From: Porpolomopsis calyptriformis
Taxonomy: Eukaryota; Basidiomycota; Agaricomycetes; Agaricales; Hygrophoraceae
Assembly (NCBI GenBank): GCA_951640195.1
Contig: OX621163.1
Coordinates: forward strand, 620,001 to 684,000
Direction: 5' to 3'
DNA length: 64,000 nt
In this document: positions 1 through 64,000 of the stretch, one piece after another
Position numbering within the stretch: the stretch's first letter is position 1
Layout of the letters: every line of letters begins with the position of its first letter
Notes under the pieces: generated by a model
Seen by the model: the letters and a program-made list of their open reading frames with translations, nothing else
Databases searched by the model: none
Told to the model about the DNA's origin: nothing
Made by a program: the position numbers and the translations under genes

Positions 1-1018
1 GATTAGAGAAACTAAACGAGTCCACGCTAGGATGGTGGACAAGGATGGGATGAAAGCCCATGTAGGAATGACACAAAATGATTTGACTCCAATCATGTAT
101 GACGATTGAATTTATTTTATTTCAATTTTAAAATATACATATACACAAGGAGAGAATCCCTACTCACTTCTCGGCCTCATGGCCTGGTATAAACTTTGTA
201 TAAATGCCGTTACACGGTCACGAAGAAGCAGAATATAGGGAGTCACTGGAAGAATCAGGCGTCTCCGGGTTCAATGAAAACCTGTGCCAATTAAAGGGGT
301 GGAGAAACCTTGCCTAGCAAGGTAACTTGTTTGGATGTTGTGTGAACATTCCATCATTGAATTCTCATAATATATGAACATTGGCTCTTCCATGTGCATG
401 TGATAAAGCAATGTATGCATTGAAAGCTGTGAGTTCTCCTGTTGGAGGTTGAGCAATGTCAACTAACATATTATCGATGGTTTGTCCTTGCACACAGAAA
501 TCAGTGAAAGCATATGCCAATGTGATTGGTATTTGGAATCATGTTATCATTTTGATGTTTCCTTTTGAATCAGAAATACAATATGATCTTGTTATCAGAG
601 TAATCAGGATGATTCCTTGTCCAAGTCCTTTCAAAGCTATCAACTTAGTTCTCTCCAGTTGCATGAGAACATAGCATGGTGGATATTCTAGATTAATGAT
701 TACTGAGGTATTTGGTTTTTCCCTCTCATCCAGTACAATTTTTGTGATAACCCCTCAAGCTTCATTGGCAACATCTAGATCTGTTTGGATATTGAAGGTC
801 ACTATCACTTTCAGCCCTATTGCTAGGTCAACAATATTTTACAATCCAGCTCTTTCTTTTTGAGTATTCCTCCCTTTTCCCATTCTCGTAGTGGCTGCCA
901 TGAATCATTCTTCTAAAGTCATTTGTCATCCTTGTATCATGTTGATTGTGGGATAATGAAATCATTGTTTTCATTCTTTCATACACTCTGTGATTGTGGC
1001 CACCTCATTCCATTGGTG
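1..1018 (-). pseudogene. Helitron helicase remnant (HEL), C-terminal part
   Basis: Minus-strand translation, interrupted by stops, resembles the C-terminal half of the PIF1-like helicase of Helitron transposons. Visible blocks include a QWNE-like stretch near 1000, GLKVTITFNIQTDLDVAN near 800, VLDERE near 735, YPPCYVLMQLERTK near 670, and the superfamily 1 segment ITLAYAFTDFCVQGQT near 500. The frame runs out near 170; positions 1-170 are AT-rich with nothing else recognisable. The N-terminal part is at 23205-23917, separated by the copia insertion. Helitrons replicate by a rolling-circle mechanism using a Rep-helicase; no Rep domain is visible here. Stops make it non-functional. Assignment rests on motif memory, not alignment. 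Confidence 0.7.
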
Positions 1019-1023
1019 ACATA

Positions 1024-1135
1024 TGATGAAGTTGGTCAGGTGAAAAATGTCAGAATAAGGAAAATACTAAAGATTATGTAATTGATATGCATGTACATTT
1101 GTATCAATAGAGTCGTGATTGTACATATCCCAACA
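1024..1135 (-). repeat. COP 3' LTR (112 bp)
   Basis: Minus-strand reading starts TGTTGGGATATG and ends ACTTCATCA. It matches the copy at 23093-23204 in length and nearly throughout. A polypurine tract GAGGGGGAG (complement of 1136-1144) directly precedes it in element orientation, as expected for plus-strand priming. TSD ACATA is at 1019-1023. Confidence 0.92.
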
Positions 1136-1322
1136 CTCCCCCTCAATCACAATGTAGTCCTAGTTTGTTGTAGAAGTACATAAACTTCGGAGCTGGGAGG
1201 GCTTTCGTGAAGATGTCAGTGATGTTTTCAGAGGTAGGTACATAGATGATTTCGACATCCTTGTTTGTTACCAATTCCCTGATGAAATGATATCGGATGT
1301 CAATGTGCTTGGATTGGGCATG
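1136..1322 (-). pseudogene. COP RNase H, C-terminal end
   Basis: Minus-strand peptide includes SKHIDIRYHFIRELV and IIYVPTSENITDIFTKALP, the conserved C-terminal block of copia-type RNase H. It ends with a stop just before the polypurine tract and 3' LTR. The upstream part is displaced to 3019 by solo LTR copy a. Across the 5-bp duplication the frame reads KFHA then QSKHID, as expected for an uninterrupted domain. Confidence 0.9.
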
Positions 1323-3013
1323 TGTCACAACTGTAGTTGCAGGTCTTCTCGTCAATCACAAGGCAGGCCTTGGAGCTTAATAAGTCTAAGAGGATATAGA
1401 AAAAGGTTCTGACAGGAATGTCTTCATAAAGGGTAATGATTCCCTCCATGTTGAGTCTGACTTCTACAAAGAAGTTCTGTTGTGGGTTAAATCCGTTACG
1501 TGCCTCTGCTGAGAGTTTAGGGAATATAGGCATGAACAGTTGGCTCGGTAACTGTGGGTTTATGTTTCTCTTTTCTTGTTCTGATGAAAAGAAGTCTGAT
1601 GATTCTGATTGCGTTCGTGCTACTACAAGTAATCTCACAGGAGGACAAAGTGATGATCCACTTCGCCCTCAGGGTTTATATAGTATTTCTAAAATAGGAG
1701 TCATTATGAGTCAGCCTCCACAGTCACCCCATTTTCTATTGTTCACAGCCTCCAGTTTAAGGTTTGCCATTGTTCCTAGTCATACTGTAGAAGGCTGTGT
1801 GCTTCTGTTGACTCAATTCTATTGGGCACTGCCTTCTGCAGCATTTAGGCTGTGTTGTCTCATGACTAGTTCCTATTGTTCTTCTGGTCATAAGATCGCC
1901 ATTGTTTCTATCTCTTGTCTGGCATATCGGGTTTCTCTTCTTTGACTGAGGAACCTTCTTTTGGTCCTCCCTTTGTTCCTAGATGTATAAAAGGTGTGGA
2001 GTTGTATCCCTATACTTCAGTTCAATCCTTGTCAATCATTATGACTCCCTCCCACCAAGGCCACTACATTCGATTCTTCAAGCAGTCTGGAGTGGTGCAC
2101 CACACTGCTCCTGTCTTTCTTGATTGCAATTCGTTTCATTACTACCTCCAGCGCATCCCCTCCGACGCTGACCTCTGTTGGTCTTCCTTCTCCTGCTTTG
2201 CTTGCAGTGGCAAGCACAAAGTCAAGAAGTGTCCGTTCGTTTGCTGGCCAATTCAGCATGCTTGCGGCTTGATGGAGGATCTGCTTGGTGAGTACTTTGT
2301 TTTGTCTTTATTAGTCTGTGTTCGTTGATAATGGGCTTTCCCTTTCTTAGCTTGGGATGATGACACCCCTCCCCCTACTTCCCAGCTCCCTTTGGAGGAG
2401 CAGGTTAATTGGGGGTCCAACAAGTGGGCTGACTCTCTTCCTTCCGTCAGGAAGGAGGCAGTTGACTGGGCTGCCAGTCCCCCCTTCCATCCTTGGACCC
2501 CTGGTCCATTAAGTCCCTTATCTAGTAGTAATGCTCTCAACTCTCTTGCCCTCTTCATAACTGCTGATCCCTATCTCTTAGTTGAAGATTTGTCCTTGTC
2601 GTCGACCAATGTTAATGTCAAGATTGAGGAAGAAGAAGTTCCTCCTAGTTTGTTGTGGAGTCCTACCAATGATTGGCTGGGTGAAGAGGTGAGGAAGATT
2701 GCGATGGGTTTTGTTGAGGGGAAGGCCGCTGAGTTGCAGGCTTCTAGTGGAGATACCAATGGGGCAATAAGTTGGCCACATTAGATGGTCAAGTGGTTTC
2801 TAGTTTCATAGAGTTCTTGAGGGATAGTATGGTGCAGGAGATTGCCAAAGCGGACTAGTTTAGATAATCAGTTGGACATGGACTTCCCCCTCTTGTATAA
2901 ATAACTTCTGCCATCAATAAAGACAGCCCCTTCCAAAGAGAAAAAGACATGAAAACAGGAAAAGACAACAAGAAGAGAGGATTTTTAAGAGAGTGAACGC
3001 CAATTTCATGATA
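1323..3013 (-). mobile_element. Solo LTR of GyF family (LTR-F copy a)
   Basis: A 1691-bp copy of the GyF LTR, starting TGTCACAACTG and ending TTTCATGATA in plus reading. It is flanked by the perfect 5-bp duplication GCATG at 1318-1322 and 3014-3018. It sits inside the COP RNase H codons. By orientation relative to complete GyF it is a minus-strand LTR: the retroelement promoter fires leftward (TATATAAA complement near 1677), while the LTR-borne gene reads rightward. No gag-pol is attached, so it arose by LTR-LTR recombination. Confidence 0.93.
2041..2784 (+). CDS. LTR-borne antisense zinc-knuckle-like protein, copy a (short form)
   Basis: Three-exon model: 2041-2287, 2351-2527, 2582-2784, with GTGAGT..TTAG and GTAATG..TTAG introns; spliced length 627 nt (208 residues). 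A TATAAAA box at 1986-1992 precedes the first downstream ATG by about 50 bp, which decided the start. Exon 1 has CFACSGKHKVKKC, a CX2CX3HX4C motif one residue shorter than a retroviral zinc knuckle. Exon 3 has an acidic KIEEEE segment. A 13-bp deletion between AAT repeats in exon 3 (near 2770) shifts frame and ends the protein at SWPH, losing about 30 C-terminal residues; copy b shares it. Function unknown. Expression is not shown, but all exons are open and splice sites intact. Confidence 0.75.
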
Positions 3014-3018
3014 GCATG

Positions 3019-3550
3019 GAACTTGTTGTTCTTCACGAGGGCAATCGCACCTTGGTTATCCAAGTAGAGGGTAGTTGGATTCATGAATTTTGAGGTGAGT
3101 TCTCCCAAAAATTGTCATACCCATAACAGTTCCTTTAGGGCATGGGTTTGCCCAATGTACTTGGATTCCATACTTGAGAGGGCCACAATAGGCTGCTTCT
3201 TCAAGCTCCATGTGACAGTCCCTTCTCCCATCTGCATCACATATCCAGATATTGAGTGTCTATCTGACTGGGATCCCCAGTCGGCATCAGTGTATATCGC
3301 CAGGTCTGACTGTTCACCCCCACCCAAGACCAGCCATAGGTCCTTCATTGAGTTGAGGTATATAATGAGGCATGTTAAGGCCTCCCAGTGCGCCATTCCT
3401 AGGTTTTTAACAAATTGGGCAAGCTGCTTGACTTGGAATATCGCATCCAGCCGGGATATCATAACCAGCCAGAGGACATGACCTATAGCCTCAGCATAAG
3501 GTACATCCTGCATCTCACTTATCTGATGTGGTGTAGCAGGTGATTGATCT
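3019..3550 (-). pseudogene. COP reverse transcriptase end and RNase H start
   Basis: Minus-strand copia pol. YAEAIGHVLW and AIYTDADWGSQSDRHSISGY (the RNase H DADW block) are followed by VALSSMESKYIGQTHALKE and LYLDNQGAIALVKNNKFHA. The upstream side stops at the GyA1 3' LTR at 3551. About 130 residues of RT centre, including the catalytic YVDD, are absent when compared with the other flank at 9995. The GyA1 insertion therefore coincides with a deletion or a later rearrangement. Confidence 0.88.
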
Positions 3551-3806
3551 TGTTAGGTCCGAAGTTTCAGAGTTGAATTCGGAGATCGGAGATGGATAAA
3601 CGACGGGACTTAGTCGATATTCTGTCTACAGATACAGGGGAAAAACGCAGTACTTATATACCTGCTAGATAATTATATCTGAGACATAGTGACGACAGAG
3701 GACGTCATAAGTAGGAAACATGTGAAAAGTACGGAGTGTTCGGAGTTGTCGGAGTAATCGGAGTTCATCGGAATCCATCGGAGTTCATCGGAACTGGGAT
3801 GTAACA
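3551..3806 (-). repeat. GyA1 3' LTR (256 bp)
   Basis: Plus reading TGTTAGGTCC..GATGTAACA. Matches 9748-9994 and both GyA2 LTRs. The left edge holds a run of GGAGT/CCGA units (3736-3795). A purine-rich tract lies just internal to it (complement of 3807-3822, AGAGGGAGATAC). Confidence 0.93.
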
Positions 3807-3975
3807 GTATCTCCCTCTTAAGGGCGAGCCCTCGAGACCGCATATTGGACTTGACCATATATAGTAATGACCAAGAAATCGGAGTTTTGGAATGTGGCAG
3901 ATTTCGGAGAATTGTCGGAGTTTGAAATCAGAACATATATAATGAGGTCCAGTGGACCACCCTTCTTCATTAACA

Positions 3976-4744
3976 ATGCCCACTCGCGAAGAAATCCAAG
4001 CCCAACTCACACAGCTGCAAGTCCAGCTCGAAAACGAAGAGCGATGAGAACGCGAGGAAGTGGAGAAAAAAGCGGAGGAGGCCCAGAGGGCAGAGGAAGA
4101 GTGTCAGTTGGCAGAGGAATGATGGGCGGCCAGAAAGGCAGCCAAAGCTGCAAAAAGGGAGGCAGCAAGGACAATGGAGCAAGCGGAGATGGCGGAGATG
4201 GCGGTAGAGGAAAGATCAGGGCAAGAGGCCTTGATCAGAAGGCCGTAAGTATTTTCTTTTTCATCTGCCTTATTCCGGAGTTGACCGGAGTTCGTTTAGG
4301 AGAGCTCCGTGCGAGCCTTGCATCAAGAAAGGGAGTGTGGAGGAGTGCGTGTGGCCGACCGGACAGGGGAAGGCCTAGAGTTGTACCGCCTGCCAACAGG
4401 TGAAGGCTAAATGCTGGGTTGGGGAAGAACCAGCAAAAAGGAAACGTGTCCAGAGTACCATGGAGGAACCGGAACACAGAGGAAAAAGGCAGCGGGGAAA
4501 TGCGGAGTTGTTGGAGATGGCGAATTTGAGGGAGGAGTTGCAGGGAGTTTGGGGGGAGATGAGGAAGATGAAAATGGAGATGAAGAGAATGAGGGAGTCC
4601 ATGGAGAGGACTGAGGAGTTGTTAGATGGGGATTATAAGGATAGTGGAGAAAGCAGAGAAAGTTCGGAGGAATCGGAGGAGTCGGAGATGTCGGAGGAGG
4701 AGGAATTACCCATAAGAGATGTAGAAATAGTCCCTTTGGAATAG
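3976..4744 (+). pseudogene. Antisense coiled-coil/Zn2Cys6-like gene of GyA1
   Basis: Two exons, 3976-4244 and 4300-4744, with an intron GTAAGT..TTTAG; 714 nt. It lies antisense to gag-pol between the integrase end and the 3' LTR. Exon 1 starts MPTREEIQAQL and is rich in E, K, A and R (coiled coil). Exon 2 begins with a cysteine cluster matching GyA2: CEPC, eight residues, C, eleven residues, CTACQQVKAKC, followed by basic and acidic stretches. Three in-frame stops (two TGA in exon 1 near 4044 and 4119, one TAG in exon 2 near 4375) are all explicable as C-to-T changes from the GyA2 codons. The splice donor here is intact, whereas in GyA2 it is mutated, so the two copies complement each other as evidence for the gene model. 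Confidence 0.72.
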
Positions 4745-4791
4745 ATAATGAATTTTTTGAATTGAAGAAAAATAAATAAGAGCGAAAGAAA

Positions 4792-7700
4792 TCAATAGTC
4801 AGGTCCAGGTTTCTCCAGATAAGCGGAGTGGAACTCCGAGATGAGTTCCGAAGCATGTCCTAGCTCAGTAGCAAGGATCCATGAGGTTTCTTCATCGGTA
4901 CCTTCATAGCCTTCCCAACGAACCAAATACAATAATTTGCATAAGCGATGCCTATTATCAATTTTCGAGTCTAAGATTTCGGAGATCTCGAACTCCGGTT
5001 CTCCATCTATGATTACCGGAGGAGGTGGAGGTTGTACTCAGTTCGGAATCGTATTCGGTGAGGCTGGTTCCAACTGTGAAACATGAAAGACAGGATGGAT
5101 AGCTTTCATGGAACTAGGCAAACGGAGAGTATAGGAATGGGTTCCAACTCGGGCAATGACCTTGAAAGGACCTAAGTTCTTCTCCGAGAGTTTCTTGGAG
5201 GGTCTGGTAGTTCGGAAAAACTTGGCCTTTATGAAGGCTTGAGTTCCTATCTCGAAATCAGGGGCTGGAATGCGCTTTAAGTCAGCATAGTGCTGATAAC
5301 ACTTTTGAGCTTCGGAGATGGTATTTCGGAGTTCGGAGTGGAGTTCGTCCAAATCAACAGCAAGTTCTCTGGCTTGAATGGAAGTAAGATCACGCTCAGG
5401 GTGTACTGAAATATTTGGATGATAACCCTTGTTGGCAAAAAAAGGGGATATCCCAGTAGTAGCGTTCGGAGCATTGTTATACGCAAATTCCGCAATAGCC
5501 AGGAGATGGGACCAGTTGTCCTGTTGATAGTTACAATACATCCATAGGTATTGCTCCAAGGTTTGATTGACTCGTTCAGTTTGTCCATCACCTTCTGGAT
5601 GGTACCCGGAGGTAAAATGGAGATGCATGTCAAGGACTTTACCCAATGACCGGAAAAAGCGGGAGACGAATTCCAAACCTCGGTCACAGGTGACATGTGA
5701 GGGAACTCCATGTTTGGAGAATACATGGACAAGGAAAAGTTGAGCGAGCTGAGGAGCAGTGATGGTGTCAAAGGTTGGTATGAAAATAGCTTGTTTGGAG
5801 AATTGATCAACAATGACAAGAATAGCGGAGAATTCATCGGAGTTAGGGAGTTACTCGATGAAATCCATGGAGATGGAATTCCAAGGCTTCTCCGGAATTG
5901 GGAGTTGCTTGAGCAAACCATAAGGTCGATGGCGAGGGACTTTAGACCTAGCGCACATAGTACAGGAGTTACAGTAGTCCTTTACAAAGGTCCGGAGTTC
6001 TGGCCATGTGTATTCTCATTGGATCAATTCAAGCGTTTTGTTTTGACCAAAATGACCAGCAATTAGATGATCATGTTTCATATGCAGAATTTGAAGTCGT
6101 AAGTCATCTACATCAGGCACATAGATACAACCATTGTGATGAAGGAAACCAGAGGTGTCGATAGTCCATCGGAGATCGGAGTTGGCATCGGAGTTGGCAT
6201 CAGAGTTAGACTCTGCAACCTTTAGGTGCTCCATAGCCACTGGATCATCACGAAGTGAATTCCGAATTTTCGAGTGGAGGGAGTCTACATCCATAATGAA
6301 TGCAGCCTTTAACACTAGATCCAATAAGGATAAAGCTCGTAGGGATGAAGCCAGTTGCTCCAAGGTAAAAACTGGTCGGAGGTTCTGAGGATTGATACTG
6401 GCATAGTCGCTATCTCCCTCTTTAGGATTTATGTCATATCGACGCATTAAGAAGTCCGGTTTTGCTCTGAGTTTTCCAGGGCGAAAACAAATGATGAGAT
6501 TAAAGCCTGACAAAAATTCAGACCAACAAGCCTGACATTGTGCCAGGAGTTTGGTCGTAGAAAAGTATACCAAATTCTTGTGATCAGTGACAATGTCGAC
6601 CGGGTCAGAAGAGCCTTCAAGGTAATGATGCCAGTTGCGAAAACTATCATGAATGGCTAATAGCTCCTTATCATGGATATCGTAATTCAACTCCGGCGGA
6701 GTTAAAGTCTGAGAGTAGAATGCGATGGGATGTAACAATTCATCATCCGTATAAGTTGATAAGATGCCCACTATGGCGTAATCAGAGGCATCTGTTTCTA
6801 CCACCAGACGTGATCCCAGAGTGAAGTTGACAAGAACAGGAGCAGAAGTGAAGGCCTGCTTCAGAGATTTAAATGCAAATTTGCACTGAGTATCAAAATT
6901 CCATGGAACGTTTTTCTGCGTCAGTCGCATAAGCGGAGATACCAATCCTGAGTAGTTATTGATAAAACGCCTATAGAAATTTCCAAAACCTAAGAATGAC
7001 TGGACATCCTTGACTTTCCGTGGTTCCGGCCAATCCAGGATAATTTGAACCTTGGCAGGGTCCATGGTAATTCCACCAGGGGAAAGAATAAATCCAAGGT
7101 ATTCAATCGTATCTTGATGAAAGAAACATTTCTCCAGTTTTCCGAAAAGACTGTTAAGTCGGAGTCTTCAGAGTACCTCGCGGACATGTCTCCGGTGATC
7201 CGCAATGTTATCTGAGTAGATAAGGATATCGTCAAGATATACTACAACAGAGATATCGGAGAGGTCGGAGAAAATCTCGTTCATGAAAGGTTGAAATGTT
7301 GATGGGGCATTGCATAGACCTAGGGGCATAACCAAGAATTCGAAAGCACCATACCTGGTACGGAAAGTGGTTTTCCATTCATCTCCTTCCGCGATTTGTA
7401 CATTGAAGTATCCAATTCACAAATCGATTTTGGTGTAGATACGACCTTTACTGGCACGGTCCAGGAGATCGGAGATGAGCAGAAGTGGGTAACGATCTTT
7501 CTTGGTAATTTTATTGATGCCTCGATAGTCCACACATAAACGTAAGGAGCCATCTTTCTTGTGGATGAAAATGATCGGAGCACCGCCCGGAGATCTGGAG
7601 GAATGTATCCAACCTTTTCTAAGGTGCTCATCCAAGAATATATGAAGGGCTTCTTGTTCCGCAACAGAAAGAGAATAGATGCGTCCCAGTGGAGGTGTCG

Positions 7701-8486
7701 TACCTTCCTCTAGCTCAATATGGTGATCGCTGTAACGATGAGGAGGAAGACATTTAGATTTTCCTTCACTGAAAACATCAGCATAGTCATGATATTCCGG
7801 AGGAACTTTCGCATAAAACGTAGGGTCCAGAGGAACATCGGAGATGTCGACAGAATGCGCTTTCGCAATATCAGCAGTTTGAAGAACAAATGACTGAGAT
7901 CCTTCTTGCTTGCTAGCATGTACAAAGGCGGCTGCCAAAATAATGGACACAGGAGGAAGTGAAGTCGGAGCTGGAGTCGGAGCTGGAGGGTCAAGCGGAG
8001 TTGCCTCAGAGGGCTTAAGTGTCGACGACAAAGATGAATACATCAGTTTTGGTGTCCCAAATGAAATACTGCTTGTAACCCAGTCAATCAATGGATTGTA
8101 GTGGGTAAGCCAGTTGAATCCAAGAACAGCAGAACAAGATGCATCCAACGGAGTGACCAAAAACTCAATATCTAGAGTTTCTCCAGAAGGAAATTGGACA
8201 GGGAGGATAACTCCCATATCAATGGTTCTCCCTTGAGATCCATCAAATAATCGGAGTTGCTTTGGAGGAAGCGGAGATGTTTGGAGCTTGTTTCGATGGA
8301 CAAAGTCAAAGTCCAAGAAACAGTGTGTGGATCCTGAATCGATAAGAGTCAGAATAGATAATGAATCGATAAATAAAGTGATCAAAAAGGAATCAGAGCA
8401 AGGAACGGAAGCATTGAGCTTTACAATAGAAGATGCAGGAACAGTTTCAACGCAGTCCACATTCCGCATCTCATGTGGACTGCCTC
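4792..8486 (-). pseudogene. pol: GyA1 pol (protease, RT, RNase H, integrase, chromodomain)
   Basis: Minus-strand order: protease LTLIDSGSTHCF near 8340; RT with LRLCVDYRGIN near 7530 and catalytic [11 protein letters not shown] near 7230; RNase H VVETDASDYAI near 6800; integrase zinc region HDHLIAGHFGQNKT to CNSCTMCARSK (6100-5940); integrase core with CDRG near 5690 and GQTERVNQTLEQ near 5570; chromodomain ILDSKIDN..LLYLVRWEGYEG near 4900-4980. Pol is in the -1 frame relative to gag. TGA stops are visible near 7415, 7175 and 5037; in GyA2 the matching codons are sense. Complete in layout but not translatable. Confidence 0.92.
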
Positions 8487-9713
8487 CTATTTTTCCGGAG
8501 CGGCTGGAGGGGCACTCGGAATAGAAGTAGGGGATTCCTGAGTGAGTGGTTCGGCAACAGTAGTGGCACGTCCAGAAGCCTTCTTTGAAGCAGAGGAACC
8601 AGACTTTGGACATTCCTTTGCCATATGACCTGGGGATCCACAAAACATACACAAGTTATTATCCAAATGACGTTTTCATTCAGCCGGAGTAAGCTTTCCA
8701 TCTTTTCCGAGCTTATCGGAGAGGTCAGGATGCTTCGGAGTTGAGGTAGTCGGAGTTGATTTCATAGGAGTTTTCTTGAAAGTAGAAGGTGTTGTTGGAG
8801 ATGAAGGTGGTTTAGGAGCATTCGTCGGAGGTGGCGGAGCATGACCAGAGTCATGCTTAAGCTCCCCTTTACATTCCCAATACCTAGCATCAATTGTTTG
8901 AGCTAACTCCTTCATAGCTACCAACGTGGCTGGTTTTCCGACTTGAGACATTTGATCCTTGATTCGATCTGGAAGACCACGGTAAAAGATATGCCGCAGT
9001 GCTCCAACGTCCCATTGGACTTGAACCGCTAGCCTATTGAAGTGCACAATATATTTGGCGATCTGTTGATTATCGAACATCTTCAAAGATTCCAATTCCG
9101 CTTCGGCAGTTCCTATTGGATCCAAAGGTCCGAATTGGTCCTGTAACTCGGAGCAGAACTCCGAGAAGTCTGAGAGGAACAACGGAGGGTTAGGAATAGT
9201 CTCCAAAAGGTAAGGTTCGAATAAAGATAATGCCATTCCCTTCAGAAATGACATAGCGTAATTGACCTTAGCTTCATTGGAAGTAAACGCAGAAGGCCTA
9301 TCCTTGAAATTCAATTGAAGTTGAACCAGGAAAGGTCAGAGTTTCATTGGATCAGAGCCGTCGAAAGGATCAGGCTCTCAAACTTTGGATTTTGCGGGTT
9401 TGGCTCCAGAAGAAGCTTGAGTGATGGTGGCGATATTTTGAAAAGCCATGATCAGTCTCTCTTCAGCTGTCTCCTGTTCCAGAGCTTCTTGAGTTGGCTG
9501 GACTTGAGGTGTCTCTTCAATCGAAGTTGATGCTTGACCTTGAGTAGTCTGTGGAGTTATAGGTCGTAACGGATTTTCTCGATCATGAAAAGCAGTAGGA
9601 AGCCTTTCAGATATACGCATAGTCGGAGACACAGGACTTGTTTCAGAGTTGGTCAGAGATAATCGACTTCTAGTTGAAAATCCCATAAAACGTTCAAGAG
9701 TACGTTGTGTCAT
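8487..9713 (-). pseudogene. gag: GyA1 gag
   Basis: ATG at 9713 (MTQRTLERFMGF), capsid-like region NYAMSFLKGMALSLF to FCSELQDQFGPLDP, proline-rich linker, then zinc knuckle CMFCGSPGHMAKEC near 8640. It ends at GAA AAA TAG (8487-8495), identical in GyA2, marking the authentic gag terminator before the -1 pol frame. Two TGA stops near 9376 and 9337 occur at the same positions in GyA2, and a third near 8676 is CGA in GyA2. Gag would form the virus-like particle. Confidence 0.9.
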
Positions 9714-9734
9714 CGTGAATAAAAACCCGAGCTA

Positions 9735-9745
9735 GAGACAGAATA
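9735..9745 (-). promoter_or_regulatory. GyA1 self-priming primer-binding site
   Basis: Minus reading ATATTCTGTCT, two bases inside the 5' LTR. It is the exact reverse complement of AGACAGAATAT in the LTR (complement of 9815-9825), the predicted 5' end of the transcript. Tf1/sushi chromoviruses prime reverse transcription this way instead of with a tRNA. Confidence 0.8.
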
Positions 9746-9747
9746 TA

Positions 9748-9994
9748 CTGTTAGGTCTGAAGTTTTGGAGTTGAATTCGGAGATCAGAGATGGATAAATG
9801 ACGGGACTTAGTCGATATTCTGTCTACAGATACAGGGGAAAAACGTAGTACTTATATACCTGCTAGATAATTATATCTGAGACATAGTGATGACAGAGGA
9901 TGTCATAAGTAGGAAACATGTGAAAAGTACGGAGTGTTCGGAGTTGTTGGAGTCATCGGAGTTCATCGGAGTTTGTCGGAACTGGGATGTAACA
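9748..9994 (-). repeat. GyA1 5' LTR (247 bp)
   Basis: TGTTAGGTCTG..GATGTAACA in plus reading, the partner of 3551-3806. On minus, a TATATAA box (complement near 9851-9857) lies about 30 bp upstream of AGACAGAATAT, the inferred transcription start. Confidence 0.93.
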
Positions 9995-11250
9995 ACACTG
10001 CAGAAAGTGTTTCATACCATTTGTGCCTAGCCTGTTTTAGTCCATACATTGCTTTCAGCAGATAACAGACCTTCCCTTCCTCTCCAGGTTTCAGAACTCC
10101 TTTCGGAGGCCACATATAGACCTCCTCCTTCAGTGGGGCATTCAGGTAAGCACTCTTGATATCTACCTGGTGAATTTCCCAGTCGAGTTGAGCAGCTAAA
10201 GAGAGGATGACTTTGACAGATGGCATCTCCGCAGCTGACAAGAATGTTTCCATGTAATTCACACCATATGTTTGGCAGTGTCCACCAGCAACTATGTGAA
10301 CCTGACGTGTATCCACAACATCATCCACATTCTGTTTCTCCTTCAATACTTTGGAACATGGGATTACGGGTTTTCTGGGAGGTAGGTCGACAATCTCCCA
10401 AGTCCAGAGTTTTTGGAGTTGACCTATCTCATATTTCAGAGCAGCATCCCATGCCTTTCCATGTGGGCCCTCAAGTGCTTCAGTCATTGAGTGCAGTTCT
10501 GAGCCCATGGATCCTGCTATCGCATAAAGCGGGTCAAGGGTTTCATCATCAGAATTGAAGTTGAGCGGGATTACTCCCCCTGGTTCATCACCACTCTCCA
10601 GACTGAGATCACAGATGAATGCCTCAGCATATGCTAGGGCAGCAGGTTCATAAACACCCTTTGCCATATCCCAGTAAGATCCTGGGGGTAGACATGTATG
10701 CATTCCACATCCAAAGGTAGGTACTAATTCCAGGATTTCTGGGATTTCTGGGTTAAGTCCCCAGGTTTCTGGGATTTTTGGAGTTTCTGGAACAACTTCG
10801 GAATTGGGGGGTAGGTGTCTAGGTTCATCGGGATAGCACTGGATGACTTTATTCTTCTCCCCTTCATCCAGGGTATCTTCAGGGATGATAATACCTTCAC
10901 CCTGAAGCAGATTGTAAGAGTTCTTGATCTTGCAGTGCTCACAACCAGCTGGATACAACCAATATCTATTGGATATGTGTAAACCTGGTACAAGCGGTGG
11001 CAAGATATAAAAAGAACTACCTAAATAAGGGTAAATACTGCCTATGTACTGCTCTCTGGTACAAACACCAATACATAAGGACTACATCCCTAATGTACAC
11101 ACTGTAACAGTAATATCTGTTACACAGATGTAGGTCTTCCGGGTTGAACACAACATCCTGTTCAATACTGTGTCATGATCCCAAACTGATTTGGTATCAA
11201 ACTTAACCAAAGATCATGCATTCAGCAAGTAGCATCCATAGCTCAAATAC
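9995..11250 (-). pseudogene. COP pol: integrase-RT linker and N-terminal RT
   Basis: Minus-strand copia RT: WDAALKYEIGQLQKLWTWE, KVLKEKQNVDDVVDTRQVH, MPSVKVILSLAAQLDWEIHQ, VDIKSAYLNAPLKEEVYM and AMYGLKQARHKWYETLSAV are the standard N-terminal blocks. Upstream sequence to about 11250 appears to continue the pol linker (SVWDHDTVLNRML near 11190, YPYLGSSFYILPP near 11015) with stops near 11085 and 11215. RT stops at the GyA1 5' LTR; the catalytic YVDD part is missing. Confidence 0.85.
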
Positions 11251-11259
11251 CCTTTATCT

Positions 11260-11293
11260 TATCTTATCTTATCTTAGATAAGATAAGATATCA
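11260..11293. repeat. GATA-motif palindrome
   Basis: Tandem TATCTTATCTTATC units run directly into their inverse GATAAGATAAGATA, forming a near-perfect hairpin or cruciform. Each unit contains the GATA-factor core (HGATAR). Confidence 0.7.
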
Positions 11294-11368
11294 CTGTCCC
11301 TCACATATTATCTTATCTCAGATAAGATACACTACTATCTTTACCTATGCTATCTTATCATGGACAAT

Positions 11369-11721
11369 TGTTAAGGCGCAGTGGTCTCCTGGTTGGCTTA
11401 GGGTAGTCAACGGAAAGAGCAAAGACTCCAACCAAAGGTTAGAGGGGGATGTCTTTGTTGAGATTGAAACTGGGGAATACAAACTCAGACTATGCTACTT
11501 ATCTACTTCTGAGTTTGAATCTATGACTCAACAACGATCCATGGAATGGCTGATTCAGCTGCTGCGCAACTGCGGATGGTGTCATCGCCGACCAATGGCA
11601 GAAGTCCCTTGTTATGTGTGACAGTCACGGGTCACAAATGACAAGGAGGAAACGATAAGGGGAGAACAGATAAGGAAGGTGGTGATAAGATAAGATAAAG
11701 AAAAAAGGACGCATCATAACA
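11369..11721 (-). mobile_element. Solo LTR of GyD family (353 bp)
   Basis: Plus reading TGTTAAGGCGCAG..GCATCATAACA, with perfect duplication ACAAT at 11364-11368 and 11722-11726. Same ends and interior as the GyD 5' LTR at 55600-56320 once that LTR's own insert is ignored. The interior includes GATAAGATAAGATAAAG. Confidence 0.93.
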
Positions 11722-11748
11722 ACAATAGCATTCTCCCCCATTGTTCTC

Positions 11749-11873
11749 TGAGTCAGAATGACTCATATCCCATTTCTCTATTGTTCTGTCATCACTCCAT
11801 TATTCTCTGAGTCACTATAACTCATATTAATCTCCTCCATTGTTCTCCTCATTGTCTGACTCATGGTGAGTCA
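11749..11873. promoter_or_regulatory. Cluster of five TGASTCA sites
   Basis: TGAGTCA or TGACTCA at 11749-11755, 11759-11765, 11808-11814, 11857-11863 and 11867-11873. This is the palindromic target of AP-1/Gcn4-type bZIP activators (Cpc1 in fungi). They are interleaved with CCATTGTTCT repeats and lie 75-200 bp upstream of the TATATAAA at 11950. Binding is inferred, not shown. Confidence 0.5.
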
Positions 11874-12521
11874 CAATTCAAACTCCTCATTATTCTTTTA
11901 TCCATTGTTCTTATTTCCCATTGTTCTCATTGCCCATTGTTCTCAAACATATATAAAGGGCCCCCTTTTGACCAGTGAGGAGTTCAGTTCACTTTAAAGT
12001 TCACTTTTAACCCACTTTCACCCCACTCCCCTCCCCCCAGTCTACTCTTCCCCCTTTCCCTTGAACTCACCCCTAGTACTCAGTACCTAGTACTACCTCT
12101 TATTGATACTACTTGTCTGTAGTCAATACATCCAATCTAGTCTAGTCTATTAAGCTTATACCCTGTGTGATTTCGCCTAAGCCCTCTTACATAAAGAACT
12201 AACTTAGGAATCACCTCTTGACATATTCTGTAAGTTGAAGATAGCCATCATGGACTATCTTATCTTACTTCAGCCCCTGCTTATTCATTACATTCTCTAA
12301 GTCTCAGTCCTTATTGGAGAGACCTCACTGTGATACATATTCTTCTAAGTCAGCCGTTGACTTCATTCTTGTTCTCCCAGTCAATACTATCCATTGAGCT
12401 TGGATAGCCTGTTTATCTGTACATCCTAGCCAAGGATTACTCAAGCCCCATCAAAGGAGGAAGTGTCCATTACTCAATCAATTCACATCTTCCCTGAACA
12501 ACTAGGACCTACTTGATTGAC

Positions 12522-13609
12522 TGTCATGAAATTGGCGTTCACTCTCTTAAAAATCCTCTCTTCTCATTGTCTTTTCCTGTTTTCATGTCTTTTTCTCTTT
12601 GGAAGGGGCTGTCTTTATTGACGGCAGAAGTTATTTATACAAGAGGGGGAAGTCCATGTCCAACTGATTATCTAAACTAGTCCGCTTTGGCAATCTCCTG
12701 CACCATACTATCCCTCAAGAACTCTATGAAACTAGAAACCACTTGACCATCTAATGTGGCCAACTTATTGCCCCATTGGTATCTCCACCAGAAGCCTGCA
12801 ACTCAGCGGCCTTCCCCTCGACAAAACCCATCGCAATCTTCCTTGCCTCTTCACCCAGCCAATCGTTGGTAGGACTCCACAACAAACTAGGAGGAACTTC
12901 TTCTTCCTCAATCTTGACATTAACATTGGTCGACGACAAGGACAAATCTTCAACTAAGAGATAAGGGATCAGCAGTTATAAAGAGGGCGAGAGAGTTGAG
13001 AGCATTACCACTAGATAAGGGACTTAATGGACCAGGGGTCCAAGGACGGAAGGGGGGACTGGCAGCCCAGTCAACTGCCTCCTTCCTGACGGAAGGAAGA
13101 GAGTCAGCCCACTTGTCGGACCCCCAATTAACCTGCTCCTCCAAAGGGAGCTGGGAAGTAGGGGGAGGGGCGTCATCATCCCAAGCTAAGAAAGGGAAAG
13201 CCCATTATCAACGAACACAGACTAATAAAGACAAAACAAAGTACTCACCAAGCAGATCCTCCATCAAGCCGCAAGCATGCTGAATTGGCCAGCGAACAAA
13301 CGGACACTTCTTGACTTTGTGCTTGCCACTGCAAGCAAAGCAGGAGAAGGAAGACCAACAGAGGTTGGCGTCAGAGGGGATGCGCTGGAGGTAGTAATGA
13401 AACGAATTGCAATCAAGAAAGACAGGAGCAGTGCGGTGCACCACTCCAGACTGATTGAAGAATCGAACGTAGTGGCCTTGGTGGGAGGGAGTCATGATGA
13501 TTGACAAGGATTGAACTGAAGCATAGGGATACAACTTCACACCTTTTATACATCTAGGAACAAAGGGAGGACCAAAAGAAGGTTCCTCAGTCAAAGAAGA
13601 GAAACCCGA
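12522..13609 (+). mobile_element. Truncated LTR-F copy b
   Basis: Inverted relative to copy a: plus reading begins TGTCATGAAATTGGCG and proceeds back through the LTR gene. It is cut at 13609, directly before TGATACGACC, the first bases of the GyT LTR. The missing R-U5 side (about 600 bp) does not reappear after GyT, so the right flank was lost in a later deletion. Confidence 0.9.
12751..13495 (-). CDS. LTR-borne zinc-knuckle-like protein, copy b (short form)
   Basis: Minus-strand exons 13495-13249, 13185-13009 and 12953-12751; spliced 627 nt, 208 residues, no internal stop. ATG at 13495 follows a TATAAAA complement near 13545-13551. Exon 1 has CFACSGKHKVKKC and an intact GTGAGT donor. Carries the same 13-bp exon-3 deletion as copy a and ends SWPH, so copies a and b descend from one variant. 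GyT truncates the LTR upstream of the TATA box, which may have removed activator sites. Function unknown. Confidence 0.7.
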
Positions 13610-14180
13610 TGATACGACCCCTCCGTCCCCTGAGCACTGTATATTCAACTATACGAATACTAGACGCCTACCAAGTCCTTCGAACACGAACTCGAACCCT
13701 CCGAACGCTCCCGATAGCTCCCAAATGCAATCGAAGCTTTCCAAACGCGAATGAAAGTTTGTATATCAAAGGGAAGACACTATTCAAAGGCATCAGTTCT
13801 CTTCTATTTCTCCCTTTTTCATTCGATTCCTTCATTCCTATTCACTACTTTCCCCTTAGATCATTAGAGAGGCTCCCCTTTTATCATATACACTCAAAGG
13901 GATCCTTGTACTAGAAGATATATATACTGTATGTTGTAGCTAGTGATCAAACAAGTTAGATATTCACTTCTCTCTCGCTCTCAAGTCTAGATCCTCTTTA
14001 GATCTTCTAAGACTTCCTCTTTCGACTTTCCGATCCTTCCGATTCCCCGATCAATCTCATTCGTGAACGGTTGAAGACTCCCTTTCCATGATTATCAATC
14101 ATAGGCTGAGTCGAGACTCTTTATAGTCATCCTCACACCTTGTTCTGTGTTCAGTTTTCATACACGAAGCAGACGTATCA
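13610..14180 (+). repeat. GyT 5' LTR (571 bp)
   Basis: Starts TGATACG and ends CGTATCA, a perfect 7-bp terminal inversion. The five bases before it are CCCGA. Contains a TATATATA stretch near 13919. A diverged relative lies at 61383-61935. The 3' partner is missing. Confidence 0.88.
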
Positions 14181-14183
14181 TTT

Positions 14184-14197
14184 TGGAGCCCACCGCG
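14184..14197 (+). promoter_or_regulatory. GyT tRNA-type primer-binding site
   Basis: TGGAGCCCACCGCG begins three bases after the LTR. It starts with TGG, the complement of the tRNA CCA tail. Which tRNA is used cannot be told from here. Confidence 0.6.
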
Positions 14198-14229
14198 AGG
14201 GCCCACTATTAAAATCTTAAAAGATTCCT

Positions 14230-15963
14230 TTGACTCAGTCCTTCGAACTGCCGTTCCCAACGCACAATCGAGTGACTCGAAGTACTACCCTACAAGATAG
14301 ACTCACTCGAAACATCAATCCGACCCAAACGACACTTCCCAACTCTCCAATAAATCGAAATTCAACTTTGATCGAAAATCCCGATTCACCCAACGAACCA
14401 ACCTCTACTATATCACTTTCGTCTTTATCCTCGATTTCTACGACAACAATGACGACTCCACCAACTCTAGTTATGCCCGCTCGCGGTCACTCGACCGCCC
14501 CAAAGTTCAACCCTGAACAACCTCGTGAACTTCGAAGATACTTCCAAGACCTCAGAGGTCTTTTCACTAATTGTAGCATCACCGATGATGATGCTAAGAA
14601 GACTTACGCCTGCAAGTACATCGACATCAATACCTCTGAACTCTGGGAATACCAAACGGAGTTCCAAGCTGGACATACATTTGACGAATTTGTCGCTGCT
14701 ATTTACAAGCTCTACCCAGGATTGGAAGACAATTGAAAGTGGTCCATTGCCAACATGGACAAAATAGTCGGAGAACAGCTTCGATTAGGGATCATGAACA
14801 CGAACGAACTCGGAGCGTATTTCTGATCGTTTCTTGCTATTACTAAATTCCTGCGATCGAAGAATAGAATCTCCGAAGCGGAACAAAGTCGCGCCTTCGT
14901 CCGAGGATTCCAACCCAAACTCTGGTCTAGGATCGTCCGACGACTGGAAATCAAGTTCCCCGATCACTTCCCCGATGATCCTTACGGGGTAAATGATATC
15001 AATGAGGCAGCTCATTTCGTTCTATATGGAACGTCTCCGAACACCTTTCTACCACGCGAAATGATGACTTCGACAACGACTACTACCCCTGCTACTAAAC
15101 AAGAAGACCTCAGCATCTTCATGGAAAAACTAATGACTACGTTGGTCAAAACCCTGGACAATAGAGGTCCCCCGAAACGAAACCCACCCCCTCGAACACC
15201 ACAAACTTCGGATCAATAACCCAACACTCCTGACCCATTCGAGCCGAAAACTTGCGTCTTCTGCAGAAGTCCTGATCACTTCATCGGAAGCTGCCCAACC
15301 TGCCACAAATATATCCAGAACGGTCGATGCAAGAAGAACTTCGAAGGAAGGATCGTACTCCCGAACGACAGGTTTGTCCCCCAGCAAATGCCGGGAAAAA
15401 CCTTGAAAGAACGAATAGACGAATGGTACAAGCAAAACCCGACTCCGACCGCTGGAATGATGTATGGAATTTCAGCTGGTATCCAACGCGACCCAGCGAC
15501 CGAAACCTATCAACTATCCACCGATGAACAGATCGCTGCTCTCGAAAAGGAGATTTTTGTGTTAAGGAGTAAGAAGACGTTCGATGGAGTAGAGATAGTT
15601 CGGCCTTGACGACAAGAACCCAAAAAAGAGAAAGCGACTGACAAACCATCGAATGCTCCGACCACGACCACCCTGACTCAGCCGACTACGATGGAACATC
15701 CATTCGCGAAAGCAAAAGAGTCCAACTACGTACTGCCCCACGTCCGGAACTTTGGCTCTCTGATGGCGAAAAGAGACAAAGACCCCTCATACCACACTCA
15801 AGCGCCGATCCAAGATGCCAAGATCGCCTCCGACATCTATACTCATTCGATGAAAACCCCTTGCGTCACGCTTTCCCCCAAAGAGTTGTTATCCCTCTCA
15901 CCCGAAGTCCAATCGAAGGTTCGAGAGGCAGTAACCCCTAAACGAACTCAGCCGCCTAGTTGA
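14230..15963 (+). pseudogene. gag: GyT gag
   Basis: Open from 14230 to 14733, then the same frame continues through stops at 14734 (TGA), 14824 (TGA), 15217 (TAA), 15607 (TGA) and 15961 (TGA). Capsid-like text PKFNPEQPRELRRYFQD leads to a CCHC knuckle CVFCRSPDHFIGSC near 15250-15295. The TGA codons fall where arginine CGA, extremely common in this element, would fit. Confidence 0.85.
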
Positions 15964-18782
15964 CCGATCGCGGTCAAAACCGTCGAAGTGGAAGCAATTC
16001 CGAACGACGCCCTCCCTTATTGCAACGACGATGATTGCTCGATCACCGTGCCTGACCCCTATGAATCATATCTGAACACTCTCTCATCCGACGAAACCCC
16101 TCACACCGTTACCGTCGCAAAGGAATCGCATGCTCTCTGATCGATCGTCATGTTGATCGATCATAAAGAAATGATCGAATGCATCGTCGATCCTGGATCT
16201 CAGATAATCGCTATGTCCGAAGCCATTTGTCACAACCTAGGACTGATCTACGACCCAACTATCCAACTAAACATGCAATCGGCCAACAGCGAAATAGACC
16301 AGTCGTTAGGTCTTGCGAGAAATGTCCCCTGTCAGATCAGCGACATAACCCTGTACCTTCAAATCCATGTCATTCGCGCTCCTGCCTACGATATCTTGCT
16401 CGGAAGACCATTCAATGTTTTAGCTCAAAGCCTCATCAAGAACTTCGCCGACGAAAACCAGACGATCACCATTTGCGATCCGAATAGCGGAAGGACTGTC
16501 ACGATTCCGACGGTTCCACGAGGACTGCCGAAGCACCGTTCGGATTTTCGCTCATCGAGGATTTGATTCCTGATCAAGGAGAGATCGCGATAATTCTAGA
16601 TTACGACCACGCTACGTCTATGCTATCTGTCAATTCCTGTGCGCCTCTATGTGCAACAAATAAAGTTTCAACAGTTTCCCACGCTTATTTATCCGCTTGT
16701 GACCTCCCCGACCTTATCTCTAAATCTCGATCAACTAGCGATCGACCTTCTGTTTCCGACCGTCTCGATCGATTGATGGAAATTGCAACCTTCCTCACAT
16801 CGAAAAAGAAATATAAACCTGTCTCGAAGAAAGTTCGCTCCGTAGTAGCTGAACTCCCTGACAAGTTCTGAATCATTCGGAAAATCCTTGGTGATCCACT
16901 CACGGATATGCCAACACTCGACCCAAACCCCCCCACGTTTACCCCAACCGAACGATATACGATCGAACAGATGGAGCTTTTCGATAAAGCTCACCCCGGC
17001 GATTTCCTTTGGCCTCAAGAAAGGGCCCTCCTTCATGATTTCATGAGAAAACAAGATCTCGCCTTCGCCTGGAACGACTCCGAATGAGGACGTTTCAGAT
17101 CCGACTTTTTCCCTCCCATCGATCTCCCAGTCATACCACATACGCCCTGGGTACAAAAGAATATTCCAATTCCCCCAGGGATCTACCACGAAGTATGTAA
17201 AGTTATCCAGCGAAAAATCAATGCTGGTGTCTACGAACCCTCGAACTCCTCCTATCGATCGCGATGGTTCACCGTTCTAAAGAAAGGAGGAAAAGAACTT
17301 AGAATCGTTCACAGTCTCGAACCACTTAATTAAGTAACGATTCAACATTCGGGAGTGACGCCAATCCCCGAACACTTGGCCGAACAGTTCGGCGGTCAAT
17401 CCTGTGGCGCTATGTTCGATCTGTACATTGGATATGATGAACGAGTGATCGCGCCTTCGTCTCGCAATTTAACCACATTCCAAACATCCTATGGGGCTCA
17501 TCGACTAGTTACCCTACCCATGGGATGGACCAACTCTGTGCCTGTTTTTCACGACGACGTCACCTATATCCTCCAACTGGAGATTCCTGAGTTTACGATC
17601 CCCTATATTGACGATATCCCTGTGAAGGGTCCCGCGACTCGATACGTACTCCCTGATGGATCCTATGAAACGATTCCCGAAAACGATGGAATTTGACGAT
17701 TCGTATGGGAACACTTCGGGAATCTGAATCGGATAGTCCAGCGAATGAAATATTGCGGTGGAATGATGTCAGGCTATAAATCGTTCTTGTGCGCAGAAGA
17801 AACCACCATTCTCGGACATTGATGTACTCACTTAGGACAACTACCCGACGAATCACGCGTATCTGCGATCCGAAATTGGGGTCCCTGTAAAGACCTCTCT
17901 GAAGTTCGAGCCTTCCTTGGCACTATTGGCATCGTTCGGATATTCATTTGCAACTTCGCGCATCGAGCGAACCACCTAGTCAAGCTCACTAGGAAGGATA
18001 TGCCCTTTGAATTCGGTCCCGATCAACTTGCCGCTCAAGAGGACTTGAAACAAGCTCTTCTAGAATCGCCCGCTCTGCGAGTTCTCGATTATACTTCTGA
18101 CACCCCTGTCATACTTGCCGTCGACACCTCCTATATCACAGTTGGCTTTCATCTCTGCCAATGCGATCCTGACAACCCAAAGAAACGGTACTATAATCGA
18201 TTCGGTTCGATCACATTGAACGATCGAGAAAGAAGGTTCTCTCAGCCGAAACTCGAAATCTACGGTCTCTATTGAGCCTTGCGATCGCTCCGACTCTATC
18301 TCATCGGCATTCGGAACCTCATAATAGAAGTCGACGCTCAATATATCAAAGGAATGCTAGCCAACCCAGACATCGCGCCTCAAGCTAGTATTAACAGATG
18401 GATCGTAGCAATTCTCACATTTCATTTTACTTTGGTACACGTCGCCAGTTCAAACCACGGTCCCGATGGTCTCTCTCAACGCCCCCGACAGCCCAAGGAC
18501 CAAGACGATGAAGAGCCGACCGATAAAGACTTTGACGATTGGATTGATCGCGTCCACGGACTGATGTACCATATCAACGATTCGCCCGTGCCCCGAACCA
18601 AAACCCTCCGAATGCCCACCTCAGTTTACTCGCAGAGTAAACATTTCAGTGAGGAGGAGGAGGATCCTAACCACCCCTGTACCGACTCCTACAAAATCGT
18701 TCCGCAATCGGAAGCGGCTCAGCAAGACAATCGACGACTTCTCCTCATTCGAAAATGGCTCTCAGATCTCGAACGACCAAGC
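15964..18782 (+). pseudogene. pol: GyT pol (protease, RT, RNase H)
   Basis: Protease CIVDPGSQIIAMSEA near 16190; frame change near 16520-16545; RT ELRIVHSLEP near 17300, FQTSYGAHRLVTLPMGWTN near 17500 and catalytic IPYIDDIPVKG near 17610; RNase H AVDTSYITVGFHLC near 18120 and KLEIYGLY near 18255; then VDAQYIKGMLANPDIAPQAS and HGPDGLSQRPRQ. TGA stops at 16138, 16869, 17085, 17694, 17820 and 18273 and TAA near 17332. No integrase precedes the truncation at 18782. Confidence 0.88.
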
Positions 18783-18939
18783 TGTCATGAAATTGGCATT
18801 CACTCTCTTAAAATTCCTCTCTTTTCTTTGTTCTTTTCTTTTCTTTGCCTGTTCTCTTTGGAAAGGGGGCTGTCTTTATTGGCAGCGGAAACTATTTATA
18901 CAAAAGAAGGGGGAGTCCATGTCCGACTAACTATCTAAA

Positions 18940-19339
18940 CTAGTCCATCTTGGCAATCTCTTGCACCATACTGTCCCTCAAGAACTCTATGAAACTCGAG
19001 ACTACTTGACCATCTAATGCGGCCAACTTATTACCCCAGTAAATTGCCCCATTGGTGTCACCTCCAGAGGCCTGCAACTCAGCAGCCTTCCCTTCGACGA
19101 AACCCATCGCTATCTTTCTCACTTCCTCACCCAACCAATCATTAGTGGGACTCCACAACAAACTGGGAGGAACTTCTTCCTCCTCGATCTTGACGTTGAC
19201 GTTAGTCAACGACAACGACGAATCTTTGACTAAAAAAGGCAAAGAAATCAGCAACTATGAAGAGAGCGAGAGTGTTGAGAGCATTACCACTAGACAAAAC
19301 ACTCAATGGACCAGGGGTCCAAGGACGGAAAGGGGGACT
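18940..19339 (-). pseudogene. LTR-F gene fragment, left arm of copy c
   Basis: Minus strand: exon 3 (19229-18940, 290 nt, full length ending QEIAKMD) and the last part of exon 2 up to the palindrome junction at 19339. No exon 1 or promoter remains. Confidence 0.8.
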
Positions 19340-20043
19340 CCTCTGTTGGTCTTCCTTCTCCTGCTTCGCTTGCGGTGGCAAGCACAAAGTCAAGAAGTGT
19401 CCGTTTGTTCGCTGGCCAATCCAGCATGCTTGCGGCTTGATGGAGGATCCGCTTGGTGAGTATTTTGTTTTGTCTTTATTAGTCTGTGTTTGTTGATAAT
19501 AGGCTTTCCCTTTCTTAGCTTGGGATGATGACGCCCCTCCCCCTACTTCCCAGCTCCCTTTGGAGGAGCAGGTTAATTGGGGGTCCGACAAGTGGGCTGA
19601 CTCTCTTCCTTCTGTCAAGAAGGAGGCAGTTGACTGGGCTGTCAGTCCCCCTTTCTGTCCTTGGACCCCTAGTCCATTGAGTGTTTTGTCTAGTGGTAAT
19701 GCTCTCAACACTCTCGCTCTCTTCGTAGTTGCTGATTTCTTTGCCTTTTTTAGTCGAAGATTTGTCATTGTCATTGACTAATGTCAATGTCAAGATCGAG
19801 GAGGAAGAAGTTCCTCCCAGTTTGTTGTGGAGTCCCACTAATGATTGGTTGGGTGAGGAAGTGAGAAAGATAGTGATGGGTTTCATCGAAGGGAAGGCTG
19901 CCGAGTTGCAGGCCTCCGGAGGTGACACCAATGGGGCAATTTACTGGGGTAATAAGTTGGCCGCATTAGATGGTCAAGTAGTCTCGAGTTTCATAGAGTT
20001 CTTGAGGGACAGTATGGTGCAAGAGATTGCCAAGATGGACTAG
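19340..20043 (+). pseudogene. LTR-F gene fragment, right arm of copy c
   Basis: Plus strand: end of exon 1 (19340-19455, including CFACGGKHKVKKC), exon 2 (19519-19695) and exon 3 (19754-20043). Splice sites are intact and the frame open, but start codon and TATA box were lost at the junction. Confidence 0.8.
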
Positions 20044-20200
20044 TTTAGATAGTTAGTCAGACATGGACTCCCCCTTCTTTTGTATAAATAGTTTCCGCTG
20101 CCAATAAAGACAGCCCCCTTTCCAAAGAGAACAGGCAAAGAAAAGAAAAGAACAAAGAAAAGAGAGGAATTTTAAGAGAGTGAATGCCAATTTCATGACA

Positions 20201-20656
20201 GACCTCCTCGGTTGTCTGTCCCATCTGCGTTCCGCACGGGGATTGGTCCTTCCAATCGATAAAAAGGGATATCGCGCTCCTGCACAAAATTCCAGTTTAT
20301 AAAGCATCCAGAGGCGCCAGAGTCTATCAATGCACTGGCGGCAATTCATCTACCAGTATCTGTGGTTTCCAACCAAAGGGGTATGGTTAAAGCTTCTTCA
20401 CTCGAATCAAGTGCACCAAGAATTTGGGAAATAGATTGCATAGGGGTAGTGGTACACATAGAAAAGGAGTCCGCAACGCACGAGCTATTGTCCGGACTGT
20501 TCAAAAACCCTGTTTCTCCAAAGCTCTCTTCAGCTCTTCTTTCCTCCTAGGCTCCCAGTTGACGATACCACACTTCTCGAAATCTTGACGAGAATCTTCA
20601 TTGGAGTTGACCTCCTCAATTGAGGCTGAGGTCTCCAGAACTCGAATATTTCTCCC
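20201..20656 (-). pseudogene. GyB protease-region fragment
   Basis: Minus frame continues after gag with stops, then shows ALIDSGASGCFINWNFVQER near 20330-20270, an aspartic protease DSG active site, and RNADGTDNRGG near 20225. Truncated at 20201 by the palindromic LTR. Confidence 0.75.
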
Positions 20657-21958
20657 TCAACTAGGTTTCTTTCCTCCACGACCTCTAGCTGCTGGGGTGA
20701 AGGAACGGCTTCCAGAACCAGAAGTACTCGTCCTAGGAGCATTGGGACAAGAACTGGCAAAGTGGCCAAATCGTCCACAGTTGAAACATGCTCCTTTGGG
20801 AATTCCTCCTAGTGAAGCAGGCTTTTCTTCTTGTTTGATTCTGGGGGCAGCAGGGTTGGAATAGGTGGAGGGACCAGCAGGTGGTCCTTGTCGGTAGGGG
20901 GTGTTGGTGATGCGAGTGTTGCGAGTCTGGGGCTTAGAAGATGTTCTAGCCAGAAATTCTCGATGTCGTCTGTCAAGTTCAGCAGCACGAGACTGCCATT
21001 CAAAGAGGGTGGTGGGTTGACGATCTGAAAGGTAGATCTGTCGCAAAAGGGAGGGGTTGAGTCCGTCTTTGTATAAAGTTGTCGAAGCTTCTTGTCCGTA
21101 TCCAGTATCATGGGCCCATCAATTGAAATTGATATTATACTCCTCTGCGCTCTTGTTGAACTGCTTAACGTCCTTGATCTTCAGTTGAGCAGTTGACTTG
21201 GGGTCCAAGTCTCCAAAGTCTTGGGCGAGGGCTTGTTCAAAGACAGCCCAATCGGCACCAACCCAGTTTAATGTTGTGTAAGCATCTACTTGACGCTCAG
21301 CCCATGGTTCTGCATTTCCTCCGATCATAAACGACAAGGCATAGATAATCTTGTCGGCCTCTGAGATTCCTGGTCGTCCCAAATGGTTCAGCTTCACTTG
21401 ACACAGGAAATTGCGAAGCTTGGTGGGATCACCAGAGAATTCGTCAGGAGGGTTCATCTTGATCTTGGCAGGGGCAGGGACAGGGGCAGGGGCAGGGACA
21501 GGTTGGGGGAATACTGGGGGTGCTTGGAAGGGTTGGGGAAATGGCCCAAGAGGGGCAGGGACAGGTTGGGGGCCTATGAGGTTGGCCATCAATACTTGAA
21601 GTTGTTGTTCGATTCTATGACTCGCTTGCGCTTGGTCTTGTTGGACCTGCAGCAATTGTTGATAATCCTGCTTCATGATCTCGAAGGTTACACATGGATC
21701 TTCTTCTTCATCCTCATCATTGTCCTCAGCTCGACCTTTCCCTTTTGAGTGAGAGGGACCTGCTTGTTCTTCTTCTTCTTGTTCTTCTTCTTCTTGGGCA
21801 GGGTCAACCATCTCGTCGGGGATGGGAGCTGGGGCAGGAGGGAGAGAGCCTTCCTGGGAGAGAGGGATAGCAGGGTGAGGGATAGTGGATGATGAACGAG
21901 TCAAAACCATTGGTGGAACGGTGGCAGTTGGATATTGGGGGGCTTGACGGGAATACAA
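20657..21958 (-). pseudogene. gag: GyB gag
   Basis: Minus strand from 21958. Acidic N-terminal region (EEEEQEEEEQ), a PVPAPAP low-complexity tract coded by GGGGCA/GGGACA repeats at 21470-21510, capsid-like MNPPDEFSGDPTKLRNFLCQ, and CCHC knuckle CFNCGRFGHFASSC near 20790. TGA stops at 21119 and 20657 in one frame fit C-to-T decay. The knuckle is canonical CX2CX4HX4C. Confidence 0.87.
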
Positions 21959-22078
21959 GGGGAGAGAGCAAGCCTAATCGATGTTAATGTCTGGGTGGTG
22001 AAATTGATCTCATGGGTGAAGACCTTCAGCGCTGGCCAGACAGAGTAGGGGTTGTATAGCGTGGAGTGAGCAAGAAGG

Positions 22079-22090
22079 AAGTCTGTTTCT
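22079..22090 (-). promoter_or_regulatory. GyB self-priming site
   Basis: Minus reading AGAAACAGACTT directly after the LTR end is complementary to AAGTCTGTTTCT in the LTR (complement of 22190-22201, 12 nt). A TATATAAAG box (complement of 22225-22233) lies about 29 bp upstream of that site. Confidence 0.75.
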
Positions 22091-22448
22091 TGTTAGACGG
22101 CAGTCTAGGGTTGATCGCAAGGTTTTACTTCAGGCTCTGGGTGTAGGGTTTTAAAGGGTTGGAAGACTACTGATTGGGGTGTTAACGAAAGAAACAGACT
22201 TATCCTAAGTCTATCTACTGCTAGCTTTATATACTAGCTAAGTATGAGTCATATTGACACGTGTGAGTCGTAACGACTATGGATGAGTCATGTAGATAAG
22301 GAGAGTGATGGTTGACTAAATATAGATATGGCTTGGTCACCTTGTATTACTAAGCGGAGCTTGGGTGGCTAAGCGGCTATTGGTGTAAACTGTCTGATGT
22401 AAATGGGAATAGACGAGCAAAGGAAAAGGAAAAAATATATCTCTGACA
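22091..22448 (-). repeat. GyB 5' LTR
   Basis: Plus reading TGTTAGACGG..CTCTGACA. Shares most of its length with the solo LTR at 55679-56056, which has about 20 extra bases at the U3 end. TGAGTCA sites near 22248 and 22286. The outer edge abuts COP gag at 22449. Confidence 0.88.
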
Positions 22449-23075
22449 CCTTCATGGTGGTTTCGACTGTCTGCATAGTGGCATGGTAAACCTCCGGCAT
22501 CAATGCAATCATTATATTGACCTGCATCGGGTCGGAAACAGGTGAGCTAGTTACCCTCAGATACTCCACCTGCTCTGTTATCTTAGCCAGATGAGCCTTT
22601 AGCTCAGCAAGATGTATCTTTGGGTCTAGAGACGATGTGCATCTCATGTTCTGTAGTGCATTAAGTATGTCAACCTAGTGAAGAACACTTTTCATAGTCG
22701 CATCTGCTTTAACCATATCCCACATGTCCTTGGCAGTGGTAAGCTTCATAATCTTTTGTGACAAATCAGGTGAGACTGTCGAGAGGAGTAGATGTTGCAC
22801 AAGATACTCCCGCTAATCAAAGTCAAGCATTTTCTTCTCTCTAGTTTCGATTTGTTCATCAGTGGCATCTTTGCCATTGTACTGGGGGACACTATTAAGC
22901 TCAACCAGGTCCACTGGTCATTTGGATCGTCTATTCAAGTGGGGTATGAGGCCTTTCGAGCCTATCACTCGCATGGCCCTTGGCTTGTAATCCACCCAGT
23001 TAGAGCCGTCATCTCGAAGTTTCAGAATGACCAAGGATTTGGAATTGGAGGTGAGTATAGAATCAGACATTGGTG
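22449..23075 (-). pseudogene. gag: COP gag
   Basis: ATG near 23073 on minus (MSDSILTSNSKSLVILKLRD, then DGSNWVDYK), the typical N-terminus of copia gag. It continues with stops through LLSTVSPDLSQKIMKL and AKDMWDMVK to VEYLRVTSSPVSDPMQVNIM. The GyB LTR truncates it after TMKV. Zinc knuckle, protease and integrase are absent downstream. Confidence 0.85.
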
Positions 23076-23092
23076 AACCAGGGCTCATAACC

Positions 23093-23204
23093 TGATGAAG
23101 TTGGTTAGGTGAAAAATGTCAGATTAAGGACAATACTAAAGATTATGTAATTGATACGCGCATACATTTGTATCAATAGAGTCGTGATTGTACATACCCC
23201 AACA
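23093..23204 (-). repeat. COP 5' LTR (112 bp)
   Basis: Minus reading TGTTGGGGTATG..CTTCATCA, equal in length to 1024-1135. Followed internally by GGTTATGAGCCC, the candidate primer site, then the gag ATG. TSD ACATA at 23205-23209. Confidence 0.92.
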
Positions 23205-23917
23205 ACATACTCCATGTCAAGGTGTTATAACTATTGCTATATTCCATGGTGGTGAGTTAAAGTTTGTTGGAGGATACAAAGGATTAGTGATTATTAGGTT
23301 ATAAAGAATTTGCAGGTGTCTGGGCTTGCAAGAACCATGGCAAACATATTGTAACAATTCAGTCCATACTTCATCTGTTACTCGGCATTGTTCTTTCACT
23401 CTAACAATAGTTTGAAACTCTTCATATATCATTTGTCCAATGATATCTTCTCTCATATCTTTTGCAGGGTTAGATAGCCAATATAATGATACTGACTTCT
23501 TGGTAGTGATTGGTGGAACTGATGAAAATCTCCAACAAGTATTACATTCATGCCTACAAAAGGTAATGTCAAGTTTGATGTCATTTCTACATTTTTTGCC
23601 CTCATAACAATGGCTGATAACTTTGCTATAAAGGAGTAGGATATTATTGAAATTTCATCAATAATAAAGTATTGAATTGAAGCCCACAACATTGCTAACT
23701 TTTGAATGGTTTTCAGAGATGGTGCACAGCTATTGAGTGGTATTATTGTAACATTTTACTGTCAATTAGAGAAGCAGTGATTCTGGTATATACTGCTTTT
23801 GCTAAAATGTGTCAAACATTTTGTGAAGTGAAATATTTGGTGATCAATTGAATCATCTTGGATTTCCTGACTCCTCCTTCGCCAGTTATATACATTATAG
23901 CTATTTTCATTTGTATT
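23205..23917 (-). pseudogene. Helitron helicase remnant (HEL), N-terminal part
   Basis: Minus strand: Walker A-like ITGEGGVRKSKMIQL near 23850-23880 (canonical GTGKS partly changed), Walker B FIIDEISIISYSF near 23665, and VILVGDFHQFHQSLP near 23530, the GDFxQF signature of PIF1/Helitron helicases. Continues ECMKE/QWNEVATI across the copia insertion at 1018. Upstream is cut by LTR-F copy d at 23918. Confidence 0.78.
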
Positions 23918-25612
23918 TGTCATGAAATTGGCATTCACCCTCTTAAAATTCTATTCTTTTTCTCTCTTTCCTTTGCCTTTCTTTGTTTTCACACCTGGTC
24001 TCTTCGGAAGGGGGCTGTCTTTATTGGCAGCAGAGTCTATTTATACAAGAGGGGGAGTCCATGTCCAATTAGCTATATTAAACTAATCTATCTTGGCTAT
24101 CTCCTATACTATACTATCCCTCAGGAACTCCACAAAACTCAAAACTACTTGACCATCTAATGCAGCTAACTTATTTCCCTAATAGATTGCTCCATTGGTA
24201 TCTCTACCTGAGGCCTGTAACTCAGCAGCCTTCCCCTCCACAAAACTCATCACAATCTTCCTTGCTTCTTTACCCAGCCAATCATTAGTGGGACTCCACA
24301 ACAAACTAGGAGGAATCTCTTCCTTCTCAATCTTGACATTGACAAATCTTCAACTAAAGAATAAGAAGTCAGCAATCATGAAAAGAGTAAGAGAGTTGAG
24401 AGCATTACTACTAGATATAGGACTCAATGGACCAGGGGTCCAAGGACGGAAGGGGGGACTGGCAGCCCAGTCAACAACCTCCCCTTTAGTAGCTAGAAGG
24501 GAGTCTACCTACTTATCTGACCCCCAATTAACCTGTTCCTCCAAAGGGAGCAGGGAAGTAGGGGGAGGGGCATTATCATCCCAAGCTAAGAAGGGGAAGG
24601 CCCATTATTAACAAACAAAGACTAACAAAGACAAAACAAGATACTCACCAAGCGGATCCTCCATTAAACCACAAGCATGCTGGATTAGCCAGTGAACATA
24701 CAGACACTTCTTGACCTTGTGCTTGCCACCACAAGCAAAGCAGGAGAAGGATAACCAGCAGAGATCAGCATCAGAGGGGATACATTGAAGGTAGTAATGA
24801 AACAAATCGCAGTCAAGAAAGACAGGGGTGGTGTGATTCACAACCCCAGACTGCTTGAAGAATCAGACATAGTGACCTTGGTGGGAGGGAGTCATGATGA
24901 TTGACGAAGATTGAACTGAAGCATAGGGATACAACTCCACACCTTTTATATGTCCACGAACAAAGGGAGGACCAAAAGGAGGTTCCTCAGTCAAAGAAGA
25001 GAAACCCGATACACCAGACAAGAGATAGAAACAATGGCGATCTCATGACCAGAAGAACAATAGGAACTAGTCATAAGACAACACAGCCTAATGCTGCAGA
25101 AGGCTGTGCCCAATAGAATTGAGTCAACAGAAGTACACAGCCTTCCACAGTATGACTAGGAACAATGACAAAACCTTAATTGAAGGTTATGAACAATAGA
25201 AAATGGGGTGACTGCGGAGGCTGACTCATAGTGACTCCTATTTTAGAAATACTATATAAACCCTGAGGGCAAAGCGGATCATCACTTCGTCCTCCTGTGA
25301 GATTACTTGTAGTAGCATGAATGCAATCAGAATCATCAGACTTCTTTTCCATTAGAACAAGAAAAGAGAAACATAACCCACAATTACTGAGCCAACTGTT
25401 CATGCCTATAATCCCTAAACTCTCAGCAGAGGCACGTAACGGATTTAACCCACAACAGAACTTCTTTGTAGAAGTCAAACTTAACACAGAAGGAATCATT
25501 ACCCTTTACAAAGACGTTCCTGTCAGAACCTTTTTCTATATCCTCTTAGACTTATTAAGCTCCAAGGCCTGCCTTGTGATCAACGAGAAGACTTGCAACT
25601 ACAATTGTGACA
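23918..25612 (+). mobile_element. LTR-F copy d (junction LTR)
   Basis: A full-length 1695-bp LTR in the orientation opposite to copy a: TGTCATGAAATTGG at left, CAATTGTGACA at right. The five flanking bases differ (GTATT left, GCGAG right) and the flanks are unrelated elements: HEL on the left, GyD 3' region on the right. This points to recombination between two LTR-F insertions that removed the DNA between them, including the GyD 3' LTR. Confidence 0.9.
24083..24895 (-). pseudogene. LTR-F gene, copy d (decayed)
   Basis: Same three exons on minus: 24895-24649, 24585-24409, 24353-24083. Splice sites remain. A TGA replaces arginine after HYV in exon 1, and exon 3 has lost 19 bp in the acidic segment, shifting frame. 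Motif CFACGGKHKVKKC still present. Confidence 0.82.
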
Positions 25613-27686
25613 GCGAGGTTAATGTAGACATTGGAGATGTCTTGAACAGTCTTGTAGGAGCCAGCGGGGAGCGCAACAGGGGATGACAGGGAGGTAATGA
25701 CTGTATCATCATTGGATGTCCAAGGCTGAAAGAGGGAGTGTGAGTTGGTATGTACAGAGTACTTGGCCATGATCATCCAATCGCATGATGAGAGTGACTG
25801 CGTTAACTGGGCCTTCTTCATAGATCCAAACTTAATACACATAAGAGGGGAGATGAGGGAAGAGAATGGAAGTGTTGAAGTCAGAATCCAGGGCATGATT
25901 GACCTCAATGGGTGTGAGCGGGATGACAACATCGATGTTGTCAGACTTCATTAGTGGTTTGTAACCTTCACCATATGAGTTGGTGACCAGATCGTAGAGG
26001 CAATCATCAATGCTGAAGAAATTGTCCATACAAATAACATGGATTTGAAGTCTCAGAGCCAGTCATTTCAGGTTCAGGGCGTGGAACTTGTCAACCAACT
26101 CTTGGGCATGTGCAATATCAGACATGGACTGCCAAGTGTTCTCCTCATTGGTGTAGCCTTCCCAATGCACTAGGTACTGGAGTTGCTTTTGGTAGATTCG
26201 GGAATCCAAGATTTTCTTGACGATGTATTCGGTTTCATTGTCCAATTGGAGAGGAGGAGGGGGAGGGGGAGCCTTTTGATTCAGGAAAATAGAAGGACAG
26301 TAAGGGAACAGGTAGGATTCGTTGAAGACTGGGTGCAAGCCCATCCATTCATGGGGGAGTTTGAGTCAGTAAGCCAAGCGACCAATCTTCTCAACGACCT
26401 TGAAAGGTCCAAAGCATTTGTTGTCAAGTTTCTTCATTACGCGATTGGTCTTGATGTTCGTGGCAGTGAGCCAGACTTTATCTCCAGGGGAGTATTCATG
26501 AGCAGACTGAGATCATTTATCGTGGCTGGTCTTCATCTTCTTATTGGCTTGTTCAAGGGTGGACTCAGTCTCCTGATGGATGCGCTTCATTCATTCAGTG
26601 AATTAGGTAGCAGATTCGTTCTGGACTTCTCTTCGGGTGTCATTTCTGGACCAGGGATGTTGACTGTAGTTGACATAGAAAGGAGTTTGAGCGGTGGCGG
26701 CGTGAACCGAATTGTTATACGAGAATTCAGCCAACGCGAGCCATTCCTTCCAGTTGTCCTGATGATGATTGATGAAAACTCGTAGGTATTGTTCGAGAGT
26801 TTGATTCATCCATTCGGATTGACCGTCAGTCTGTGGGTGATAGGTGGTGGAAACATTTTGAGTGGTGCCTAGGAGGTGGAAGAGGTTAGTTATGTACTTA
26901 GATATGAATCGCAGATTGCGATTGTGAATGATTTATTGAGGGATTCCATGATTGCGGATGACGCAGTCTCAGATGATCTTGGTGAAGCCTTCAGAGTTGA
27001 GTTCGATGTGTGTCAGTTCGAACTTGACTGCCTTTGAGAAGGTATCGACGATGGTCAAGACAGCATTGTATCCTTGATATTCGGGAATGGGTCTAATAAG
27101 ATCCACAGTGATCATGTCCCAAGGGTGAGCTGGGGGGTCGAAAGGATGAAGTGGAGTCTTCACGGGTAGACGAGATGCCTTGGTGCACTGACAAGTCTCG
27201 CAACCAGAGATGTACTGCTTCACACCTCGATGGATAGTAGGCCACTAGTAATCGCGACAGAGGGCTTCGGTGGTCTTGAAGGGGCCATAGTGTCCTGACA
27301 AGGGGTTGTCATGATATCGAGAGATGATTTCACCATGAAGAGGCTTGTTGACTGAGACATAAATCTGATCATTGAGGGTGAGGATACTGTTGTCTTGAGT
27401 CTTCCAGTCATTTTCTTGTTTTCTTTGAGAGAGCGTAATAGATTCCTCTTTGTTCCAGTAGGAATCCTTGATGCATGAATGAAAGTGATTGGGTTCAATG
27501 TCAAATTGAACCAGTTGGAGGTCTATGATGGGGTGAGAGGAAACAGAAAAAAGAGAGTCAGGCAAAAGAATCGTGTCATTGTTATTGTCCACCCCCCTAT
27601 CAAATCCTAGTCATCTCGACAGGATGTCAGCCTTTGAATTAGCCTTACCAGTGACATGATGAAGGGTGAAATGGAAGTCCTGCAAC
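25613..27686 (-). pseudogene. pol: GyD pol, integrase and chromodomain part
   Basis: Minus: RNase H tail DFHFTLHHVTGKAN near 27660; integrase zinc region CETCQCTKASRLP near 27190; core TVDLIRPIPEYQGYNAVLTIVD near 27090, then degenerate sequence, MNQTLEQYLRVFINH near 26800; GLHPVFNESYLFPY; chromodomain EYIVKKILDSRIYQKQLQY near 26220 and LVHWEGYTNEENTW. A further 150-residue tail (MDNFFSIDDCLYDLV, then VIPLTPIEVNHAL) has a counterpart in GyC. Several stops. Confidence 0.87.
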
Positions 27687-27941
27687 TGCTACATCCCAGT
27701 TCCGACGAACTCCGATGAATTCCGATAAACTCCAATTACTCTGACAACTCCGAACACTCTGTACTTTTCACATGTTTCCTACTTATGATGTCCTCTGTCA
27801 TCACTATGTCTTAGATATAATTATCTAGCAGGTATATAAGTACTACGTTTTCCCCTGTATCTGTAGACAGAATATCGACTAAGTCCTGTCGTTTATCCAT
27901 CTCCAATCTCCGAATTCAACTCCGAAACTTCGGACCTAACA
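27687..27941 (+). repeat. GyA2 5' LTR (255 bp)
   Basis: TGCTACATCC..CCTAACA (first TGTTA changed to TGCTA). TATATAA at 27833-27839; AGACAGAATAT at 27865-27875, about 31 bp after the TATA box, is the inferred transcript start. Confidence 0.94.
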
Positions 27942-27943
27942 GT

Positions 27944-27954
27944 ATATTCTGTCT
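27944..27954 (+). promoter_or_regulatory. GyA2 self-priming primer-binding site
   Basis: ATATTCTGTCT starts two bases after the LTR and is the exact reverse complement of 27865-27875. Same arrangement as in GyA1, GyC, GyD and GyF. Confidence 0.82.
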
Positions 27955-27976
27955 CTAGCTCAGGTTTTTATTCATG

Positions 27977-29203
27977 ATGACACAATGCACTCTCGAACGT
28001 TTCACGGGATTTTCAACTAGAAGTCGATTATCTCCGACCAACTCCGAAACAAGTCCTGTGTCTCCGACTACGCGTATATCTGAAAGGCTTCCTACTGCTT
28101 TTCATGATCGAGAAAATCTGTTATGACCTGTAACTCTGCGGACTACCCAAGGTCAAGCATCAACTTCGGTTGAAGAAACACCTCAAGTCCAGCCAACTCA
28201 AGAAGCTCCAGAACAGGAGACAGCTGAAGAGAGACTGATCATGGCTTTTCAAAATATTGCCACCATCGCTCAAGCTTCTTCTGGAGCTAAACCTGCAAAA
28301 TCCAAAGTTTGAGAGCCTGATCCTTTCGACGGCTCTGATCCAATGAAACTCTGACCTTTCCTGGTTCAACTTCAATTGAATTTCAAGGATAAGCCTTCTG
28401 CATTTACTTCTGATGAAGCTAAGGTCAATTATGCTATGTCGTTTCTGAAGGGAATGGTGTTATCTTTATTTGAACCTTACCTTTTGGAGACTATTCCTAA
28501 CCCTCCGTTGTTCCTCTCGGACTTCTCGGAGTTCTGCTCCGAGTTACAGGACCAATTCGGACCTTTGGATCCAATAGGAACTGCCGAAGCGGAATTGGAA
28601 TCTTTGAAGATGTTCAATAATCAACAGATCACCAAATATATTGTGCACTTCAATAGGCTAGTGGTTCAAGTCCAATGGGACATTGGAGCACTGCGGCATA
28701 TCTTTTACCGTGGTCTTCCAGATCGAATCAAGGATCAAATGTCTCAAGTCGGAAAACCAGCCACGTTGGTAGCTATGAAGGAGTTAGCTCAAACGATTGA
28801 TGCTAGGTATTGGGAATGTAAAGGGGAGCTTAAGCGTGACTCCGGTCGTGCTCTGCCACCTCCAACGAATGCTCCTAAACCACCTTCAACTCCAACGACA
28901 CCTTCTACTTTCAAGAAAACTCCTATGAAATCTGCCCCAACTACCTCAACTCCGAAGCATCCTGACCTCTCCAATAAGCTTGGAAAAGATGGAAAGCTTA
29001 CTCCGGCTGAACGAAAACATCATTTGGATAATAACTTGTGTATGTTTTGTGGATCCCCAGGTCATATGGCAAAGGAATGTCCAAAGTCTGGTTCCTCTGC
29101 TTCAAAGAAGGCTTCTGGATGTGCCACTACTGTTGCCGAACCACTCACTCAGGAATCCCCTACTCCTATTCTGAGTGCCCCTCTGGCCACTCTGGAAAAA
29201 TAG
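27977..29203 (+). pseudogene. gag: GyA2 gag
   Basis: ATG at 27977 in the frame of the long open segment 28376-29203; 409 codons including stop. Capsid-like NYAMSFLKGMVLSLF, CFNH-less linker, then zinc knuckle CMFCGSPGHMAKEC near 29037. TGA stops near 28124, 28311 and 28350 disrupt the N-terminal third; the last two are shared with GyA1. Ends GAA AAA TAG; an A-run directly before the stop could assist the -1 shift into pol, but this is not a textbook heptamer. Confidence 0.88.
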
Positions 29204-32200
29204 GAGGCAGTCCGCATGAGACGTGGAATGTGGACTGCGTTGAAACTGTTCCTGCGTCTTCTATTGTAAAGCTCAATGCTTCCGTTCCTTGCTCTGATTC
29301 CTTTTTGATCACTTTATTTATCGATTCATTATCTATTCTGACTCTTATCGATTCAGGATCCACACACTGTTTCTTGGACTTTGACTTTGTCCATCAAAAC
29401 AAGCTCCAAACATCTCCGCTTCCTCCGAAGCAACTCCGATTATTTGATGGATCTCAAGGGAGAACCATTGATACGGGAGTTATCCTCCCTGTCCAATTTC
29501 TGTCTAGAGAAACTCTAGATATTGAGTTTTTGGTCACTCCGTTGGATGCATCTTGTTCTGCTGTTCTTGGATTCAACTGGCTTACCCACTACAATCCATT
29601 GATTGACTGGGTTACAAGCAGTATTTCATTTGGGACACCAAAACCGATGTATTCGTCTTTGTCATCGACACTTAAGCCCTCCGAGGCAACTCCGCTTGAC
29701 CCTCCAGCTCCGACTCCAGCTCCGACTTCACTTCCTCCTGTGTCCATTATTTCAGTAGCCGCATTTGTACATGCTAGCAAGCAAGAAGGATCTCAGTCCT
29801 TTGTTCTTCAAGCTGCTGATATTTCAAAAGTACATTCTGTCGACATCTCTGATGTTCCTCTGGACCCTACGTTTTATGCGAAAGTTCCTCCGGAATATCA
29901 TGACTATGCTGATGTTTTCAGTGAAGGAAAATCTAAATGTCTTCCTCCTCATCGTTACAGTGATCACCATATTGAGCTAGAGGAAGGTATGACACCTCCA
30001 CTGGGACGCATCTATTCTCTTTCTGTTGCGGAACAAGAAGCCCTTCATATATTCTTGGATGAGCACCTTAGAAAAGGTTGGATACGTTCCTCCGGATCTC
30101 CGGGTGGTGCTCCAATCGTTTTCATCCGCAAGAAAGATGGTTCTTTACGTTTATGTGTGGACTATCGAGGCATCAATAAAATCACCAAGAAAGATTGTTA
30201 CCCACTTCCGCTCATCTCCGATCTCCTGGATTGTGCCAGCAAAGGTCATATCTACACCAAAATTGATTTGCAAATTGGATACTTCAATGTATGAATCGTG
30301 GAAGGAGATGAATGGAAAACCACTTTCCATACCAGGTATGGTGCTTTCGAATTCTTGGTTATGCCCCTAGGTCTATGCAATGCCCCATCAACATTTCAAC
30401 CTTTCATGAACGAGATTTTCTCCGACCTCTCCGATATCTCCGTTGTAGTATATCTTGATGATATCCTTATCTACTTGGATAACATTGCGGATCACTGGAG
30501 ACATGTCTGCGAGGTACTCCGAAGACTCCGACTTAACAGTCTTTTTAGAAAACTGGAGAAATGTTTCTTCCATCAAGATACGATTGAATACCTTGGATTT
30601 ATCCTTTCCCCTGGTGGAATTACCATGGACCCTGCCAAAGTTCAAATTATCCTAGATTGGCCGGAACCACGGAAAATCAAGGATGTCCAGTCATTCTTAG
30701 GTTTTGGAAATTTCTATAGGTGTTTTATCAACAACTACTTGGGATTGGTATCTCCGCTTACGCGGCTGACCCGGAAAAATGTTCCGTGGAATTTCGATAC
30801 TCAGTGCAAATTTGCATTTGAATCACTGAAGCAGGCCTTCACTTCCGCTCCTGTTCTTGTCAACTTCACTCCGGGATCACCTCTGGTAGTAGAAACAGAT
30901 GCCTCTGACTATGCCATAGCAGGCATCTTATCAACTTATGCTGAGGATGAATCATTACATCCCATCGCGTTCTACTCTCGGACTTTAACTCTGCCAGAGT
31001 TGAATTACAATATCCATGACAAGGAGCTATTAGCCATTCACGATAGTTTTCACAACTGGCGTCATTACCTTGAAGGCTCTTCTGACCCGGTCGACATTGT
31101 CACTGATCACAAGAATTTGGTATACTTTTCTACACCAAACTCCTGTCACAGCGTCAGGCTTGTTGGTCTGAATTTTTGTCAGGCTTTAATCTCATCATTC
31201 GTTTTCGCCCTGGAAAACTCAGAGCAAAACCAGACTTCTTAACGCGTTGATATAACATAATTCCTAAAGAGGGAGATAGCGACTACGCCAGTATCAATCC
31301 TCAGAACCTCCGACCAGTTTTTACCTCGGAGCAACTGGCTTCATCCCTACAAGCTTTATCCTTATTGGATCCAGTGTTAAAGGCTGCATTCATTATGGAT
31401 GTAGACTCCCTCCACTTGAAAATTCGGAATTCACTTTGTGATGATCCAGTGGCTATGGAGCACCTAAAGGTTGCGGAGTCCAACTCCGATGCCAACTCCG
31501 ATCTCCGATGGACTATCGACACTTCTGGTTTCCTTCGTCACGATGGTCGTATCTATGTGCCTAATGTAGATGACTTACGACTTCAAATTCTGCGTATGAA
31601 ACATGATCATCCAATTGCTGGTCATTTTGGTCAAAACAAAACACTTGAATTGATCCAACGAGAATACACATGGCCAGAACTCTGGACCTTTGTAAAGGAC
31701 TACTGTAACTCCTGTACTATGTGCGCTAGGTCTAAAGTCCCTCACCATCGGCCTTATGGTTTGCTCAAGCAACTCCCGATTCCAGAGAAGCCTTGGAATT
31801 CCATCTCTATGGATTTCATCAAGCAACTCCCTAACTCTGATGAATTCTCCGCTATTCTTGTTGTCGTTGATCGATTCTCCAAACAAGCTATTTTCATACC
31901 AACCTTTGACACCATCACTGCTCCTCAGCTCGCTCAACTTTTCCTTGTCCATGTATTCTCCAAACATGGAGTTCCCTCACATGTCACCTGTGACCGAGGT
32001 TCGGAATTCGTCTCCCGCTTTTTCCAGTCATTAGGTAAAGTCCTTGACATGCGTCTCCATTTTACCTCCGGGTATCATCTGGAAGGTGACGGACAAACTG
32101 AACGAGTCAATCAAACCTTGGAGCAATACCTACAGATGTATTGTAACTATCAACAGGACGACTGGTCCCATCTCCTAGCTATTGCGGAATTTGCATATAA

Positions 32201-32825
32201 CAATGCTCCAAACGCTACTACTGGGATATCCCCTTTTTTCGCCAACAAGGGTTATCATCCAAATATTTCAGTACACCCTGAGCATGATCTTACTTCCATT
32301 CGAGCCAGAGAACTTGCTGTTGATTTGGATGAACTCCACTCCGAACTCCGAAATACCATCTCCGAAGCTCAAAAGTGTTATCAGCACTATGCTGACTTAA
32401 AGCGCATTCCGGCCCCTGATTTCGAGATAGGAACTCAAGCCTTCGTAAAAGCCAAGTTTTTCCGAACTACCAGACCCTCCAAGAAACTCTCGGAGAAGAA
32501 CTTAGGTCCTTTCGAGGTCATTGCCTGAGTTGGAACCCATTCCTATACTCTCCGTTTGCCTAGTTCCATGAAAGCTATCCATCCTGTCTTTCATGTATCA
32601 CAGTTGGAACCAGCCTCACCAAACACGATTCCGAACCGAGTACAACCTCTGCCTCCTCCAGTAATCATAGATGGAGAACCGGAGTTCGAGATCTCCGAAA
32701 TCCTAGACTCGAAAATTGATAATAGGCGTCGCTTATGCAAATTATTGTATTTGGTTTGTTGGGAAGGCTATGAAGGTACCGACGAAGAAACTTCATGGAT
32801 CCTCGCTACTGAGCTAGGATGTTAG
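29204..32825 (+). pseudogene. pol: GyA2 pol
   Basis: The -1 frame overlaps gag from about 29040. Protease TLIDSGSTHCFLDF near 29345; RT LRLCVDYRGINKITKK near 30150 and [11 protein letters not shown] near 30450; RNase H VVETDASDYAIAG near 30890; a 1-bp loss near 31131 shifts frame; integrase HDHPIAGHFGQNKT near 31610, CNSCTMCARSK, SMDFIKQLPNSDEF, CDRGSEFVSRFF near 31990, DGQTERVNQTLEQ near 32095; chromodomain ILDSKIDNRRRL near 32705. TGA near 30292, 31243 and 32526. The last residues are at 39420-39493 beyond GyC, ending at TGA. Confidence 0.92.
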
Positions 32826-33207
32826 GTGCGAAGCAGGACTCAGGTCTTCACTCTGGGAGGTCCAATGTGGGTCTTAGCTGATGCAAACAAGAAGTTGGCA
32901 AGTCCAAGTTGTGGTTCAACCTAGAGAAGTACAAGCAATTCCGAGCTGGCTATATTTACCCTAGCTGAGTCCGAAAATGTGATTATGTAATCAATCCATG
33001 GAATGATTGTGTAAGCAATGATTAAGTGTAAAAGATAAGATAAGAAAGATAAGAAGGAGCAACAAACGTCACACTTGTGACCGTGACTCGACCGGTCAGG
33101 TAACGGTCACGTTGTGACAGCGTGACAATCGCAGCATCGAAAATGATAGTAAAGAGAACTGGCACACAGAAAGGAAATAATAACCAAAAAAGAGACTCAT
33201 CATAACA
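32820..33207 (-). repeat. GyC 3' LTR (388 bp)
   Basis: Plus reading TGTTAGGTGCG..CATCATAACA. Contains AAGATAAGATAAGAAAGATAAG near 33030. The adjacent internal side, in minus reading, carries GAGAGGGTGG just before the LTR, a polypurine tract. Confidence 0.95.
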
Positions 33208-33328
33208 CCACCCTCTCATTAGAATCGCGTCCACGCGATGTTCAGAATAGACGTTGGAGATGTCTTGAGTAATCACGGAGTAGCCAATGGGGTGCATAAC
33301 AGGGTTGAATTGGGAACTGATACTCGTA

Positions 33329-36300
33329 TCATTTACGGATCTCGATGTCAAGAAGAGGGTTCACAATTTGGTAGGCACGGAGAGTTTGGCCTTGAGCATC
33401 AAGTCGAAGTACAGCCGTGACAGCATTGACTGGGGTTGACTCATGAACCCAAACTCTACGAACTTGAGGGGGGAGGATAGGGAGAAGGGCGGAGGCATCT
33501 TGCTTGAGATCAAGGAGGCGGTCAACAATGTTAGGAGACAATGGAACAATAGCATCGAGATTGTCATTAGATTGAGGTGGATAATAATCTTCGCCAGGTG
33601 AATGAGTGACTGGGTTATAGAGCCTTGGATCAACTCCAGGGGAGTCATCAGTCTGGATCACTCTAATATTATTGGTAGGGGCTGGGCAATTTGGATTCTC
33701 GATGTGGAATTTGCTGACTAGATCTAGGGTGTTTTTGACATTTCGTTCAGGCTCCCAGGTGTCCTCTTCACGGGTGTATCCCTTCCAATGGACTAGGTAT
33801 TGGAGACGTCCTCTTCATCGACGGGAGTCACGAATTTTTTCAACAATATACTCAGGTTCTCCTTTGATATCTAAAGGGAGCGGAGGGGGAGGTTTTCTTT
33901 GGTTCGGGAATTTGGGGGGACGATATGGAGAAAGATATGATTCATTGAACACAGGGTGAAGGCCAGGCCAAGGGAGTTCAAGGCGGTAAGAGGAGTGACC
34001 AACCCTCTCAACAATCTTGAAGGGTCCAAAATGTTTGTCGTCAAGCTTCTTCATTGGACGATTAGTGTGAAGATTGGTTGAAGCAAGGTAAACTCGGTCT
34101 CCAGGTTGGTATTCAACAGCTTGATGGGCATGCCTATCATGGGTTTCTTTCATCTGTTCATTCGCTTGGCAAAGGGCAGATTCAGCTTCACAGTGGATGT
34201 TCTTCATATGAGTGGCAAACTCTTGAGCAGATTCATTCCTGACTTCCTTCTTGGAGCTATCTCCTTTCCAGGGGTGCCGACCATAGTTGAGGAAGAATGG
34301 TGTTTGGTGAGTTGCAGCATGAATAGAGTTGTTGTATGAAAATTCAGCTAGCGCAAGCTATTCCTTCCAGTTGTCCTGACGGTGGTTGATAAAGATATGG
34401 AGATACTGTTCAAGCGTCTGATTCATCCATTCAGTCTGACCGTCAGTTTGGGGATGGTAGGCAGTGGAGATGTTTTGGGAGGTTCCAAGAAGGCGAAAGA
34501 GGTCGGTCATATAGTTTGATACAAATCTAGGGTCATGATCATGGATGATTCGTTTGGGGAGTCCATGGTCTCAGATAACACGGTCTCAAATGATTTTGGC
34601 AAAGCCTTCAGAATTGAGTTCAATATGGGTTGGTTCAAACTTGACAGCCTTTGTGTACTAGTCAACGATAGTAAGGACAGCGTTATAGCCTTGACACTCT
34701 GGTATGGGGCCTACAAGGTCAACTGTAATCATTTCCCAAGGTTGCATTGGTGGTTCAAAGGGGTGGAGTGGGGTCTTGGTAGGGAGACGAGAGGCTTTGG
34801 TCCTTTGACAGGTTTCGCATCCAGCGACATAGGTTGCAACATCTCGTTGAAGCGTGGGCCACCAGTAGTCTCGAAGGACACCTTCAGCAGTCTTGTACCG
34901 GCCATAGTGTCCAGAGAGTGGGGTGTCATGATACTGAGAGATGATGTCGCCATGGAGGGTTTTGTCAATGGGGACATAAATCCGATTCTTGAAGGTACGG
35001 ACACCATCATTAGAGGTTTCCCAGTTTTGATCCCTTTCTGAAACAAGCATGATAGTCTTGTCCAGGTTGTTGTGAGCTCGGACAATTCGGGAATGGAAGT
35101 TGACAGGCTTAATATCATGTTGGACTTGCCATAGATTGAGTTTGTTTTCTTCTGGGACAGGGCCTAGGGGTTCGCAAGGGAGAGTGTTGAAAGGTGAGAA
35201 GAGATTATCTGTGAGTAAAATGGCATCATTATTGTTATCCATCCCCCTTTCAAATCCTGGTTGTCTCGACAGGATATCAGCCTTGGAGTTTGATTTCCCC
35301 GGGATGTGGTGAAGCGTGAAGTGATAATCTTGTAGCTCTGTGAGCCAATGGGCCTGTCGTTTGTTGAGCTTTTGAGGCTTTTTGAAGTATTGGAGATTAG
35401 CATGATCTGTCCAGATCCGAAATCTTGCTTAGCCGATATTAAATGTTGGCGGAATTCCTGGAGTGCAATCATCATAGCAAGTAATTCGCGGTCATAGATC
35501 TGATAATTTCATTCCGTAGGGGTGAGAGATTTCGAGATGAAGCCAATTGGTTTCCAAATGTTGTCCTGTCGTTGGGAGAGAACAGCACCTATGGCATAGT
35601 CTGAAGCATCGGTCTCTACACGGAAAGGGTCCTGGTCATTGGCAATAGAGAGAATTGGAGAAGTGGTAATGAGAGTCTTGAGTTGGTCAAAAGCGTTCTG
35701 GCAGTCTTGAGTCCAGTCAAAAGGAACACTTCCAGTAAGGGTGTTAAGAGGTCGGGCAATTCCAGCAAAGTGGTGGATAAAACGTCGGTAGAAGTTACAG
35801 AACCCGAGGAAGGACTGAACATCACGTTTGCATTGGGGGATTGGCCATTCAGAGATTCCCTTGACCTTGATCAGGTCCATCTCGACTTTTCCTTCAGAAA
35901 TGATGACACCAAGGTACTCCACTTTATTCTGGTCAAAGTTGCACTTCTCTGGCTTGAGGTAGAGCTTGTGTTTACGAAGAAGGGACATTACTTCATAGAC
36001 ATGTTTGTGATGCGTATCAAGATCTCTGTCAAAGATGAGGATGTTGTCAATGTAGATTAGGACATGATCTTGGCGGATTTGGACATGGAAGATGTCGTTC
36101 ATCATATTTTGAAAGGTGGCAGGGGAATTTGTGAGACCGAAGAACATAACAAGGGGTTCGAAGTAACCGCGATTGGTATGAAAGGCTGCCTTGAATTCAT
36201 CCCCCTCCCTGATCCGGACATTGTTGTAGCCCCAGCGTATATCTAGCTTGGTGAAATAACAGGCATTCTGTAGTGTGTCGATCAATTCTGTGATTAAAGG

Positions 36301-37587
36301 GAGAGGATACCGGTTCTTGACAGTGATTTTATTAAGCTTGCGGTAGTCTTGTATAGGTCAGAGTCTTCCATCTTTTTTCTTGATGAAGAAGAAGGGGGAG
36401 GCAATAGGGGAGATGGAGGGTCGGATTCGTCCAGTCTGGAGGTTTTCATCAAGGAATTCATCGAGTTGAGCTCGTTCATCCACACTAAGTGGGTAGATCT
36501 TGCAGTCAAGTACTTCTTCAGTTCCAGGTAGAAGTTCAATGGCATGATCCCAGGGATGATGAGGTGGAAGTTCATCAAACTCTTCCTTGGTGAATACATC
36601 CTCAAACTCATGAAGGTAAGAAGGGACACACTCTCTCCAGGAGGCAGTCTTGTCCTGAGCCTCATACGCTTTGATTGCGAGTTCTTGGGACTTAGTCGTG
36701 AGGAGGCAGATATTGATTGCAGGGGTAGGGTCCACCATGAGGATGTGATCTCCCTCCTCAAGAGTGAGAGCATTCAAGCTGCAAGAATCAATATGGGGGT
36801 TACAGTCAGAAGGGCATCTGTCAAAGATGAGGGTTCCTTTCTTCCAGTCCACTGAGGGGTTGTGAATCTTGAGCCAATCATGACCGAGGAAGATCTGTCC
36901 TTTGCCAAGGTTGGTGATACCAAAGTTGATTCGCTCCCAGTGGGTACCAACCCTAAGCTCAAGAGTGACCATTTCAGAGATCAGTCCTTCAGTATTAGGC
37001 TGGCCATCTGCATTTAACACAGGGATTGGATGTGCAAGCTTGACTGTGTGCAGGTCATGGTCATGGACATATTTCACATCGATACAAGAGCCTTCGCATC
37101 CGCTATCAACCAGAGCAGTTGCTTGATGTTCAGCTTGATTGTCAAGAGTGACAATGGTGGTCTTGAGAACAAGTTGGGATCCTTTGGTGCCTCGAACAAA
37201 CATGTGGGGGTCCTTGAGTTCGTTAACGGCACAGATGGCATTCTCGGGGGACAGCAGATTGATTTCATCAACAGTGTGTTGAGTCATCTCGTGGAAGCAT
37301 ACAGGGTGAGACCATTGCTTGAGGATGGGGATTGCTTGATGGGGGTTACATCTAAGAGTAGTAGCAATAGTAGTGGGTAACAAGGGGATAGGATAGGGTA
37401 GGGTGCGTTCCAGGGTTTCTGCTTGTTGCGAGTTTGAATTCAGACTTGTTAGAGAAGGTGAAGAGACGCTGGCATTGGCATTTACTGTACATTGCGTCAT
37501 AGAGGGAGTAGAGAGGAAGTCCAAATCATTCTGCAAGCAACGCAAGAAAAGAGCATATTCAGTCGGATGAAGGAAATGTGTCTTCAC
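33329..37587 (-). pseudogene. pol: GyC pol with C-terminal extension
   Basis: Minus: protease TALVDSGCEGSCIDVKYV near 37110; RT KKDGRL then stop near 36358; KLDIRWGYNNVRI near 36240; catalytic box reads LIYIDNILIF near 36050, so YIDD has become YIDN; RNase H VETDASDYAIGAVLSQ near 35610; integrase CETCQRTKASRLP near 34820, HPQTDGQTEWMNQTLEQ near 34430; chromodomain QYLVHWKGYTREEDTWEP near 33780 behind a TGA. A continuous tail of about 110 residues follows (VDPRLYNPVTHSPGEDYYPP; DNLDAIVPLSPNIVDRLLDL) to 33329. Confidence 0.9.
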
Positions 37588-38528
37588 TGACCATCGTGAA
37601 AATCCTGGTCCTGTTGGTTTAAAAGCCCATTCAGCTCACTAAGTTCATCATCATCCATCTCCATCATAAGTGCTCTAACATTGACCTTCACCTTCTCCTG
37701 GGGGCAGTCACGATGGAAGTGTCCAACTTCACCACAATTGAAGCAACAATTACTCTGTCGCATCTTGTCCAGATCCATTGGCACACCTCGACCACCATGG
37801 ATAATTCCAGAGGAGGTCTTAATATCTGGAGAGGTTTGGTTCTGAGCAGGAGGGCGGGGGGTAGGATGGAAGGTGGTAGGAGCCATAGGCTTTTGCAAGC
37901 GTTCATGGGATTGGAACTGTTCAAAGAGTCGTCCAATCATCATGACCTTGTCGCGGTAAGCTGGGTACGTGGTGGGGAGGGGAGGAGATGAGTAAACCTG
38001 GCGAATAATAGCCTGGTGGGTGTTCTTTTCAAGGATGTGAATCTGCTCCTTATCAGAGTTTTCAAGACCAGCATCATGAAAGAGAAGCTCGAGCTTGAGG
38101 ATCCATTCATCAATTCACTGGCAATCCTGTCGGCAGTGCTCAACTTCCTCACAAGCCTGCCGCTCAGTTACGCGATCCGCAAAGCTCACAGCGAGGGCAT
38201 CTCTAAAGGTACTCCAGGGTCCAAGGGGAACGGGGTCTCCTTCATCATTTACTACACTGAAGTATTCATCAACATAATGCTGAGCCCAGGTTGCCGCCGT
38301 CCCTTCCTTCATGTAGGAAAGGGTAACAAGAATACGTTCCTCATCACTAGTAACTTGTCGGCCACAGAGGTAGATAGTCACCTGCCGCATCCAGTTTCTG
38401 AAATCCTTTGGGGCACCATCGAAGGTGGAGGGCTCAGCGAGTTTAATCTTATTGGGGGTAGTATCAGTCATTGGTGTAGGAAAGGTTGGGGGGGGGGGTG
38501 TGTTGGGGTTCGCTAGGGGTGTCTTCAA
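37584..38528 (-). pseudogene. gag: GyC gag
   Basis: First in-frame ATG is at 38471 (MTDTTPNKIKL), although the frame is open upstream to 38528. KLAEPSTFDGAPKDFRNWMR capsid start; one TGA after DCQ near 38115 (CGA in context); knuckle CCFNCGEVGHFHRDC near 37740. Ends just after the start of the overlapping pol frame at 37587. Confidence 0.88.
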
Positions 38529-39018
38529 ATTCTACGTTGTCCAAGAGACTGTATCTAACCCTCGAGCTTGTTCCTGGTGGTGTCGTTGCAGATTGTCTAG
38601 GATGTGGACTTCCCTGATAAGGTCAGTACCACGTCGGCAAAAGATGCAGATTGATGAAGCAAGGAAGTGGGTGACTGGTTTGGGAGTATGTAGTGGCACG
38701 TGTGGGGATTGATCTAGAGCACTTCAGACACTAGCAAATCTGGATACAAGATCAACAGTTCAGCAGTGGAAGGCTGTGTGGAAGAAGGGGGGGCAGATAG
38801 GGATAGGGGTGTAAGGTGGGGCAGGATTAGTGGAGTAGTCTAGAGTAGTGGTCAACTTGAAACCAGTGGAGATGTCCGTTAGGGTCTTCCAAGTAGTTCC
38901 AAATGAAAGAGGATAGGACGTCCAAGGTTGTCTTCAACTAGTGAATAGTCGTGGAAGATGATAAGGAGCAGTTCCAAGGAAGTGCTGGAAGAAGTGAGGT
39001 TGAAGAGGTGAGTTAAGG

Positions 39019-39029
39019 AGGTTGAACCA
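39019..39029 (-). promoter_or_regulatory. GyC self-priming primer-binding site
   Basis: Minus reading TGGTTCAACCT, two bases inside the 5' LTR, matches the complement of AGGTTGAACCA in the LTR (complement of 39124-39134). A TAAATATAG box (complement of 39162-39170) lies about 30 bp upstream. Confidence 0.8.
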
Positions 39030-39031
39030 GC

Positions 39032-39419
39032 TGTTAGGTGCGAAGCAGGACTCAGGTCTTCACTCTGGGAGGTCCAATGTAGGTCTTAGCCGATGCAAAC
39101 AAGAAGTTGGCAAGTCCAAGTTGTGGTTCAACCTAGAGAAGTACAAGCAATTCCGAGCTGGCTATATTTACCCTAGCTGAGTCCGAAAATGTGATTATGT
39201 AATCAATCCATGGAACGATTGTGTAAGCAATGATTAAGTGTAAAAGATAAGATAAGAAAGATAAGAAGGAGCGACAAACGTCACACTTGTGACCATGACT
39301 CAACCGGTCGGGTAACGGTCACGTTGTGACAGCGTGACAATCGCAGCATCGAAAATGATAGTAAAGAGAACTGGCACACAGAAAGGAAATAATAACCAAA
39401 AAAGAGACTCATCGTAACA
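39032..39419 (-). repeat. GyC 5' LTR (388 bp)
   Basis: Same ends as 32820-33207. It keeps CpG where the 3' LTR has TpG/CpA at several sites, and the reverse at others. TSD TAGGA follows at 39420. Confidence 0.95.
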
Positions 39420-39540
39420 TAGGACATGCTTCGGAACTTGTCTCAGAGTTCCACTCCACTTATCTGGAGAAACCCGGACCTGACTATTATTGATTTCTTT
39501 TGCTCTTATTTATTTTTCTTTGATTCAAAAAATTCATTAT

Positions 39541-40321
39541 CTATTCCAAAGGGACTATATCTACATCCCTTATGGGTAATTCCTCCTCCTCCGACATCTC
39601 CTCCTCCTCCGACACCTCCAAACTTTCTCCGCTTTCTCCACTGTCCTTATAATCCCCATCTAACAACTCCTCAGTCCTTTCCATGGACTCCCTCATTCTC
39701 TTCATCTCCATTTTCATCTTCCTCATCTCCCCCCGAACTCCCTGTAACTCCTCCCTCAAATTCGCCATCTCCGATGACTCCGCATTTCCCCGTTGCCTTT
39801 TTCCGCCGTGTTCCAGTTCCTCCGTGGTACTCCGGACGCGTTTCCTTTTTGCTGGTTCTTCCCCAACCCAGCATTTGGCCTTCACCTGTTGGCAGGCGGT
39901 ACAACTCTGGGCCTTCCCCTGTCCGGTCGGCCACACGCACTCCTCCGCACTCCCTTTCTTGATGCAAGGCTCACACGGAGCTCTCCTAAACGAACTCCGG
40001 TCAACTCCGGAATAAGGCAGATAAAAAAGAACATACTTATGGCCTTCTGATCAAGGCCTCTTGCCCTGATCTTTCCTCCACCGCCATCTCCGCTTGCTCC
40101 ATTGTCCGAGCTGCCTCCTTCGCCCTCCTTGCTGCCTCCCTTTTTGCAGCTTTGGCTGCCTTTCTGGCCGCCCGTCGTTCCTCTGCCAACTGACGCTCTT
40201 CCTCCGCCCTCCGGGCCTCTTCCGCTTTTTTCTCCGCTTCCTCGCGTTCTCGTCGCTCTTCGTTTTCGAGCTGGACTTGCAGCTGTGCGAGTTGGGCTTG
40301 GATTTCTTCGCGAGTGGGCAT
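39541..40321 (-). CDS. Antisense coiled-coil/Zn2Cys6-like gene of GyA2
   Basis: Minus exons 40321-40041 and 39985-39541; spliced 726 nt, 241 residues, no internal stop. TATATAA (complement of 40355-40361) stands about 35 bp before the ATG. Exon 1 (MPTREEIQAQLAQLQVQ) is a charged coiled coil. Exon 2 carries CEPCIKKGSAEEC, eleven residues, CTACQQVKAKC: CX2CX8CX11CX2CX6C, close to the fungal Zn2Cys6 DNA-binding cluster (CX2CX6C..CX2CX6C). A KRKR basic patch, a second coiled coil (MRKMKMEMKRMRE) and an acidic serine-rich tail follow. The splice donor has decayed to ATAAGT here; GyA1 retains GTAAGT. A DNA-binding regulator is inferred from the cluster only. Confidence 0.72.
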
Positions 40322-40490
40322 TGTTAATGAAGAAGGGTGGTCCGCCGGACCTTGTTATATATGTTCCGATTTCAAACTCCGACGATTCTCCGAAATCCGC
40401 CACATTCCAAAACTCCGATTTCTTAGTCATTACCATATATGGTCAAGTCCAATATGTGGTCTTGAGGGCTCGCCCTTAAGAGGGAGATAC

Positions 40491-40746
40491 TGTTACATCC
40501 CAGTTCCGATGAACTCCGATGAATTCCGATGAACTCCGATTACTCCGACAACTCCGAACACTCCGTACTTTTCACATGTTTCCTACTTATGACGTCCTCT
40601 GTCGTCACTATGTCTCAGATATAATTATCTAGCAGGTATATAAGTACTACGTTTTTCCCCTGTATCTGTAGACAGAATATCAACTAAGTCCTGTCGTTTA
40701 TCCATCTCTGATCTCCGAATTCAACTCCGAAACTTCGGACCTAACA
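40491..40746 (+). repeat. GyA2 3' LTR (256 bp)
   Basis: TGTTACATCC..CCTAACA, preceded by polypurine AAGAGGGAGATAC. The first 70 bp contain six TCCGA units at roughly 10-bp spacing. TSD GCAAC at 40747-40751. Confidence 0.95.
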
Positions 40747-43045
40747 GCAACTCTGTGAGCCAGCAAGCTTGATGTCTATTGAGCTTCTGTGGCTTCTTGA
40801 AGTACTGGAGGTTGGCATGATCAGTCCAAACCTCAAAGACTTGCTTGGTGGACAACAAATGCTTGTGAAATTCTTACAAAGCGGTCATTATTGTGAGGAG
40901 CTTGTGATTGTAAATTTGATAATTTTGTTCTGCAGGACTGAATGACTTCGAGAGGAATCTGATGGGCTTCCAGATGTTTTCTTGTTTTTGTGAGAGTATA
41001 GCACCCAGAGCGTATTCGGAGGCATCAGTCTCGATGCAGAGTAGATTGTGATTGTTAGCAATGGAGAGAATGGGAGCAGAGGTAATGATAGTCTTGAGGA
41101 TATTGAAGGTGTCCTAACATTGATTAGTCCATTCGAAAGGAGTGTTTCCAGTTAAGATATTAAGAGGGCATGTGATTCCAGCGAAGTGATGAATGAAGTG
41201 ATGGTAGAAATTGCAGAAGCCAAGGAAAGACTGAACATTGCATTTGCAGGTTGGGGTCGGCCAGTCAGTGATGCCTTGGACCTTGATTGGGTCCATCTTG
41301 ACTTGGCCTTCAGAGACAATGACTCTGAGGTATTCCACTTGTTCTTGGTCAAATTCGCACTTATCGGGCTTGAGATAAAGCTTGTGTTCGTGGAGTAGGG
41401 ACATGACTTCACGAACATGTTGATGATGCATCTCGAGATCCTTATTGAAGATCAGTATATCATCAATATAAATCAATACATGACCTTGATGGATCTGAAT
41501 GTGGAAGATATTGTTCATCATTGTTTGAAAAGTTGCAGGTGAGTTTGTGAGTCCGAAAAACATAACCAGGGGTTCGAACAAGCCAAGGTTAGTTCTGAAC
41601 ACAGCCTTGTGTTTGTCACCCTCCTTGATGCGAACATTGTTGTAGCCCCAGTGGATGTCCAACTTGGTGAAATAGCAGGCATTCTGTAGAGCGTCAATGA
41701 GCTCGGTGATCAAGGGGAGGGGGTAGCAGTTCTTGATGGTCATGTTGTTCAACTTCCGGTAGTCCTGGATCAGGTGTAATCAACTGTCTTTCTTCTTGAT
41801 GAAGAAGAAGGGGGAAGCGATGGGGGAAATGGAAAGGCGAATTCGTCTGGTTTGGAGGTTTTCTTCAAGGAATTCGTCAAGTTGCGAACATTTGTCCACA
41901 CTAAGGGGGTAGATCTTGCAGTTGAGCTTCTCTTTGGTTCTGGGGAGTAGTTCAATTGCATGATCCCAAGGATGAGGTGGTGGTAGTTCATCGAAGTCTT
42001 TCTTGGTGAAGACGTCTTGGAATTCATGGAGATAACTTGGGATGATGTCCTTCCAATTGTAGTCCTTCTTCTGGGCCTCAGCAGCTTTGATCGCAAGTTC
42101 CTGTGACTTGGTGGTTATCAACTGGATCTGGATAGCAGGGGTGAGATCGACCATGAGGAGGTGATCATCATCTTCCAAGGTGAGGTTGTTGATGTTGAAG
42201 GAGTCGACAGAGGGGTGACAGTCCGGGGGGCATTGATTAAAGTTGAGGGTACTGACCTTCCAATACACGGAGGGGTTGTGGGTTCTGAGCCAATCATGTC
42301 CAAGCAAGATTTGTCCTTTGCCGAGGTTAGTGACACCAAAATTGATCCTTTCCACATGAGTTCCAACTCACAGCTCAAGAGTAACCATTTCTGTGATAGG
42401 GCCTTCGGTGTTGGGTTGACCATCAGCGTTATGCACTGGAATAGGTTGAGCAAGAGAGGTTGTGTGGAGGTCATGATCGCGGACATACTTGACATCAATA
42501 CAGGAGCCTTTGCATCCACTGTCAACAAGAGTGGTGGCAGTATGCTCCATATGATTATCCAAAGTGACAAGATCAGCCTTAAGGATGAGTTGGTTTCCTT
42601 TGGAGCCACAAACAAAGACATGGGGTTGCTTGAGTTTGTTTAGGGCTTGGATGGTGTTTTCTGGGGTGAGGGCAGTGATTTCATCGATGGTGGACTGTAT
42701 CATCTTGCATGAGCATGCTAGGTGAGACCAGTGTTGAAGGATGGAAATCGCTGAATTAGCATTACCTTTAATAGCATTAATAATGTCCAAAGGGGTTGAA
42801 AGAGTGTTGACATCAATTGAATCAACAGAAAGAGACAATGATTCAGGAGTGGGGGTTTCAGGGCGTTCAATGTGTTTATCTGGCAGATCAAACTTCGGAG
42901 TTTGTGGAGAAATGATGGGGGTATTGGATTCAGGTATGTTGTGTACTGTACATGCCATTATAGTAGATAAAGGTGAAATGTCTGATACAAGAGTGTTCTG
43001 CCAAAGCAAACAACTTCCAGTCAAATGAAGGGAACGCATCTTCAT
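40747..43045 (-). pseudogene. pol: GyD pol, protease to RNase H part
   Basis: Minus: protease TTLVDSGCKGSCIDVKYV near 42510 (DSG intact); RT KKDS then stop near 41780, NCYPLPLITELIDALQN, KLDIHWGYNNVRIKEGD near 41650, catalytic ILIYIDDILIF near 41470 intact; QSLGF/CNFYHHFIHHFAG near 41200; RNase H IETDASEYALGAILSQ near 41030. Ends at GyA2 in the codons LTEL. Two frame or stop breaks (near 42360 and 41780). Confidence 0.88.
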
Positions 43046-43059
43046 TGACTGTTGACAAA

Positions 43060-43648
43060 ATCCGATTCGTCATTGAGAGTGGGGGGGTTGTTTGCTGAGC
43101 TGTACTCCTCTGCAGAAAGGAGGTTCTTCAGCTCATCGAGTTCCAACATAGTCATGTTGTAGAAGAGGGTGCAGATGTTCACTACAGCTTTCTCCTTGGG
43201 ACAATCTCATCAGAAGTGTCCAATTTCTCCACAGTTAAAACAACAATAGACCTGGTGCATCTTGTCAACATCCATGGGCTTTCCCTGACTGCCATGGATA
43301 ATTCCAGTGGGGACATGACGATCTTCAGGGGACTAGGCCTGAGGATGAGATAGGAAGGTCCAAGGTACGAATTGTGGAGGGGGGGCAGTGGGATGATGGG
43401 CCTGTTCCTGCTGATGGAACTGTTTGTGGAGCTGTCCAACAGCCAGAGCCTTCTCAATGTAATCAGACCAAGTTGTGGGGAGAGGAGGGTTAAGATACAT
43501 TTGGCGAATGATATCACGATGAATGTTCTTCTCAAAGATTCAGATTTTTTCTTTATCCTGGCAGCCGAGGCCAGCAAGTTTTGCCTTCATTTTGTACTTG
43601 ACAAGGTATTCCATGATGGGGGATGAGCCTTGCATCATGGTCTCAATC
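43060..43648 (-). pseudogene. gag: GyD gag, C-terminal block
   Basis: Minus: MEYLVKYKMKAKLAGLGCQD, NIHRDIIRQMYLNPPLPTTW, MDVDKMHQVYCCFNCGEIGHF followed by two TGA codons and DCP. These are the remains of the CCHC knuckle, with arginines most likely lost by C-to-T. Joined upstream to 45354 across solo LTR e. Confidence 0.82.
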
Positions 43649-45353
43649 TGTCACAACTGTAGTTGCAAGTCTTTTCGTCAATCACAAGGCAGGCCTTAGA
43701 GCTTAATAAGTCTAGTAGGATGTAGAAGAAAGTCCTGATGGGGACGTCCTCGTAAAGGGTGATGATTCCTTCTGAGTTAAGTTTTACTTCTACAAAGAAG
43801 TTGTTCTGCGAGTTAAATCCGTTGCGTGCCTCTGCTGAGAGTTTAGGGAATATGGGCATGAACGATTGGCTCAGTAGTTATGGGTTTATGTTTCTCTTTT
43901 CTTGTTCTGATGGAAAAGAAGTCTGATGATTCTGATTGCGTTCGTGCTACTACAAGTAATCTCACAGGAGGACGAAGTGATGATCTGCTTCGCCCTCAGG
44001 GTTTATATAGTATTTCTAAAATAGGAGTCATTATGAGTCAGCCTCCGCAGTCACCCCATTTCCTAGTGTTCACAGCCTTCAGTTAAGGTTTGCCATTGTT
44101 CCTAGTCATTCTGCAAAAGGCTGTGTGCTTCTGATGACTCAATTCTATTGGGCATAGCCTTCCGCAGAATGAGGCTGTGTTATCTCATGACTGGTTTCTA
44201 TTGTTCTTCTGGTCATGAGATCGCCGTTGTTTCTATCTCTTGCCCAGCGTATCGGGTTTCTCTTCTTTGACTGAGGAACCTCCTTTTGGTCTTCCCTTTG
44301 TTTCTGAGCATATAAAAGGTGTGGGGTTGTATCCCTACGCTTCAGTTCAATCCTTGTCAATCATCATGACTCCTTCCCACCAAGGCCACTATGTCCGATT
44401 CTTCAAGCAGTCTGGAGTGGTGCACTGCACTGCTCCTGTCTTTCTCGATTGCGATTCGTTTCACTACTACCTCCAGTGCATCCCCTCCGACGCCGACCTC
44501 TGTTGGTCTTCCTTCTCCTGCTTCGCTTGCGGTGGCAAGCACAAAGTCAAGAAGTGTCCATTCGTTCGCTGGCCAATCCAGCATGCTTGCGGGTTGATGG
44601 AGGATCCGCTTGGTGAGTATTTTGTTTTGTCTTTATTAGTCTGTGTTTGTTGATAATAGGCTTTCCCTTTCTTAGCTTGGGATGATGATGCCCCTCCCCC
44701 TACTTCCCAGCTCCCTTTGGAGGAGCAGGTTAATTGGGGGTCTGACAAGTGGGCTGATTCCCTCCCTTCTGTCAAGAAGGAGGCAGTCGACTGGGCTACC
44801 AGTCCCCCCTTCCGTCCTTGGACCCCTGGTCCATTGAGTTCTTTACCTAGTGGTAAGCTCTCAATTCTCTCGCTCTCTTCGTGATTGTTGACCCTTTATT
44901 CTTAGTGGAAGATTTGTCGTCGTCGTTGACTAACGTCAACGTTAAGATTGAGGAGGAAGAAGTTCCTCCTAGTTTGTTATGGAGTCCCACCAACGATTGG
45001 TTGGGTGAGGAAGCGAGAAAGATAGCAATGAGTTTCATCAAGGGGAAGGCTGCCGAGTTGCAGGCCTCCGGTGGTGACACTAATGGGGCAATCTACTGGG
45101 GTAATAAATTGGCCGCTTTAGATGGTCAAGTAGTTTCTAGTTTCATAGAGTTTTTGAGAGATAGTATGGTGTAGGAGATTGCCAAGACAGACTAGTATAA
45201 ATAGTTAGTCGGACATGGACTCCTCCTTTTGTACAAGTAGTTTCCGCTGCCAACAAAGACAGCCCCTCTTCCAAAGAGAAAAGGCATAGAAAAGAAAGGA
45301 AAGAACAAAGAAAAAAGAGGAATTTTAAGAGAGTGAACGCCAATTTCATGACA
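43649..45353 (-). mobile_element. Solo LTR-F copy e
   Basis: 1705 bp, TGTCACAACTG..TTTCATGACA, perfect duplication CAATC at 43644-43648 and 45354-45358. Inserted in GyD gag, in the same orientation as the neighbouring complete GyF. Confidence 0.95.
44366..45174 (+). CDS. LTR-borne zinc-knuckle-like protein, copy e
   Basis: Exons 44366-44612, 44676-44852, 44906-45174; 693 nt, 230 residues. TATAAAA at 44311-44317. Introns GTGAGT..TTAG and GTAAGC..TTAG. Identical layout to copies f and g. A CAG-to-TAG change ends it seven residues early (DSMV instead of DSMVQEIAKMD). CFACGGKHKVKKC present. All else open. Confidence 0.78.
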
Positions 45354-45602
45354 CAATCTCTTCTCATGCACGTTGCTCCGAGGCAGTGTCCTTGAAACTT
45401 CTGTCAAGACCAAGCTTGAAGTTCGCCCAAGAAGGAAAGGGAATAGCATTGCCTTGAGTATCAGTCTGGTTGAGGAAATCATTGATGCACTGTTAGGCCC
45501 AGATGGCGGCGGTTCCTTCCTTCATATAGGAAAGGGTGATGAGGGCACATTCCGTGGCATCAGTAACACCTTGGCCAGCCAAGAATATGATAACCTGGCG
45601 GT
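45354..45602 (-). pseudogene. gag: GyD gag, middle block
   Basis: Minus: RQVIIFLAGQGVTDATECAL, TLSYMKEGTAAIWA, then INDFLNQTDTQGNAIPFPSW to the CAATC junction. Matches the capsid region of GyC (TLSYMKEGTAATWAQ). Bounded left by solo LTR e and right by GyF. Confidence 0.85.
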
Positions 45603-47310
45603 TGTCACAACTGTAGTTGCAAGTCTTTTCGTTAATCACAAGGCAGGCCTTGGAGCTCAATAAGTCTAGTAGGATGTAGAAGAAGGTTCTGACAGGGACG
45701 TCTTCGTATAGAGTGACGATTCCTTCTGAATTAAGTTTTACTTCTACAAAGAAGTTGTTCTGCGGGTTGAATCCATTGCGTGCCTCTGCTGAGAGTTTAG
45801 GGAATATGGGCATGAACAGTTGGCTCAGTAGTTGTGTTTTGTGTTTCTCTTTTCTTGTTCTGATGGAAAAGAAGTCTGATGATTCTGATTGCGTTCGTGC
45901 TACTACAAGTAATCTCACAGGAGGACGAAGTGATGATCCGCTTCGCCCTCAGGGTTTATATAGTATTTCTAAAATAGGAGTCACTATGAGTCAGCTTCCG
46001 CAGTCACCCCATTTTCTATTGTTCACAGCCTCCTGTTTAAGGTTTGCTATTGTTCTTAGTCATACTGTGGAAGGCTGTGTTGTTTTGATGACTCAACTCT
46101 ATTGGGCATAGCCTTCCGCAGTATCAGGCTGTGCTGTCTCATGACTGGTTCCTATTGTTCTTCTAGTCATGAGATTGCCATTGTTTCTATGTCTTGTCCG
46201 GCGTATTGGGTTTCTCTTCTTTGACTGAGGAACCTCCTTTTGGTCTTCCCTTTGTGTCTGAGCATATAAAAGGTGTGGGGTTGTATCCCTACGCTTCAGT
46301 TCAATCCTTATCAATTCATCATGACTCCCTCCTACCAAGGCCACTACGTCCGATTCTTCAAGCAGTCTGGAGTGGTGCACCGCACTGCTCCTGTCTTTCT
46401 TGATTGCGATTCGTTTCATTACTACCTTCAGCACATCCCTTCCAACGCCGACCTCTGCTGGTCTTCCTTCTCTTGTTTTACTTGCGGTGGCAAGCATAAG
46501 GTCAGAAAGTGTCTGTATGTTCGCTGGCCAATCCAGCATGTTTGTGGCTTGATGGAGGATCCGCTTGGTATGTATCTTGTTTTGTCTTTATTAGTCTGTG
46601 TTTATTGATAATAGGCTTTCCCTTTTTAGCTTGGGATGATGACACCCCTCCTCCCACCTCCAAGCTCCCTTTGGAGGAGCAAGTTGATTGGAGTTCCGAC
46701 TGTTGGGGGTATCCCCTCCCCTTTGATGATGCTAAGCCTGAGGACTTGGCTACCAGCCCCCCTTTCTGTCCTTGGACCCCTGGTCCAACAAGTGTTTTGT
46801 CTAGTGGTAAGCCTTTAACTCTCTCGCTCTCTTCATAGTTGCTGATTCCCTGTCTTTTTTAGTCGAAGATTTGTCGTCGTCGTTGACAAACATCAACGTC
46901 AAGATCGAGGAGGAAGAAGTTCCTCCCAGTTTGTTATGGAGTCCCACCAACGATTGGTTGGGTGAGGAAGCGAGAAAGATAGCGATGAGTTTCATTGAAG
47001 GGAAGGCTGCCGAGTTGCAGGCCTCCAGTGGTGACACCAATGGGGCAATCTACTGGGGTAATAAGTTGGCCACAATAGATGGTCAAGTAGTGTCGAGTTT
47101 TGTAGAGTTCTTGAGGGACAGTATGGTGCAGGAGATTGCCAAGATGGACTAGTATAATTAGCTAGTCGGACATGGATTCCTCCTTTCGTACAAGTAGTTT
47201 CCGCTGCCAATAAAGACAGCCTCCCTTCCAAAAGAATTGGTATAAGAAAGAAAAGAAAAGAATGAAGAAAAGAGAGGAATTTTAAGAGAGTGAATGCCAA
47301 TTTCATGACA
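45603..47310 (-). repeat. GyF 3' LTR (LTR-F copy f)
   Basis: TGTCACAACTG..TTTCATGACA in plus reading. In minus orientation: U3 47310-45933, R-U5 45932-45603. Retroelement TATATAAA complement near 45956-45963, transcript start CACTTCGTCCT (complement of 45922-45932, CpGs intact here). Contains gene copy f. Confidence 0.96.
46321..47152 (+). CDS. LTR-borne zinc-knuckle-like protein, copy f (full form)
   Basis: Exons 46321-46567, 46630-46806, 46863-47152; 714 nt, 237 residues, uninterrupted. TATAAAA at 46265-46271, ATG 50 bp downstream is the first one. Introns of 62 and 56 nt, GTATGT..TTAG and GTAAGC..TTAG. Residues 1-82: basic/aromatic region ending in CFTCGGKHKVRKC (CX2CX3HX4C). Exon 2: proline- and tryptophan-rich (PFCPWTPGPT). 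Exon 3: acidic KIEEEEVPPSLLWSP, then a helical stretch to QEIAKMD. No homologue recognised. It lies in U3, antisense to gag-pol. Confidence 0.8.
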
Positions 47311-50300
47311 TTACCCCCTCCCTAGAGTCCACCGGAGCTATGCGAGGATGGACCCAAAGCTCTTCTCCTCTCAAATCTGAAGTCGGGATGCTTGTCATGA
47401 AATTCCGAGACCTTTTCCGCCGCATTTTCCAGATTTTTTCCGGGTTCCCAGGAGTTTTCCGAAATAGAGTACCCCTTCCACTGTACCAAATATTGTTTTT
47501 GGTTTCGCCAGAGCCTTCCATCCAGGATTTGGTCAACCTCGTACTCTTCCTCCCCTTCTATTTCTATTCCCTCCAGTTCTTCCAATCTTCTCCCTTTTAT
47601 CTCTGAGTCCTCATAAGTGCTGAGCAAATTTCCATGAAAGATTGGATGTATTCGGTACGTCCCTGGTAATTTCAATTTGTAGACTTGGTCTGAGAGTTTC
47701 CTTTCTATTTCAAAGGGTCCCAATCTCTTATCTGCCAGTTTTTTACTAGGGGCGGTAGTGCTGATGTTTGTTGTATCCAGCCAGACTTTATCTCCAACCT
47801 CCCTATGTACTTCTTCCGTTTTCTTATCGTAATAGTCTTTCATTGTATTCTGGGCTAGCCTGATTGATGCCTTGATTTCTTCTTGAACTCTTTTTATCTC
47901 TTCGGTCAGATCTTAGGCTCTCAGTACTTCAGACTTTCCAGCCTGAGGGATCGCCATCTTTGGATGATATCCCCTTGTAGCATAGAATGGAGTCCTTTTC
48001 GTGGATGAATTTTCATTGTTATTGTGGGCAAATTCTGCCATTGGTAAGAACTTGGCCCAGTCATTTTGTCGATAATTACAAAATGTTCTGAGGTATTGCT
48101 CTAATTCTTGGTTAATGCGTTCAGTTTGTCCGTCGGTTTGAGGGTGATATGCTGTTGAATAGGCCCCTTCAATCCCTAGTTTCTTGAAAATTCCCCTCAT
48201 TAGTTTTGATGTGAATTGCGTTCCGCGGTCTGAAATCATCTTCTCCAGGACCCCATGTAGCCTCCAAATATGATTCATATATAGCTTTACTGTCTCCTCT
48301 GTGTCCACCTCAATAGTCGTTGGTATAAAATGAGCTTCTTTTGTTAACTGATCCACCACAACCCAGATGGCGTCGTAACCTTCTGATTTGGGTAGTTCCA
48401 TAATGAAGTCATTTGTTACCATCTCCCATGGTCTTTCTGAAGGCAGTATTGGTATCAACCTTCCTTTGGCTCTGTGATAGGATCTTTTCTTTCGATTACA
48501 GGTGTCACAGGTTTTCACATAATGTTTGACATAAGTCGTGATTCCTGGCCACCAGTAATTTCAGGTGAGTAGTTCCAGCATTCAGTATTCTGCTTGATGC
48601 CCTCCTTCCAAGGTATCATAATGCAGATGTACTAAATCCCTCCTTATTTCCTCATCTTTTGGGACATAGACTTTTCCTTTGAAAAGAATTAGACCATTCT
48701 CGGTGTTCTAGTCTTCCAATCCTTTTCTGAGTTTTCTAGGCACCCCTCCTTTGACTATTTTCAAGGCTTCTTCGATTTCAGAGTCGAAAGCTTCAGAGGC
48801 TCGAATTCTTTGTAGTATAGGGTGATCTTTGACTATTGTCATATGTCCTCGAAACAGAGCTTTTATTTTGAAAACTTCTGGCTTCAATAGAATCTGTCCC
48901 TGGTTTTCTTCTCCTTCTATCTGGTAATCTGCTCATCTTGACAATTTATCTGGTTTTCCACCTAGTCTTCCAGGTCGATGTTTGATTATATAATCAAATC
49001 TTGTTAGGAATAAGCTCCATCTTGCTTGTCGTCTGGTCAGGGTTTTTGCTGAGGCAAAATACTGCAGATTTTGGTGATCTGATAAGATAGTTACTTGATG
49101 TTTCGCCCCTTCCAGATAATGTCTCCATTCTTCAAGTGACGCTATTATGGCCAACAGTTCTTTGTCATAAATTTCATAATTCCTTTCCGCGTCATTCATT
49201 CCTCTTGAATAAAAGGCTATTGGATGTATCTTTCCATCTCTTCCATATTGTGAGATAATAGATCCAATGGCGAAATCTGAGGCATCGCATTCTAGGATGT
49301 ATGGCTCTTCTGGGTTCGCCATTGCCAAAATTGGTGCTGTGGTGAATTTCCTTTTAAGGATTTGAAATGCTTGTTCCTGTCTCTCCCCCCATTCCCATTT
49401 CTTCCCTTTTCTTAACAGTTCCGTGATTAGTCTCACTGTTTTGGAAAATTCAGGAATGAAGCATCTATAGAAGTTTGCAAAGCCTAAAAAGGATTGTACT
49501 TCTTTTACTTTTCGTGGTGTCGGCCAATCAATTACTGCTCTGACTTTTCCTGGATCCATCTCAATTTTCTCCTGGCTAATAAGGTGTCCTAGATATTCCA
49601 CAGAGTCTTTGAAAAAGTAACATTTTTCCGGTTTGAGAAAGAGATTGTTCTCTCTTAACCTTTTGAGTATTTCTTGAATATGTCCTAGTTGTTCCTTCTC
49701 ATCTTTTGAATATATGAGGATGTCGTCAATGTATATTTCAACATATTTTCCAATTAGATCACGGAAAATAGTATTCATCATTCGCTGAAAGGTTGCTGGG
49801 GCATTTGTTAACCTGAACCACATTACTTGTGGTTCAAAGAGTCCTTCTTTTGTATTAAAGGCAGCTTTCCATTTGTCCCCTTCCTTGATCCGAATATTGT
49901 TATATCCCCATCGCACGTCCAATGTGGTAAAGACTTTTGCGCTAGCCAGGTTATCGAGTAGTCTCTGTGTCAATGGTAGAGGGTATCGATCTTTCACAGT
50001 TGCATTGTTTAATCCCTGATAATCCACTATGAGTCTTAGTTTCCCATCCTTTTTCTTGATAAAGAAGACTGGTGAAGCAGCTCGAGATTCTGATTCAACT
50101 ATGTACCCCTTCTTTAGGTTTTCAGCAATGAATTCTTTCAGTGCTTCAGCCTCAATTGGTGCCATTGCATAGGGTTTTTTATTGGGTAGCGGTTTTTCGG
50201 GTATAAGGTTGATCGGGTGATCATACATTTTTCTAAGTGGTAGTCTTTCCAATGCCTTTTTATCAAAGACGTCCCTATAGTCATGTAGAGACTTTGGCAC

Positions 50301-51000
50301 CAGTTCTTCAAAGGTTTTTGCCCCTTCTTTGATGGTGGTCGGTTCTGCTACCTTCTGAGATATAGTGAAACCTGCTGCTATTCGTTTGTCTAGTCCTTTC
50401 TTCGGAATCAAGATCTGGTCGCCTTTTTCGGGTTGATATTCTCCTAGCACATTCCATTCTCATATCCAGGTATTGTCTAGATCTGGACTCCAATATTCCA
50501 TTTCTGTTTCTTCCATTCTAATTTTCTGGATCTTCATTTTCTTGCAGTTCCTTCCTTTCTTGGTTTGACAAAACTTTGGGCACCAGCTAAAGGCAATTTT
50601 CTCTGTTTCCCAATTGATTTCTGGGTTGTGTCGCTTTAACCAGTCTATTCCAATGATTAAGTCATCTTCTCCTATTCCTGCTATAAGGAAATCTTCTTTC
50701 ATTTTATGTCCTCCTAAGTCTAGGTTAAGTTGAACCTTCTGAGTGATTTTTCCCATTCGATTCATTGTTTGGTCAACGTTTGTAATTTTGATGGGTTTTT
50801 TTAGTGGTGTAGTTTTCAGTTTCTGATTTCTTACCACCTTTGGTGAGATGAAGAGTGAGGATGCTCTGCAATCAATAAGGGCTTTGGTCGTCCATTCATT
50901 CTTTCCTTCATGAAGGTTCACTTGAGTATAAATCTGTCCTTCATTAGGGTTGGCGCTAATGTACATAGTCGAATCTTTGTCCTTTAAGTCCTTATTTGGT
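47311..51000 (-). pseudogene. pol: GyF pol (protease to chromodomain)
   Basis: Minus: protease site reads KALIDCRASSLFISP near 50880, so the expected glycine is arginine; TGA near 50460; RT LRLIVDYQGLNN near 50030, EIYIDDILIYSKDE near 49730; RNase H ILECDASDFAIGSI near 49290; TGA near 48931; degenerate zinc region with TAG/TGA stops (48540-48720); CDTCNRKKRSYHRAK near 48510; integrase core ISDRGTQFTSKLMRG near 48220, HPQTDGQTERINQELEQYL near 48140; chromodomain QILDGRLWRNQKQYLVQWKG near 47530 and SENSWEPGKNL. Full order, few lesions. Confidence 0.92.
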
Positions 51001-51028
51001 CGGGCTAAAGAAAATGCAGAGTCTTTCT

Positions 51029-52468
51029 TCAGCCTTGAGCAAAATCCTCCTCTCCCTCTTCTTTTTCTTCTTCATCAACTTTCTTGGCTTGAATATTCCC
51101 AAATTTCTTTCTAGGGCAAGCTCTGGCTATATGACCTACTTGTCTACAGAAGAAGCATTGCCCTTCTTTCATCAGGCTTTTTCGTTCTTCCTCTGTTAGT
51201 TGAGCGACTTTGATGGCTACAGGTTTTCGGTAGCCTCTGCTGGGCTCGATTCTTCTTTTTTCTTTGGCCCTTATTAAGATTCTTCCTTCAATGGTTAAGG
51301 CCACTTGCAATAATTCTTGCAAGGTTCCAGGCCTCTCAACGGTAACCATGATATCTTTGATCTGATCTTTGAATCCTTGGTAAAATATCTCAGTGAGGGT
51401 CTCTTCTCCATAATTGCATTGGAGCGCCTTTTCGAGGAATTTAGCATAATAATCTGTGATCGATTTTTCCTGTTTAATGGTCCTTAGGGCTTCTCGTGCA
51501 TCTTGCACTTCATTAATTGGTCCATATAGAATGGTTCCTCATTCCAACAATAGTCTCCAATCTCTCAGCATCAGAGATTTATGTGGAAGATCTCTTGTAC
51601 TCAATATTGCATCAGCCTACAGCCTTGCAAGTCCAGTAAACCAGTTTAGTAAGTAAAGACATCGGTTTCTGGAATTAGTTGTCTCATTGAAGAAGTCAGG
51701 GAAATGGAGGAAATAGTGGTAGGCTTGGATGAGGAATGTTCTCCACTTGTTCCTGTCTCCATCGAAATGGTCCGGCTCTGTTGGCTTGGGAATCCTTATA
51801 TTTGGGACTCCCCCTCCAGCTGGTCCTGGTCCTGGTCCTGGTCCTGGTCCTGGGGGTGGTCCTCCTGGGGGTGGTCCTAGAGGCAGTCCTCCAGGTGGCC
51901 CTCCAGGTCCAGCGGGTTGCCCACCTCCTCCTATTGATCCTCCAGGTGGTGGTGCAAATGGATTTAATATCGGAGTCTTCTTGGGACTTCCTTCAGGTGG
52001 CTTCTCTCTTCCTTTCCCTTTTGGTTCCTTGGTCGGTGTTTCCATTCCTGAGTGAGCAATCGGAATCTTTGGTCCCCATCCAGTGAGCCCTGTTTTCTCT
52101 ATTGGTTTCGTGGGTACTGGGTCTAGTAATCCAGTTCGACTTGAGTAAGTCGTGCTTTCCCTTCCTATTCCCCTTCCTCTGCTACTTAATGCTCTGCTCG
52201 CTTCAGGTTCTCCTCCTGCCTTCCTTTTCAATTTCCTTCCTAACATGGTGAAGAGTCCTTTCTCCTTTTCAGTTTCGTTATCCCCTTCATCTTCGGGTTC
52301 ATCTGCTGTTCTAGAGAAACTGGTGGTGGACCCCCAGAATGCTCCTTCAGGTGTCTCTTTTTGGGGTTCACTCTTGGAGCTTGCAGGAGTCTCTGGGTCC
52401 TCTATTCCTACTTGGTAACTGAGCGCAGTTACAGTAGTATCTCTCGGATCCTGGTATGGTTGACTCAT
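51029..52468 (-). pseudogene. gag: GyF gag
   Basis: ATG 52468 (MSQPYQDPRDTTVTALSYQ). A GPGPGPGP tract is coded by TGGTCC repeats (51825-51860). Capsid-like PTEPDHFDGDRNKWRTFLIQ; TAG near 51617 and TGA near 51540; then DAREALRTIKQEKSITDYYA and knuckle CFFCRQVGHIARAC near 51140. Ends at TGA 51029; pol continues in -1. Confidence 0.88.
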
Positions 52469-52647
52469 AGTTAGGGTCTTCGTGTATATCTATTTGAATT
52501 CTGATTGGCTTATTCGCAAGCTTATGGTAGGCCAAATAGTTTATGCTTCCTTTAGCTGCTGAAAAGAATAATGTTTCTCATCTAAGGAGATGGTATTGTT
52601 TGTCATCCAATATTAAGCAGGATAACCAGTCTGCGGTGTGATTCCAA

Positions 52648-52658
52648 CACTTCGTCCT
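52648..52658 (-). promoter_or_regulatory. GyF self-priming primer-binding site
   Basis: Minus reading AGGACGAAGTG, two bases from the 5' LTR, is the complement of CACTTCGTCCT at the predicted transcript start in the LTR. The 3' LTR retains the perfect match (45922-45932); the 5' LTR has one CpG-to-TpG mismatch (52980-52990). Confidence 0.82.
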
Positions 52659-53044
52659 AATGTCACAACTGTAGTTGCAAGTCTTTTCATTAATCACAAG
52701 GCAGGCCTTGGAGCTCAATAAGTCTAGTAGGATGTAGAAGAAGGTTCTGACAGGGACGTCTTCGTATAGAGTGACGATTCCTTCTGAATTAAGTTTTACT
52801 TCTACAAAGAAGTTGTTCTGCGGGTTGAATCCGTTGCGTGCCTCTGCTGAGAGTTTAGGGAATATGGGCATGAACGGTTGGCTCAGTAGTTGTGTTTTGT
52901 GTTTCTCTTTTCTTGTTCTGATGGAAAAGAAGTCTGATGATTCTGATTGCGTTCGTGCTACTACAAGTAATCTCACAGGAGGATGAAGTGATGATCCGCT
53001 TCACCCTCAGGGTTTATATAGTATTTCTAAAATAGGAGTCACTA

Positions 53045-53182
53045 TGAGTCAGCTTCCGCAGTCACCCCATTTTCTATTGTTCACAGCCTCCTGTTTAAGG
53101 TTTGCCATTGTTCTTAGTCATACTGCGGAAGGCTGTGTTGTTTTGATGACTCAACTCTATTGGGCATAGCCTTCCGCAGTAT
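53045..53182. promoter_or_regulatory. U3 inverted repeat and TGASTCA sites between divergent promoters
   Basis: Arms ATACTGCGGAAGGCT (53120-53134) and AGCCTTCCGCAGTAT (53168-53182) form a perfect 15-bp inverted repeat. TGACTCA sits in the loop (53147-53153) and TGAGTCA at 53045-53051. ATTGTT motifs surround it. The arrangement recurs, with some mismatches, in copies a, e, f and h, so it is an ancestral part of U3 and a candidate shared control region. Confidence 0.6.
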
Positions 53183-53378
53183 CAGGCTGTGCTATCTCAT
53201 GACTGGTTCCTATTGTTCTTCTAGTCATGAGATCGCCGTTGTTTCTATGTCTTGTCCGGCGTATTGGGTTTCTCTTCTTTGACTGAGGAACCTCCTTTTG
53301 GTCTTCCCTTTGTGTCTGAGCATATAAAAGGTGTGGGGTTGTATCCCTATGCTTCAGTTCAATCCTTGTCAATTCATC

Positions 53379-54210
53379 ATGACTCCCTCCCACCAAGGCC
53401 ACTACGTCCGATTCTTCAAGCAGTCTGGAGTGGTGCACCGCACTGCTCCTGTCTTTCTCGATTGCGATTCGTTTCATTACTACCTTCAGCGCATCCCTTC
53501 CGATGCCGACCTCTGCTGGTCTTCCTTCTCTTGTTTTGCTTGTGGTGGCAAGCATAAGGTCAGCAAGTGTCCGTATGTTCGCTGGCCAATCCAGCATGTT
53601 TGTGGCTTGATGGAGGATCCGCTTGGTATGTATCTTGTTTTGTCTTTATTAGTCTGTGTTTATTGATAATAGGCTTTCCCTTTTTAGCTTGGGATGATGA
53701 CACCCCTCCTCCCACCTCCAAGCTCCCTTTGGAGGAGCGAGTTGATTGGAGTTCTGACCGTTGGGGGTATCCCCTCCCCTTTGATGATGCTAAGCCTGAG
53801 GACTTGGCTACCAGCCCCCCTTTCCGTCCTTGGACCCCTAGTCCAACAAGTGTTTTGTCTAGTGGTGAGCCTTTAACTCTCTCGCTCTCTTCATAGTTGC
53901 TGATTCCCTGTCTTTTTTAGTCAAAGATTTGTCGTCGTCGTTGACCAATGTCAACGTCAAGATCAAGGAGGAAGAAGTTCCTCCCAGTTTGTTATGGAGT
54001 CCCACCAACGATTGGTTGGGTGAGGAAGCGAGAAAGATAGCGATGAGTTTCATTGAAGGGAAGGCTGCCGAGTTACAGGCCTCCGGTGGTGACACCAATG
54101 GGGCAATCTACTGGGGTAATAAGTTGGCCGCAATAGATGGTCAAGTAGTGTCGAGTTTTGTAGAGTTCTTGAGGGACAGTATGGTGCAGGAGATTGCCAA
54201 GACGGACTAG
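53379..54210 (+). CDS. LTR-borne zinc-knuckle-like protein, copy g (full form)
   Basis: Exons 53379-53625, 53688-53864, 53921-54210; 714 nt, 237 residues, no stop. Same introns and TATA spacing as copy f. Knuckle-like CFACGGKHKVSKC. Differs from copy f mostly at CpG transitions. With copy f it shows that a transposing element carried two intact gene copies, one per LTR, transcribed away from the gag-pol promoter. Product and role unknown. Confidence 0.8.
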
Positions 54211-54368
54211 TATAATTAGCTAGTCGGACATGGATTCCTCCTTTCATACAAGTAGTTTCCGCTGCCAATAAAGACAGCCTCCCTTCCAAAAGAATTGGTA
54301 TAAGAAAGAAAAGAAAAGAACAAAGAAAAGAGAGGAATTTTAAGAGAGTGAACGCCAATTTCATGACA

Positions 54369-55421
54369 GCGGTACCAATCTCAGTAGGCTTTGGGGTCAC
54401 TATTAAAAGTGCTGGGTTTGGCAAGTTTGATTTTGCTTGCGACAGGAGTAGTCATAGGTGGAGCAGGTAGGGGATTATTTGGAGATGGAGGAGACAGTGT
54501 CGGGGGATTAGGATCTGGATTCGGGTTTGGATCTACATCAGGGAGGGGAGCAGGTGGCTCTCGAGGAGAAGGACTTGGTTTTCTTGAGGAGAGGGAAGAT
54601 AGGGCTGAAGGAGGTGGGTCTGAAGGTTCGGGTTCAGGTTCAAATTCCACGGAAGCGATCCGTTGCTTTCCCTTGGCAGTAGGTCGCGGGAAAGGTGATT
54701 CAACTGGTGGAGGAGGGGTTCATCAAGGTCTAAGACCTAGGAAAGAGAATGAGGTTGGAGCCCAGGATGGAAGGGTGGAGGACCTGGATTTGAGCGAAGA
54801 GATGGAAGGTAGAAGAGGAGGAAGGAGTTGTGACGAGAAGGGCGAGTGGATCTCAAGTTGATCCTCAGGCATGTCTTCATACTTGAGTTCCTCTTTGGGT
54901 TCCGAAGCGCTGTATGAGGGTCTTCACAATGGATGAGACGTGGTGGTTCAGTGATCGAGTATGAGATGGACTTCTCATACATCTTGAGTTCCACATTGTT
55001 GAAAGATGAAAATGATAGGGATGATAGCTTGTTCTGTGAGATGATGGGGATGGTGGATGTGAATGTGAACTTAGAGGTAGACGACTGGCTCTACTTCAAG
55101 GAGTGTTGCTGGGTCGGACGGGTCTTCAATCGGAGCGGATGGAGCAGTATCGAAAGATTCCTCAGATGAGGATAATGAAGGGGACAAAGGTGGGGATGGG
55201 GCAAGGTCAGGTTCAGAGAATTTGTCAGCCAATGGGTTGAGCTGTTCTGTTAAAGAATCGAGCTTGAGTGGCAACAAGTCTAATGTGGCAGTGGCAGTCA
55301 AACGTGTATTGCTAATGAGCTTAGACGTTGAGGCCTGATGGGGTTCGGGGTTAGTAAGGGCATAGGGCAGGGGCAGTGATGGAGAGCGCAAGGCCAGGGT
55401 GGTGGTCGAATTGAATACCAT
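54369..55421 (-). pseudogene. gag: GyD gag, N-terminal block
   Basis: Minus from ATG 55421 (MVFNSTTTLALRSPSL), a serine/proline-rich N-terminus with TGA/frame breaks around 54737-55071, then ALSSLSSRKPSPSPREPPAP and ASKIKLAKPSTFNSDPKAY before the GyF junction. The equivalent region of GyE is 61936-63130. Confidence 0.82.
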
Positions 55422-55586
55422 GTGGGGATTTCAAAGTCTCCTGTGGTTTTCCAAATGAAAGAGGATGGTCTTGCAGGGGGAGTCCAAGGTGGGATTCTAA
55501 GGCAATCGCTCAGCTAGCATGGTAGCAGAGACAATCAGATGAATCTTGTCCAGGGACTATTGCGAAGAAAAGCAGAGGGGGAGGAG

Positions 55587-55597
55587 AGTTTTGATCT
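55587..55597 (-). promoter_or_regulatory. GyD self-priming primer-binding site
   Basis: Minus reading AGATCAAAACT, two bases inside the LTR, is complementary to AGTTTTGATCT in the LTR (complement of 56076-56086). No strong TATA box is seen at the expected distance (only GCATAGTC). Confidence 0.72.
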
Positions 55598-55599
55598 TC

Positions 55600-56320
55600 T
55601 GTTAAGGCACAGGGATCTCCCAGTTGGCTTAGTGTGCTCAACGGAAAGAACCAAGACTCCAACCAAAGGTTAGAAGGGTGTCACAAATCTGAAATTCTGT
55701 CAGAGATATATTTTTTCTTTTTCCTTTGCTCGTCTGTTCCTATTTACATCAGACAGTTTACATCAATAGCCGCTTAGCCACCCAAGCTCCGCTTAGTAAT
55801 AGAAGGTGACCAAGCCATATCTATATTTAGTCTACCATCACTCTCCTTATCTACATGACTCATCCATAGTCATTACGACTCACACATAGTCAGTATGACT
55901 CATACTTAGCTAGTATATAAAGCTAGCAGTAGATAGACTTAGGATAAGTCTGTTTCTTTCGTTAACACCCCAATCAGTAGTCTTCCAACCCTTTAAAACC
56001 CTACACCCAGAGCCTGAAGTAAAACCTTGCGATCAACCCTAGACTGCCGTCTAACAAAGGGGGGTGTCTTTGTTGAGATCAAAACTAGGGAATACAAACT
56101 CTGACTATGCTACTTATCTGCTCTGAGTTTGAATTCTATGACTGAACAATGATCCATGGAATGGCTGACTCAGCTGCTGCACAACTGTGGATGATGTCAG
56201 AGCTGACCAATGGCAGTAATCCCTCTAATCAACAAATAAGAAAGGAAGGTGGTGGGTGGATAAGACAAGATTAGATGGGTTGCAATAAGATAAAACGAAA
56301 AACATGGACGCATCGTAACA
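55600..56320 (-). repeat. GyD 5' LTR, itself interrupted
   Basis: TGTTAAGGCAC..GCATCGTAACA in plus reading. Without the 55679-56056 insert and one AAGGG it matches the 353-bp solo LTR at 11369-11721. The outer flank CAGGG leads straight into GyE integrase. Confidence 0.92.
55679..56056 (+). mobile_element. Solo GyB LTR (378 bp) inside the GyD LTR
   Basis: TGTCACAAATCTG..CGTCTAACA, duplication AAGGG at 55674-55678 and 56057-56061. Inverted relative to 22091-22448 and extended by about 20 bp at the U3 end. TGAGTCA/TGACTCA motifs and TATATAAAG near 55915. Confidence 0.94.
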
Positions 56321-59150
56321 CAGGGGGTCGAAGGGATGAAGCAGGGTCTTTGCAGGCAGGTGAGATGCCTTGGTGCATTAACAGGTCTCACAGCCGGAGA
56401 TGTATTGTTTCACATCTCAATGGATGGTAGGCTACCAGTAATCGCGACAGAGAACTTTGGCAGTCTTGAAGGGGCTGTAATGTCCTGACAAGGGATTGTC
56501 ATGATACCGAGAGATGATCTCACCATGAAGAGGTTTGTCGACTGAGATGTAAATCTGATCATTGAAAGTGAGAATACTATCATGTTGAGTCTTCCAATTG
56601 TGTTCTTGTTTTCTGTGAGAGAATGTAATGGAGTCTTCCCTGTTCCAGTAAGAATCCTTGATGCATGAGCAAAAGTGGTTGGGTTCAATGTCAAATTGAA
56701 CCAGTTAGAGGTCTATAATGGGGTGAGAAGAAGCGGAAAAAAGAGAGTTGGGCAAGAGAATCATGTCATCATTATTGTCCACCCCCTTTTCAAAACCCAG
56801 TTGTCTCGACAGGATGTCAGCCTTCGAGTTAGCCTTACCAGCAACATGATGAAGGGTGAAATGGAAGTCCTGCAACTCTGTAAGCTAATGAGCTTGCTGT
56901 CTGTTGAGTTTCTGCGGCTTCTTGAAGTATTGGAGGTTGGTGTGGTTGGTCCAAACCTCAAAGACTTGCCTGGCAGATAACAGATGTTTGCAGAATTCTT
57001 GCAGGGCAGTCATTATTGCGAGGAGTTTGTGATCGTAAATTTGGTAATTTCATTCCACAGGACTGAACAATTTTGAGAGGAATCCAATAGGCTTCCAGAT
57101 GTTTTCTTGTTTTTGTAAAAGTATAGTGCCTAGAGTGTATTCAGAGGCATTAGTCTCGACACAGAGTAGGTCGTAATTGTTTGTGATGGAAAGAACAGGA
57201 GTGGAGGTAATGATTGTTTTGAGGATGTTAAAGGCATCCTGGCATTGATCAGTCCATTCAAAGGGAGTGTTCCCAGTGAAGATATTAAGAGGGCGAGCGA
57301 TACTAGCAAAATGGTGGATAAAGCGATGATAGAAGTTGCAAAATCCAAGGAAAGACTGAATGTTACATTTGCAGGTCAGGGTCGGCCAGTCAGTAATGCC
57401 TTGAACCTTGATCAGATCTATTTTGACTTGGCCTTTGGAGACGACGACTCCAAGGTATTCCACTTGTTTTTGATCAAATTCACACTTGTCAGGCTTGAGA
57501 TAGAGTTTGTGTTTGTGAAGTAGGGACATGACTTCATGGATGTGCCAGTGGTGTGTCTCGAGATCCTTGTCGAAGATCAGTATATCATTGATGTAAATCA
57601 GTATATAACCTTGGTGGATCTGAATGTGGAAGATGTTATTCATCATCATCTGAAAGGTTGAAGGCAAGTTCATAAGTCCAAAGAACATGACTAAGGGTTC
57701 GAATAAGCCACAGTTGGTCCTGAATGTGGCTTTGTACTCATCGCCTTCCTTGATGCGAATGTTGTTGTAGCCCCAGTGGATGTCCAGCTTGGTAAAGTAG
57801 CAGGCATTCTGCAGAGCATCGATGAGTTTGGTGATCAAGGGGAGGGGGTAGCAATTCTTGATAGTTATGTCATTCAGTTTCCAGTAATCTTGAATCAGGT
57901 GTAATCAACCATCTTTCTTCTTGATGAAGAAGAAGGGGGAAGCAATGGGGGAGATTGAAGGGCAGATTCATCCAGTACAGAGGTTTTCTTCAAGGAATTC
58001 GTCAAGTTGTGAGTGTTTATCAACACTGAGGGGATAGATCTTGCAATCAAGCTTCTCTTCAGTACCTGGGAGTAGTTTGATCACGTGATCCCACAGATGA
58101 GGGGGTGGCAGCTCATCAAAGTCTTTCTTGGTGAAGATGTCCTGGAATTTGTGAAGGTAATTGGGGATGATGTCCTTCTAATCGCGATCCTTCTTCTGGG
58201 TCTTAGCAGCTTTGATTGCGAGTTCCTGTGACTTGGTGGTCATTAACTGAATCTGGATGGCAGGAGTGAGATCAATTATGAGCAGATCATCATCATCTTC
58301 CAGAGTGAGGTTGTTGATATTGAAGGAGTTGACAGAGGGATAACAGTCTGGAGGACATTGGTTGAAATTGAGGGTACCAGCCTTCCAATCCACAGAGGGG
58401 TTATAAGTCTTGAGCTAATCATGTCTGAGGAAGATTTGTCCTTTGCTGAGGTTGGTGACACCGAAATTGATCTGTTCCACATGGGTTCCAACTTGCAACT
58501 CAAGGGTGACCATTTCCGAGATAGAACCTTCAGTATTGGGTTGACCGTCAGCATTATGTACTGGAATAGGTCAAGCGAGAGGGGTTGTGTGGAGATCACA
58601 ATCGCAAATGTACTTAACATCAATGCAAGAGCCTTTGCATCTGCTGTCAATGAGAGCGGTGGCAGTATGCTCTGCACGATTGTCCAAGGTGACAAGATGA
58701 GCTTTGAGCATGAGTTAACTTCCCTTGGAGCTGCGAATGAAGACGTGGGGTTATTTAAGTTCATTCAAGGCTCAGATGGCATTCTCTGGGGAGAGGGCAG
58801 TGATTTCATCAATGGTAGACTGTACTATCTCACATGAGCATGCTGGGTGAGACCAGTATTGAAGAATAGAGATTACTGAATTAGCATTGCCTTTAATAGT
58901 GTTAATAATGTCTTAAGGAGTTGAAAGAGAGTTGACATCAATTGAATTGACAGAAAGAGACAATGATTTGGGAGTGGGAGTTTCAGGGTGTTCAACATGT
59001 TCATCTGATAAGGCAGGTCTCAGAGGGGGAGAAATGATGGGGGTATTTGATTCAGGTATACTGGGTACTGTACATGCTGTTGTGGTAGATAAAAGAGAAA
59101 TGTCTGATATGAGAGTGTTCTGCTAGAGCAAACAACTTCCAGTTGAATGA
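56321..59150 (-). pseudogene. pol: GyE pol
   Basis: Minus: integrase zinc-region remnant and HGEIISRYHDNPLSGHY near 56500; RNase H VETNASEYTLGTI near 57150; RT KLDIHWGYNNIRIKEGD near 57775, catalytic box LIYINDILIF near 57590 (YIDD changed to YIND); protease TALIDSRCKGSCIDVKY near 58650 (DSG changed to DSR). All three changes are G-to-A in coding reading. Multiple stops. Confidence 0.87.
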
Positions 59151-59482
59151 AGGGAATGCATCTTCATCGACTGTCGACAAAATCCCATTTATCATTGAGA
59201 GTGGGGGTATCATTCACCAAGCTGTGCTCCTCTGTGGAAAGGAGGTTCTTCAGCTTGTCCAATTCCGACACAGTCATGTTATAGAAGAGAGTGCGGATAT
59301 TAACTGTGGCCTTCTCCTTGGGACAATCCCATCAGAAGTGTCTGACTTCTCCACAGTTAAAGCAATGATGGACTTGATGCATCTTGTCGATATCCATGGG
59401 CTTTCCCTGACCACCATGAATGATCCCGGTAGGGACATAACAATCTTCAGAGGGTTGACCTTGAGGATGAGACAGAAGAGTC
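59151..59482 (-). pseudogene. gag: GyE gag, knuckle region
   Basis: Minus: ISTRCIKSIIAL shadows aside, the gag frame gives MDIDKMHQVHHCFNCGEVRHF, stop, DCPKEKA (59310-59400), a decayed CCHC knuckle equivalent to 43200-43260 of GyD. Cut by LTR-F copy h. Confidence 0.78.
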
Positions 59483-61196
59483 TGTCACAACTGTAGTTGC
59501 AGGTCTTTTCATTAATCACAAGGCAGGCCTTGGAGCTTAATAGGTCTAAGAGGATATAGAAAAATGTTCTGACAGGAATGTCTTTGTATAGGGTTATGAT
59601 TCCTTCACTGTTTAATCTGAGTTCTATAAAGAAGTTCTGTTGTGGATTGAATCCGTTGCATGCCTCTGCTGAGAGTTTTGGGAATATAGGCATGAACAGC
59701 TGGCTCAATTGATTTAGGGTTGTGTTTCTCCTTCCTTGTTCTGATGGAAAGGAAGTCTGATGATTCTGATTGCATTCATGCTACTACAAGTAATCTCACA
59801 GGAGGATGAAGTGATGATCCACTTTACCCTCAGAGTTTATATAGTATTTCTAAAATAGGAGTCATTATGAGTCAGCCTCCGCAGTCACCCCTTTTTTCTA
59901 TTGTTTACAGCCTCCAATTTAAGGTTTGCTATTGTTCCTAGTCATACTGCAGAAGGCTGTGTGCTTCTGATAACTCAACTCTATTGGGCACAGCTTTCCA
60001 CAGTATCAGACTGTGTTGTCTCATGACTTATTCCTATTGTTCTTCTGGTCATGAGATCGTCGTTGTTTCTATTTCTTGTCCAGCATATCGGGTTTCTCTT
60101 CTTCAACTGAGGAAGCTCCTTTTGGTCTTCCCTTTGTCTATAGGCATATAAAAGGTGAGGGGTTGTATTCCTATGCTTCAGTTCAATCCTTGTTTGATTA
60201 TTATGACTTCCTCCCAAAGCTACTACATTCGATTCTTCAAGCAGTCTGGGGTTGTGCATTGCACTGCCCCTGTCTTTCTCAACTGCAATTCATTCCACTA
60301 CTACCTTCAGTGTATCCCTTCTGATGCCGACCTCTGCTAGTCCTCCTTCTCCTGTTTCACTTGTAGTGGCAAGCACAAAGTCAAGAAGTGCCTGTTCGTT
60401 CACTGGCCAATCCAGCATACTTGTGGTCTGATGGAGGATCCACTTGGTAAGTATCTTGTTTTGTCTTTATTAGTCTTTGTTTGTTGATAATGGGCTTTCC
60501 TTCTTTTAGCTTGGGATAATGATGCCCCTCCCCCTACTTCCCTGCTCCCTTTGGATGAGCAGGTTAATTGGGGGTCAGATAAGTGGGTGGACTCCCTTCC
60601 AGCTGCTAAAGGGGAGGTTGTTGACTGGGCTGCCAGTCCCCCCTTCCGTCCTTGGACCCCTAGTCCATTAAGTCCTATATCTAGTGGTAATACTCTCAAC
60701 TCTCTCGCTCTCTTCATGATTGCTAACTCCTTATCTTTTAGTTGAAGATTTGTCCTTGTCATCAACCAATGTTAACATCAAGATTGAGGAGGAAGAAGTT
60801 CCTCCTAGTTTGTTATGGAGTCCCACCAATGATTGGTTGGGTGAAGAAGCAAGGAAGATAGCAATGAGTTTCATCGAAGGGAAGGCTGCTGAGTTACAGG
60901 CCTCCAGTGGTGATACCAATGGGGCAATCTATTGGGGGAATAAGTTGGCCACATTAGATGGCCAAGTAGTCTCTAGTTTTGTGGAGTTTTTGAGGGATAG
61001 TATAGCGCAAGAGATAGCCAAGATAGATTAGTTTAATATAGCTAATCAGACATGGACTCCCTCTTCCTGTATAAATAGTCTGCTGCCAATAAGGACTGCC
61101 CCTTCCCAAAGAGAACAGCCATAAGAACGAAGAAAAGCAAAGAAAAGAGAGGAAAAGAATGGAATTTAAAAGAGTGAATGCCAATTTCATGACAGA
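59483..61196 (-). mobile_element. Solo LTR-F copy h
   Basis: 1714 bp, TGTCACAACTG..TTTCATGACA, duplication GAGTC at 59478-59482 and 61197-61201. More diverged than copies e-g. Confidence 0.95.
60203..61031 (+). pseudogene. LTR-F gene, copy h (one stop)
   Basis: Exons 60203-60446, 60510-60686, 60742-61031 with intact splice sites. TATAAAA near 60147. One codon shorter in exon 1 and a TGG-to-TAG stop after DADLC, just before the knuckle (CFTCSGKHKVKKC). Exons 2 and 3 open to the full-length end QEIAKID. Confidence 0.82.
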
Positions 61197-61382
61197 GTCT
61201 GGGGGACAAATCGCGAGGTGGAAGTGACTAGCCTTCGGGTTGATTCTTGTGGTCAGAAATGTTTATGGAGTTGTCTGATAGCCAAAGCCTTGTTGCAATA
61301 GGCTGCCCAAGTAGTGGGGAGGGGAGGATTCAAATAGAGTTAGCGAACAATGTTGCAATGGATGTTCTTCTGGAAAATGCAG
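61197..61382 (-). pseudogene. gag: GyE gag fragment
   Basis: Minus text NIHCNIVR, stop, LYLNPPLPTTWAAYCNKALA matches GyD gag near 43480-43510. Bounded by copy h and the GyT-like LTR. Confidence 0.78.
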
Positions 61383-61935
61383 TGATACAACCCCTTGGTC
61401 CCCTGAGCTCCGGAGTACATCAACATGATCCCCCAGATGTCCACTACACTGCTATGATGTCCCCAACTATGCAATTTGGCTTCCTGTCTAGCGATTTATC
61501 TCCAAATTCTCTGAATTTCTTCAAATTCTTCGATCCTTTGATTCGCAATCGCAGCTCATATTAAAGGATGCATCTGATAGCCAGACATCTATTGTGTATA
61601 TCTTCATCGTTTCCATTGACCCTTTCACTGGTGGCTTCATTCCGAAGTCTCATCCCTTTACTATATAGCATATAAAGGGATCTTTGTTTTCACAGATATA
61701 TTTACTTGTAGATATGTTTGTATCATAGAGAAGGAAGATATATTCCATCGTCCCATGTCTAGTCCTTCATGTTTGAGCCTCTTCGATCGCCTCTAGCACT
61801 CTAGAGAGTGCTCCGAATTTCCAATTTCTTCTATTTCTTCAATTTTCACGATTTCTTTGATAGCTCCTTTCTATTGTGCCTCCCATCATCTCTCAGGGCA
61901 GATTCCAGAGCTCAGACAGCTCCACATCGCATCGG
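61383..61935 (+). repeat. Diverged GyT-like LTR
   Basis: Begins TGATACAACCCCTTGG, close to the GyT LTR start TGATACGACCCCTCCG, and shares a CATATAAAGGGATC promoter-like region (61668-61685). It interrupts GyE gag: the frame AARIK resumes at about 61950. The 3' border and duplication are unclear, so the right coordinate is approximate. Confidence 0.6.
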
Positions 61936-63130
61936 CGGATGATGTCTTTATCCTGGCTGCTGAGGCCAGCAAGTTTTGCCTTCATCATAAATTTGACAAC
62001 ATACTCTATGATTAACATGGATCTCTGTGCCATTGTTTCGACTTCTTTGTGGGCATGTTGTTCCAAGGCAGTATCCCTGAAGCTGTTATTGAGGCCAAGC
62101 TTGAAGTCAGCCCAAGAAGGAAAGGGGATGGGGTCGCCATCATCATCTGTAGCATCGAGGTAGTCATCGGCGAACTATTGGGCCCAGATAGCAGTGGTCC
62201 CTTCCTTCATGTAGGAGAGGGTGACAAGCGCACGTTTGGTGGCATCAGTGATACCTCAGCTGGTCAAGAAGATGATGACCTGTTGATACTAGTCCTTGTA
62301 GACCTTGGGATCACTATTGAAGGTGCTGGGTTCAGCCAATTTGATTTTACTTGTGGTAGTGGCCATGAGTGGAACAAGTGGGAGATTAACTGGGGGCAAA
62401 GGGGGAGGAGGTATTGGGGGACTTGGATTGGGATTGGGGTTCATGTCATAGAGGGGAGCAGATAGCTCTCAAGGGGAAGGACTTGGTTTTCTTGAGGAGA
62501 GAGAAGATGGAGCAGAAGGAGGTAGGCCTGAAGGTTCAGGTTTGGGTTCGAATTCTATGGAAGCAATTCGTTGCTTTCCCTGGGTGGTAGGTTGCAGGAA
62601 AGGTGATTCAACTGGTGAAGTGGGAGTTTATCAAGGTCGGAGACCTAGAAAGGAGAACGAGACTGGAGTCCAAGGGTTTGGAGGTATAAAGGACTCTGAT
62701 GTGAGTGTAGACAAGGAAGAAAGAGAAGGAAGGAGTTGGGACAAAAGAGGCAAGTGGATCTCAAGTTGATCCTTAGGTGCGTCTTCATACTTGAGTTCCT
62801 CTTCGGGTTCCAAGGTGCTGTATGAGGGTCTTTATGATGGGTGAGACATAATGGTTAGTAGTCAAGTATGAGATGGATTTCTCACACATCTTGAGTTTCA
62901 CATTATTGAAAGATGAAAATGATAGGGATGACAGCTCGTTCTGTTAGCAATGAGGATGATGAATGTGAATGCGGACTTGGAGGTGGATGACCAGCTCTAC
63001 TTCAAGGAGTGTAGCAGGGTCAGATGGATTCTCAATTGGGAATAATGGAGCAGTATCAAAAGATTCCTTGGATGAGGACGACGAAGGGGACAGAGGCAGA
63101 GATGGGGTGAGGTCAGGTTCAAGGAATTTG
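61936..63130 (-). pseudogene. gag: GyE gag, capsid and N-terminal part
   Basis: Minus: LLASAARIKT near 61960, capsid remnants, GLRPRKENE-type antisense excluded; the gag frame shows SKESFDTAPLFP and SDPATLLEVE near 63040 and KFLEPDLTP near 63115, matching GyD 55150-55230. Several stops. The N-terminus is cut by copy i. Confidence 0.75.
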
Positions 63131-64000
63131 TGTCATGAAATTGGCGTTCACTCTCTTAAAATTCCTCTCTTTTCTTCATTCTTTTCTTTTCTTTCTTATA
63201 CCAATTCTTTTGGAAGGGAGGCTGTCTTTATTGGCAGCAGAAACTACTTGTACGAAAGGAGGAATCCATGTCCGACTAGCTAATTATACTAGTCCGTCTT
63301 GGCAATCTCCTGCACCATACTATCCCTCAAGAACTCTACAAAACTCGACACTACTTGACCATCTATTGCGGCCAACTTATTACCCCAGTAGATTGCCCCA
63401 TTGGTGTCACCACTGGAGGCCTGCAACTTGGCAGCCTTCCCTTCAATGAAACTCATCGCTATCTTTCTCGCTTCCTCACCCAACCAATCGTTGGTGGGAC
63501 TCCATAACAAACTGGGAGGAACTTCTTCCTCCTCGATCTTGACGTTGACGTTGGTCAACGACGACGACAAATCTTCGACTAAAAAAGACAGGGAATCAGC
63601 AACTATGAAGAGAGCGAGAGAGTTAAAGGCTCACCACTAGACAAAACACTTGTTGGACCAGGGGTCCAAGGACGGAAAGGGGGGCTGGTAGCCAAGTCCT
63701 CAGGCTTAGCATCATCAAAGGGGAGGGGATACCCCCAACGGTCGGAACTCCAATCAACTCGCTCCTCCAAAGGGAGCTTGGAGGTGGGAGGAGGGGCGTC
63801 ATCATCCCAAGCTAAAAAGGGAAAGCCTATTATCAATAAACACAGACTAATAAAGACAAAACAAGATACATACCAAGCGGATCCTCCATCAAGCCACAAA
63901 CATGCTGGATTGGCCAGCGAACATATGGACACTTGCTGACCTTATGCTTGCCACCGCAAGCAAAACAAGAGAAGGAAGACCAGCAGAGGTCAGCGTCGGA
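63131..64000 (+). mobile_element. LTR-F copy i (runs off the window)
   Basis: TGTCATGAAATTGGCG at 63131, orientation like copies b and d. The left flank is ATTTG; its duplication should recur beyond the window if it is a simple solo LTR. Continues unbroken to 64000. Confidence 0.93.
63289..64000 (-). CDS. LTR-borne zinc-knuckle-like protein, copy i (partial)
   Basis: Minus: exon 3 63578-63289, exon 2 63811-63635, exon 1 from 63874 past the window edge. Splice sites are GTATGT and GTGAGC donors with TTTTTAG acceptors. No stop in the visible part; the 3' end is full-form (QEIAKTD). The start codon is expected about 120 bp beyond the window. Confidence 0.75.

What the first reader, a model, noticed from the sequence alone, without database searches (positions are those of the whole stretch)
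45603..54368. A retrotransposon whose LTRs each carry an intron-containing gene antisense to gag-pol
Seen: 1708-bp LTRs flank gag-pol within one GCGGT duplication, and each LTR holds an uninterrupted 237-codon, three-exon gene on the strand opposite to gag-pol, with its own TATA box in U3. Because the gene is in the LTR, the element carries two copies, and each solo LTR leaves a stand-alone gene behind. Known: antisense ORFs exist in some plant Ty3 elements, usually internal. I know of no described spliced gene confined to the U3 of a fungal chromovirus, though I cannot search. Inference: the product may regulate element expression, particles or host silencing.
Basis: partly seen in the sequence, partly recalled or inferred. 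Interest (0 to 1): 0.88.

Follow-up and report, generated by a model that had tools for sequence, protein, structure and literature searches.

The report
Spliced antisense gene inside retrotransposon LTRs
A fungal jumping element carries, inside each of its two end repeats and pointing the opposite way to its replication genes, a small three-exon protein gene that selection has preserved, so stray end repeats scattered through the genome are also stray copies of that gene.

Summary
45603-54368 is a Ty3/gypsy chromovirus with 1708-bp LTRs (97.7% identical) inside a GCGGT duplication. Each LTR holds a 237-codon, three-exon gene antisense to gag-pol, wholly in U3, with its own TATA box and poly(A) signal. 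Evolutionary tests say that it is a real protein gene. A degenerate exon-3 motif occurs 214 times in the genome (reversed control 0). In 75 distinct copies examined, both introns are GT-AG in 75 of 75; exon lengths are constant in 74, 74 and 69 of 75, while intron lengths vary. dN/dS against the window copy is 0.08-0.35. Variants shared by 8 or more of 58 rows include no stop codon (6.2 expected). Of 57 copies with both ends seen, 46 have a perfect 5-bp duplication with no internal region (solo LTRs). No relative of the product was found. Best reading: an element-encoded accessory protein, made from a divergent U3 promoter shared with gag-pol, that regulates the element or counters silencing; that function is inference. 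Antisense genes are known in LTR elements (Grande, RIRE2, Retand, fungal Boty; HTLV-1 HBZ), and MMTV has a U3 gene (sag). I found no described spliced antisense gene confined to U3. Expression could not be tested.

The parts
52661..54368 (-). 5' LTR of the element (sense strand minus), 1708 bp
   Evidence: 97.66% identical to the other LTR; TG..CA ends
45603..47310 (-). 3' LTR, 1708 bp
45598..45602 (.). target-site duplication GCGGT, left copy
   Evidence: read
54369..54373 (.). target-site duplication GCGGT, right copy
   Evidence: read
47322..52489 (-). gag-pol region (gag, CCHC knuckle, protease, RT, RNase H, integrase, chromodomain); frames interrupted in this copy
   Evidence: open frames; Pfam
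53323..53328 (+). TATAAA upstream of the antisense gene
   Evidence: present in 63 of 63 aligned LTRs
53379..53625 (+). antisense gene in the 5' LTR, exon 1 (starts with ATG; CCHC-like cysteine/histidine cluster)
53626..53687 (+). intron 1 (GTATGT..TAG, 62 nt)
   Evidence: GT..AG in 75 of 75 copies, length 62-66
53688..53864 (+). exon 2 (acidic, proline-rich, variable)
   Evidence: 177 nt in 74 of 75 copies
53865..53920 (+). intron 2 (GTGAGC..TAG, 56 nt)
   Evidence: GT..AG in 75 of 75 copies, length 53-58
53921..54210 (+). exon 3 with stop codon
   Evidence: 290 nt in 69 of 75 copies; lowest dN/dS with exon 1
54267..54272 (+). AATAAA, possible poly(A) signal of the antisense gene, inside the LTR
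   Evidence: AATAAA in 53 of 63 aligned LTRs
46321..47152 (+). second copy of the gene, in the 3' LTR (exons 46321-46567, 46630-46806, 46863-47152)
   Evidence: exon coordinates by the 7058-bp LTR offset
53011..53021 (-). gag-pol TATA region (CTATATAAACC on the minus strand)
   Evidence: (TATATA in 62 of 63)
52980..52990 (-). 11-mer 31 nt after the TATA, complementary to the site just inside the LTR (10 of 11 here, 11 of 11 in the 3' LTR at 45932); marks the likely RNA start and U3/R boundary
52648..52658 (-). primer-binding site, apparently of the self-priming type
47311..47325 (-). purine-rich tract next to the 3' LTR
   Evidence: read; the same bases adjoin other element copies
43649..45353 (-). 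neighbouring solo LTR of the same family (TSD CAATC) with its own gene copy 44366-45195, which has a premature stop

Best explanation
A protein-coding accessory gene of the retrotransposon. It lies wholly in U3, reads antisense to gag-pol, has two small introns and is a complete transcription unit (TATA box, ATG, three exons, poly(A) signal) in every full LTR. One divergent U3 promoter (two TATA boxes about 300 bp apart) would drive gag-pol one way and this gene the other way. In reverse transcription U3 is copied from the parent's 3' LTR, so each new element gets two gene copies and each LTR-LTR recombination leaves a stand-alone copy. Antisense introns survive because the genomic RNA carries them as unsplicable complement. 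The product is most likely a nucleic-acid-binding or protein-binding regulator that helps its own element (expression, RNA fate or escape from silencing). Shown: structure, copy number, selection on the protein. Inferred: transcription, splicing, shared promoter control, function.
For: 75 distinct copies: both introns GT-AG in 75 of 75; exon lengths 247, 177, 290 nt in 74, 74, 69 of 75; introns vary 62-66 and 53-58 nt. Whole-CDS dN/dS against the window copy 0.08-0.35, exon 1 0.03-0.26, exon 3 0.04-0.25 (11 comparisons). Variants shared by 8 or more of 58 rows: N 44, S 68, stop 0 (6.2 expected), N:S 0.33 of neutral, p 1e-8. Inside one subfamily (39 rows) the ratio falls from 0.54 for private variants (6 stops, 3.2 expected) to 0.26 for those in 6 or more rows (0 stops, 2.3 expected): decay after insertion, selection in the transposing lineages. 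Right frame 0.34 against 1.54 and 2.33 in the other two sense frames. Gene TATA 63 of 63, gag-pol TATA 62 of 63, TGACTCA between them 59 of 63. Motif 214 places, reversed control 0. Of 77 exact LTR-promoter sites on contigs 1-5, 60 have the exact gene motif at the expected distance.
Against: No RNA evidence. No homologue, Pfam domain or confident fold, so the regulator role rests on analogy; the cysteine/histidine cluster (CX2CX3HX4C) is one residue shorter than a zinc knuckle and no Pfam knuckle model matches. Raw DNA identity of the exons is no higher than of non-coding LTR (mean p-distance 0.072-0.136 against 0.061-0.160); the case rests on codons. 37 of 75 copies are not intact. In one search (67 rows) the class shared by 4 or more rows held 3 stops; only the class of 8 or more held none. 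Private variants do not reach neutrality (0.33, 0.54). One antisense frame also scores 0.47, but it holds 8.1 stops per copy. Hundreds of copies could act in trans, which should weaken selection on any one copy.
Confidence: 0.6

Rival explanations
1. Copy-number brake: the product, supplied in trans by solo LTRs, restrains the element, in the manner of the Ty1 p22 restriction factor (recalled).
For: Solo LTRs greatly outnumber pol copies: 214 motif places against 15 places with pol at 90% or more; each solo LTR can keep a promoter and an intact gene.
Against: A brake is hard to keep by selection in the transposing lineage, where the constraint is seen; no similarity to gag was looked for beyond Pfam.
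Confidence: 0.15
2. Host-beneficial gene: a host gene captured by, or domesticated from, the LTR and kept by host selection.
For: A spliced gene with its own promoter looks like a host gene; origin unknown.
Against: The 150 scored exon-3 hits (of 279 candidates) are 88-100% identical to the query and the 150 scored exon-1 hits (of 270) are of like closeness, so no diverged host progenitor surfaced, though the lists are capped. Individual copies decay: 37 of 75 not intact.
Confidence: 0.1
3. Antisense RNA regulation alone (double-stranded RNA with the 3' end of the genomic RNA), with no protein role.
For: The mRNA would be complementary to U3 in the genomic RNA; antisense LTR transcription is common in retroelements (PMC10186651 passages).
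Against: Selection acts on codons in the spliced frame and on exon length, not on bases as such.
Confidence: 0.08
4. The selected frame is a sense-strand ORF and the antisense gene is its shadow.
For: A 162-codon sense-strand frame overlaps exon 1 (53157-53645).
Against: It is open and in frame in 8 of 63 LTRs, against 36 of 63 with an intact antisense gene; it does not cover exons 2 and 3.
Confidence: 0.01
5. Chance open frames in a recent burst of near-identical copies.
For: Many copies are 94-98% identical.
Against: Conserved at synonymous distances of about 0.3-0.8 from the window copy, intron-only length changes, frame controls.
Confidence: 0.01

Closest known systems
Antisense additional ORFs between pol and 3' LTR (aORF-3R: maize Grande gene23, rice RIRE2, Silene Retand, Phaseolus PvRetro13; review PMC7264820)
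   Same: Element-borne gene antisense to gag-pol in most copies of a family, own promoter in Grande, product without known relatives, role unknown
   Different: Those lie in the internal region, once per element, and are lost when a solo LTR forms; here the gene is in U3, twice per element, and persists in solo LTRs; two introns
Boty / BcGypsy1 of Botrytis cinerea with antisense gene brtn (Zhao et al. 2011; seen only as cited in PMC7264820 and PMC8365987)
   Same: A fungal Ty3/gypsy element with an extra antisense gene
   Different: [quoted passage not shown] sequence relation to this gene not tested
HTLV-1 HBZ and HIV-1 asp (review PMC10186651, passages)
   Same: Antisense gene driven from an LTR; HBZ has a spliced form
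   Different: Their coding parts lie mainly outside the LTR (recalled); no sequence relation found or sought beyond Pfam
MMTV sag (PMC9412291, passages)
   Same: A protein gene inside U3, hence in both LTRs
   Different: Sense orientation (recalled), vertebrate retrovirus, superantigen
Tf1/sushi-type chromoviruses (recalled)
   Same: RT, integrase and chromodomain; an 11-nt match between RNA start and primer site as in Tf1 self-priming
   Different: Tf1 has short LTRs and no such gene (recalled)

Membership tests
Ty3/gypsy chromovirus | gag, protease, RT-RNase H, integrase and chromodomain between LTRs | tested here: met
   Pfam matches over cut-off incl. RVT_1, RT_RNaseH, rve, Chromo
Ty3/gypsy chromovirus | TG..CA LTRs and 5-bp target duplication | tested here: met
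   GCGGT here; 46 of 57 copies with both ends seen have a perfect 5-bp duplication
Tf1-type self-priming elements | RNA 5' end complementary to the primer-binding site | tested here: met
   11-mer 31 nt after the gag-pol TATA: 11 of 11 in the 3' LTR, 10 of 11 in the 5' LTR; RNA start not mapped
Antisense aORF-3R of LTR retrotransposons | Extra ORF antisense to gag-pol, present in most copies | tested here: met
Antisense aORF-3R of LTR retrotransposons | Lies between pol and the 3' LTR | tested here: not met
   The gene is inside the LTR at both ends
HBZ-type antisense retroviral genes | bZIP coding region outside the LTR, transcript from the 3' LTR | tested here: not met
   No Pfam match; whole gene inside U3. 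HBZ features partly recalled
U3 genes of the MMTV sag kind | Coding region in U3 | tested here: met
U3 genes of the MMTV sag kind | Sense orientation | tested here: not met
   Opposite strand to gag-pol; sag orientation recalled
Expressed spliced gene | Spliced antisense RNA and protein | not testable with these tools
   No transcript or protein data available

The most novel reading that the evidence does not exclude
A retrotransposon has turned its LTR into a mobile, self-contained, intron-bearing gene. U3 is both promoter and gene, so every integration sows two working copies and every LTR recombination leaves one. The genome holds a dispersed family of more than 200 copies of a selfish regulator, expressed from the same divergent promoter that fires gag-pol, whose two-class, recombining exon 2 reflects diversification against a host or rival target.
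Probability: 0.35. Interest if true: 0.82.

Novelty: new variant of a known kind. Interest (0 to 1): 0.66.

Why it matters
Antisense genes of LTR retrotransposons have been puzzling for decades because they are internal and without known function. Here the gene sits in U3, so it outlives its element: solo LTRs, usually thought of as dead promoters, are complete gene copies. Hundreds of independent copies with dated insertions allow constraint during transposition to be separated from neutral decay. It also bears on annotation, since such copies would probably be called host genes, and it makes the role of an antisense accessory gene testable in a fungus.

Tried and rejected
Homologues of the product: whole 237 aa, 291 candidates, none at E 10 or better; exon 2+3 alignment of 7 sequences, 1703 candidates, none; exon 3 in viral contigs, 3 pattern matches, none confirmed; Pfam none at E 5; PDB sequences two hits at E 0.49, taken as chance. 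Control: the element's RT in the same protein database gave 6656 hits, among them named mushroom-forming fungi, best 63% identity among the 120 listed, so the clade is covered though the species is not. The database finds only relatives that share short exact words.

Structure: exon 3 pLDDT 49.4, exon 1 62.5, from 6 and 5 window sequences; Foldseek of exon 1 gave nothing at E 0.001 or better, highest probability 0.33 in the 50 rows shown. Not used. The spliced protein was not sent, since the tool takes letter-for-letter frames only.

A second host element for the gene: an RT 51% identical lies between two gene hits on contig 5; it proved to be another element nested inside exon 2 of a solo LTR. 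Rejected.

First neutral spectrum was distorted by rows with unrelated flanks; redone after dropping 3 of 66 full-LTR rows (Wm50506, L049p2005, L051p1052). mis-aligned minus-strand loci; redone. Two duplicate rows (L044p3714, L049m3710) were dropped before the count of 75; they were still among the 77.

Not reached: copies beyond the 150 scored per protein search, other fungal genomes, any transcript.
Full report
What is there. The window lies in a 33.5-Mb genome of 17 contigs. The element at 45603-54368 has two 1708-bp LTRs, 97.66% identical, in a GCGGT duplication. gag-pol is on the minus strand and ends in a chromodomain; several frame interruptions show that this copy is not intact. The RT is closest to proteins of mushroom-forming fungi among named hits (Psilocybe, Moniliophthora, Phlebia, Ganoderma and others), so I take the host as an agaricomycete; this is inference. 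The pol family is small: 15 places at 90% or more RT identity, the next family at 51% (85 of 1109 candidates scored).

The gene. On the plus strand of each LTR a gene of 237 codons runs in three exons (53379-53625, 53688-53864, 53921-54210). Unspliced, frame 1 meets a stop in intron 1, so splicing is required. TATAAA precedes it and AATAAA follows it inside the LTR. On the other strand the gag-pol TATA starts at 53021. Thirty-one nucleotides on, an 11-mer matches the complement of the site 3 nt inside the LTR: 11 of 11 in the 3' LTR, 10 of 11 in the 5' LTR. This is the arrangement of Tf1 self-priming (recalled) and fixes the likely RNA start, and so the U3/R boundary, near 52990. The gene is therefore wholly in U3, divergent from gag-pol across about 300 bp.

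How many. The pattern for a conserved exon-3 peptide matches 214 places, reversed control 0. An LTR promoter pattern with up to 3 mismatches matches 254 places, control 0. On contigs 1-5, 60 of 77 exact promoter sites have the exact gene motif 1083-1096 bp further on; the other 17 may be mutated, cut or split by insertions and were not looked at one by one.

What was compared. I examined 75 distinct gene copies: 7 in the window, 40 from the DNA-ranked LTR list, 20 from the upper part and 8 from the lower end of the exon-3 list. They are chosen by match score, not at random, so the intact share is probably an overestimate. Results: both introns GT-AG in 75 of 75; exon lengths unchanged in 74, 74 and 69; intron 1 62-66 nt, intron 2 53-58 nt; a YTRAY branch-like site in intron 1 in 75, CTRAY in intron 2 in 42. 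Donor hexamers vary among GTATGT, GTGAGT, GTAAGT and others while keeping GT. Of the 75, 38 are intact, 35 have a premature stop, 5 a frameshift, 4 lack the ATG (classes overlap). In 18 the LTR ends were not seen; of the other 57, 46 have a perfect 5-bp duplication (solo LTRs), 9 adjoin the internal region of an element, 2 have neither a perfect duplication nor an internal region.

Selection. Pairwise dN/dS against the window copy is 0.08-0.35 for the CDS in 11 comparisons: exon 1 0.03-0.26, exon 2 0.23-0.59, exon 3 0.04-0.25. With a neutral N:S expectation from the substitution spectrum of the non-coding LTR (58 rows), variants in 8 or more rows show N 44, S 68, stop 0 (6.2 expected), ratio 0.33, p 1e-8; exon 1 0.19, exon 3 0.14, exon 2 0.79 (p 0.52, not different from neutral). 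The private class there gives 0.33 with 8 stops (3.9 expected), but it includes lone members of old subfamilies, and the class of 2-3 rows gives 0.76. Inside one subfamily (39 rows) the ratios are 0.54, 0.72, 0.38 and 0.26 for variants in 1, 2, 3-5 and 6 or more rows, with stops 6, 4, 2 and 0. The two LTRs of this element, which diverged after insertion, differ in the gene by 16 N and 7 S, N:S 2.3, close to the neutral 1.9-2.8; a second element pair gives 13 N, 10 S and 3 stop changes. So the protein was constrained in the transposing lineages and decays once inserted.

Controls and results that cut the other way. In one search (67 rows) the right frame scores 0.34, the other sense frames 1.54 and 2.33, the antisense frames 1.44, 0.47 and 2.85; the 0.47 frame has 8.1 stops per copy and cannot be coding. 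In that call the class of 4 or more rows held 3 stops. A sense-strand frame over exon 1 is open in 8 of 63 LTRs against 36 of 63 for the gene. Non-coding LTR is about as similar between copies as the exons. The sliding comparison explains part of this: LTRs are mosaics. For example L059 differs from the window LTR by 1-5% in most flank windows (7-12% at the 3' end) but by 10-31% over exons 1-2.

Exon 2. It falls into two classes, 47 and 26 copies, with 2 others. Six copies of the second class have left flanks within 5% of the window LTR, so the exon-2 block has moved between subfamilies by recombination. Its relaxed or diversifying history is a lead, not proof of positive selection.

Mechanism. 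Shown: a conserved, spliced-looking protein gene with its own signals, fixed in the LTR of one family. From established knowledge of reverse transcription (recalled), both new LTRs take U3 from the parent's 3' LTR, so the gene copy that is inherited is the one downstream of pol, and the introns travel as unsplicable complement in the genomic RNA. Inferred: co-firing of gag-pol and the gene from one divergent promoter; a product that binds nucleic acid (the CX2CX3HX4C cluster in exon 1, seen by eye) and other proteins (helical exon 3, low-confidence model); benefit to the element. With more than 200 copies that could act in trans, selection on single copies is surprising; it suggests cis preference, silencing of most copies, or selection in genomes newly entered.

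Comparison. Antisense extra genes are established in plant LTR elements and in fungal Boty, between pol and the 3' LTR (PMC7264820, parts 1 and 2 of 3 read; Retand PMC11963269 passages; Boty brtn in PMC8365987 passages). LTR-driven antisense genes are known in HTLV-1 and HIV-1 (PMC10186651 passages), and MMTV U3 encodes Sag (PMC9412291 passages). I found no description of a spliced antisense gene confined to U3 in the answered searches of open-access papers; subscription papers were not covered. Hence a new variant of a known kind.

Noticed in passing
53688-53864 and homologues: Exon 2 occurs in two classes (47 and 26 of 75 copies, 2 others), and 6 copies of the second class sit in LTRs whose left flanks are within 5% of the window LTR: mosaic LTRs.
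   Followed up: partly
52980-52990, 45922-45932 with 52648-52658: An 11-mer at the likely RNA start is complementary to the primer site, suggesting Tf1-like self-priming.
   Followed up: partly
L078:1071-7547: A different gypsy element with 624-bp terminal repeats (97.9% identical) is nested inside exon 2 of a solo LTR of this family.
   Followed up: yes
L030 and L036: Two LTR copies on contigs 1 and 9 share the same flanking bases on the side shown, suggesting a duplicated segment rather than two insertions.
   Followed up: no
window 1-64000: Exons of this gene occur at about ten places in the window, some in inverted neighbouring LTR pieces (for example 18943-20040): a transposon-dense region.
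   Followed up: no
53122-53235: Inverted-repeat pairs and a TGACTCA site (59 of 63 LTRs) lie between the two TATA boxes; possible binding sites of a shared regulator.
   Followed up: partly
P0001: The best-scoring RT relative is filed under a frog genome (Lithobates pipiens) at 50% identity; it could be contamination or a real animal element.
   Followed up: no
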